Shown here one piece after another: positions 1 to 39,095 of a stretch of DNA of 39,095 nucleotides. Source of the DNA: Hydrogenimonas thermophila (GTDB taxonomy: Bacteria > Campylobacterota > Campylobacteria > Campylobacterales > Hydrogenimonadaceae); the NCBI RefSeq assembly GCF_900115615.1, contig NZ_FOXB01000020.1:1-39095 (forward strand). Reading direction: 5' to 3'. Both the position numbers and the translations under genes were made by a program. A model generated the notes under the pieces. It was not told the origin of the DNA. It saw nothing but the letters and a program-made list of their open reading frames with translations, and did no database searches. Positions within the stretch are counted from its first letter, which is position 1, and each line of letters starts with the position of its first letter.

Positions 1-21
1 AAATTTTATTCAATTATAAGA

Positions 22-576
22 TCAAGCATACTCTTTCTTTAAATATCTGAAATAGTCTAAAAACCCACAAAACATTTTGCTTAACTCTCTTTCATCGTAG
101 TTTTTATAAACCTCTACATATCTTTTAAAATCTTGATATATTCTCTTTCTTAACTCTACAAGTTTTGAATGATTTAAATTTAAACTCTCTATTGTATAGT
201 CAATATTATCATCTAAACTTGCTAAAACTCCATCTTCATAAACAACCTTTTCTAAATCTATCTCAACTGGTGAAATGAGTCTTTTGAAATCATCTTTTTT
301 TAATTTTGCTTTTAAATCTTTATATCTTGCACAATGTTCATCACTGTTACAGGATAAAAAAAGATTTTCATAATCAAATGTTAAATCAGGAAAAAAGTCT
401 CTTTTTTTAAAATGATCAATATGAAACTCTTTTAATTTTCTCTCACAATAGGCACAAAGGGATAACTGCTCTTTATCTAATCTCTCTTTTATATCTTCTT
501 TTATATCAATTTCAATATCTTCCCATCTTTTTGCTTTAGTATTAATTATAAATTTTTCTTTTTTAACTCTTAACAT
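22..576 (-). CDS. HNH endonuclease, PtuB-like (TIGR02646-type)
   Basis: A 184-residue protein with a zinc-finger HNH nuclease core. CAYC at residues 41-44 supplies the first zinc cysteines, FHIDHF at 51-56 is the catalytic His region, and ENLFLSC at 70-76 followed by HC at 81-82 closes the finger and gives the conserved Asn. This layout is that of the HNH family found in retron and Septu (PtuB) defence modules, where a partner ATPase licenses cleavage of nucleic acid. The gene overlaps the end of the upstream ATPase gene by 14 bases, so the two are almost certainly co-translated. ATG start at 576. The C-terminal half (about 100-184) is charged and helical, with no domain I recognise. The role in phage defence is inferred from the pair, not shown; family membership is fairly certain. 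Confidence 0.8.
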   Translation of the reverse strand: MLRVKKEKFIINTKAKRWEDIEIDIKEDIKERLDKEQLSLCAYCERKLKEFHIDHFKKRDFFPDLTFDYENLFLSCNSDEHCARYKDLKAKLKKDDFKRLISPVEIDLEKVVYEDGVLASLDDNIDYTIESLNLNHSKLVELRKRIYQDFKRYVEVYKNYDERELSKMFCGFLDYFRYLKKEYA

Positions 577-1531
577 TAAGTGCCTTTGCTCTAGCTCTTA
601 AAAATCCAAGTTCTACTTCATCATTTAAATTTTTTTCTAAATAATCAAAAAGCTCTTTAAATTCACTATTTATCTCTTTTTTTGCAATTAGTTTTTTTAA
701 TCTTAATATCTTCTCTTCAACCTCTTTATCTCTTATACCACTTCCCATAACTTCAAGCAAAACTAAATTAATATCTTTTCCAAAAGAGTCAATTTTTTTA
801 GCAACTATTTTATCATTCTCTTTTGCAAAGATAAAAAGAGAGTCATTTGGTGTGGAGGCTATTATATGAGGTGAATGGGTTGCCAAAATAATCTGATTAT
901 TATAACTTTTTGCTAAATTTTTATATATTTTTACAATATCTTCTTGCCAACTTGGATGAAGTGAAATCTCTGGCTCATCTATTAAAATAATACTATCTTT
1001 AATATTTGCTACAAAAAAATAGAAAACCTTTTTTAAAAGCTCTTTCTCTCCTGTTGAAAGATTATCTATTGCTACCTCTTCATTAAATCTATTTAAAAAA
1101 TAGATATTTTCATTTTCATCAAGCCCTTTAAAATCTAAACTAAATTCAATACTATCGAAAACATTATTTAAGAATTTATTAAATTCTTTATATGCCTCTT
1201 TGGGAGGAATCTCCTCTTTAAAAATTTTTGATTTTATATATTTTACTATCTCTTGTTTTAAATCAATTATGTTAAACTCTTCTGCTTTTTGATAGAATAT
1301 TTTTTCATTTGCTATATTATTTTTATCAAACTCTATTTTAAATTTTTTATTAAACTCTCTTTTTTTACTATCTCCATATTGATATATTATCTCTAAAAGT
1401 GTAGTTTTACCACTTCCATTAACCCCAGCTAAAACAATTAAATCTAAAATATTTCCATCTTTATCCAAAAAATCGATCTCAAAATCTTTTAAAATTTTAT
1501 AGTTTTTAATCTCTATACTTTTTATTTTCAT
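563..1531 (-). CDS. AAA/ABC-type ATPase, PtuA-like
   Basis: A 322-residue cytosolic ATPase of the SMC/ABC-like AAA15/AAA21 class. It has Walker A GVNGSGKTT at 36-44, ABC signature LSTGEKELLKK at 158-168, Walker B IILIDEPEISLHPSW at 181-195 and the H-loop ATHSPHI at 217-223. Only about 115 residues separate Walker A from the signature, so the coiled-coil/insert region is short. Followed by an overlapping HNH nuclease gene, it matches the two-gene Septu arrangement (PtuA ATPase, PtuB nuclease), but it is smaller than I would expect for a classical PtuA. OLD-family ATPases also share these motifs, but they carry a fused Toprim domain, absent here. The start ATG at 1531 follows GGGA with about 7 bases spacing. 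It probably acts as sensor or gate for the nuclease (inference). Confidence 0.82.
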   Translation of the reverse strand: MKIKSIEIKNYKILKDFEIDFLDKDGNILDLIVLAGVNGSGKTTLLEIIYQYGDSKKREFNKKFKIEFDKNNIANEKIFYQKAEEFNIIDLKQEIVKYIKSKIFKEEIPPKEAYKEFNKFLNNVFDSIEFSLDFKGLDENENIYFLNRFNEEVAIDNLSTGEKELLKKVFYFFVANIKDSIILIDEPEISLHPSWQEDIVKIYKNLAKSYNNQIILATHSPHIIASTPNDSLFIFAKENDKIVAKKIDSFGKDINLVLLEVMGSGIRDKEVEEKILRLKKLIAKKEINSEFKELFDYLEKNLNDEVELGFLRARAKALNVKS

Positions 1532-1601
1532 CCTATTTTCCCGATTTTCTTCTATTGCACTCTTTACACAACATATGATGATTGTTCTCTATTCTCTTTA
1601 C

Positions 1602-1629
1602 TTTTGTCAACTATTTAGAGTTTTGTCAA
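1602..1629 (-). promoter_or_regulatory. Direct repeat TTGACAAAA x2 upstream of the ATPase/HNH pair
   Basis: On the minus strand the 9-mer TTGACAAAA occurs twice (1621-1629 and 1602-1610), start-to-start 19 bases apart, in the gap before the ATPase gene. Each copy contains a perfect -35 hexamer TTGACA, but no good -10 sits 16-18 bases downstream of either. It may be a promoter region or a regulator site, and chance is not excluded. Confidence 0.25.
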
Positions 1630-1630
1630 A

Positions 1631-3376
1631 TTAGACTCTCTCTACTTTTACCTTAACTTCCTGATAACAGGCACTTTTTCCCATAAGACTCATAATATGA
1701 GGAGTTAAACGGTTAACACTAGGTGTTCCTGCATAGATCAGCACTGAATCTGCTCTTACATCATCACATACTTTGACAGGTAGCTCTATCTCACCATGTT
1801 CTGAACTTACTTTGACTACTTCACCATCTTTAAATCCTAGTTCAGAATTGATAAAAATATGAGTTTCACGTCTGAACTGACTATTTAAAGAGTGTGGACT
1901 TTTAGGTGTTAAAAGCCAAAGCCCTTCCTCTTCATCATCAAAATCATCTTCATACTCTTCAAGAAACTCAAAATTTCCACTATCAGTCTGAAACTCATCT
2001 TCATAAGGATACTTCTCATAGGCTGGTGATTTTAAAAGGTCTCCATCTTCAATGCACTGTTTAAGCATATAATCTATATACCATTTTTCATCTTCCAGCC
2101 CTTTACAACCAAGTGCATCAAAAAGATATTTCGTTAACTCATACTCACTGATTCCAAACTCAGCCTCTTTGATTTTTGGCATTGGTTGAACATATGGATG
2201 ACCGTAACTTAACCTTAAATCCTCTTTTTCTAAAAAGTCACAAGCTGGTATAACAATTCGTGCTTTTTTGGTTGTTTCATTTTCATAAAGACCAAAGTAG
2301 ATGAGATTTTCAACTCTGCTTATCTCCTCTTCTACTTTGTTAAGTCCAGGCATTTGAGCCAATGGATTTGCTCCTTGAACCAAAACAGTTTTAAATCTTC
2401 CAAAAGGAGCAATAGGTTTAGCAACTCTTTTAGGTGAATAGTTAATAGGATTTTTAAAACCTGCCATTGAATCACCAAGAAAACTTACGCCACATCCAGG
2501 CTTTCCAAAAGCTCCAATAACAGCAGCCAAACCATCAATAGCTTGAAGAACCTGATCACCAATACTATATTTTTGTACACCTGCTCCTACAAGAAAGACA
2601 CACTTTTTATTTTGCATTTGATAAAGCAAATCGCCCAAATCATCAAGTGATATGTCACATTTTTCCAAAGATGTACGAACACGGAAGGTACGTAAAAAGT
2701 CATAATACCACTCTGCATCTTCACAACGCTCTTTTAAAAACTCCTTATCCTCCATATCTTCCATAAACATAAAACGTGAAAGAAGAACTGCAAGATAAAA
2801 ATCACTTCTTGGACGAATTTGAAGAAAAAGATCTGCCTCTCTTGCTATCTTTGTTTTAACAGGATCTATAACAATTAAAGTCTTATCCTTAATCAGATTC
2901 ATCATATGAGGATCTGTAACAGATATATTTCGACCCCATACAATAACAGCTTCTGCTTCTTTTATAGCTTCAGGAGGAAGAACAAGTGATACACCTCTTC
3001 CAGCCTCTATGCCTGCTTGCCCTGCTCCATCACAAAGTGATCCTTCAGTAGTCCACCCTCCGTATGCTGCCACAAAGTGTTCAGTAATATTTTGCATAAA
3101 ACTTACATTACCACTGCCTCTGTATAGAAGAAAATCTTCTCCTGCATCTTTTATGGCGTGAGCAGCTGCTTCAAGAGCTTCTTGCATAGAAACTTCTTTT
3201 CCATCAACCCTTGGAACTTTTATTCTCTCTACCTCTTTGATATGACGATAAAGATGAGAACATAAAGCACCTTGAGTAAATGGATGCCCCTCTTTTCCTG
3301 TCATTTTCAAACTTTCACGATCAACCACTACTGCACAAGCGTCATAACAATCAAGTGGACATGCTGTTGTTTTCAT
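1631..3376 (-). CDS. Molybdopterin-dependent oxidoreductase, catalytic subunit
   Basis: A 581-residue member of the DMSO-reductase/formate-dehydrogenase superfamily. C6, C10, C14 and C39 form the N-terminal [4Fe-4S] binding set (CPLDCYDAC, then GALC). Cys115 in GSLCDGAG is in the place of the molybdenum or tungsten ligand. GANPLAQMPG around 335-345 fits the cofactor-binding core, and the last 100 or so residues fit the molydopterin dinucleotide-binding barrel. There is no Tat signal, so it should be cytoplasmic. It is shorter than most formate dehydrogenases and has an acidic stretch near 470-485. The substrate cannot be told from sequence. The gene overlaps the upstream HlyD-like gene by 4 bases (ATGA), so the two are translationally coupled. 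No electron-transfer Fe-S subunit, membrane anchor or cofactor-insertion chaperone gene is adjacent. Confidence 0.82.
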   Translation of the reverse strand: MKTTACPLDCYDACAVVVDRESLKMTGKEGHPFTQGALCSHLYRHIKEVERIKVPRVDGKEVSMQEALEAAAHAIKDAGEDFLLYRGSGNVSFMQNITEHFVAAYGGWTTEGSLCDGAGQAGIEAGRGVSLVLPPEAIKEAEAVIVWGRNISVTDPHMMNLIKDKTLIVIDPVKTKIAREADLFLQIRPRSDFYLAVLLSRFMFMEDMEDKEFLKERCEDAEWYYDFLRTFRVRTSLEKCDISLDDLGDLLYQMQNKKCVFLVGAGVQKYSIGDQVLQAIDGLAAVIGAFGKPGCGVSFLGDSMAGFKNPINYSPKRVAKPIAPFGRFKTVLVQGANPLAQMPGLNKVEEEISRVENLIYFGLYENETTKKARIVIPACDFLEKEDLRLSYGHPYVQPMPKIKEAEFGISEYELTKYLFDALGCKGLEDEKWYIDYMLKQCIEDGDLLKSPAYEKYPYEDEFQTDSGNFEFLEEYEDDFDDEEEGLWLLTPKSPHSLNSQFRRETHIFINSELGFKDGEVVKVSSEHGEIELPVKVCDDVRADSVLIYAGTPSVNRLTPHIMSLMGKSACYQEVKVKVERV

Positions 3377-4164
3377 TTTATCTCTACCTTTAGAAGTTTT
3401 GAAAAAAGATTATCTGGATTATCTATGATTATCTCTGCCCTATATGCAGAGATATGAGTCTCATCTGCTACACGAATAAGCTTATTGACTTTATAGTCTG
3501 TTTGTTTATTATTAATATAAACTTTTCTTTTAGATAAATCTTTAGCCTCATCTGAATCAATGTATAAAGTCAATCTTCCTTTTGAAAGATCCATTGCTTT
3601 TAGAAGTATGCTACCTGGATTTACATAATCACCTTTCTTGACTTCTACTTTATAGATGTATAGATTTTTAGCCTTTATCGCTTTTTTTTCTATAATATCT
3701 TTTAATCTTACTAATTGATACTCTGTATCTGTAATCTGCTTATTTAAATTTGCAATATTTTGTTTAAAGTTTAATACTTGATTTTTTGATGCAATCATCG
3801 TAGTATATATACGATCTTTTTCTGTTTTGGACTTTGTTTTAAGATCTTTTATTCTATTGTAATAATCAAAGTCTCTTTTAAAAACTGCTTCACTGTTTTT
3901 TAGCATCTCTTTAGTCAGTTCTAGTGACTCTTTCAAAACTGTTAGTGTTCGTTGTAGTGCTTTATACTGAGCCTTATCTACCTTATCATCAATCTGTACA
4001 ATTAAATTTTCACTGCCAAGTTTTCCCTCTTGACTCTCATCTGCTTTAACTACTTGACCTGAAACTGCAGATTTTATAATATACGTTTCAAATGGTTCAA
4101 GTTTTGCATAGTGAACCTGTGCAACTAAAAGCATCGGTAAAAAAAGAAAAAGTATATTTCTCAT
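3373..4164 (-). CDS. HlyD-family periplasmic adaptor-like protein
   Basis: A 263-residue secreted protein with an N-terminal signal peptide (hydrophobic FLFLPMLLVA, residues about 5-14). A short biotinyl/lipoyl-like half-domain (VSGQVVKADESQEG) is followed by a long coiled coil at about 75-165. The second half-domain (VKKGDYVNPGSILLKAMD) comes next, then a small beta-barrel. This order is that of membrane-fusion proteins of RND, ABC and type I secretion pumps. No inner-membrane pump or TolC gene is next to it; instead it overlaps the molybdopterin oxidoreductase gene by 4 bases. I prefer ATG at 4164 to the in-frame GTG at 4170 because GGTGA lies just before the ATG and the signal peptide then begins MRN; the choice is not certain. 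Function in this context is unknown. Confidence 0.72.
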   Translation of the reverse strand: MRNILFLFLPMLLVAQVHYAKLEPFETYIIKSAVSGQVVKADESQEGKLGSENLIVQIDDKVDKAQYKALQRTLTVLKESLELTKEMLKNSEAVFKRDFDYYNRIKDLKTKSKTEKDRIYTTMIASKNQVLNFKQNIANLNKQITDTEYQLVRLKDIIEKKAIKAKNLYIYKVEVKKGDYVNPGSILLKAMDLSKGRLTLYIDSDEAKDLSKRKVYINNKQTDYKVNKLIRVADETHISAYRAEIIIDNPDNLFSKLLKVEIK

Positions 4165-4232
4165 TATCACCCATTTTTTTGTTTGATTTTACAATGAATC
4201 ACTTAAGAGTGCGCTTTGGAAGGAAGATAAAT

Positions 4233-4248
4233 CTAATTTTCAAATTAG
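4233..4248. promoter_or_regulatory. Operator-like palindrome between divergent genes
   Basis: CTAATTT-TC-AAATTAG is a perfect 7-bp inverted repeat with a 2-base spacer. It lies in the gap between the divergent HlyD-like (minus) and SYLF (plus) genes. Its position suits a shared regulator site. It is AT-rich and could be chance. Confidence 0.3.
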
Positions 4249-4311
4249 TTTAAGTTTATAAAGTGTCTTTCTGCAATAGTTAGATATATTTTAGAAACAA
4301 AGGAGTAGATC

Positions 4312-4848
4312 ATGAAACGAACAGTATGGTTAGTTACATTTTTACTTACATTTTTCATACAAACAGCATATGCAGAGTCAAAAGAGGTTCTAAATATAAA
4401 AATTTATGAAACAATTAAAATGTTTGACAAAGAGGTCAAAGGTGGTACAGAATTTCTAAATAGAGCTAAAGGATACCTTGTATTTCCAAGTGTCTATAAA
4501 GCTGGTTTTGGAATAGGAGGAGAATATGGAGAGGGTGGGCTTATTGTCAATAATAAAATTATAGATTACTACAGAACAGTTACAGCCTCTATAGGTTTTC
4601 AGATAGGTGCTCAAAAAAAATCTATAATAATAGTTTTTCTAACACAAAGAGCACTAGATGAATTCCGAAACAGTGATGGTTGGAAAGTTGGAGTAGATGG
4701 CTCTGTAGCAATTGTAAAATGGGGAGTTGGAGAAGAGATAAACTCAATTGAATTCAATAAACCAATAATAGGTTTTATATTTGGTAATAAAGGCTTAATG
4801 TACAATTTGACACTAGAAGGTTCAAAAATTACAAAGATAAAAAAATAA
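4312..4848 (+). CDS. Secreted SYLF-domain (Ysc84-like) lipid-binding protein
   Basis: A 178-residue protein with a signal peptide (MKRTVWLVTFLLTFFIQTAYA, cleavage likely after residue 21). The rest is one SYLF/Ysc84 domain: KGYLVFPSVYKAGFGIG near 52-68, a glycine-rich EYGEGGLIV, then IGFQIGAQ and the family's VGVDGSVAI. Bacterial homologues are envelope proteins, and the domain binds phosphoinositide-type lipids in eukaryotes; the bacterial role is not well defined. AAAGGAG sits 6 bases before the ATG, a strong ribosome site. It diverges from the HlyD-like gene and converges on the zinc-ribbon gene with only 2 bases between stops. Confidence 0.85.
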   Translation: MKRTVWLVTFLLTFFIQTAYAESKEVLNIKIYETIKMFDKEVKGGTEFLNRAKGYLVFPSVYKAGFGIGGEYGEGGLIVNNKIIDYYRTVTASIGFQIGAQKKSIIIVFLTQRALDEFRNSDGWKVGVDGSVAIVKWGVGEEINSIEFNKPIIGFIFGNKGLMYNLTLEGSKITKIKK

Positions 4849-4859
4849 AATTATCTTTG
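4832..4859. terminator. Possible bidirectional terminator hairpin
   Basis: CAAAGATAA and TTATCTTTG form a perfect 9-bp inverted repeat with a 10-base A-rich loop across the convergent stops of the SYLF and zinc-ribbon genes. The stem is AT-rich and has no long U tract, so it is a weak terminator at best. Confidence 0.35.
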
Positions 4860-5087
4860 AAAACTGGTTTCACACTTAGTGCAAAACCAGTTTGGTGCAT
4901 CTATGCTTCTGCTATAACCACCAATTTTTAGTTCACCTTTTTTCTCTTTAGCAAGAAGCTCTTCAGTAATTTCAAGATTGTAACAGATAGGAATTATATA
5001 TTTGTTGGTTCTGCATAATTTACATCTAGGACGGAAAGGAGTACGTCTTGTATCTTTCCTTGAAGGAATGTCGTATAAATCTTTCAT
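4851..5087 (-). CDS. Small zinc-ribbon protein, unknown function
   Basis: A 78-residue basic protein with two CxxC knuckles, CKLC at 22-25 and CTKC at 69-72, as expected for a four-cysteine zinc ribbon. A further Cys is at 35. The arginine-rich N-terminus (RRTPFRPR) suggests nucleic-acid contact. No family recognised. The ATG at 5087 is used; GTG codons at 5090 and 5096 are in frame and no clear Shine-Dalgarno decides between them. It lies 30 bases downstream of the 3' end of rnpB on the same strand with no terminator between, so it may be read from the rnpB transcript. Confidence 0.6.
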   Translation of the reverse strand: MKDLYDIPSRKDTRRTPFRPRCKLCRTNKYIIPICYNLEITEELLAKEKKGELKIGGYSRSIDAPNWFCTKCETSFQR

Positions 5088-5117
5088 CACATTCACAAAT
5101 TTTATTAAAATTTATTA

Positions 5118-5433
<316 letters not shown>

Positions 5434-5443
5434 TTATGTTCGA

Positions 5444-5449
5444 ATTTTA
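5444..5449 (-). promoter_or_regulatory. -10 element of rnpB
   Basis: TAAAAT on the minus strand ends 10 bases before the mature rnpB 5' end, so transcription would begin at or within a few bases of it. No good -35 is visible, which is common for Campylobacterota housekeeping promoters. Confidence 0.45.
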
Positions 5450-5460
5450 TCAAATAATAT

Positions 5461-5502
5461 TAAAAAAGGAAAGGTATTGGATCAAATTATAGATCCAATA
5501 CC
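5461..5502 (-). terminator. Intrinsic terminator of the oor operon
   Basis: On the minus strand, just after the oorC stop, GGTATTGGATC and GATCCAATACC form a perfect 11-bp stem with an 8-base loop. The U-rich run TTTCCTTTTTT follows. It separates the oor operon from rnpB. Confidence 0.85.
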
Positions 5503-5525
5503 TAAAGTAGAATATATGAAGAAAA

Positions 5526-6092
5526 TTACAATCCTAGTTTCTCTTTTTGTTCAAGTGCATATTTTTTACCAAGCTCATATGCCTTTAGGTTAGCTTCATG
5601 AACTTTTTTTGGAACTTTACTAAGCATTGTCTCAATTAGAGTCTCTTCAGGAATTGCATCCATAAACGTGTTGGCAATAGCTAATGCAACAACACTTTGG
5701 GTAATAACATTTCCAACCTCTTCTTTTGCAATTGTAATAATAGGAATTTCAACTATCTTCCATTTTTTACGATCTTCTTCAGTTGGGTAAACAAGGTTTG
5801 GATCAATAACAATGATTCCACCTTCAGAAACACCATCTTTAAATAGCTGATAACTTTTATCAGCAACTGATAGCATGAAGTCGATTTGTCCATCAATAGC
5901 ATAAGGATAGAAAATCTCTTTGTCATCAAGCTGGATATCAACAACAGTTGGTCCACCACGTACTTGAGAGGTATATGTTGCTGTTTTGACACCATAACCA
6001 CCCATTTTGATTTTGGCCGCTGCAAAAATCTCACCGGCAAGAAGGACTCCTTGTCCTCCAACACCGGTAAAGCGCATTACTATTCTGCTCAT
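5526..6092 (-). CDS. oorC: 2-oxoglutarate:ferredoxin oxidoreductase, gamma subunit
   Basis: 188 residues. The pyruvate/2-ketoacid ferredoxin oxidoreductase gamma domain is marked by FTGVGGQGVLLAGEIFA near the start and by TYTSQVRGGPTV about 30 residues on. It is part of the OorDABC complex that interconverts 2-oxoglutarate and succinyl-CoA + CO2 with reduced ferredoxin, a key reversible step of the reductive TCA cycle. ATG at 6092 is chosen because AAGGGG lies 6 bases upstream; an in-frame TTG at 6098 sits inside that spacing. Last gene of the operon, before a strong terminator. Confidence 0.95.
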   Translation of the reverse strand: MSRIVMRFTGVGGQGVLLAGEIFAAAKIKMGGYGVKTATYTSQVRGGPTVVDIQLDDKEIFYPYAIDGQIDFMLSVADKSYQLFKDGVSEGGIIVIDPNLVYPTEEDRKKWKIVEIPIITIAKEEVGNVITQSVVALAIANTFMDAIPEETLIETMLSKVPKKVHEANLKAYELGKKYALEQKEKLGL

Positions 6093-6102
6093 GAACAACC
6101 CC

Positions 6103-6960
6103 TTAAATTACTTTCTTGAAATCGGCCTGCGTAAATTTATCACGCTTACCTTGATAAACCTCTTTAAGCTTACCGTACATCTCACAATACTCTTCTGCAT
6201 CTGTATCTTGCTTCAAGATACCAGTTGGAAGAATATTAACTTTCTCTTCTTCTGGAAGAGCATCGTATTTCTTCTTAGGCAATGTAATGCTATCGATCCA
6301 ATCAAGGTTTTCCATAGCAGATGCCATTTTATTTTTTCTACCTAGGTTAATATGGCAGTTAGAAAGAAGTTCTACGTAAGCAAAACCCTTATGTTGCAAT
6401 GCTGCTGCGATAACTTTTTCCATCTTTTTAGGCTCAGAAACTTTCTCACGTGCAACAAAAGAGGCACCAGCTGCTTCAGCAAGTTTACATCCATCGAATG
6501 TTGGATCGATGTTACCTTGTTTCATAGTAACAGACCAAGCACCACGAGGAGTTGTTGGTGAAGTTTGAGAATTAGTCAAACCATAAATAAAGTTATTGAT
6601 AACAATCATAGTAATATCAATATTTCGTCTACAACCGTGGATTGTATGATTACCACCAATTGCCAAAGCATCACCGTCACCAGCAACACAGATAACATGC
6701 TTATCTGGATTTGCCAATTTAATACCTGTTGCATATGCAACTGTACGTCCATGTGTAGTATGGACTGTATTGAAGTCAACATATGAACTAAATCGTCCAG
6801 AACATCCAATACCTGAAACTACACATACATCATCTTTACTAATTCCAAGTTTGTCGATGGCTCTAATAAAAGATTTTAAAATAACACCATCTCCACACCC
6901 CCAACACCAAAGTGTTGGCATCTTTTCTAATCTTAAATAGTTATCATAATTAAATGCCAT
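6103..6960 (-). CDS. oorB: 2-oxoglutarate:ferredoxin oxidoreductase, beta (ThDP) subunit
   Basis: 285 residues. WCWGCGDG at 18-25 gives cluster-binding cysteines. The thiamine diphosphate motif starts at GDGDALAIGG and ends in the NNFIYGLTNSQTSPTT stretch, which also sets CoA/thiamine contacts in this family. It catalyses decarboxylation or carboxylation together with OorA. It begins 1 base after the oorA stop, and oorC follows 10 bases after its own stop, all within one transcript. Confidence 0.96.
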   Translation of the reverse strand: MAFNYDNYLRLEKMPTLWCWGCGDGVILKSFIRAIDKLGISKDDVCVVSGIGCSGRFSSYVDFNTVHTTHGRTVAYATGIKLANPDKHVICVAGDGDALAIGGNHTIHGCRRNIDITMIVINNFIYGLTNSQTSPTTPRGAWSVTMKQGNIDPTFDGCKLAEAAGASFVAREKVSEPKKMEKVIAAALQHKGFAYVELLSNCHINLGRKNKMASAMENLDWIDSITLPKKKYDALPEEEKVNILPTGILKQDTDAEEYCEMYGKLKEVYQGKRDKFTQADFKKVI

Positions 6961-6961
6961 A

Positions 6962-8092
6962 TTAAAGCTCCTTTACTTTATCAATGATATCTTGAGGTGA
7001 GAACGGTCGACCGTTAACCTTAATAAGTTTAGCTATATCTTTTCGACCAGTCGCACGTTGAATCTCTTCAAGGTACTGTCCCATATTTAATTCAACACTC
7101 AAGATTTTATCAAATTTTTGTCCAAGTTCATACAATCGTTTTTCTGGACTTGGCCAAAGTGTAATTGGTCTAAACAATCCTACTTTAATTCCCTCATCAC
7201 GTAAACGATTGATAGCTTCTTTAGCTGCAAGTGAAACAGAACCGTATGCAACAATTAGAATATCTGCATCATCAATCATATACTCTTCATTGTATTCAAG
7301 CTCATCAACATGCTCATCTACTTTTCTAAATAGTCTATCAATTAGTTTACGACAAGTCTCAATCTCTTCAGTTGGAAATCCCATTGCATCATGATGCAAT
7401 CCAGTAAAGTGGTAGCGGTATCCTTTAAACATTGGATTCAATACTGCTGGCTCATCTTGCGCAACACCATACGGTTTATACTCTTCAGCAGGACCATCAA
7501 ATGTTTTTCGAGTTTTAATATTTGCTTTAACTTCTTCAAGATCTGGTAGAACAGCTTTTCCATGCATGTGCCCAATTGTCTCATCAAGAAGAACAATTAC
7601 AGGTTGCATAAATCTATCAGCAATATTGAATGCTCGTACTACTTCTGTATAGCACTCTTCAAGGTTACCAGCACATAGAGTAATAGATTTATAGTCACCA
7701 TGTGAAGGGTTTTTTGCCTGAGAAACATCACCCTGTGAAACACGAGTTGGAAGACCGGTAGATGGACCACCACGCATAACGTCAACAACAACCAAAGGAA
7801 CTTCTGCCATTTGAGCCAAACCAAGGTTTTCAGCTTTAAGAGAGATTCCAGGACCTGAAGTAGCTGTCATTGATCGAACACCACTCATAGCAGCACCAAT
7901 AGCAGCACAAATACCACCAATCTCATCTTCCATCTGAATACAAGCACCACCAACCTTTGGCAAAAGGTCAGAAATTGTGTGCATTACTTCACTTGATGGT
8001 GTAATTGGATATCCACCAAAAAACATACATCCTGCATCAACAGCAGCAATTGCTGCCAAATCATTACCACTAGAAATTATTTCTCTTGCCAT
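6962..8092 (-). CDS. oorA: 2-oxoglutarate:ferredoxin oxidoreductase, alpha subunit
   Basis: 376 residues, the usual length for OorA/KorA. The N-terminal pyrimidine-binding domain has GCMFFGGYPITPSSEVMH near residue 20, whose YPITPSS is typical of the family. The ATSGPGISL motif near 78-86 and the RGGPSTGLPT motif near 107-116 are also conserved. It forms the core heterodimer with OorB. The gene follows oorD by 9 bases and precedes oorB by 1 base. Confidence 0.96.
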   Translation of the reverse strand: MAREIISSGNDLAAIAAVDAGCMFFGGYPITPSSEVMHTISDLLPKVGGACIQMEDEIGGICAAIGAAMSGVRSMTATSGPGISLKAENLGLAQMAEVPLVVVDVMRGGPSTGLPTRVSQGDVSQAKNPSHGDYKSITLCAGNLEECYTEVVRAFNIADRFMQPVIVLLDETIGHMHGKAVLPDLEEVKANIKTRKTFDGPAEEYKPYGVAQDEPAVLNPMFKGYRYHFTGLHHDAMGFPTEEIETCRKLIDRLFRKVDEHVDELEYNEEYMIDDADILIVAYGSVSLAAKEAINRLRDEGIKVGLFRPITLWPSPEKRLYELGQKFDKILSVELNMGQYLEEIQRATGRKDIAKLIKVNGRPFSPQDIIDKVKEL

Positions 8093-8101
8093 ACTTACTC
8101 C

Positions 8102-8419
8102 TTATGCGCTAAGCGTCATATATTTATTATTTTTGATCGCTTCTGCCCGCTCTTTTGCAGCATCAGTCAATTTAGCAAATTTATACTCTTTTCTGTCAGC
8201 TACAAAAATTGCAAAATCTGGACAAGCTAATTCACAATCATTACATCCAATGCAAAGTTCTGGTGCTTCGACAGTAATCATAGCTCCAAGTACTGAATGT
8301 GGCTCATATCGCATTGCTAAAACGCCAGCAGGGCAAGCATCTACGCAAATATCACATGCTTTACAACGACTTTCGTCAGTCCAGACCGGAGTATTTTCCG
8401 GTGCTTTCATAATACTCAT
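8102..8419 (-). CDS. oorD: Ferredoxin-like delta subunit of 2-oxoglutarate oxidoreductase
   Basis: 105 residues with two [4Fe-4S] sites: C19, C22, C25, C29 (CKACDICVDACP) and C56, C59, C62, C66 (CIGCNDCELACP). It passes electrons between the OorAB active site and soluble ferredoxin. ATG at 8419 is preferred to GTG 8422 because AAGGAG lies 5 bases upstream. The start overlaps the stop of the preceding HMA gene (TGATG). The order D-A-B-C is the one known from Campylobacter and Helicobacter. Confidence 0.95.
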   Translation of the reverse strand: MSIMKAPENTPVWTDESRCKACDICVDACPAGVLAMRYEPHSVLGAMITVEAPELCIGCNDCELACPDFAIFVADRKEYKFAKLTDAAKERAEAIKNNKYMTLSA

Positions 8420-8715
8420 CACTTCTCCTTAGTTGGATTTAATTTACCTATTGCGCATGAGACAAAGCTTTTTCCCTTCATCACTGCACTTTCTACATTC
8501 GATATTTCATCGTCGATAAGAGGATAACCCAGCTTTCTTAATGTTGTAATAAAAATCTCTTCATCTGAAAGGTTATTCAGTTCAACTGTTACCTTTCGTG
8601 GCACTACTTCTAAATCGACTTCCACACTGTTACCAAAATGCTCAGAGAGAGCCTTTTTAATTGTGTTGGCACACCCTTCGCATCTTATATTGGCAACTTC
8701 ATAAGTTTTTTTCAT
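8419..8715 (-). CDS. Heavy-metal-associated (HMA) domain protein
   Basis: 98 residues. The N-terminal 65 or so form an HMA/CopZ-type ferredoxin-like fold with the metal motif RCEGCANT (C12, C15) and the family's closing LRKLGYP. The 30-residue tail has one more Cys (VSCAIG) and no domain I recognise. Copper or zinc chaperones have this fold, but no copper ATPase is nearby. It is inserted between sucD (3 bases away) and oorD (1-base overlap) within the TCA operon, so it must be co-expressed with them. Why a metal-binding protein belongs here is unknown; metal delivery or protection of the Fe-S enzymes is speculation. Confidence 0.82.
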   Translation of the reverse strand: MKKTYEVANIRCEGCANTIKKALSEHFGNSVEVDLEVVPRKVTVELNNLSDEEIFITTLRKLGYPLIDDEISNVESAVMKGKSFVSCAIGKLNPTKEK

Positions 8716-8718
8716 AAC

Positions 8719-9591
8719 TTATTTACCCATAACCTCTTTAACAGCTTTTCCAATATCTGCAGGAGAAACAACAACTTTTACACCTGCAGCTTCAAGTGCA
8801 GCCATCTTTTCTGCAGCTGTTCCGCTACCACCTGAAATAATTGCACCAGCATGTCCCATTCTCTTACCTTTTGGAGCTGTTTGACCTGCAATAAATGCAA
8901 CTACTGGCTTAGTAATATTCTCTTTAATGAATTCAGCAGCCTGAATTTCAAGGTCTCCACCAATTTCACCAATCATAACGATTGCTTCAGTTTCAGGGTC
9001 AGCTTCAAACATTGGAAGAAGTTGTTTGTAAGATAGTCCAATAATAGGGTCTCCACCAATTCCTACAGCAGTTGTAATACCAAGACCCTCTTTAACAACC
9101 TGATTTGATGCTTCATATGTCAATGTACCAGATTTAGAAATAAGACCGACTGGACCTTTTTTAAAGATAAATCCAGGCATAATACCAATTTTACACTCTT
9201 CTGCAGTAATGATTCCCGGACAGTTTGGTCCAATGGTACTCATACCTTTTTTTGTTGCATATGCTTTTGCATACATCATATCTTTAACAGGAGCACCTTC
9301 AGTAATAATTACAGCAAGCTCAATACCTGCATCAGCAGCTTCCATAACAGCGTCAGAAACAAATGCTGGTGGAACAAAAATCATAGATACAGTTGCACCT
9401 GTTGCATCAACAGCCTCTTTAACTGTATTAAATACAGGCTGACCTAAATGCTCTTGACCACCTTTACCTGGAGTTACACCACCAACAATTTTTGTACCGT
9501 ACTCCATACACTGAGAAGCATGAAATGTACCCTCTTTACCGGTAAATCCCTGGACGATTACTTTTGTATCTTTGTTTACCAAAATACTCAT
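8719..9591 (-). CDS. sucD: Succinyl-CoA synthetase, alpha subunit
   Basis: 290 residues, standard length. It has [16 protein letters not shown] at the N-terminus (CoA-binding Rossmann domain), IGPNCPGI, and the phosphorylated histidine in [14 protein letters not shown] near 245-258. With SucC it makes succinyl-CoA from succinate, CoA and NTP (or the reverse), supplying the substrate of OorDABC in the reductive direction. ATG at 9591, 13 bases after the sucC stop. Confidence 0.97.
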
Positions 9592-9604
9592 TGTTTATCT
9601 CCTT

Positions 9605-10768
9605 TTACTTCGCAGCTTCAACAGCTTTTTTAGCACCGTCAGCAAGATCTTCTGCTGCAATGATATTTTTAATACCTGCACTCTTTAGAATTTCAGCCGC
9701 TTCTTCAGCATTTGTTCCATCAAGACGAACAATTACAGGAACATTGACATCAGTCAATTTAGTTGCTTCAAGAATACCATTAGCAACTCTGTCACAACGT
9801 ACAATTCCACCAAAAATATTTACAAATATAGCTTTTACATTTGGATCTTTTAGAATAATTTCAAAGCCTTTTGCAACTGTTTCAGGATTAGCTCCACCAC
9901 CCACGTCAAGGAAGTTTGCAGGTTCACCACCTTCATGCTTGATGATATCCATAGTTGCCATAGCAAGACCAGCACCGTTAACCATACAACCAACATTACC
10001 ATCAAGTTTAATATAGCTTAAACCATGCTGTTTAGCCTCTACTTCTGTTGGCTCTTCTTCACTAAGATCTCGCATCTCAACAATATCAGGATGACGACCA
10101 AGTGCATTGTCATCAAATCCCATCTTAGCATCAAGTGCAAGGAATTTTCCATCACCTGTTTTGATAAGAGGGTTAATCTCAATCATTTCGGCATCTTTAT
10201 CCATATAAACTTTATAAAGAGCCTGTGCAAACTTAATGAATGGTCCAATCTCCTCTTTTGCAAGTCCAAGACCAAATGCAAGTTTACGTCCGTGGAATCC
10301 TTGGAATCCAATTGCAGGGTCAATTTGAACTTTTACAATTTTTTCAGGAGTTTTTGCTGCTACTTCTTCAATCTCCATACCGCCTTCTGTAGAAGCCATC
10401 ATAACAGGCATTTCAGATGCACGGTCAAGAACCATACCAAGATAAAACTCTGCTTTAATATCAGCACCCTCTTCTATGTAAACTTTTTGAACAAGTTTAC
10501 CTTCTGGACCTGTTTGATGAGTAACAAGAGTCATACCAAGAATTTCATTAGCCCAGTGACGAACTTCATCTAAAGATTTTGCAAGTTTAACACCGCCGCC
10601 TAAGCCTCGTCCACCTGCGTGGATTTGTGCTTTAACAACCCAAAGATCTCCTCCAAGATTTTTTGCAGCTTCAACTGCTTCATCAACACTAAATGCTACT
10701 TGTCCACGAGGAACAGGAACACCGTACTGACGAAATATCTCTTTTGCTTGATATTCATGAATATTCAT
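9605..10768 (-). CDS. sucC: Succinyl-CoA synthetase, beta subunit
   Basis: 387 residues, standard length. The N-terminal ATP-grasp domain begins [20 protein letters not shown] and has [18 protein letters not shown] near 46-63. The C-terminal domain has the family's [17 protein letters not shown] and [10 protein letters not shown]. It binds nucleotide and succinate. Cotranscribed with sucD just downstream; fumB lies 21 bases upstream. Confidence 0.97.
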
Positions 10769-10789
10769 CTTTCATCCCTTTCTATAAGA

Positions 10790-11350
10790 TTAGTCTTTTA
10801 CTTCATACTTTTTACGACCCTCTTCATAAAGGTCATTACCATAAGCATCATTGATTACTGTAACAGGAAAATTTTCAACCTTAAGCATTCTAACTGCTTC
10901 TGGTCCAAGCTCTTCATAAGCAATTACTTTGGCTTCTTTAATCAATTTACCAAGCAGTGCACCTGCACCACCTGTTGCACCAAAGTAGACTGCTTTATGC
11001 TCTTTACAAGCATCTTTTACATCCTGATTTCTCTTACCTTTACCTATCATGCCTTTTAAGCCATGCTTGATAAGTGTAGGTGAGTAACTATCCATTCGAT
11101 AACTTGTTGTTGGTCCTGCACTCCCTATAGGATCACCTGGCTTTGGAGGAGTTGGACCAACAAAATATATAACAGCTCCATCTAAAGGAAAAGGTAACTC
11201 TTGTTTGTTTTCAATTAAATCAACCAAACGTTTATGTGCTGCATCTCTAGCTGTAAAGATTGTTCCTGAAAGATATACTATATCTCCAGCTTTAAGATTT
11301 AAAATATCTTCATCTGTAAGTGGTGTTGTTAAATAGTGTACTTGACTCAT
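10790..11350 (-). CDS. fumB: Class I fumarate hydratase, beta (C-terminal) subunit
   Basis: 186 residues matching the C-terminal half of [4Fe-4S] fumarases. It has GDIVYLSGTIFTARDAAHKR near 22-41, GPTTSYRMDSY near 79-89, and GKGKRNQD plus GATGGAGALLG later. The split two-subunit form is common in archaea and strict or facultative anaerobes, whereas E. coli FumA is fused. It interconverts fumarate and malate with the alpha subunit encoded 9 bases upstream. The name follows the alpha/beta order; no relation to E. coli fumB is implied. Confidence 0.93.
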   Translation of the reverse strand: MSQVHYLTTPLTDEDILNLKAGDIVYLSGTIFTARDAAHKRLVDLIENKQELPFPLDGAVIYFVGPTPPKPGDPIGSAGPTTSYRMDSYSPTLIKHGLKGMIGKGKRNQDVKDACKEHKAVYFGATGGAGALLGKLIKEAKVIAYEELGPEAVRMLKVENFPVTVINDAYGNDLYEEGRKKYEVKD

Positions 11351-11359
11351 AGAGATTCC

Positions 11360-12211
11360 TTAAAGTGTTATATGACTATGTCTGCTACTGTGGCACTGTA
11401 CATTGACGCTAACAGGCAAGCTAGCAATATGACAAGGATTTTTCTCTACATGAACAGCAAGTACTGTTTGTGTTCCACCCATACCCATAGCACCAATTCC
11501 AAGTTTGTTGAGTTCATGAAGTAACTCTTTTTCAAACTCAGCTACTTCTGGATCTGAATGTGGCTTGCCTGCTTCTCTAAAGAGTGCATATTTACTTGAA
11601 ATAGCAGCCTTTTCAAATGTTCCACCAATGCCTACACCAACAATAATTGGAGGACAAGGGTTTGGTCCTGCTTCAGATATAACACTTTTAACAAACTCTA
11701 TGACACCCTCTTTACCTTGTGCTGGTGCCAATACACGAGCTCGGCTGACATTTTCACTTCCACCGCCTTTTGCTGCATACTCAATCTCAATCTTGTCACC
11801 CTCTACAAGATCGATATGTATAATTGCTGGCAGGTTGTAGCCTATCTTCTCTTTTAAATTTTCTCTTGTAAAACAGTCACATGTAGATGCACGAAGATAC
11901 CCTTCAATATAACCCTTTTCTGTACCTTCGTTAATAGCATCTTTAAGCAGTCCGCCAGTTATCTTTACATCCTGTCCTACTTTAACAAAGTATACTGCCA
12001 AACCAGTATCTTGACAAAGCGGTCGTTTCTCACTGCGTGCTATATCTGCATTTTCAAGAAGTTGTTCCAAAACTTTTTTTGCAACTGGACTTGCCTCTTT
12101 TTCATGAGCTTCTTTTAATTTATTAAGAGCATCTTCAGGAAGATTTGTTGCTGTATGAATCACAAGATTCTTTACAGCATTTACAATATCTTCATACGCA
12201 ATTTCTCTCAT
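11360..12211 (-). CDS. fumA: Class I fumarate hydratase, alpha (N-terminal) subunit
   Basis: 283 residues. Cysteines expected to hold the [4Fe-4S] cluster appear in [12 protein letters not shown], in [11 protein letters not shown] and in GPNCPPI. The C-terminus has the [19 protein letters not shown] stretch conserved in this subunit. The cluster is oxygen-sensitive in the family, consistent with an anaerobic or microaerobic host. Its ATG overlaps the mdh stop (ATGA). Confidence 0.94.
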
Positions 12212-13167
12212 TTACAATCCTCAAAAAAATTATTTTCATTAAGTGTATCTATGAGTTTTCGTACAGATTCTACAGATTTTTTAAACATTTTACGTTCACA
12301 TGCATTAAGTGAAACATTAATGATGTCTTCAGCTCCATTTGCTCCAATACTTACAGGAACACCGCTTACAACATCACTGTAACCATACTCACCATCCAAA
12401 TATACAGCACAAGGATAGATTTGCTTAGTATCTTTCAAGATAGCCTCTACCATTATAGTTGTAGATTTTGCAGGAGCATAATATGCGGAACCTGTCTTAA
12501 GATAACTTACAATCTCTGCACCACCATGTTTTGTTCTTTCAACTATTTCATCTATCTCTTCATCTGTAAGCAAGTCATTTAATGGTACACCTGCAACAGT
12601 AGAGTATCTTGGAAGAGGAACCATGTCATCTCCATGTCCACCCATAACAGATGCACGAATCTGACCAGTACCGTAACCAAGTTTTTCTTGAATAAAATAT
12701 GCCATACGAGAGCTGTCTAAAATTCCAGCCATTCCAAGAATTCTATTTCTTTCAAAACCACTCTCTCTTAGTGCTACATATGTCATAGCATCTAAAGGGT
12801 TTGAAACCATAATAATAATTGCATTTGGAGAGTAAGTTTTTATATCTCTTACAACTTCGCGAGTGATTTGAGCATTTTTTAAAAGAAGGTCATCTCTACT
12901 CATACCAGGTAAACGAGGACTTCCTGCAGTTACAACAACAACATCACAATCTTTAAGTTGTTCAGGCTCTTCAGCTACTGAAACAATAGTATGGCTTCTA
13001 GCAGCTGCAGCTGCCTGACTCATATCTAATGCTTTACCTTTAGCAATATCAATTTTGTTATCTCGAAGTATGATTTCATGGCAAGAACCATTCATTGCAA
13101 GAATAAAAGCAACTGTAGAACCAACATTTCCAGCTCCAACTATTCCGACTCGTTTTCCTTTTCCCAT
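12208..13167 (-). CDS. mdh: Malate dehydrogenase (NAD, LDH-like type)
   Basis: 319 residues from ATG 13167. The NAD site is VGAGNVGS at the N-terminus, followed by Asp36 after beta-2, which favours NAD(H). The substrate arginines lie in [11 protein letters not shown] (R85, R91), and His178 in GGHGDDMVP is catalytic. The family member is the tetrameric LDH-like MDH common in Campylobacterota and Chlorobi. A TTG at 13173 in the same frame would leave no gap to the AAAGGA ribosome site, whereas ATG 13167 sits 6 bases from it. Preceded by about 170 bases without a gene, with a possible -10 TATACT at 13234-13239, so a promoter for the mdh-oorC run probably lies here. Confidence 0.96.
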
Positions 13168-13310
13168 GGGCAATCCTTTAGTAGTAAATTTTTAAGCCTG
13201 CCTAATTCGGGGAGACTATAGAAGGTATTTGTTAGTATAAAACAAATTGAAAGATAAACGAATAAAACTTCACCTCTGCGAAATTTTACTCACCTATCCT
13301 GTGTAGCTTC

Positions 13311-13330
13311 CCCACACCTTTTGGTGCGGG
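13311..13330 (-). terminator. Hairpin after icd
   Basis: Minus-strand CCCGCACC-AAAA-GGTGTGGG forms an 8-bp stem with one G-U pair, 9 bases after the icd stop. No U tract follows, so termination may be partial, allowing some readthrough from icd into mdh. Confidence 0.4.
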
Positions 13331-13339
13331 AAAGATAAA

Positions 13340-15544
13340 TTATGCGATTGATTCGATAATTTTGTTGAGAGTTTCGCTTGGGCGCATTGCCTTTTCAGCT
13401 TTTTCATCATCTGGCATAAAGTATCCACCAATATCAGATGGTTTACCTTCAACAGCAAGAAGTTCATCAAGAATTTTTTGTTCATTCTCTTTAAGAGCTT
13501 TAGCAACAGAAGCAAACTTCTCTGCCAACTCTTTATCATCACTATTAGCAAGTGCATCTGCCCAGTATAGTGCAAGATAGAAGTGACTTGCTTTGTTATC
13601 AGGCTCACCACACTTTCTACCTGGTGCTTTGTTGTTATCAAGGTAAGCTTCGTTAGCTTTATCTAATGCTTCACAAAGTGCTTTAACCTTGTTGTCATTT
13701 GTTTTATTGAAAATCATTCTTAGGCTTTCAGCCAATGCAAGGAATTCTCCAAGGCTATCCCATCGTAGGTGGCTCTCTTTCAAGAACTGCTCAACATGCT
13801 TAGGAGCTGATCCACCTGCACCTGTTTCAAACAATCCACCACCAGCAAGAAGTGGAACAATACTCATCATTTTCGCACTTGTTCCAAGCTCTAAAATTGG
13901 GAATAAGTCTGTTAGGTAGTCACGAAGAACGTTACCAGTAACAGAGATTGTATTTAGACCTGCTCGGCTTCGTTTAACAGTATACTTCATTGCAAGTTCA
14001 GGTGCCATAATATGGTACTCAATTGGCTCTTTTTCAAGATGCTCTGGCAAGTACTCTAAAACTTTTTTGATAAGGTTTGAATCATGCGCTCTGTTTGAAT
14101 CAAGCCAGAATACAATAGGATCACCAGTAAGTTTACCACGCTCATGTGCCAATCGAACCCAGTCTTTAACCGCAATATCTTTTGCTTTATAAAGTCTCCA
14201 GATGTCACCTTTTTCAACTTTATGGCTCATCAAGACGTTACCATCTTGATCTTTAACTTCCATAACACCATCTTCAGCACAGCGGAAAGTGAATGGATGG
14301 CTTCCATACTCTTCAGCTTTTTTCGCCATAAGACCAACGTTGCTAACGTGACCCATAGTTGCAACATCAAACTGACCATTCTCTTTACAATCTTCTAGCA
14401 TTGCACTATACATTCTTGCATAACTTCTATCAGGAATAACAGCTACACACTCTTGAAGCTCACCATCTTTGTTCCACATTTTTCCGCCTTCACGGATAAC
14501 TGGAGGCATAGAAGCATCAATAATGATGTCATTAGAGAAGTGTAGGTTTGTAATACCTTTATCGCTGTCAACCATTGCGATGTTTGGCTCACCTTTTTCA
14601 ACAACAGCTTTTAAAGCAGCTTCAATCTCATCTTTTTTATCTGACTTTTCGATCTTTTTAAGAAGGTCACCGATTCCAAGATCTGGATTTACACCAAGTT
14701 TTTCGAACTCATCAGCATATTTTTCAAATACATCTTTGAAGAAAACGCTAACAGCATGACCAAAGATAATTGGGTCACTAACTTTCATCATAGTAGCTTT
14801 CAAGTGTACAGACCAAAGAAGTCCCTTCTCTTTTGCATCCTCAATAGTTTTTGCTAAGAATGCTCTTAAAGCTTTAGCTGACATGAAAGTAGATGAAACA
14901 AGCTCTTTATCTTCAACTTCCAAAGTTTTTAGGCATTTACCATTTAGTTCGATGCTAAGTGTTGCATCTTTATCCATAATAACAGACTGCTCATTTTCAT
15001 AGAAGTCACCACCATCCATGTAAGCAACATATGCTTTACAATCTGGTGAGAATGGCTTCAATCTATGAGGATTTTTCTGAGCAAATTTTTTAACTGCAGC
15101 TGCTGCACGTCGGTCACTGTTACCCTCACGAAGAACTGGGTTAACTGCAGAACCAAGACAAGTAGCATATTTTGCAGCAATCTCTTTCTCTTCATCAGTT
15201 TGAGGATCTTCTGGAAAATCAGGAAGATCAAACCCTTTTTTCTGAAGCTCTTCAATAGTAGCTTTAAGCTGAGGAATAGAAGCTGAAATGTTTGGTAATT
15301 TAATAATATTTGCTTCTGGTTTTTTTACAAGTTCACCAAGAGCTGCAAGGTTATCAGGAATACGCTGATCTTCACGTAGTCTCTCAGGGAACTGAGAAAT
15401 AACACGTCCAGCAAGAGATATATCACACTGCTCAATATCAACGCCAGCTGTCTTCAAGAAGTTTTTAACAATTGGAAAGAGCGAATAAGTAGCTAAAGCC
15501 GGTGCCTCATCGATCTTCGTCCAGATAATCTTTTGTTCTGCCAT
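13340..15544 (-). CDS. icd: Isocitrate dehydrogenase (NADP), monomeric type
   Basis: 734 residues, the length of the large monomeric IDH family (IDH-II) and unrelated in size to the dimeric form. Recognisable stretches include IIWTKIDEAPALATYS at the start, NPVLREGNSDRR near 135-146, SNDIIIDASMPPVIREGG near 338-355 and LLAGGGLFETGAGGSAPKH near 580. It interconverts isocitrate and 2-oxoglutarate with NADP(H), the carboxylating step after OorDABC in the reductive cycle. A good ribosome site AGGAGA lies 5 bases before the ATG. It heads the run icd-mdh-fumAB-sucCD-oorDABC. Confidence 0.97.
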   Translation of the reverse strand: MAEQKIIWTKIDEAPALATYSLFPIVKNFLKTAGVDIEQCDISLAGRVISQFPERLREDQRIPDNLAALGELVKKPEANIIKLPNISASIPQLKATIEELQKKGFDLPDFPEDPQTDEEKEIAAKYATCLGSAVNPVLREGNSDRRAAAAVKKFAQKNPHRLKPFSPDCKAYVAYMDGGDFYENEQSVIMDKDATLSIELNGKCLKTLEVEDKELVSSTFMSAKALRAFLAKTIEDAKEKGLLWSVHLKATMMKVSDPIIFGHAVSVFFKDVFEKYADEFEKLGVNPDLGIGDLLKKIEKSDKKDEIEAALKAVVEKGEPNIAMVDSDKGITNLHFSNDIIIDASMPPVIREGGKMWNKDGELQECVAVIPDRSYARMYSAMLEDCKENGQFDVATMGHVSNVGLMAKKAEEYGSHPFTFRCAEDGVMEVKDQDGNVLMSHKVEKGDIWRLYKAKDIAVKDWVRLAHERGKLTGDPIVFWLDSNRAHDSNLIKKVLEYLPEHLEKEPIEYHIMAPELAMKYTVKRSRAGLNTISVTGNVLRDYLTDLFPILELGTSAKMMSIVPLLAGGGLFETGAGGSAPKHVEQFLKESHLRWDSLGEFLALAESLRMIFNKTNDNKVKALCEALDKANEAYLDNNKAPGRKCGEPDNKASHFYLALYWADALANSDDKELAEKFASVAKALKENEQKILDELLAVEGKPSDIGGYFMPDDEKAEKAMRPSETLNKIIESIA

Positions 15545-15651
15545 TAGGTTCTCCTATTTATGGTTTATATTTGATGTGTAAATAATATCAGTTAAAGAAT
15601 TAGTTTTTTACTAAACTTCTTCTAAGCTCATATATAAAACGCAAATGTGTT

Positions 15652-16596
15652 TCATTTGTTAACACTTTTTAGAGCTTTCAGATGCGATTTGTAACTCTTT
15701 GTAAATATATGTCTGCCATTTTTACCTTTTACAAAGTATAAATAATTAACATTTGCAGGTTTAATTGCCGCTTTTAGTGCATATAATGAAACACTTCCTA
15801 CAGGAGTTGGAGGCAATCCTTTATATTTGTACGTATTAAAATGTGACTTGTCACTCTTTATTCTTCTTTTTGTAACCTTTATATGCGAATATTTCCCATA
15901 ATTTAGTGTTCCATCCATCTGCAGACGCATATGTTTTCTTAGTCGATTATATATAACTGCTGATATTATTGGCATTTCATCTTTGTTTGCTGCCTCTTTT
16001 TGTATGATTGATGCAATCGTTACATAACGAAACCATTTAGTCTCATTGTATACTCCAAAAATCTTTTTAGCCAAACGTTTATGACGTTCTATTGATTTAG
16101 AAATTAGATAATTCATAAGATGCTCTTCACTTATACCCATTGGAATGTAGTAAGTATCAGGCCAAATCACTCCATCCATATATGGTGCATATTTTTTATA
16201 AGCAACAAAGAGTTTTCTTTTATCCAAACCTAACTTTTTTGCAAGCTGGGAGATAAATAGTTCAGATGTTTCACCAGGAACTAGTGTTACTTTTACTATT
16301 GCTGCTTTTGCATGAGTAATTTTATAAAGCAAATCTGCTTTTGTTAATCTGGTTGTTCCAATTTCAATCCAACCTTGCTGCGGATATCCAAAAAATCTCA
16401 AAAGATACTTGTCAAGTAGATTTAAATCTATGCCGTTTTTATGCAAATATGATATAATCGCCGTCTGCGAGCCAGATGGAAGAAATAGCACAAGACTGGT
16501 TTTTACAGGTTGGGTTAGATAAAAACAGAGTGATAAAATGATAACAACTACAACAAAGATACTCCATTCAACTATTCTCAAGATATTTTTGCTCAT
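15652..16596 (-). CDS. mltG: Endolytic murein transglycosylase MltG
   Basis: 314 residues. One N-terminal membrane anchor (VEWSIFVVVVIILSLCFYL) precedes a periplasmic YceG domain. Family motifs are WPDTYYIP, ASIIQKEA (catalytic Glu near 200), VIYNRL, LQMDGTLNY and GLPPTPVGSVS. The enzyme cuts nascent glycan strands and thereby sets their length. ATG 16596 is preferred to the upstream TTG 16635 because it puts the anchor at residue 10, as in homologues, and the TTG has no ribosome site. Its 5' end overlaps the divergent AsmA-like gene by 59 bases. Confidence 0.93.
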   Translation of the reverse strand: MSKNILRIVEWSIFVVVVIILSLCFYLTQPVKTSLVLFLPSGSQTAIISYLHKNGIDLNLLDKYLLRFFGYPQQGWIEIGTTRLTKADLLYKITHAKAAIVKVTLVPGETSELFISQLAKKLGLDKRKLFVAYKKYAPYMDGVIWPDTYYIPMGISEEHLMNYLISKSIERHKRLAKKIFGVYNETKWFRYVTIASIIQKEAANKDEMPIISAVIYNRLRKHMRLQMDGTLNYGKYSHIKVTKRRIKSDKSHFNTYKYKGLPPTPVGSVSLYALKAAIKPANVNYLYFVKGKNGRHIFTKSYKSHLKALKSVNK

Positions 16597-19123
16597 CTCT
16601 TTTCTTTTTATTTTAATAATTTTTTTACTTGCCAAAGGTATTGAAATTTCAGAAATTAATTTACCAGGATTTAAAATTCAGCAATTCTACATTAAACTAG
16701 ATAAAAAGCTGATCATCTCTATAAAAAGTGTAAAAATTAAAGCTAAAAAAGAGTCAAGCAAAACAGTAAATGAAGTTAACAATATTGTAAAAGTTATCCA
16801 ATACTTGCCACACTATTTTCAAAAGGTAAATGTAGAGAATCTTCAAGTAGGGCAAAAAAATATAAATTTACTGTATGACAATAATATATTTCATATTGAT
16901 ACAGATATTCTACATCTCTCATCAACCCTATCATATAATCCTAAATTAAAAGTAATTTCTGTAAATATTAAGGAGTTATATTTAAATGATTCTCAAATAA
17001 ATTTAAATGGTCAATTTAACTATTTAATAATGAAAAAAAAATGGACTGGTAAAGGAGTTTACAAAACTTTTAAAATAAATGGAAGTTTTTTAGTAACCTA
17101 TGAAAATGAAACTATAAATTTTAAACTAAACTCAAATGAAACCTCTTCAATAAAAGAGTTAATAGATTATATTGCACCTCCTGAACCGATCAAGGTATGG
17201 ATTTACCCAAAAATTCCTGCAAAAAGATATAAATTACATTATCTGACTGGTAGCATAAAACTAAAAAAAGATGGTTCAATAGAATTTGATCCACAAAAAC
17301 TAAAAGCTTTTGCAACAGCTTATAATGCGAATATACATTTTAACAGTAATGTTCCTCCGGTATCTACAAAACAGATAGATATTACATTAAAAAATAATAC
17401 TCTCTCTTTTAAACTATACGATCCAATATATGAAGGAAAAAAATTAAATGGTAGTTATGTACAAATAAGGAATTTAACAAACAGCAAAGCTGAATTAGAT
17501 GCACATATTGTAGTGAATGACAAAATAGACAATTCTATAAAAACTATTTTGTCAGCTTACGATATACATCTGCCTTTTGTACAAACTGAAGGTTTAACAG
17601 ATGCAACAGTAGATTTTACAGTAAAATTAGTAACCGGTGAAGTAATAAAATATGAAGGAGACTATAAGTCAAAACAGGCAACATTACTCTTTGATGATAC
17701 AATTAAGTTACCTGTAAAAAATTTACATGTAATTTCTAAAGACTCTAAGATTATAATAAAACCCTGCAAAATAAGCTTTATCCCACATATTGATGCAACA
17801 ATAAATGGCTCAATAGATCTTTATAATAAAAAAGGTGAATTTATTTCTCAAATAAAAAGATTACAATACAGCTATAACTCTATACCTCTAATCAAAATAA
17901 TAGATCAAAAACTTCCAATTAAAATGAATTTCAACGATAGAGTAACTTTTGAAGCACCTGAATTAAACTTGATTTTTTCCTATAAGTCTGGTGGAAGCAT
18001 CAAAGTAGTTTCTAAAGATATAAAGCCAATAGTTCCATATTTAAAAGGACCACTTTTACCAATAAAAGGTGGAAAAATAGAAATAGTTTATTCATTGCAA
18101 AAATTAGAAGCAGACGGCTTTATAAACTACTCTAATAACTTTTTAACATACAACAATCAGCCAATAGAAAAGTTTTCTTTTCAAGTAAAAAGAGACAAAC
18201 TGCAAACTACTGCAGCACTAAATAGTAATATTTTTATTACATTACAAAAAAATAGAACCTTTATAAATACAATAGGTGTAGATATTTATATAGATAATTT
18301 ATTAAAAACAATAGAGCCATATACTCAAAAGGTTAGTAATAAAACTAAAACAACTAAACAAATTTTTCATATAAAAGGTAAAAACAGTATTTTATATTAT
18401 AAAAATATAGAGCTTCCCTGCTCTTCCTATAGTGCAATATTAAAAACTAATCCATTAAATATTAAATTTATTTCTCAACATAACGACGGAGAGATTAGAG
18501 GGATTATTGAAAAGAGTTATATAAATATAACCGGCAAACAGATTCCAGATTATGTAATACGTAAAATTACTACTTTAGACTATATTTATGGTGGACTTTT
18601 TGACTTTAATGCAATTGGTGATATTAATAATTTCAAAGGTACTATATTAGTACATAATAGTTTATGGGCAAAAAATGCTTTTTATAACAATGTATTAGCA
18701 ATGCTAAATACTATACCTGCAGTTTTAACACTAAAAAATCCTGGATTTAGTAATAAAGGATTTAAAATAAAAGAAGGTGCTATTCAATACCACTATCAAG
18801 ACAATATACTATATTTTGACAATATTTTAATGAATGGAGATAGTGCCCAAATAACAGGTAGAGGAAAGATCAACTTTAAATCTGAAACTATACTGATGTT
18901 AATGCAGATTCACTTTTTAGAAAATCTTACTAATATACTAAATAAAATTCCTATAGCCGGATATTTAATCTTTGGCGATGACGGAACTATGGCTGTTACA
19001 CTAAACATTAACGGTTATTTAGAAAATCCAAAAGTAACTACTGAAACAGTAAAAGATGTAGTACAAGTGCCTCTCAATATTTTAGAGAGAACACTTAAAC
19101 TACCGTTTAAACTATTTGAATAA
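16538..19123 (+). CDS. AsmA/YhdP-like envelope protein
   Basis: 861 residues. One N-terminal membrane segment (KIFLLISFLFILIIFLLAKG, about 15-34) is followed by a long beta-rich periplasmic region and an AsmA-like C-terminal domain (GRGKINFKSE near 768, then GDDGTMAVTLNINGYLENP near 810). This is the architecture of the YhdP/TamB-like proteins thought to carry phospholipids from inner to outer membrane. Codons are strongly A/T biased with many Asn, Lys and Ile. The ATG used lies inside the 5' end of the divergent mltG; an in-frame TTG at 16589 is a less likely alternative because it would cut into the membrane segment. It converges on the permease gene, 11 bases from its stop. Confidence 0.85.
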   Translation: MITTTTKILHSTILKIFLLISFLFILIIFLLAKGIEISEINLPGFKIQQFYIKLDKKLIISIKSVKIKAKKESSKTVNEVNNIVKVIQYLPHYFQKVNVENLQVGQKNINLLYDNNIFHIDTDILHLSSTLSYNPKLKVISVNIKELYLNDSQINLNGQFNYLIMKKKWTGKGVYKTFKINGSFLVTYENETINFKLNSNETSSIKELIDYIAPPEPIKVWIYPKIPAKRYKLHYLTGSIKLKKDGSIEFDPQKLKAFATAYNANIHFNSNVPPVSTKQIDITLKNNTLSFKLYDPIYEGKKLNGSYVQIRNLTNSKAELDAHIVVNDKIDNSIKTILSAYDIHLPFVQTEGLTDATVDFTVKLVTGEVIKYEGDYKSKQATLLFDDTIKLPVKNLHVISKDSKIIIKPCKISFIPHIDATINGSIDLYNKKGEFISQIKRLQYSYNSIPLIKIIDQKLPIKMNFNDRVTFEAPELNLIFSYKSGGSIKVVSKDIKPIVPYLKGPLLPIKGGKIEIVYSLQKLEADGFINYSNNFLTYNNQPIEKFSFQVKRDKLQTTAALNSNIFITLQKNRTFINTIGVDIYIDNLLKTIEPYTQKVSNKTKTTKQIFHIKGKNSILYYKNIELPCSSYSAILKTNPLNIKFISQHNDGEIRGIIEKSYINITGKQIPDYVIRKITTLDYIYGGLFDFNAIGDINNFKGTILVHNSLWAKNAFYNNVLAMLNTIPAVLTLKNPGFSNKGFKIKEGAIQYHYQDNILYFDNILMNGDSAQITGRGKINFKSETILMLMQIHFLENLTNILNKIPIAGYLIFGDDGTMAVTLNINGYLENPKVTTETVKDVVQVPLNILERTLKLPFKLFE

Positions 19124-19140
19124 ATATAAATTTTTTATTC
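19118..19140. terminator. Weak convergent terminator
   Basis: GAATAAA and TTTATTC form a 7-bp inverted repeat spanning the convergent stops of the AsmA-like and permease genes, with a T run inside the plus-strand loop. It is AT-only apart from the ends, so it is weak. Confidence 0.25.
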
Positions 19141-20334
19141 GTTTCTTAAAACTTTCAATGCATCAATTTGAGAAGCTTTCTTGGCTGGATAGAGTGAAGA
19201 GAGAAGTGTAATAACAAATGCACCAACTATAATGCTTATAAAATCTTTTAAGTCAAGATCTAGTGGTAATCGGCTGGTACCATAAACATCTTCAGGCAAA
19301 GATATAATATCAAAATGCTTTAAAATCTCCATACCACTTAAACCTAAAAGTGTACCAATAAATACACCACCGACACCTATTATGAGTCCTAGTCTGAAAA
19401 ATATATGCAAAATCTCTTTTTTTGATGCACCAAGTGAGAGCAGAAGTGCAACTTCACTTCTACGATTCATAACAGTCATTAAAAGAGAACTCACAATATT
19501 CAAAGATGCTATAAGAATAATAAGCATTAAAACAATGAAGAGTGCTCGTTTCTCCATCTGCATTGCTGCAAAAAAGTTACCATTTTGCTGCCACCACCCA
19601 ATAATACCAACTGTTGATGGAAGCTCTGATTTTATAAGTTCAATATCACGCATAGGTTTTTTAGAATCTATATGAATACCGTCATACTCTCCAGGCTTGC
19701 GCTTGAAAATCTTTTCAAAACTTTTAAAAGATGTGTAGTAGTAACTCTCATCATATGCATTAAGCCCTGATCTAAAAATACCATCAACTTTAAAACGTTT
19801 AGAAAGAGGCATTAAAGATAGACCGGCAGGCTCCATCTTTGAAAACAAAAACATAATTTTATCTCCAATGCCAATACCAAGCTCATCTGCCAATGGTCTT
19901 CCTATAATAACGCCATACTTTCCAAAAGGCTTAGTATAAGCTTTTGCAAAAACCTCATTTACCTCTTTCTCACGCTCAGGGTCTATACCAAAAAAGAGTC
20001 CTCCTTTAAGAGTTCCTCCCTTTCTAACAAGTGCTTGACTCTGCATATATGGACTGAATTTAAGATCTAAAAATTTATTTTCAAGAGACTCTAGCAATTC
20101 ATTGTCTATGGCACCACGAACTTTTGGGTAAATTGTCAAAGGATAGTTCATAACAAATAGACGTTTTTCAAACTCTTTTTCCATTCCATTCATTATTGCC
20201 ATAGCGATAATCAGTACCATTACACCAATAGCAATACCAAAAAATGCAAGGATAGCAGATAAGAAGATAAAGGGGTGTTCACGGTCAAAGCGCAAATAAC
20301 GCTTGACCATTGTATTTACAAATTTACTGTTCAT
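19135..20334 (-). CDS. LolC/LolE-type lipoprotein-releasing permease
   Basis: 399 residues in the MacB/FtsX permease fold. There is one N-terminal membrane segment (about 23-48), a periplasmic MacB-like core domain (about 50-250), then three C-terminal segments with the FtsX signature [19 protein letters not shown]. The N-terminal [19 protein letters not shown] resembles LolC/LolE. In the family it extracts outer-membrane lipoproteins from the inner membrane, with LolD as ATPase. No LolD lies next to it, and a single LolC/E-like gene suggests a homodimeric (LolF-like) permease. It overlaps secA by 4 bases (ATGA). Confidence 0.88.
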
Positions 20335-22910
20335 GCGTTGTTTGCAAGAACTCCACGTTTTGGTCCGCTTTTACCACAACACTGCTTATATTTTTTTCCA
20401 CTACCGCAAGGGCAAGGATCATTTCTTGCAGGTTTCTTTTTCTTTATAGGAGCTTGTTCAGGCTCTTTATTTGTAGAGAAGTTTTCTAGTTCAGACTCCA
20501 TTTGCTCTCTCATCTTTTCGATAGCAGCCTGCTCTTTTTCAATCTCCTCTTCATTTTTAAAGCGAACCAGATATAGAGTTTTAAGAGTCTCTCGTTTAAT
20601 AGATTCAACAAGTTCAGTAAATAGGTTATAACTCTCTTTTTTATACTCAACAAGAGGATCTTTTTGGTTATATCCTCGTAAACCAATACCTGTTTTTAAT
20701 ATATCCATCTGATAAAGATGCTCTCTCCAAGCATTATCTAATACTTGAAGATAGAGAATACGTTCAATTTCATCACGTTGTTCAGGGTGAAGAACTCCCA
20801 TTTTGGCTTCATATCTTTCTTTAAGTTGTTCTAACAGATATTCAAAAAGCTCACTGTAATCTTTATCTTTTAACTCATCTTCTTCAAAAGCTTCACCCAA
20901 CTCTTCTAGAATTTTAAGTCGTAACTTCTCCAAATCAAAATCTTCTCTAGGAGCACCCTCGTAAATTCCACACTCCATCATTAAGCTTTGCAAGTACTCT
21001 TCACGAATTGCATCTATTTTGGCATTAATATCAAACTCAGGATTAAGAAGTTCATGACGGAATCTGTAGATGATTTTACGCTGTTCATTTGCAACATCAT
21101 CATACTCAAGAAGATGTTTACGAGACTCAAAATGTAGGTTTTCAACTTTCTTTTGAGCTTTTTCAACAGCTCGTGTCACCATTTTTGACTCGATATACTC
21201 ACCCTCTTCTACTCCCATTCGATCCATTATAGTCTTAATGCGCTCACTTCCAAAAATTCTAAGAAGATGATCTTCAAGACTCAAATAGAAACGACTTTCA
21301 CCTGGATCACCCTGTCGTCCAGCCCGACCTCGCAACTGGTTATCTATACGTCGGCTTTCATGGCGTTCAGTACCTATGATATAAAGACCGCCAAGCTCAC
21401 GAACTTCATCATCTATCTTAATATCAACACCACGACCTGCCATATTGGTTGCAATAGTTACAGCACCTTTTTTACCAGCATCTTTAATGATTTCAGCTTC
21501 ATGTTCATGATTCTTTGCATTCAAAACATTGTGTGGAATCTTCTCTTTTTTAAGAAGAGCATGTAAGACTTCTGATTTTTCAATAGAAGCAGTACCTACC
21601 AATACAGGCTGACCCTTTTTATTTCTCTCTTTAATATCACGAATTACAGCATCAAACTTTTCACGCTCTGTTTTATAGATAAGGTCAGGTTGATCTTTTC
21701 TTTGTACAGGAACATTTGTTGGAATAGAGATAACATCTAAATTATAAATTTCTGCAAACTCTGTAGCTTCTGTTTGAGCAGTACCAGTCATACCTGCAAG
21801 TTTTTCATACATACGGAAGTAGTTTTGGAAAGTAATATCGGCTAATGTTTGAGACTCCTCTTTAATCTCAACACCCTCTTTTGCTTCTAACGCCTGATGT
21901 AATCCTTCACTAAATCTTCTACCTTCTGAAAGCCTTCCTGTAAACTCATCAACTATTACAATTTCTCCATCTTTTACAACATAATCGACATCTTTTTCAA
22001 AAAGATGGTGAGCTTTGAGAGCTTGATCAAGATGGTGAGCCAGTACAGCATTTTCCATAGCATAAAGGTTGTCAACACCAAATAGTTTCTCTGCTTTTTC
22101 TATACCTTTTTCTGTTACAAGAATAACACGATTCTTCTCATCAACCGTAAAGTCTTCATCTCTTACCATTTGACGTGCGACTTTATCGGCTCTTGTATAG
22201 TTTTCAAGCTTGCTGCTTGTTGGTCCTGAAATAATAAGAGGAGTTCTAGCTTCATCAATCAAGATAGAGTCAACTTCATCGACAATAGCAAAATAGTGAT
22301 CACGTTGCACCATCTCATCAAGAGAGTATTTCATATTATCACGAAGGTAGTCAAAGCCAAACTCATTGTTGGTTCCATATGTTATATCTGCATCATATTG
22401 AGCTTTTCTTGTAGCATCATCAATGATGTCTGCTGTAATAGTTCCTACTGAATAACCTAAAAACTCATAAATTTTTCCCATTTCACTGGAGTCACGTTTA
22501 GCCAAGTAGTCATTAACTGTGACAACATGAACTCCACGCCCAAGCATTGCATTTAAAACAACAGGTAAAGTTGCAACAAGTGTTTTACCCTCACCTGTTT
22601 TCATCTCAGCAATCTTGTTATCATGAAGCACCATACCACCTATCAACTGCACATCAAAATGACGCATACCTAAAGTACGTTTAGAAGCTTCACGAGTGAT
22701 TGCAAATGAGTCAAAAAGAACATCATCTAGTGTAGCAGAACCACTTTGAACCTGCTCTTTCAACTCATTAAATGCAGCTTTTAGCTCATCATCACTCATC
22801 TTCTCATATTTTGGCTCTAAAGCATTGATTTTTGCAACTTTTTTCTTATATTTTTTTAACTCTCTGTCATTTGCTGTTCCAACAATAGCACGAAAAAGCG
22901 ACTTGATCAT
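20331..22910 (-). CDS. secA: Preprotein translocase ATPase SecA
   Basis: 859 residues. Walker A lies in [13 protein letters not shown] near 98-110. The DEAD-like [14 protein letters not shown] follows near 210. [25 protein letters not shown] contains motif VI (its first 20 residues are enough to identify it). The C-terminus is a SEC-C zinc motif, [16 protein letters not shown], used for SecB and membrane contact. It drives Sec export through SecYEG. No insertion or truncation. Co-translated with the LolC/E-type permease downstream, and its promoter lies in the 144-base gap shared with the divergent lolA-like gene. Confidence 0.98.
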
Positions 22911-23054
22911 ATTGTATTAACCTTTATTATAAACCTGATAAACAGATAAAATGTACCATATTTTTTTGATTAATGAAACATTTTATCCGCTTTTATCTAT
23001 TTTTAGTAGACGATTTTATCACACTTTTACAAAGCTTTATATAAAATCAAAATT

Positions 23055-23579
23055 ATGAAACGAATAACAATAATAATGCTTTTTGCATCAACACTCTTAG
23101 CAGAACTTCCTGTCCCTGATCAGATTCAAGCTGATTTTCACCAAACAGTAGTTAACTCAGAAAATAATCAAACATTAAACTATACTGGTTCTGTTTTTAT
23201 GAAATTTCCAAATGAGGCAAAATGGATCTACAAACAACCAATTGAAAAGATAATCTGTTTAATGCAAAATCGTGCTTGGGTTATAGAACCAGAATTAGAA
23301 CAAGCAACACTCTTTCAATTAGATAAAGCTGTTCCTGTTTTAAAGATTTTGAAAAAAGCTCAACAGATTGATACACATAAATATAAAGCACTCTATGAAG
23401 GCATAGAGTACATCATAATAACAGACAGTAAAGATCAAATAAAACAGATCAAATATATAGATGATTTAGGCAATAGTGTACTACTGACTTTTGAAAAAAT
23501 AAAAACCAAACTTATAGATCCATCTTTTTTAAAGTGTACTATTCCTGAAGATTACGATATTATAGATGGTCGATACTAA
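23055..23579 (+). CDS. lolA: LolA-like outer-membrane lipoprotein carrier
   Basis: 174 residues with a short signal peptide (MKRITIIMLFASTLLA, cleavage after 16). The mature part has the LolA pattern: IQADFHQTV near 24-32, then YTGSVFMKFPNEAKWIYKQP near 43-62, the strand where LolA proteins usually have a F/W-rich hydrophobic cavity. It ferries lipoproteins across the periplasm to the outer membrane. Its position beside secA and the LolC/E-type permease supports this. No Shine-Dalgarno is visible. It overlaps the convergent permease gene by 4 bases at the stops. Confidence 0.85.
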   Translation: MKRITIIMLFASTLLAELPVPDQIQADFHQTVVNSENNQTLNYTGSVFMKFPNEAKWIYKQPIEKIICLMQNRAWVIEPELEQATLFQLDKAVPVLKILKKAQQIDTHKYKALYEGIEYIIITDSKDQIKQIKYIDDLGNSVLLTFEKIKTKLIDPSFLKCTIPEDYDIIDGRY

Positions 23580-24880
23580 AATAATTTACTTTTTGATGCA
23601 ACATAAGCATATCCCCATGCACATAAACTCAAAATAATATAGATCGCTAATATAAAGATCATCTGTTCAGGTCTTGTTTGATACTCATACCAAACAATCA
23701 ATACAGCTCCTATAACAAGACCAATAATTGTAGTAATACCCATTAAAGTAGAAGAGTTTGTCAAATGCCGAATTTTAAAATTGGCTATTGCCATAAGAAG
23801 AGATACAAAAAGAAAAGTTATACTTCCAAACTCTAAAATAAGACGTAATCCTCCAACTAAGATTAATACAGAAGCTGTGATTGCCATAGCCAAAATTGCA
23901 TATGTTGGAATTGTACCTTTACGCTTACATAAAATATTTGGTAAATAACGATCATCTGCAATTCTAGCCATTTGACGAGATGAACCAAACATTGTACTAC
24001 TTATAGCTGATGATGTTGCAAGAATTGCACCAATAATTACCAAATCTCGTCCAAATGCTCCCATAACCTTTTCTGCACCAAATGCAAGTGCATACTCTTT
24101 ATTTTGAATCAAATCATCAACTGGAATAGCTATAATAGAACTTAATGAGATAATAAAATAGATAGTTGCTACCAATAATAAAGAGATATAAATTGCCCTA
24201 GGAATATTTTTTTCAGGACTATCCATCTCTTTTACTCCATTTATTACTAGCTGGAATCCTTCATATGCAACAAATGTAATTGAAGCAACAATAAGAATAT
24301 CTATATGATTTATACGTTCTAAATCATTTCCAACAGTCTTATAAAATGTTTTTAGATCCATATTATTATCAGCATAGATAAGCATCATAGAAATAACAAA
24401 TAAAATAGCAAGCTTTGCATAAACCATGGCATCTTCCAATTTTCCCATACCCTTAACACTCCAAAGATTGATAAAAGCAAAGATCCAAATAATTATTATT
24501 GCAAAACATTTACGCATCAATTCATTATGGGCAAATTCTGTACCACTAATAGTATATGATGAAAAAGTATAAGCATATAGAGCAAGTGTAGAGATATATC
24601 CAAAAATTGTATACCAACCTATAAAAGAAGCAGCTAAATGAGAATTAGGATATGTACGTTGAAAAAAAGCATATGTCGCACCCTCATCTTTATAATAGAC
24701 TCCCAATTTTACATAAGCATAAGCAGCAAAAAATGCAATTAATCCACCTAATACAATAGCAAATGGTGCCAATGAACCTATCATAGATACAGAAATTCCC
24801 AATATTGTAAATATACCTCCTCCTACCATCCCTCCTATGGCAATTGCAATTAACTCTTTAAGTCCTAAACTTTTACACAT
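23576..24880 (-). CDS. APC-family amino acid/amine permease
   Basis: 434 residues with about 12 hydrophobic segments. The first membrane helix carries IAIGGMVGGGIFTILG (residues about 11-26), the APC substrate-binding glycine motif. TFVAYEGFQLVINGVKEM near 200-217 matches the TM6 unwound region of the family, and EMDSPEKNIPRAI is the conserved cytoplasmic loop. It probably imports an amino acid; the substrate cannot be assigned. It stands alone, with AT-rich gaps on both sides. Confidence 0.88.
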   Translation of the reverse strand: MCKSLGLKELIAIAIGGMVGGGIFTILGISVSMIGSLAPFAIVLGGLIAFFAAYAYVKLGVYYKDEGATYAFFQRTYPNSHLAASFIGWYTIFGYISTLALYAYTFSSYTISGTEFAHNELMRKCFAIIIIWIFAFINLWSVKGMGKLEDAMVYAKLAILFVISMMLIYADNNMDLKTFYKTVGNDLERINHIDILIVASITFVAYEGFQLVINGVKEMDSPEKNIPRAIYISLLLVATIYFIISLSSIIAIPVDDLIQNKEYALAFGAEKVMGAFGRDLVIIGAILATSSAISSTMFGSSRQMARIADDRYLPNILCKRKGTIPTYAILAMAITASVLILVGGLRLILEFGSITFLFVSLLMAIANFKIRHLTNSSTLMGITTIIGLVIGAVLIVWYEYQTRPEQMIFILAIYIILSLCAWGYAYVASKSKLF

Positions 24881-24973
24881 AAAAAAACCTTTTTATCTAT
24901 ATTTTCTTGTTTTATATATTTTATTATATATTTTAAAGTTTTTTACAAATAAATAGAATTTTATTGTATATTT

Positions 24974-25810
24974 TTAATATGATTGTCTATCAGCATAGTA
25001 AGAGCTTCTAACTAGTGTTCCTGATGCAACTGCTTTAAAGCCCATCTCAACAGCCTTAGTTTCCATCTCTTCAAAAAACTCAGGTGGATAGTAGCAAATT
25101 ACCGGATGGTGACTTGAAGATGGTTGCAGGTACTGCCCTATTGTTAACTCTTCTACACCTGCTTCAAGTAAATCTTTCATTGTTTCTATCAACTCTTTTT
25201 TACTCTCTCCAAGTCCTACCATTAAAGAAGATTTCACAGGACCACTGAAGTTTGTCGAGTAGTATTTTAAAACCTGCAAGGAGCGGTCATAATTGCTTTG
25301 TGAACGTATACTTGGTGAAAGGCGGCGTACTGTCTCTTCATTGTGTGCCAATTTATCGACACTACACTCTATAATACGTTCTAAAGCAGACTCATCTGCT
25401 TTGAAGTCTGGTGTAAGTAACTCTATTTTTACATCTGACACTATAGCTCGTATTGAAAGTACAACTGACTCAAAATGTTTTGCACCATAGTCTGGCAAAT
25501 CATCCCGATCAACAGATGTAATAACAACATAGCTTAGCTCAAGCTCTTTAATAGTAGTGGCTATACGTTCTGGTTCTGTAGGATCTGGAGGCAATCCTCT
25601 ACCTGTTTTTACATTACAAAAGCTACAAGCTCGAGTACAGGTATCGCCTAAGATCATAAATGTTGCTGTGCCACGCTGGTAACACTCTGCCCTATTTGGA
25701 CAAGCACTCTCTTTACAAACCGTTGTAACACTGTTTTGTTGTAAAATATGATCTGTTTTTAAGATAAGTTCAGGATCTGGAGCTTTAACTTTAGGTTTAT
25801 ATGGTCTCAT
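24974..25810 (-). CDS. lipA: Lipoyl synthase
   Basis: 278 residues. The auxiliary cluster cysteines are C32, C37, C43 (CKESACPNRAEC). The radical SAM triad is C58, C62, C65 (CTRACSFC). Conserved YLQPSSSHHPV lies near 225. It inserts two sulfurs into protein-bound octanoate to make lipoate. ATG 25810 is used; a TTG directly before it is in frame. Overlaps lipB by 14 bases, so lipoate is made by the same operon that encodes the E2 acceptor. Last gene of the operon. Confidence 0.97.
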   Translation of the reverse strand: MRPYKPKVKAPDPELILKTDHILQQNSVTTVCKESACPNRAECYQRGTATFMILGDTCTRACSFCNVKTGRGLPPDPTEPERIATTIKELELSYVVITSVDRDDLPDYGAKHFESVVLSIRAIVSDVKIELLTPDFKADESALERIIECSVDKLAHNEETVRRLSPSIRSQSNYDRSLQVLKYYSTNFSGPVKSSLMVGLGESKKELIETMKDLLEAGVEELTIGQYLQPSSSHHPVICYYPPEFFEEMETKAVEMGFKAVASGTLVRSSYYADRQSY

Positions 25811-26378
25811 CAAATGCTTTACAAACTGATCTGACTATACTATCATTTACCTCATCTAAAGATAGTTGAATCCCCTCATTGGCAAGTGAAGTTGGAACTA
25901 TACCTTTAATATTGCAAGGGCTAACCTGATTATGAAAAGAGAGATCTACATCTACATTAAGTGCCACACCATGAAGTGAAACACCAAAACGGTACCTAAA
26001 ACCAAGTGAAGCAATTTTACGATTCTCAATATAATAACCAGGATTACCCTTATCATAACTTACATCAGGAAGAATAGAAGAGAAGAGATCTTCATAAACT
26101 CTTTTTACACTACGATAAAAAAGCAGAGGTTCTGTAACCTGAAAACAGAAGTAAGCTATAGCCTGTCCTTCAGAGTGGCAAGTTATGGAGCCTCCTCTAT
26201 CACTCTTTACTGTTTTTACAGACCATTTACCGCAATCATCAGTTCCGACAGTAAAGATTGATGGGTGAGAGCATAAGATTAAATGGTTATCTTTATCTTT
26301 AGAAGCTTCGTTATGCACGTCTCTCATCTTCTCATATGCAACTTCATAGTCGACAACTCCCCATTTATGAAGTATCAT
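25797..26378 (-). CDS. lipB: Octanoyl-[ACP]:protein N-octanoyltransferase
   Basis: 193 residues. DRGGSITCHSEGQ near 60-72 is the RGG substrate loop. Lys121 in RKIASLGFR and Cys155 in SPCNIKG are the catalytic pair, and HGVALNV near 136-142 is conserved. It moves octanoate from acyl carrier protein to the lipoyl domain of E2. The start overlaps the lpd stop (ATGA) and the end overlaps lipA. The family's usual YHGPGQ is altered to CHSEGQ. Confidence 0.93.
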   Translation of the reverse strand: MILHKWGVVDYEVAYEKMRDVHNEASKDKDNHLILCSHPSIFTVGTDDCGKWSVKTVKSDRGGSITCHSEGQAIAYFCFQVTEPLLFYRSVKRVYEDLFSSILPDVSYDKGNPGYYIENRKIASLGFRYRFGVSLHGVALNVDVDLSFHNQVSPCNIKGIVPTSLANEGIQLSLDEVNDSIVRSVCKAFDETI

Positions 26379-27697
26379 AATCTAAAAAACGCCCTTTCAA
26401 GCGCTTCAGAAAAGGTTGGATGTGCCAAAATAGTCTCTTTTGCCAATGCTGCACTAAGCTCTCCAGTTAGAGCCATTGCCGCTGTAGATATAAGCTCTTC
26501 AGCATTGGGGGCTAAAATTTCAGCACCGACAATGAAATTTTCCGCATCTGTGTAAACAACCATTATTCCATCTTTTGCATGGTGTATATGCGAGTATGTA
26601 AAAGCATTAAGAGGAACAACAGACTCTTTAAAAGGCTCATCCAACTTTTCAAGCGTAGAGCGTGTCAAACCAACAGAGGCATAACTCATAGGCAATGTGT
26701 GGATAAACTTTACAACATAATCAAGATTTAAAATAGATGGTTTTCTATTTAGGAGGCGATTAACCACATTAAGCACTTCTGCACGTGCCGCATGTGCTAG
26801 CTGAATCTTTCCATTACAATCACCTATGGCAAAATGGTCTGGTTCAGTTGTTTCAAACATTTCATCAGTCTCTATACCATGTTCATTGAGTTTTATCTGC
26901 GAACAAGCCACCACATCAGTATTTGCATGCCGTCCAGTAGCAACCAACAGTTTTTCTGCAACTAAACTGCTTCCATCTTCTAAAGTAATCAATGCACTCT
27001 CATCACTGCTTTTAGCCTTAATAATCTTACTATTTGGCATTAAGATAATGCCAAGTGATTCAAGCTGTTTTTTCATTGAAGCAGAGATAGAAGGATGAGC
27101 CTTTTCAAAAAGCTCTTCAAAGAGATAGATCAGTGTTGTTTTAACACCACAAGCTGCAAAAAATGATGCCATCTCAAGTCCAATTGCACCATTTCCATAT
27201 ATAGCTATAGATTGTGGAAGAGATGACATCATCATAACCTCATCACTTGTAATAATCTGTTTTCCATCGTATGTAATTCCATCAGGAATAAAAGGTTTTG
27301 ATCCAGTCCCAATAACCACATATGCAGCCTCTATTTTTTCATTGCCAACACTAATTTCATGCGGTGCCGTTACTTTAGCATCACCCTCTATAAGCGTAAT
27401 ATCTTTACACTGTCTTACAATCGCTTTATTAGAACTTTCAATCAATCTTCTCTTCTCTATCTGAAGCTGCGACATATCTAAAAGAGCTTCCCTTGAAAAT
27501 ATAGATGTTGCCTTAGTAGCATAACCCAAATAACCATAGTGCAAAAACATTTTAGAAGGAATGCAACCCTTATGCAAACAGGTACCTCCAAGTAAATTTA
27601 GATTACGATCTATTAGTGCTACACTCATACCTGCTTTAGCTGCCACTACTGCACCGGCATAGTTTAATCCTCCACCAATAAAACAGATGTCATACAT
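26375..27697 (-). CDS. lpdA: Dihydrolipoyl dehydrogenase (E3)
   Basis: 440 residues. The redox disulfide is C40/C45 in GGTCLHKGCIPSK, and the C-terminal His-Glu pair is in AHPTFSEALERAF. The NAD domain begins IYGNGAIGLEMASFFA near 165. It reoxidises the lipoyl arm of E2 with NAD. The FAD loop is unusual: IGGGLNYAGA replaces the common IGGGPGGYVA, so the third glycine of GxGxxG is a tyrosine. ATG 27697 is chosen over the longer in-frame start because AAAGGA sits 5 bases before it; that leaves a 1-base gap to the E2 stop. Confidence 0.94.
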   Translation of the reverse strand: MYDICFIGGGLNYAGAVVAAKAGMSVALIDRNLNLLGGTCLHKGCIPSKMFLHYGYLGYATKATSIFSREALLDMSQLQIEKRRLIESSNKAIVRQCKDITLIEGDAKVTAPHEISVGNEKIEAAYVVIGTGSKPFIPDGITYDGKQIITSDEVMMMSSLPQSIAIYGNGAIGLEMASFFAACGVKTTLIYLFEELFEKAHPSISASMKKQLESLGIILMPNSKIIKAKSSDESALITLEDGSSLVAEKLLVATGRHANTDVVACSQIKLNEHGIETDEMFETTEPDHFAIGDCNGKIQLAHAARAEVLNVVNRLLNRKPSILNLDYVVKFIHTLPMSYASVGLTRSTLEKLDEPFKESVVPLNAFTYSHIHHAKDGIMVVYTDAENFIVGAEILAPNAEELISTAAMALTGELSAALAKETILAHPTFSEALERAFFRL

Positions 27698-27698
27698 T

Positions 27699-28913
27699 TT
27701 AATCCTTTGCATCTCTGTAAAAGTTTGCATCTAAGACCAATCTTTTTAACGTATTCATAAACTCTGCTGCCTGATAACCATTAATAATACGATGATCCAT
27801 TGTCAGCGTAATAGCAACTTTTCCACCATCTTCACTACCTATGGCAGCAATCCCGCTATCACTTCTATTTATCATTGCATCAAACTGTTTGATTCCCATC
27901 ATTCCCAAATTACTGATGCCAAATGTTGATCCTTTAAAATCATCAGGCAAAAATCTTTTGGTTTGTATCTTATCTTTAAAATCTTTTAAATCTTGACTAA
28001 TCTCTTTAACACTTTTTTTATTGACATCTTTAAAAACAGGCATATAAAGCATATCTTTATCAGCCATCGCTACAGATATTGAAGCATTTGACCAAACTTG
28101 CAACTCATCTGTGCCTAATGTTGTTCGAACAAAGTCATGGTGCATCATCGCTTCACCTATCAATTTAATGAACCATACTGTAATAGTAGCCTCTTTGTTT
28201 GCAAATTGTTTGAGTTTTGTAACATCTATCTCATCATAGAGATGATAGACAGGTTTTTTTACAGCTTCCATAACAGTAGAGATCATTGCTTTGTCTCTTG
28301 AAGTTAACGGTTTTGGCAGTGGAACATTCTCTTTTTCTATAAAATCAAGAATATCTCTTTCGCCATACTTTTTCCCTTTTTCAAAAAGCTCAACAGATAG
28401 ATGATACTTATCTAACAATTTAAGTGCTTTAGGGGTAAAATAGCGACGAATATAGAAATCTTCTATCTCTTGTTTATGCGCTGGAGTTGGCAACCTGCCG
28501 CTTTTTTGAAGCTTTTTTATCTCAATACCATACTTTTTAGCTTCCAACTTTGCCTTTGGAGAGGCAGTTCCTTCATTTTTAGTGACTATTGGCTCTCTTT
28601 TTACAAATACCGGTTTTGTTTTTATATCTTTTGGTTTATCTATGACTTCTGGTTCTACTACTTTTTTAAACTCTTTATCTGTATCAATAACTGCAATGAT
28701 AGTACCAACTAAAGCAGTCTCACCCTCTTTTAGTTTAAGCTCTCTAACAACACCATCTTTAAAACTCTGTACCTCCATAATAGCTTTATCACTCTCAACA
28801 TCAGCTATTACATCACCTACCTTTACCTCATCACCAGCTTTAACTTTCCAACTTATTAGCGTACCCTCTTCCATAGAGTCGGAGAGTTGCGGCATTGCTA
28901 TTTCATAAACCAC
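27699..28913 (-). CDS. pdhC: Pyruvate dehydrogenase E2, dihydrolipoyl acetyltransferase
   Basis: 404 residues. One lipoyl domain (1-78) carries Lys43 in ESDKAIME, the lipoylation site. A linker leads to two peripheral-subunit-binding-like segments, about 117-153 (ASPKAKLEAKKYGIEIKKL) and 159-193 (FTPKALKLLDKYHLSVELF). The catalytic domain follows and ends with DHRIING at 373-379, whose His374 is catalytic; the usual Asp four residues later is Asn378. It transfers acetyl from E1 to CoA. GTG start, with GGAG 6 bases upstream; it overlaps pdhB by 11 bases. The substrate is inferred as pyruvate; a branched-chain 2-oxoacid or acetoin complex is less likely. Confidence 0.88.
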   Translation of the reverse strand: MVYEIAMPQLSDSMEEGTLISWKVKAGDEVKVGDVIADVESDKAIMEVQSFKDGVVRELKLKEGETALVGTIIAVIDTDKEFKKVVEPEVIDKPKDIKTKPVFVKREPIVTKNEGTASPKAKLEAKKYGIEIKKLQKSGRLPTPAHKQEIEDFYIRRYFTPKALKLLDKYHLSVELFEKGKKYGERDILDFIEKENVPLPKPLTSRDKAMISTVMEAVKKPVYHLYDEIDVTKLKQFANKEATITVWFIKLIGEAMMHHDFVRTTLGTDELQVWSNASISVAMADKDMLYMPVFKDVNKKSVKEISQDLKDFKDKIQTKRFLPDDFKGSTFGISNLGMMGIKQFDAMINRSDSGIAAIGSEDGGKVAITLTMDHRIINGYQAAEFMNTLKRLVLDANFYRDAKD

Positions 28914-29880
28914 TCTTCTCTCCCCACTCTACTATCTGTTTTACAATTTTTTCAGGTGTTGGTATAGAGGCTAACTCCAGTTTTCTGTTGTAAGGAATTG
29001 GAATATCTTCACCTGCAATTCTTAGAGGTGCAGCATCTAAAAGATAAAACATCTCTTCAACCGCCCAGCTTGTAATTTGTGAGCCAAATCCGCCTTTTTT
29101 GTGATCCTCTTCTACAACAACCAAACGACTAGTCTTTTTAAGTGATGCTGCCAATGTCTGATAATCTATAGGATTTAAAGAGCATAAATCTATAACTTCA
29201 CAACTCTTTCCAAGATTTTTTTCAATCTCTGGTACTGCTTCTAAAACATCATCTACCATTTTAAGGTAGCTAACAACTGTTATGTCACTTCCCTCTTTGA
29301 CAACAAGTGCCTTAAATGGATCAATATCACTCTCAAAATCTACTTCACCTTTTTTATTGTAAAGCAATTCGTGTTCTATAAAAATTACCGGATCATCTAA
29401 CAAAATCGCCTTTTTAAGTGCGTGGTAGGCATAGTTGACATCACTTGCAGCAAAAACTATCAATCCTGGAACAGATGAAAGCATCTGTTCATAACTCTCA
29501 CTATGCTGTGCCGCTAACTGCTTGCTGACTCCTTGAGGCAAACGGACAACCATAGGCAAAGTAATCTTACCTGCACTCATATAGTGCAGTTTAGCCATAT
29601 GGTTTATAATCTGATCAAATGCTAAAAGAGCAAAGTTTGCCGTCATAAGCTCTGCAACAGGACGAAGCCCACCTATTGCCATACCAACACCATTTCCAAT
29701 AATGCTAAGTTCTGCAATAGGTGTATCTATGACTCTTTTTTCTCCATATTTAGCAAAAAGCCCCTCCGTTACACGGTAACTGCCGCCATATATGCCTATG
29801 TCTTCTCCAAGCAAGACAACATTGGAATCAATCTCCATTGTCTCATCGATTGCTCTATTTAATGCTTCACGATATAACAT
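28903..29880 (-). CDS. pdhB: Pyruvate dehydrogenase E1, beta subunit
   Basis: 325 residues from ATG 29880 (MLYREALNRAIDETMEID), which matches the normal N-terminus of E1 beta; 23 extra codons upstream are open but lie within pdhA and have no homology. Motifs include LLGEDIGIYGGSYRVTEGL, DTPIAELSIIGNGVGMA and ITLPMVVRLPQG. The C-terminal domain has VEEDHKKGGFGSQI and RIAGEDIPIPYN. With E1 alpha it forms the ThDP-dependent decarboxylase. There is no clear ribosome site; translation is likely coupled through the 14-base overlap with pdhA. Confidence 0.93.
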   Translation of the reverse strand: MLYREALNRAIDETMEIDSNVVLLGEDIGIYGGSYRVTEGLFAKYGEKRVIDTPIAELSIIGNGVGMAIGGLRPVAELMTANFALLAFDQIINHMAKLHYMSAGKITLPMVVRLPQGVSKQLAAQHSESYEQMLSSVPGLIVFAASDVNYAYHALKKAILLDDPVIFIEHELLYNKKGEVDFESDIDPFKALVVKEGSDITVVSYLKMVDDVLEAVPEIEKNLGKSCEVIDLCSLNPIDYQTLAASLKKTSRLVVVEEDHKKGGFGSQITSWAVEEMFYLLDAAPLRIAGEDIPIPYNRKLELASIPTPEKIVKQIVEWGEKSGL

Positions 29881-30838
29881 TGGCACAACTTTGGCAAAAA
29901 ACATTTTTATATAGCTCTTCAATCTCTGGTTCAGGACTAGATAAAGCAAACTCTACAGCTTCCTCTACCGCTTCTTGAGCTCTTTTTTCTAATGTTTCAA
30001 TATAACTATCATCTACCAAGTAGTTATCTTTTAACACCCTTTTCATTCGCTCAATAGGATCTTTTGATTTACAAACCTGCATCTCCAATTGAGTGCGGTA
30101 ACTGCCCGGATCACTCATTGAGTGCCCTTCAAAACGGCACGTAAATGCCTCTACAAAGATAGGACCATGACCATTGTATATGCTCTTTTGAGCCTCTTTT
30201 AGAGTCTCATATACGGCAACAGCATCCATACCATCAACTTCAACTGTCCGCATGTAAGGCTCAGCCTTTTTTGACTGTTTTAAAAATGGAGCTACACTGG
30301 TAATTTTTGTACCAATAGCATAACCGTTGTTTTCGCAAAGAAATAGAAGAGGAAGATTTTGAGCACTTGCAATGTTTAAAGATTCAAAAAAAGCCCCGCA
30401 GTTTGTTGCACCATCTCCAAAAATAACCATAACAGCCTCTTGACTGCCTTGATACTTTCTAGCATAAGCACAACCTACTGCATTTGGAATATGCTCACCA
30501 ACAATGGCATCACCACCATAGAAGAAGTGTGAAGGATCATAAAGGTGCATAGAACCACCTTTACCACGACTTACACCGGTAACTTTTCCAAAAAGCTCTG
30601 CCATAACAGATTTTGCACTAAGCCCACGTGCAATAGCCATAACATGAACACGATAACCAGAGAAGATGTCTCCTCTATCAAACGCCTTCATAGCAGAGAC
30701 ACTAAGAGCTTCCTGACCAATATCTAAATGTAAAAATCCTGAAATATTACCTTGCATATAGTGCTCTTTAGCCGCAAACTCAAATTTACGACCAAGAACC
30801 ATAAGATAGTAGATCTCTTCAGCAAGCAGCTTATTCAC
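29867..30838 (-). CDS. pdhA: Pyruvate dehydrogenase E1, alpha subunit
   Basis: 323 residues. The thiamine diphosphate motif begins GDGATNCGAFFESLNIA at 141-157 and ends LCENN at 167-171. RGKGGSMHL at 91-99 and GHSMSDPGSYR near 255 are typical E1 alpha loops. It oxidatively decarboxylates pyruvate and loads the lipoyl arm of E2. The start is GTG with no Shine-Dalgarno of its own; a 12-codon ORF with a strong site ends across this GTG, so coupling is likely. It heads the operon pdhA-pdhB-pdhC-lpdA-lipB-lipA, in which consecutive genes overlap or nearly touch. Confidence 0.93.
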   Translation of the reverse strand: MNKLLAEEIYYLMVLGRKFEFAAKEHYMQGNISGFLHLDIGQEALSVSAMKAFDRGDIFSGYRVHVMAIARGLSAKSVMAELFGKVTGVSRGKGGSMHLYDPSHFFYGGDAIVGEHIPNAVGCAYARKYQGSQEAVMVIFGDGATNCGAFFESLNIASAQNLPLLFLCENNGYAIGTKITSVAPFLKQSKKAEPYMRTVEVDGMDAVAVYETLKEAQKSIYNGHGPIFVEAFTCRFEGHSMSDPGSYRTQLEMQVCKSKDPIERMKRVLKDNYLVDDSYIETLEKRAQEAVEEAVEFALSSPEPEIEELYKNVFCQSCANVIS

Positions 30839-30869
30839 AAATAAGCTTATATTGTAGATTATGTGTCAT
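30831..30869 (-). CDS. Putative 12-residue leader peptide upstream of pdhA
   Basis: MTHNLQYKLICE. AGAAGGA lies 7 bases before its ATG, the best ribosome site in this leader. Its TAA stop overlaps the pdhA GTG start (8-base overlap, different frame). Composition shows no run of one amino acid, so classical attenuation is unlikely. The main inferred role is to bring ribosomes to the weak pdhA start. Confidence 0.45.
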   Translation of the reverse strand: MTHNLQYKLICE

Positions 30870-30896
30870 TGAGTATTCCTTCTTATAATGACACAT
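30861..30896. promoter_or_regulatory. Operator-like inverted repeat before pdhA
   Basis: ATGTGTCATT (30861-30870) and AATGACACAT (30887-30896) are perfect 10-base inverted repeats with 16 bases between. One arm overlaps the -10 and probable start of transcription, and the other covers the leader ATG. This suits binding of a dimeric repressor. A full RNA hairpin is less likely, since transcription should start inside the first arm. Confidence 0.5.
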
Positions 30897-30900
30897 TATA
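30895..30900 (-). promoter_or_regulatory. -10 element of the pdh operon
   Basis: A consensus TATAAT on the minus strand, preceded by GGC and 25 bases upstream of the leader ATG. No good -35 is visible. It overlaps the inverted repeat at 30861-30896. Confidence 0.5.
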
Positions 30901-30931
30901 GCCATATTGAGTTAATATGCTATAACTTTTT

Positions 30932-32848
30932 TCAAATTAGTTTAAAAAAACAAACTCCCAAGGCAGGAAGACGAACATTTATTGAGTGTTTTCTGCCATT
31001 ACACTCTATCTCTTCTGTTTCAACAGGCTCTGGATTTGTAATATTCCACCCCTCATAAACCTTGTATTGAGAGTTAAAAATCTCTTTCCAACGCCCAAAA
31101 ATGGGTACACCTACACGATAATTCTCATAAACTCTATTGGCAAAGTTACAAACAACTAAAATTGTCTCATCTTCAATATTACTCTTACGTATAAAACTTA
31201 AAACATTTCTCTGTGTATCATTGGCTTCTATCCACTCAAAACCGGCATGCTTCTCATCATACAGATATAATGCCCGTTCGGTTTTGTAAAGTCCATTTAG
31301 ATCACTAACAAGCCTTTGCAATCCTTGATGCATCGGTTTTTCAAGCAGATGCCAATCTAAACTATCTTCATAGTTCCACTCACGCCACTGCCCAAACTCA
31401 CCACCCATAAAAAGAAGTTTCTTACCCGGATGAGCTGTCATATAAGAAAAAAGAGCTCTTAGATTTGCAAACTTCTGATTCTCATCACCTGACATTTTGT
31501 TAATAAGCGATCCTTTCATATGAACCACTTCATCATGACTTAGGGGCAATAGAAAATTTTCATCAAATGCATACCACATACTAAAGGTTATATGTTGGTG
31601 GTTATGTTGTCTATGGATCGGATCAAGCATAAAGTATTTGAGTGTATCGTGCATCCACCCCATATTCCATTTAAAACCAAATCCAAGCCCACCTGTATAG
31701 ACAGGGCGTGTAACCTTTTTATAGGCAGTTGACTCTTCTGCAATCATTACAATATCTTGGTATACACCATAAACAGTTTCATTGAGCTGTTTTAAAAACT
31801 CAACCGCTTCTAAATTTTCATTGCCTCCATACCTGTTTGGAAGCCACTCACCATCTTTTCTAGCATAGTTTAGGTATAACATTGAAGCGACAGCATCAAC
31901 TCTAATCCCATCAATATGAAACTTTTCAAGCCAATACATTGCACTTGAAATTAAAAAGGCACGCACCTCATTTCGTCCATAATTAAAGATAGCACTGCCC
32001 CACTCCGGATGGTAACCGAGTCTAGGATCTTCATGCTCATAAAGGCAGATACCGTCAAAATTTAAAAGACCGTGACCATCAGTCACAAAGTGCGAAGGTA
32101 CCCAATCCATAATAACGCCAATATTGTAAGAGTGCATAATATCTACAAACTGCATAAACTCCTGCGGTGTGCCGTAACGTGCTGTTGGTGCAAAATAACC
32201 TGTTACCTGATACCCCCAAGAACCCTCAAACGGATACTCAGTAATTGGCATAATCTCAACGTGAGTATAATTCATCTTTACCAGATAATCCGCCAGTTCT
32301 GTTGCCAACTCAACGTAACTAAGAAAACGGTTCCCCTCTTCTACTTTTCTACGCCAAGAACCTAAATGGACTTCATAAATTGTTATTGGTTTGTCGTGGG
32401 CATTGTGTGTTTTACGAAGATCCATCCAAATATCATCACTCCACCTATAATCATCAATCGAGCAGATGCGTGATGCAGAATGAGGAGGTTTTTCAGCATA
32501 TTTAGCATAAGGATCAGCTTTTTTAAATGTACGACCGTTAATGCTTGAAACAATATGGTATTTATAGGTTTGACCAATGAATGCTCCCTCTACAAACCCT
32601 TCCCAAATGCCAGAGCTATCATCTCTTAGTTTAAGCGGATGTTCTGATGGATCGTAGTGGTTAAAGTCGGCAACAACGCTCACAGACACAGCATTTGGTG
32701 CCCATACAGCAAAATAGACACCTTTTTTACCTTGTCGTTCCATAATATGAGAACCCATCTTCTCATATAGTTTTACGTGGGTTCCCTCTTTAAACAGGTA
32801 GATATCCATATCGCTAAAACGGGTAATATCGTAGTAAATTTGATTCAT
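30932..32848 (-). CDS. glgB: 1,4-alpha-glucan branching enzyme
   Basis: 638 residues, full length for the short GlgB form. An N-terminal CBM48-type domain (about 25-130: YFAVWAPNAVSVSVVADFN) precedes a GH13 barrel. DWVPSHF (248-254), the nucleophile Asp318 in IDGIRVDAVASM, the acid in AEEST (371-372) and PLSHDEVVHMKGS are present. It adds alpha-1,6 branches to glycogen. The gene starts 8 bases after glgA, so the two form an operon. Confidence 0.97.
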   Translation of the reverse strand: MNQIYYDITRFSDMDIYLFKEGTHVKLYEKMGSHIMERQGKKGVYFAVWAPNAVSVSVVADFNHYDPSEHPLKLRDDSSGIWEGFVEGAFIGQTYKYHIVSSINGRTFKKADPYAKYAEKPPHSASRICSIDDYRWSDDIWMDLRKTHNAHDKPITIYEVHLGSWRRKVEEGNRFLSYVELATELADYLVKMNYTHVEIMPITEYPFEGSWGYQVTGYFAPTARYGTPQEFMQFVDIMHSYNIGVIMDWVPSHFVTDGHGLLNFDGICLYEHEDPRLGYHPEWGSAIFNYGRNEVRAFLISSAMYWLEKFHIDGIRVDAVASMLYLNYARKDGEWLPNRYGGNENLEAVEFLKQLNETVYGVYQDIVMIAEESTAYKKVTRPVYTGGLGFGFKWNMGWMHDTLKYFMLDPIHRQHNHQHITFSMWYAFDENFLLPLSHDEVVHMKGSLINKMSGDENQKFANLRALFSYMTAHPGKKLLFMGGEFGQWREWNYEDSLDWHLLEKPMHQGLQRLVSDLNGLYKTERALYLYDEKHAGFEWIEANDTQRNVLSFIRKSNIEDETILVVCNFANRVYENYRVGVPIFGRWKEIFNSQYKVYEGWNITNPEPVETEEIECNGRKHSINVRLPALGVCFFKLI

Positions 32849-32856
32849 AACACTTC

Positions 32857-34344
32857 TTACTTATAGTTTTGTACACGCTTGGCATAAAGCGCATAGTAGT
32901 AAAGGTCTTCATACGCCTTAGCCGACTTTTCCCAATCAAATCGTGCCTCCATAGCACGCTTTTGCATTAACTGGTAAGTTTCTGGTTCATAGCAGTAAGT
33001 CTCAACTGCCCATTTAACTGTTTGGTAAAGAGCTTCAGTAGTTGCATGATAAAATTTAAATCCATTACCCCCTTTAGTAGCAGGATCGTAGTTATGAATA
33101 GTATCATCAAGACCGCCTGTTGCACGGACAATTGGCAAAGTACCATACCTTAAAGAATATATCTGATTTAATCCACACGGCTCAAATAGTGACGGCATCA
33201 AGAAAAGGTCACTCCCAGCTTCAATCTTGTGTGCCAACTCATTGGAATACCCTATATGGCAGGCAAACTTTTTGGGGTATCGGTTAGCAATATCGCTAAA
33301 AAATCCCTCAGCCCACTTCTCACCGGTTCCAAGCATTACTATCTGTATATCTAAATGCATAAAACCCTCAATCACTCCGGCAATCAGACCGATTCCTTTT
33401 TGTTCAGCCAAACGCCCAACAAAGCCAATTAGCGGCACATTATCTCGAACTGGCAGGTTAAAACGCTTTTGCAAATCCTTTTTGCAGACTTCTTTTCCTG
33501 ACATATTATCAATGTCATACTGTTTGGCTATATAGGGATCAACACTCGGATTCCATTCATCATAATCTACACCATTTAAAACTCCGTATAGCTTATGGCT
33601 GTGAGCACATATATGCTCATTAAGTCCAAAACCAAACTCTGGTGTTTGAATCTCTTGTGCATACTTTCTACTCACTGTCGTTACTACATCAGCGTGAAAA
33701 ATCCCCCCTTTAAGCAAGTTTACACCATCCATAGCTTCAAGCTCATAAGGGTTAAAATGCTCCCATCCTACCTCCATCACATCGACAATATCTTTGAAAA
33801 ACTGCCCTTGATACTGAAGATTGTGAATTGTAAGCAAAGATGCAGTATCTTTAAATGTTTCATCAAAAGCGTAACAGCTCTTTAATAGAAGTGGTTGAAC
33901 TGCAGTATGCCAATCATTTGAGTGGACAATATCTGGTTTAAACTCCAACCTTTTACACAGCTCTAAAGCCGATCTGCTAAGAAAGATAAACCTAAGATCA
34001 TTGTCTGTGTAGCTAAAACTGCTCTCATCAGCATAGAGACCAGATCTACCAAAGAACTCTTCATAATCTATGAGATATATCGGTACATCAGATCCAGGAA
34101 GATAGTCTCTATAAACACCTGCAAAAAGTTCACCCATTGGCCCCATCGATACAATAAGAGGTTCATTTAGAGGCTCAAGATTTGATCTATCTATGCAGTA
34201 GTAACGAGGCATAACAACAACTACATTATGACCAAGCTTTGCCAATGCTTTTGGAAGTGTTCCTGACACATCAGCCAATCCACCGGTTTTTGCAAATGGA
34301 ACTGCCTCTGAAGTAGAAAAGAGTATATTTAAAGAGTGATTCAT
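32857..34344 (-). CDS. glgA: Glycogen synthase (ADP-glucose type)
   Basis: 495 residues, GT5 family. KTGGLADVSGTLPKAL near 19-34 is the N-terminal ADP-glucose loop. HSNDWHTAVQPL near 140, GFVGRLAEQKGIGL near 308 and PSLFEPCGLNQIYSLRYG near 392 are the other signature regions. It extends alpha-1,4 glucan chains. Neither glgC (ADP-glucose synthesis) nor glgP is in the window. An inverted repeat directly before the ATG may affect its expression. Confidence 0.97.
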   Translation of the reverse strand: MNHSLNILFSTSEAVPFAKTGGLADVSGTLPKALAKLGHNVVVVMPRYYCIDRSNLEPLNEPLIVSMGPMGELFAGVYRDYLPGSDVPIYLIDYEEFFGRSGLYADESSFSYTDNDLRFIFLSRSALELCKRLEFKPDIVHSNDWHTAVQPLLLKSCYAFDETFKDTASLLTIHNLQYQGQFFKDIVDVMEVGWEHFNPYELEAMDGVNLLKGGIFHADVVTTVSRKYAQEIQTPEFGFGLNEHICAHSHKLYGVLNGVDYDEWNPSVDPYIAKQYDIDNMSGKEVCKKDLQKRFNLPVRDNVPLIGFVGRLAEQKGIGLIAGVIEGFMHLDIQIVMLGTGEKWAEGFFSDIANRYPKKFACHIGYSNELAHKIEAGSDLFLMPSLFEPCGLNQIYSLRYGTLPIVRATGGLDDTIHNYDPATKGGNGFKFYHATTEALYQTVKWAVETYCYEPETYQLMQKRAMEARFDWEKSAKAYEDLYYYALYAKRVQNYK

Positions 34345-34371
34345 ACTGGTTTCCTTAAAATATAAACCAGT
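34345..34371 (-). promoter_or_regulatory. Hairpin covering the glgA ribosome site
   Basis: On the minus strand ACTGGTTT and AAACCAGT are perfect 8-base inverted repeats around an 11-base loop, ending directly at the glgA ATG. The Shine-Dalgarno AAGGAA straddles loop and stem, so folding of the mRNA could hinder initiation; a DNA operator is the alternative. Confidence 0.45.
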
Positions 34372-34453
34372 AAGTAGTTTAGTAAAAAATATCTACCACA
34401 ACAGCTTAATAGTTTAAACCATTGTAGCAGATATTATCAAATATAAATTTTAA

Positions 34454-35167
34454 TTAAAAAGGCCAAACAGATTCTACAAGTTTTGTACCCCAACTCTTTT
34501 CTGTTGCTTCCTTAATATCACCCTGAGTTTCGTACATAATTTTTGCATCAGCTATATTTTGAGAGTTAATTTGATTTGTTTGAGATATATCTTCTGGGCG
34601 AATAACTCCACTAACGTGAAGTATCTGCTTCTGACCATCAATCAATATTTCTCTCCTTCCATCAATAAAGTAGTTTCCATTTTCAAGAATTTTAATTATG
34701 CGAGCTGAAAGAGTTGTTGTAAATGTTTCTGTACGCTGACTAGAACCTTTTGCATTAAATACATTGTTAGAATCTATTTTAAAACCCACATTTGTTAGAG
34801 CATTGACTTTTGCAGCTAATTTGCCCATTTCACTACCTGTTGGAGCTGTCATTAAACCACCACCAAGTCCATCAACTGTACTTTTACTAACAGACTTTTG
34901 ACCACTTGATGATGCCAAGATATTCTCATTTATAACAACTGTAACTATGTCATTTACATTCATTGCCTTTTTATCAGAAAAGACTGGATTGTCTCCCCTG
35001 CCAAAGAGACTACCTGGATTTTCAATATTGTTTTTAGGCTCTTTTGGTGGAAGTTGTTCCACATATTTTGGAGGCTTAAAATTTATTTTTGCATCAGCCT
35101 GATGACTGCTGCATCCTGCAAAAACAATTAAAACAGATGATATAGCCAATAACTTTAATCCTCGCAT
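34454..35167 (-). CDS. flgH: Flagellar L-ring protein FlgH
   Basis: 237 residues. Lipoprotein signal with lipobox VFAGC (Cys19). The FlgH domain shows SLFGRGDNPVFSDKKAMNVND near 53-73 (first residues identify it), DIVTVVINEN, and later NYFIDGRREILIDGQKQILH and VIRPEDI. It forms the outer-membrane ring around the flagellar rod. It is alone here: no flgI, flgG or other flagellar genes flank it, which is normal for scattered Campylobacterota flagellar genes. AGGAAAG lies 5 bases before the ATG. Confidence 0.95.
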   Translation of the reverse strand: MRGLKLLAISSVLIVFAGCSSHQADAKINFKPPKYVEQLPPKEPKNNIENPGSLFGRGDNPVFSDKKAMNVNDIVTVVINENILASSSGQKSVSKSTVDGLGGGLMTAPTGSEMGKLAAKVNALTNVGFKIDSNNVFNAKGSSQRTETFTTTLSARIIKILENGNYFIDGRREILIDGQKQILHVSGVIRPEDISQTNQINSQNIADAKIMYETQGDIKEATEKSWGTKLVESVWPF

Positions 35168-35182
35168 ACTCTTTCCTGATTT

Positions 35183-35191
35183 TGGTATAAT
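35183..35191 (+). promoter_or_regulatory. Extended -10 promoter of the GatB/YqeY gene
   Basis: TGGTATAAT is a consensus extended -10 on the plus strand, 56 bases before the ATG. Expected transcription start is near 35198. Confidence 0.55.
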
Positions 35192-35247
35192 TCAATGCAA
35201 TTTTATCAAAACAGTAGCAAAAACTGTTCCAACATAAGGATTTCCCA

Positions 35248-35694
35248 ATGAGTCAACTCAAAGCAAAACTTCAAGCTGATCTTAAAACAGCAATGAAAGA
35301 GAAAGATGCATTCAAACGAGACGTTATTCGCTTTGTTATGAGTGCTATCAAACAGATAGAGGTAGATGAGAGAAAAGAGTTGAGCGATGCTGATATTGAG
35401 GCTATTTTAGTTAAACAGATCAAACAGCGAAATGATGCTATTGATCAATTTAAAGAGGGTGGTAGAGAAGACCTTGTAGAGAAAAATGAAAAAGAGCTGG
35501 AGATACTTCGAAGCTACCTTCCTGAACCAATGAGTGAAGATGAGGTAAGAGAGATTCTAAAAGAGATCATTGCCGAAACTGGTGCCGAGAGTATGAAAGA
35601 CATGGGTAAAGTTATGGGTGCTGCAAAAAGCAAAATCGGCAGTCGTGCAGAAGGTAAAGTTATTAACCAAATTGCAAAAGAGCTTTTGTCTTAA
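35248..35694 (+). CDS. GatB/YqeY domain protein
   Basis: 148 residues, the normal size for YqeY. The whole length is the helical domain related to the tail of GatB: LKTAMKEKDAFKRDVIRFVM near 12-31, EAILVKQIKQRNDAIDQF near 51-68 and the C-terminal MGKVMGAAKSKIGSRAEGK. It is thought to bind tRNA, but the cellular role is not settled. AAGGA is 7 bases before the ATG. Divergent from flgH. Confidence 0.93.
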   Translation: MSQLKAKLQADLKTAMKEKDAFKRDVIRFVMSAIKQIEVDERKELSDADIEAILVKQIKQRNDAIDQFKEGGREDLVEKNEKELEILRSYLPEPMSEDEVREILKEIIAETGAESMKDMGKVMGAAKSKIGSRAEGKVINQIAKELLS

Positions 35695-35703
35695 ACCTCC
35701 TCT

Positions 35704-35728
35704 TTTTACGGGAACTCCTCCCGTAAAA
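35704..35728 (+). terminator. Hairpin after the GatB/YqeY gene
   Basis: TTTTACGGGA and TCCCGTAAAA are perfect 10-base arms with a 5-base loop, 9 bases after the stop. No U tract follows on the plus strand, so efficiency is uncertain. Confidence 0.5.
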
Positions 35729-35835
35729 GCAAACTCTTCCCTATTTTACTTCTAAAAAAAACTTAAATATTTTTTTGAACCATACAAAATATAAATTTAT
35801 ACTATCATATAGAAATATATAAATTAGGAAACATT

Positions 35836-36474
35836 ATGTTTAAAGATAGAGTAGATGCAGGGAAAAAGCTTGCAGAAAAACTTAAAGAATTAGAACCATT
35901 TGAAAATTCTATTATCCTCGCACTTCCTCGTGGAGGTGTGCCAGTAGCTTATGAAGTGGCAAAGATACTAAACATACCATTAGATGTCATAATTGTGCGT
36001 AAACTTGGAGCACCTCTTAATGAAGAGTTTGCAATAGGTTCTTTAGTAGAAGGCAACCCAGAACGTGTAATTTTAAATGAAGATGTAATTCGCAAACTTG
36101 GAATAGAAAAAAAGTATCTTGATGAAGTCATAAACAAAGAACGAAATGAGCTTCACAGAAGAGAAGAACTATATAGAAAATCTCAAAATATACTCTCAAC
36201 CATTAAAAATAAAAAAGTCATACTCATAGACGACGGAGTTGCAACAGGTTATACCATAAAAGCAGCACTTACAGCAATTCGTGAACAAGAACCAAGTTCA
36301 ATAATCGTTGCTCTTCCTGTTGCTCCTCTTGATGCTTTAAGAGAATTAGATAGATTAGCCGACCAAGTCATAATTCTTGAAACACCAGAGCCTTTTTGGG
36401 CTGTAGGTGCACATTATAAATACTTTAACCAAACGAGTGATACTGAAGTGGTTAAACTGCTTAATCAATTTTAG
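35836..36474 (+). CDS. Type I phosphoribosyltransferase-domain protein
   Basis: 212 residues. The PRPP-binding motif is VILIDDGVATGYT at 128-140, with the flanking IILALPRGGVPVAYEVA at 26-42 and VRKLGAP at 54-60. Stand-alone proteins of this type are widespread and annotated only as phosphoribosyltransferase. The flexible hood region is longer than in hypoxanthine or uracil enzymes, so no base is assigned. A ribosome site TAGGAA precedes the ATG by 6 bases. Its 3' end overlaps the tail of a small gene on the other strand by 14 bases. Confidence 0.85.
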   Translation: MFKDRVDAGKKLAEKLKELEPFENSIILALPRGGVPVAYEVAKILNIPLDVIIVRKLGAPLNEEFAIGSLVEGNPERVILNEDVIRKLGIEKKYLDEVINKERNELHRREELYRKSQNILSTIKNKKVILIDDGVATGYTIKAALTAIREQEPSSIIVALPVAPLDALRELDRLADQVIILETPEPFWAVGAHYKYFNQTSDTEVVKLLNQF

Positions 36475-36559
36475 ATCTTTTATTGAGAATATTACGCCCT
36501 ATCAAAACCAGTGTTCCATATGCTACTGCTACTACAAGCAATGAATTTATTACCCACAT
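36461..36559 (-). CDS. Small single-pass membrane peptide, 32 residues
   Basis: An unlisted ORF. MWVINSLLVVAVAYGTLVLI is a membrane helix of about 20 residues; a basic tail (GRNILNKRSKID) follows, which would stay in the cytoplasm. AAGGAG sits 5 bases before the ATG, and a promoter-like pair lies just upstream (36585-36614), so it has a complete short transcription unit. Small proteins of this shape often attach to larger membrane complexes, but no partner gene is adjacent and no family is recognised. The stop lies inside the phosphoribosyltransferase gene end, on the opposite strand. Confidence 0.5.
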   Translation of the reverse strand: MWVINSLLVVAVAYGTLVLIGRNILNKRSKID

Positions 36560-36584
36560 CTCATCTCCTTTTATTGGAAACTTT

Positions 36585-36614
36585 ATTTTAACGTAGTAGG
36601 CTTTATTTTGGCAA
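36585..36614 (-). promoter_or_regulatory. Promoter of the 32-residue membrane peptide gene
   Basis: Minus-strand TTGCCA (36609-36614), an 18-base spacer, then TAAAAT (36585-36590). The start of transcription would be near 36578, giving a leader of about 20 bases that contains the AAGGAG ribosome site. Confidence 0.5.
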
Positions 36615-36720
36615 CCTAAATCTAACTATATTTTTTTTGAATAAGACTCCTTAAATCAATAAATCTTACTAGTCAACTAAATTTAAGAGTTAATATCATT
36701 TAAATTAATAATTTAGACAA

Positions 36721-37368
36721 TTAGTCAGGCATATGTAACAGCATATAATTTACTATATTTCTATTCTCTTTTATATATGCAATAGCTGATTTATCTAATA
36801 TTCTATTTGATATTGCAAAAATTCTTTGTATTTTATAATTTTTATATATAGGATTTTTTTCTATAAAACTGTATGTATCACCAACAAATGATTTTATCTT
36901 TTCATGATTAATTTTATATTTACTATTTTCTTTCCAGTTTTTACATTGTATTAAAACAATTTCATCATTTCTTATAGCAATTAGATCTATACTGCTATCT
37001 TTCTTCCCTTTTTCTATTCCATTAAATTTTACAATGTATCCTAAATTTTCAAAATATTTACCTACGTATTTTTCATAGTCTTTACCTTTTTTTACTAAAG
37101 ATTTTTTATATTCCTCTTTACTCATTCTCTTCTTATTATTTTCTGTTTTAACTTTTAAATCAACTATAGTTTCATTATCAATTTTATTATTTTGATATTT
37201 TTTTTCAATTTCTTGTTCTATTTTTTCCTTTTCTTGTTTCAAAATTTCTTCTTTTAGCTTTATATATTCACCAGGGGTTTTAAATTTCTTTTTAAATCTT
37301 TTTTTCTTTTCTTGTTCTGTTTGATTAAGAAACTTTTCAATAGTATTAAATAATTTTGATATACTCAT
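36721..37368 (-). CDS. Mrr-like restriction endonuclease
   Basis: 215 residues. The first 90 are highly charged and probably a coiled coil (KEEILKQEKEKIEQEIEKKY near 39-58). The C-terminal half is a PD-(D/E)xK nuclease of the Mrr/RecB-like type: Glu99, Asp128 in SSIDLIAIR and the QCK motif at 141-143 (QCKNW). Such proteins cut foreign, often modified, DNA. It follows the truncated helicase by 46 bases, with a perfect 16-bp AT palindrome at 37390-37405 between them. The very AT-rich coding sequence suggests acquisition by transfer. Confidence 0.72.
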   Translation of the reverse strand: MSISKLFNTIEKFLNQTEQEKKKRFKKKFKTPGEYIKLKEEILKQEKEKIEQEIEKKYQNNKIDNETIVDLKVKTENNKKRMSKEEYKKSLVKKGKDYEKYVGKYFENLGYIVKFNGIEKGKKDSSIDLIAIRNDEIVLIQCKNWKENSKYKINHEKIKSFVGDTYSFIEKNPIYKNYKIQRIFAISNRILDKSAIAYIKENRNIVNYMLLHMPD

Positions 37369-37414
37369 TTTATATTTATATTTATTTTTATTTTATTAAT
37401 AAAATAACATTATC

Positions 37415-38761
37415 TTAAATAGTAAAAATCCAATAATTTTTCCAAAATTCAATATCAAATGAATCTAATTCTTTATAATATTTAACCAAGTCATTAAAAA
37501 ATATCATCTTTATTTTATTAATATCATTTTTATTATTTATTTTATTCCATAAAACAGTAGAAAATGATATATTATTTAAATCTTTACAATGATACATAAA
37601 TCTTTTTCTTTCAAACTTTTCAAAAGGATTTGCCAAAATATTTTGTTTTATCTTTGAATTATTATTTATAAAGTCTTGATTTTCAAATGGAGATTTATTT
37701 CTATCTATTTTTAAATTATTATCCAACCTATACTGATAAAACTTTTTAAACTCAGTAACAAGTTCATCTAAATTACATTCTCCATTATGATTAATAACTT
37801 TAAACATAGAAAGTATAAAAACCATTTTATAAGATAATGAATAGTTCCCTTCTTCTATAAATTCAAAAAAATCTTCATAAATTGTTTCATCATTATGAAC
37901 TTTTAAATTTTTAAATTTTCTAATTTTATCAACTTGAGATGGATGATAGTAATTAATAAACTTTTTCCCAACAGGTATCTGAACATCTGGTTTAACTTCT
38001 TTTTTCTTTACCCAACTTTTTAATGTACCTGTTGAAATATAAAGTTCTCGTGCAAGCTGTTCATCACTTAAATAGTCTGCATACTTTTCTTCAAATGTAA
38101 ATATATCAATATGCTCTAATTTTCTCTCTTCTTCATAAAGACCTTCTAATATAACCTCTTCATGTGATTTACTATCTGGATTTAAAACATCTGCCCAAGC
38201 TTTATATTCACTAACTCCCAAAAGAGCATGAATTGACCAAGGAGTATTTTTAAATGTTCCAAGTCCACCATAATTATCAACTATATCTATAACATATAAC
38301 GCCTCTTTCCCCTTATATTTTCTTGTTCCTCTGCCTATCTGTTGAGTATATAAAACTTTTGACATAGTTGGTCTAGCCATAACAATTATAGATGTTCTTG
38401 GAGAATCCCATCCCTCATTTAATAAAGAACAAGTAGTTAAAAACTGAATTTTCCCCTCTTGATACTCATCAATATATTTTAAAGATTTTTTGTCATTACC
38501 ACTTACAGCTTTACAAGATATATTATGCTCTTGCATAAGTCTTGCAACCTTTTTAGCATGTGCGACTGAAACACAAAATATAATCCCTGACTTTTTGGGC
38601 ATACCACTATCTATAAAATATTTTTTTAAAACATCAACAATCAGTTGATCTCTTGATGGTACAATTACAGTTCTTTGTAAATCGCTTGAATAATAGTCCT
38701 TACCATTAAACCTAACTTCAGACAAATCAATATTACTTTTTACCCTAAATGCTCTTATTGG
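37415..38761 (-). pseudogene. SF2 helicase, C-terminal part, truncated by an insertion sequence
   Basis: The open frame runs from a TAA at 38762-38764 to the stop at 37415. Reading from near 38758, RAFRVKSNIDLSEVRFNGKDY is helicase-like linker just before the second RecA domain. Motif V (LLNEGWDSP) and motif VI (QQIGRGTRKYKG) are present, but the first RecA domain with Walker A and DEAH box is missing. After the helicase part comes a MerR/excisionase-like helix-turn-helix (LARELYISTGTLKSWVKKKE), then an AT-rich helical tail. No start codon with a ribosome site exists; the first candidate is TTG at 38725. Upstream sequence is an insertion element. It was probably the motor of a restriction or defence system with the nuclease downstream. 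Confidence 0.75.
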
Positions 38762-38771
38762 TTAGCCCATT

Positions 38772-38825
38772 CCGATACTAAGGAATACTTTTTGCTATAA
38801 AGCCAAAAAAGTATATTTATATCGG
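38772..38825 (+). promoter_or_regulatory. Hairpin in the transposase leader
   Basis: CCGATA (38772-38777) pairs with TATCGG (38820-38825), and inside it ATACTTTTT pairs with AAAAAGTAT around a GC...GC-closed loop, with small bulges. The outer 3' arm covers the CGG of the ribosome site (GGGAG at 38824-38828). In transcripts reading in from outside, the fold should lower transposase translation, as known for IS10 and IS50. Confidence 0.5.
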
Positions 38826-38833
38826 GAGAAAAA

Positions 38834-39095
38834 ATGGAGCCAGAATTATTGAAAATTTTAAAAGAGCATATATCAGAACAGGCAAGACCACAGGGGAGAC
38901 AGTATAGTTTGCCGGTAATAATGTTTTTATCGATAATAGCTATATTAATGGGAGCAAAGAATCCAATAGAGGTATATAAATGGATGAAAGCAAACGCTAA
39001 AAGGAAGGAGATAAAAAAATTACTAGGAGTAGAGTTTATACGAATACCTGGGAGATCAAGATTATATGATTTTTTTGAGATAGTAGATAAAGATG
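38834..39095 (+). CDS. ISAs1-family transposase, N-terminal fragment
   Basis: 87 codons are open to the window edge. The N-terminus (ILKEHISEQARPQGRQYSL, then PVIMFLSIIAILMGAKNPIE and IPGRSRLYDFF) matches the DDE_Tnp_1-associated domain that precedes the DDE catalytic domain in ISAs1 transposases. The catalytic residues lie beyond the window. GGGAG lies 5 bases before the ATG. Confidence 0.8.
   Translation, partial: MEPELLKILKEHISEQARPQGRQYSLPVIMFLSIIAILMGAKNPIEVYKWMKANAKRKEIKKLLGVEFIRIPGRSRLYDFFEIVDKD

What the first reader, a model, noticed from the sequence alone, without database searches (positions are those of the whole stretch)
22..1531. Compact Septu-like ATPase + HNH module
The sequence shows an ATPase of only 322 residues with all four NTP-binding motifs, overlapping by 14 bases an HNH nuclease of the PtuB/retron-effector type. 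Established Septu systems pair PtuA with PtuB; this ATPase has a short insert between Walker A and signature, so it may be a reduced or distinct subtype. No retron reverse transcriptase is visible within the window.
Basis: partly seen in the sequence, partly recalled or inferred. Interest (0 to 1): 0.6.

Follow-up and report, generated by a model that had tools for sequence, protein, structure and literature searches.

The report
Ordinary stand-alone Septu anti-phage pair
The two genes at the window's left edge are a horizontally acquired Septu (type I) anti-phage defence pair, an ATPase sensor plus an HNH nuclease; the ATPase is unusually short, but it belongs to a known short lineage, so this is a new example of a known system.

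Summary
On the minus strand, a 322-aa ABC-type ATPase (563-1531) overlaps by 14 bases a 184-aa HNH protein (22-576). Profiles, solved-structure sequences and a predicted fold all name PtuA and PtuB of Septu.

The window is one whole draft contig, so I reconstructed what lies left of base 1. It is a 1191-bp IS4-family element with 8-bp target duplications, then argD. In 11 of 11 congeners compared across this junction, mopB directly abuts argD. The locus is therefore a stand-alone two-gene insertion, later hit by an insertion sequence. No reverse transcriptase is found in the genome, so it is Septu type I, not a retron.

The compactness is real but not unique. Walker A to signature spans 117 residues, against 102-174 in twelve relatives and about 245 in E. 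coli PtuA. HNH is adjacent in every relative whose contig continues.

Verdict: a new member of a known kind, of low interest. The more interesting by-product lies elsewhere: the same lineage sits between cas8b and cas7 in 4 type I-B CRISPR operons.

The parts
563..1531 (-). ptuA-like ABC-type ATPase gene, 322 aa
   Evidence: PADLOC PDLC00289 PtuA1 E=2.1e-72; profile hit to 8EE4 PtuA E=8e-29; AF2 model pLDDT 84, Foldseek top hit 8EEA PtuA E=1.6e-14
22..576 (-). ptuB-like HNH endonuclease gene, 184 aa
   Evidence: PADLOC PDLC00326 PtuB1 E=1.2e-36; TIGR02646 84.7 bits, cut-off 52.15; profile hits only to PtuB / retron HNH chains, apart from one weak Cas9 HNH
563..576 (-). 14-base overlap of ptuA end and ptuB start, suggesting translational coupling
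   Evidence: ORF coordinates
1403..1426 (-). Walker A GVNGSGKT (PtuA residues 36-43)
   Evidence: alignment; G36, N38, G39, G41, K42, T43 invariant
1043..1060 (-). ABC signature LSTGEK (residues 158-163)
   Evidence: alignment; S159 and G161 invariant
971..988 (-). Walker B ILIDEP (residues 182-187)
   Evidence: alignment; D185 and E186 invariant
875..877 (-). H-loop histidine H219 (THSP)
   Evidence: alignment; invariant
331..456 (-). HNH core: CAYC (41-44), H55, N71, C76, C82
   Evidence: alignment; C41, Y43, H55, N71, C76 invariant; C82 read from the sequence
1532..1630 (.). 99-bp spacer between the mopB stop and the ptuA start; the likely promoter region (TTGACA-N18-AACAAT at 1610-1581 is no better than shuffles)
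   Evidence: absent from 11 congeners in which mopB abuts argD
1..8 (.). One copy of the 8-bp target duplication (TAAAATTT on the minus strand); the IS4-family element lies beyond base 1 and the other copy flanks it before argD on contig C55
1631..3376 (-). mopB, molybdopterin oxidoreductase: host flank of the insertion
   Evidence: Pfam PF00384 E=1e-19; mopB-argD synteny in 11 of 11 congeners compared

Best explanation
A stand-alone Septu type I defence system (ptuA-ptuB) with a short-insert PtuA. It was acquired by horizontal transfer into the mopB/argD junction of a chromosome and was later flanked by an IS4-family insertion. Proposed mechanism: PtuA dimerises and oligomerises through its ABC ATPase head and holds the PtuB HNH nuclease through its C-terminal helices. 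A phage-triggered change in PtuA nucleotide state licenses PtuB to cut nucleic acid, stopping phage production, with or without host growth arrest. Shown here: gene content, catalytic residues, fold, pair conservation, insertion site and absence of a reverse transcriptase. Inferred from studied homologues: complex formation, ATP control, nuclease target (phage DNA or a tRNA) and abortive outcome.
For: PtuA1 and PtuB1 profiles. Profile searches of solved structures rank E. coli Septu PtuA first for the ATPase, and only PtuB and retron HNH chains for the partner apart from one weak Cas9 HNH. The AF2 fold's best match is 8EEA PtuA. The catalytic residues correspond: PtuA K42/D185 and PtuB H55/N71, whose 16-residue spacing equals that of H75/N91, which are essential in Septu EcB88 (PMC13096335). 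HNH is adjacent in all relatives with a continuing contig, with other genes around the pair varying. No RVT_1 in the genome. Empty site in 11 of 11 congeners compared, GC 24% against about 35% around it, and only an IS and argD to the left.
Against: NCBIfam PtuA and PtuB equivalog models, built on retron Ec78 proteins, are matched below cut-off (83.8 of 500 and 104 of 150 bits). The HNH model is poor (pLDDT 58), so its fold match rests mainly on the first 90 residues. Activity against phage is untested. The left junction is reconstructed across a repeat, not read through.
Confidence: 0.93

Rival explanations
1. It is the effector half of a type I-A retron (Septu type II) whose reverse transcriptase and ncRNA lie beyond the contig edge.
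For: The HNH also matches the retron I-A HNH model (PDLC02924 E=5e-34) and passes TIGR02646, named 'retron system putative HNH endonuclease'.
Against: No RVT_1 in the whole genome, with working positive controls. Beyond the edge lie only an IS4-family element and argD, joined by matching 8-bp duplications. Upstream is mopB. No RT was seen beside any relative's pair.
Confidence: 0.02
2. A distinct Septu subtype: the short PtuA lacks the long arm of canonical PtuA, so it assembles or senses differently from the E. coli 6:2 complex.
For: Walker A to signature is 117 residues here and 102-174 in twelve relatives, against 218 in the genome's own canonical Septu PtuA and about 245 in 8EE4. Relatives carry lineage-specific N-terminal additions (TPR, or an unassigned domain) and some sit inside type I-B CRISPR operons.
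Against: The same two genes, catalytic residues, order and C-terminal helices as PtuA. PADLOC already includes the lineage as PtuA1 (PDLC00289). A tree of the lineage is mostly unresolved. Segment length varies continuously between members.
Confidence: 0.2
3. A PARIS-like or DNA-repair/OLD-like ATPase next to an unrelated HNH gene.
For: AriA profiles (E about 1e-28 to 1e-31) and AriA structures also match the ATPase, and the PF13175/PF13304 domains are shared.
Against: PtuA1 scores 40 orders of magnitude better. The partner is HNH, not TOPRIM, in every relative. Foldseek ranks PtuA first, and AriA 46th.
Confidence: 0.02

Closest known systems
Septu type I of E. coli (PtuA/PtuB, PDB 8EE4/8EEA)
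   Same: Two-gene operon ptuA-ptuB, ABC-type ATPase head with C-terminal helices, HNH partner with conserved H and N, no RT; top hit by profile and fold
   Different: PtuA is 322 rather than 465 aa; the Walker A-signature segment is 117 rather than about 245 residues; about 15% identity in the structural alignment
PtuA1 lineage PDLC00289 in Campylobacterota, a Bacteroidetes MAG and Acetoanaerobium (L019, L016, L018, L024, L026, L027)
   Same: Short PtuA (351-382 aa) followed directly by PtuB, inserted among varying housekeeping genes; 31-41% identity
   Different: The window's PtuA is 29-60 aa shorter, mostly just after the Walker A helix
Retron type I-A effectors (Ec78/Eco7, Ec83) = Septu type II
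   Same: PtuA + PtuB effector pair
   Different: No reverse transcriptase at the locus or in the genome
Septu EcB88 (PMC13096335)
   Same: ptuAB alone, corresponding Walker and HNH catalytic residues
   Different: Shown to cleave tRNA-Tyr on phage T6 infection; target and trigger unknown here

Membership tests
Septu type I | PtuA: ABC-type ATPase with Walker A, signature, Walker B and H-loop matching PtuA profiles | tested here: met
Septu type I | PtuB: HNH endonuclease matching PtuB profiles, with catalytic H and N | tested here: met
Septu type I | ptuA and ptuB adjacent and co-oriented, pair conserved among homologues | tested here: met
   11 of 11 relatives with continuing contig
Septu type I | No reverse transcriptase (PtuC) with the pair | tested here: met
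   junction reconstruction
Septu type I | Anti-phage activity depending on both ATPase and HNH | not testable with these tools
Septu type I | PtuA-PtuB complex (E. coli: six PtuA, two PtuB) | not testable with these tools
   no complex prediction tool; monomer fold only
Retron type I-A (Septu type II) | RT gene and msr-msd next to the effector pair | tested here: not met
   (no RVT_1); left neighbour is IS + argD
PARIS | AriA ATPase with AriB TOPRIM partner | tested here: not met
   partner is HNH; AriA ranks below PtuA

The most novel reading that the evidence does not exclude
The pair belongs to a short-arm PtuA lineage that forms a functional subtype of Septu. Its ATPase core keeps only a minimal arm and is a portable sensor-nuclease cassette: some members bear added N-terminal domains and sit as an integral part of type I-B CRISPR operons between cas8b and cas7. 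The window's pair would be the minimal, stand-alone version of that cassette.
Probability: 0.2. Interest if true: 0.6.

Novelty: new member of a known kind. Interest (0 to 1): 0.22.

Why it matters
By itself it adds one Septu locus with a very small PtuA, useful as a minimal construct for asking which parts of PtuA are needed for PtuB control. Its relatives inside type I-B CRISPR operons suggest that Septu effectors can be coupled to adaptive immunity, which can be tested directly.

Tried and rejected
Retron beyond the contig edge: rejected. DNA-repair, OLD or PARIS ATPase: rejected. ATPase without HNH: rejected; the only relative lacking an HNH gene (L024) is cut off by its contig end. Tree to test whether stand-alone and CRISPR-embedded pairs are separate clades: unresolved, 2 of 12 branches well supported. 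Genome-contig scan gave one new relative. Viral contigs held only distant relatives of the ATPase (best 37% over part), 10 of 80 with a PtuB-like gene nearby. Promoter scan was no better than shuffles. The HNH AF2 model was too poor to use beyond its core. Papers joining Septu with type I-B CRISPR operons: none found in the held library.

Full report
What is there. The minus strand of window 22-1531 holds two ORFs in tandem: 563-1531 (322 aa) and 22-576 (184 aa), overlapping by 14 bases. The first is an ABC-type AAA_15/AAA_21 ATPase with Walker A GVNGSGKT, signature LSTGEK, Walker B ILIDEP and H-loop THSP. The key residues are invariant in 15 aligned homologues. The second carries an HNH core, CAYC...H55...N71...C76, with C41, Y43, H55, N71 and C76 invariant in 13 homologues.

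What it is. PADLOC models give PtuA1 at E=2.1e-72 and PtuB1 at E=1.2e-36; the next best non-Septu models are AriA at about 1e-31 for the ATPase and the retron I-A HNH at 5e-34 for the partner. TIGR02646 is passed; the NCBIfam PtuA/PtuB equivalogs, built on the retron Ec78 proteins, are matched below cut-off. A profile of the ATPase and relatives finds E. coli Septu PtuA (8EE4) first among solved chains (E=8e-29). The HNH profile finds PtuB and retron HNH chains, plus one weak Cas9 HNH. An AlphaFold2 model of the ATPase (pLDDT 84) matches 8EEA PtuA best (E=1.6e-14); the hits listed above AriA (rank 46) are all Septu or retron PtuA. The HNH model is poor (pLDDT 58), and its core matches retron PtuB.

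What lies left of base 1. The window is the whole of contig C20 of a 2.44-Mb, 92-contig genome. In 11 congeners, mopB (the gene right of the pair) is followed by argD with only a stop codon between them. In this genome argD lies on contig C55, which begins with a 1191-bp element with 15-bp terminal inverted repeats and an IS4-family transposase (NF033591 E=2.5e-41). The transposase is split into two reading frames at about 467-480. The same element begins contigs C32 and C15. The window's last 8 bases read outward, TAAAATTT, recur just after the element on C55, before argD; C32 and C15 share a different duplication, AAAAAAAA. So the order is mopB - 99 bp - ptuA - ptuB - 13 bp - duplication - IS - duplication - argD. 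Nothing else was inserted. The pair has 24% GC against about 35% around it. The genome has no RVT_1 match, while the control genomes ring as expected. This is a horizontally acquired, stand-alone pair, not a retron.

Is the pair conserved? Relatives were found in 7 other genomes of 397 sampled from the phylum, a Bacteroidetes MAG, and Arcobacter cloacae and Acetoanaerobium records. Of 12 related ATPase genes outside this genome, 11 are followed directly by a PtuB-like gene; the twelfth ends at its contig edge. Flanking genes differ: panB/ruvB, a CNNM gene, glycerol-3-phosphate dehydrogenase, an AccI-type restriction-modification locus and recR. Two-gene autonomy is therefore the common denominator.

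Is it compact? Yes. Walker A lysine to signature serine is 117 residues. The 12 relatives have 102-174, the genome's own canonical Septu PtuA has 218, and E. coli PtuA about 245 (counted from the alignment). The shortening is thus a property of a lineage that PADLOC already calls PtuA1; this member has the smallest total length among those found, but not the shortest segment.

How it most likely works. Homologues define two outcomes. E. [quoted passage not shown] Septu EcB88 cleaves tRNA-Tyr in the variable loop only on infection and needs Walker A, Walker B and HNH residues (PMC13096335). The corresponding residues are all present here. I infer that PtuA's nucleotide state restrains PtuB until infection, after which PtuB cuts nucleic acid and phage production stops. 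The target cannot be told from sequence. ATP control and the 6:2 assembly of E. coli PtuAB are from my own knowledge of the structural work (Li et al. 2024), which the library does not hold.

By-product. Four relatives (L017 Arcobacter cloacae plasmid; L021, L022, L025) sit inside a type I-B operon in the order cas6-cas8b-ptuA-ptuB-cas7-cas5-cas3 (L021 has a fic gene between cas7 and cas5). Cas8b, Cas7b and Cas5b were named by PADLOC for L017; the others were grouped with it by BLAST. Their PtuA has about 140 extra N-terminal residues with no Pfam match above cut-off. Of 17 cas8b operons found in the phylum sample, 3 have ptuA between cas8b and cas7, 13 have cas7 directly next to cas8b, and one has an unrelated ORF there. 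I found no paper describing this. It deserves its own study.

Verdict. New member of a known kind, low interest.

Noticed in passing
L017:2611-11886 (Arcobacter cloacae plasmid pACLO); L021:2363-11001; L022:2013-10746; L025:2-8824: A ptuA-ptuB pair of the same PtuA lineage is embedded in type I-B CRISPR operons between cas8b and cas7. PtuA has about 140 extra N-terminal residues (MTYWHMQLHP..., no Pfam match above cut-off, perhaps EVE/PUA-like by eye). 3 of 17 cas8b operons sampled in the phylum have it, plus the plasmid. No literature found.
   Followed up: partly
L174:320-1498: Another type I-B operon carries an unrelated 392-aa ORF, metallo-beta-lactamase-like by eye (HFHKDH), between cas8b and cas7, so this junction seems to accept accessory genes.
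   Followed up: no
L021:7846-8532: A Fic/DOC-domain gene (PF02661, 5e-16) between cas7 and cas5 of the CRISPR operon that carries ptuAB.
   Followed up: no
L006:1001-3699 (contig C43 of the same genome): A second, canonical-length Septu pair (PtuA1 E=4e-132, PtuB1 E=5e-70) followed by a 177-aa protein with a CTD10 ABC-three-component domain: possibly a Septu/ABC-3C hybrid.
   Followed up: partly
L005:2219-4563 (contig C1 of the same genome): A third ATPase-HNH pair, matching PADLOC candidate PDC-M01 (E=2e-203 and 7e-89).
   Followed up: partly
L020:4951-6336 and L023:7070-8623: PtuA of this lineage with N-terminal TPR repeats and the shortest Walker A-signature segment (102 residues), beside PtuB; the L020 pair lies next to an AccI-type restriction-modification pair.
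   Followed up: partly
L069:1-1191: IS4-family element with 15-bp inverted repeats TCTCA(T/C)TAGTCGTCA, 8-bp target duplications and a transposase split in two frames; identical copies break the assembly at C15, C32 and C55.
   Followed up: yes
window 36721-38725: An Mrr_cat/NERD-type nuclease gene (PF04471, 1e-8) next to a helicase C-terminal domain protein, AT-rich (25-28% GC), at the window's right end: perhaps another defence island cut by the contig end.
   Followed up: partly
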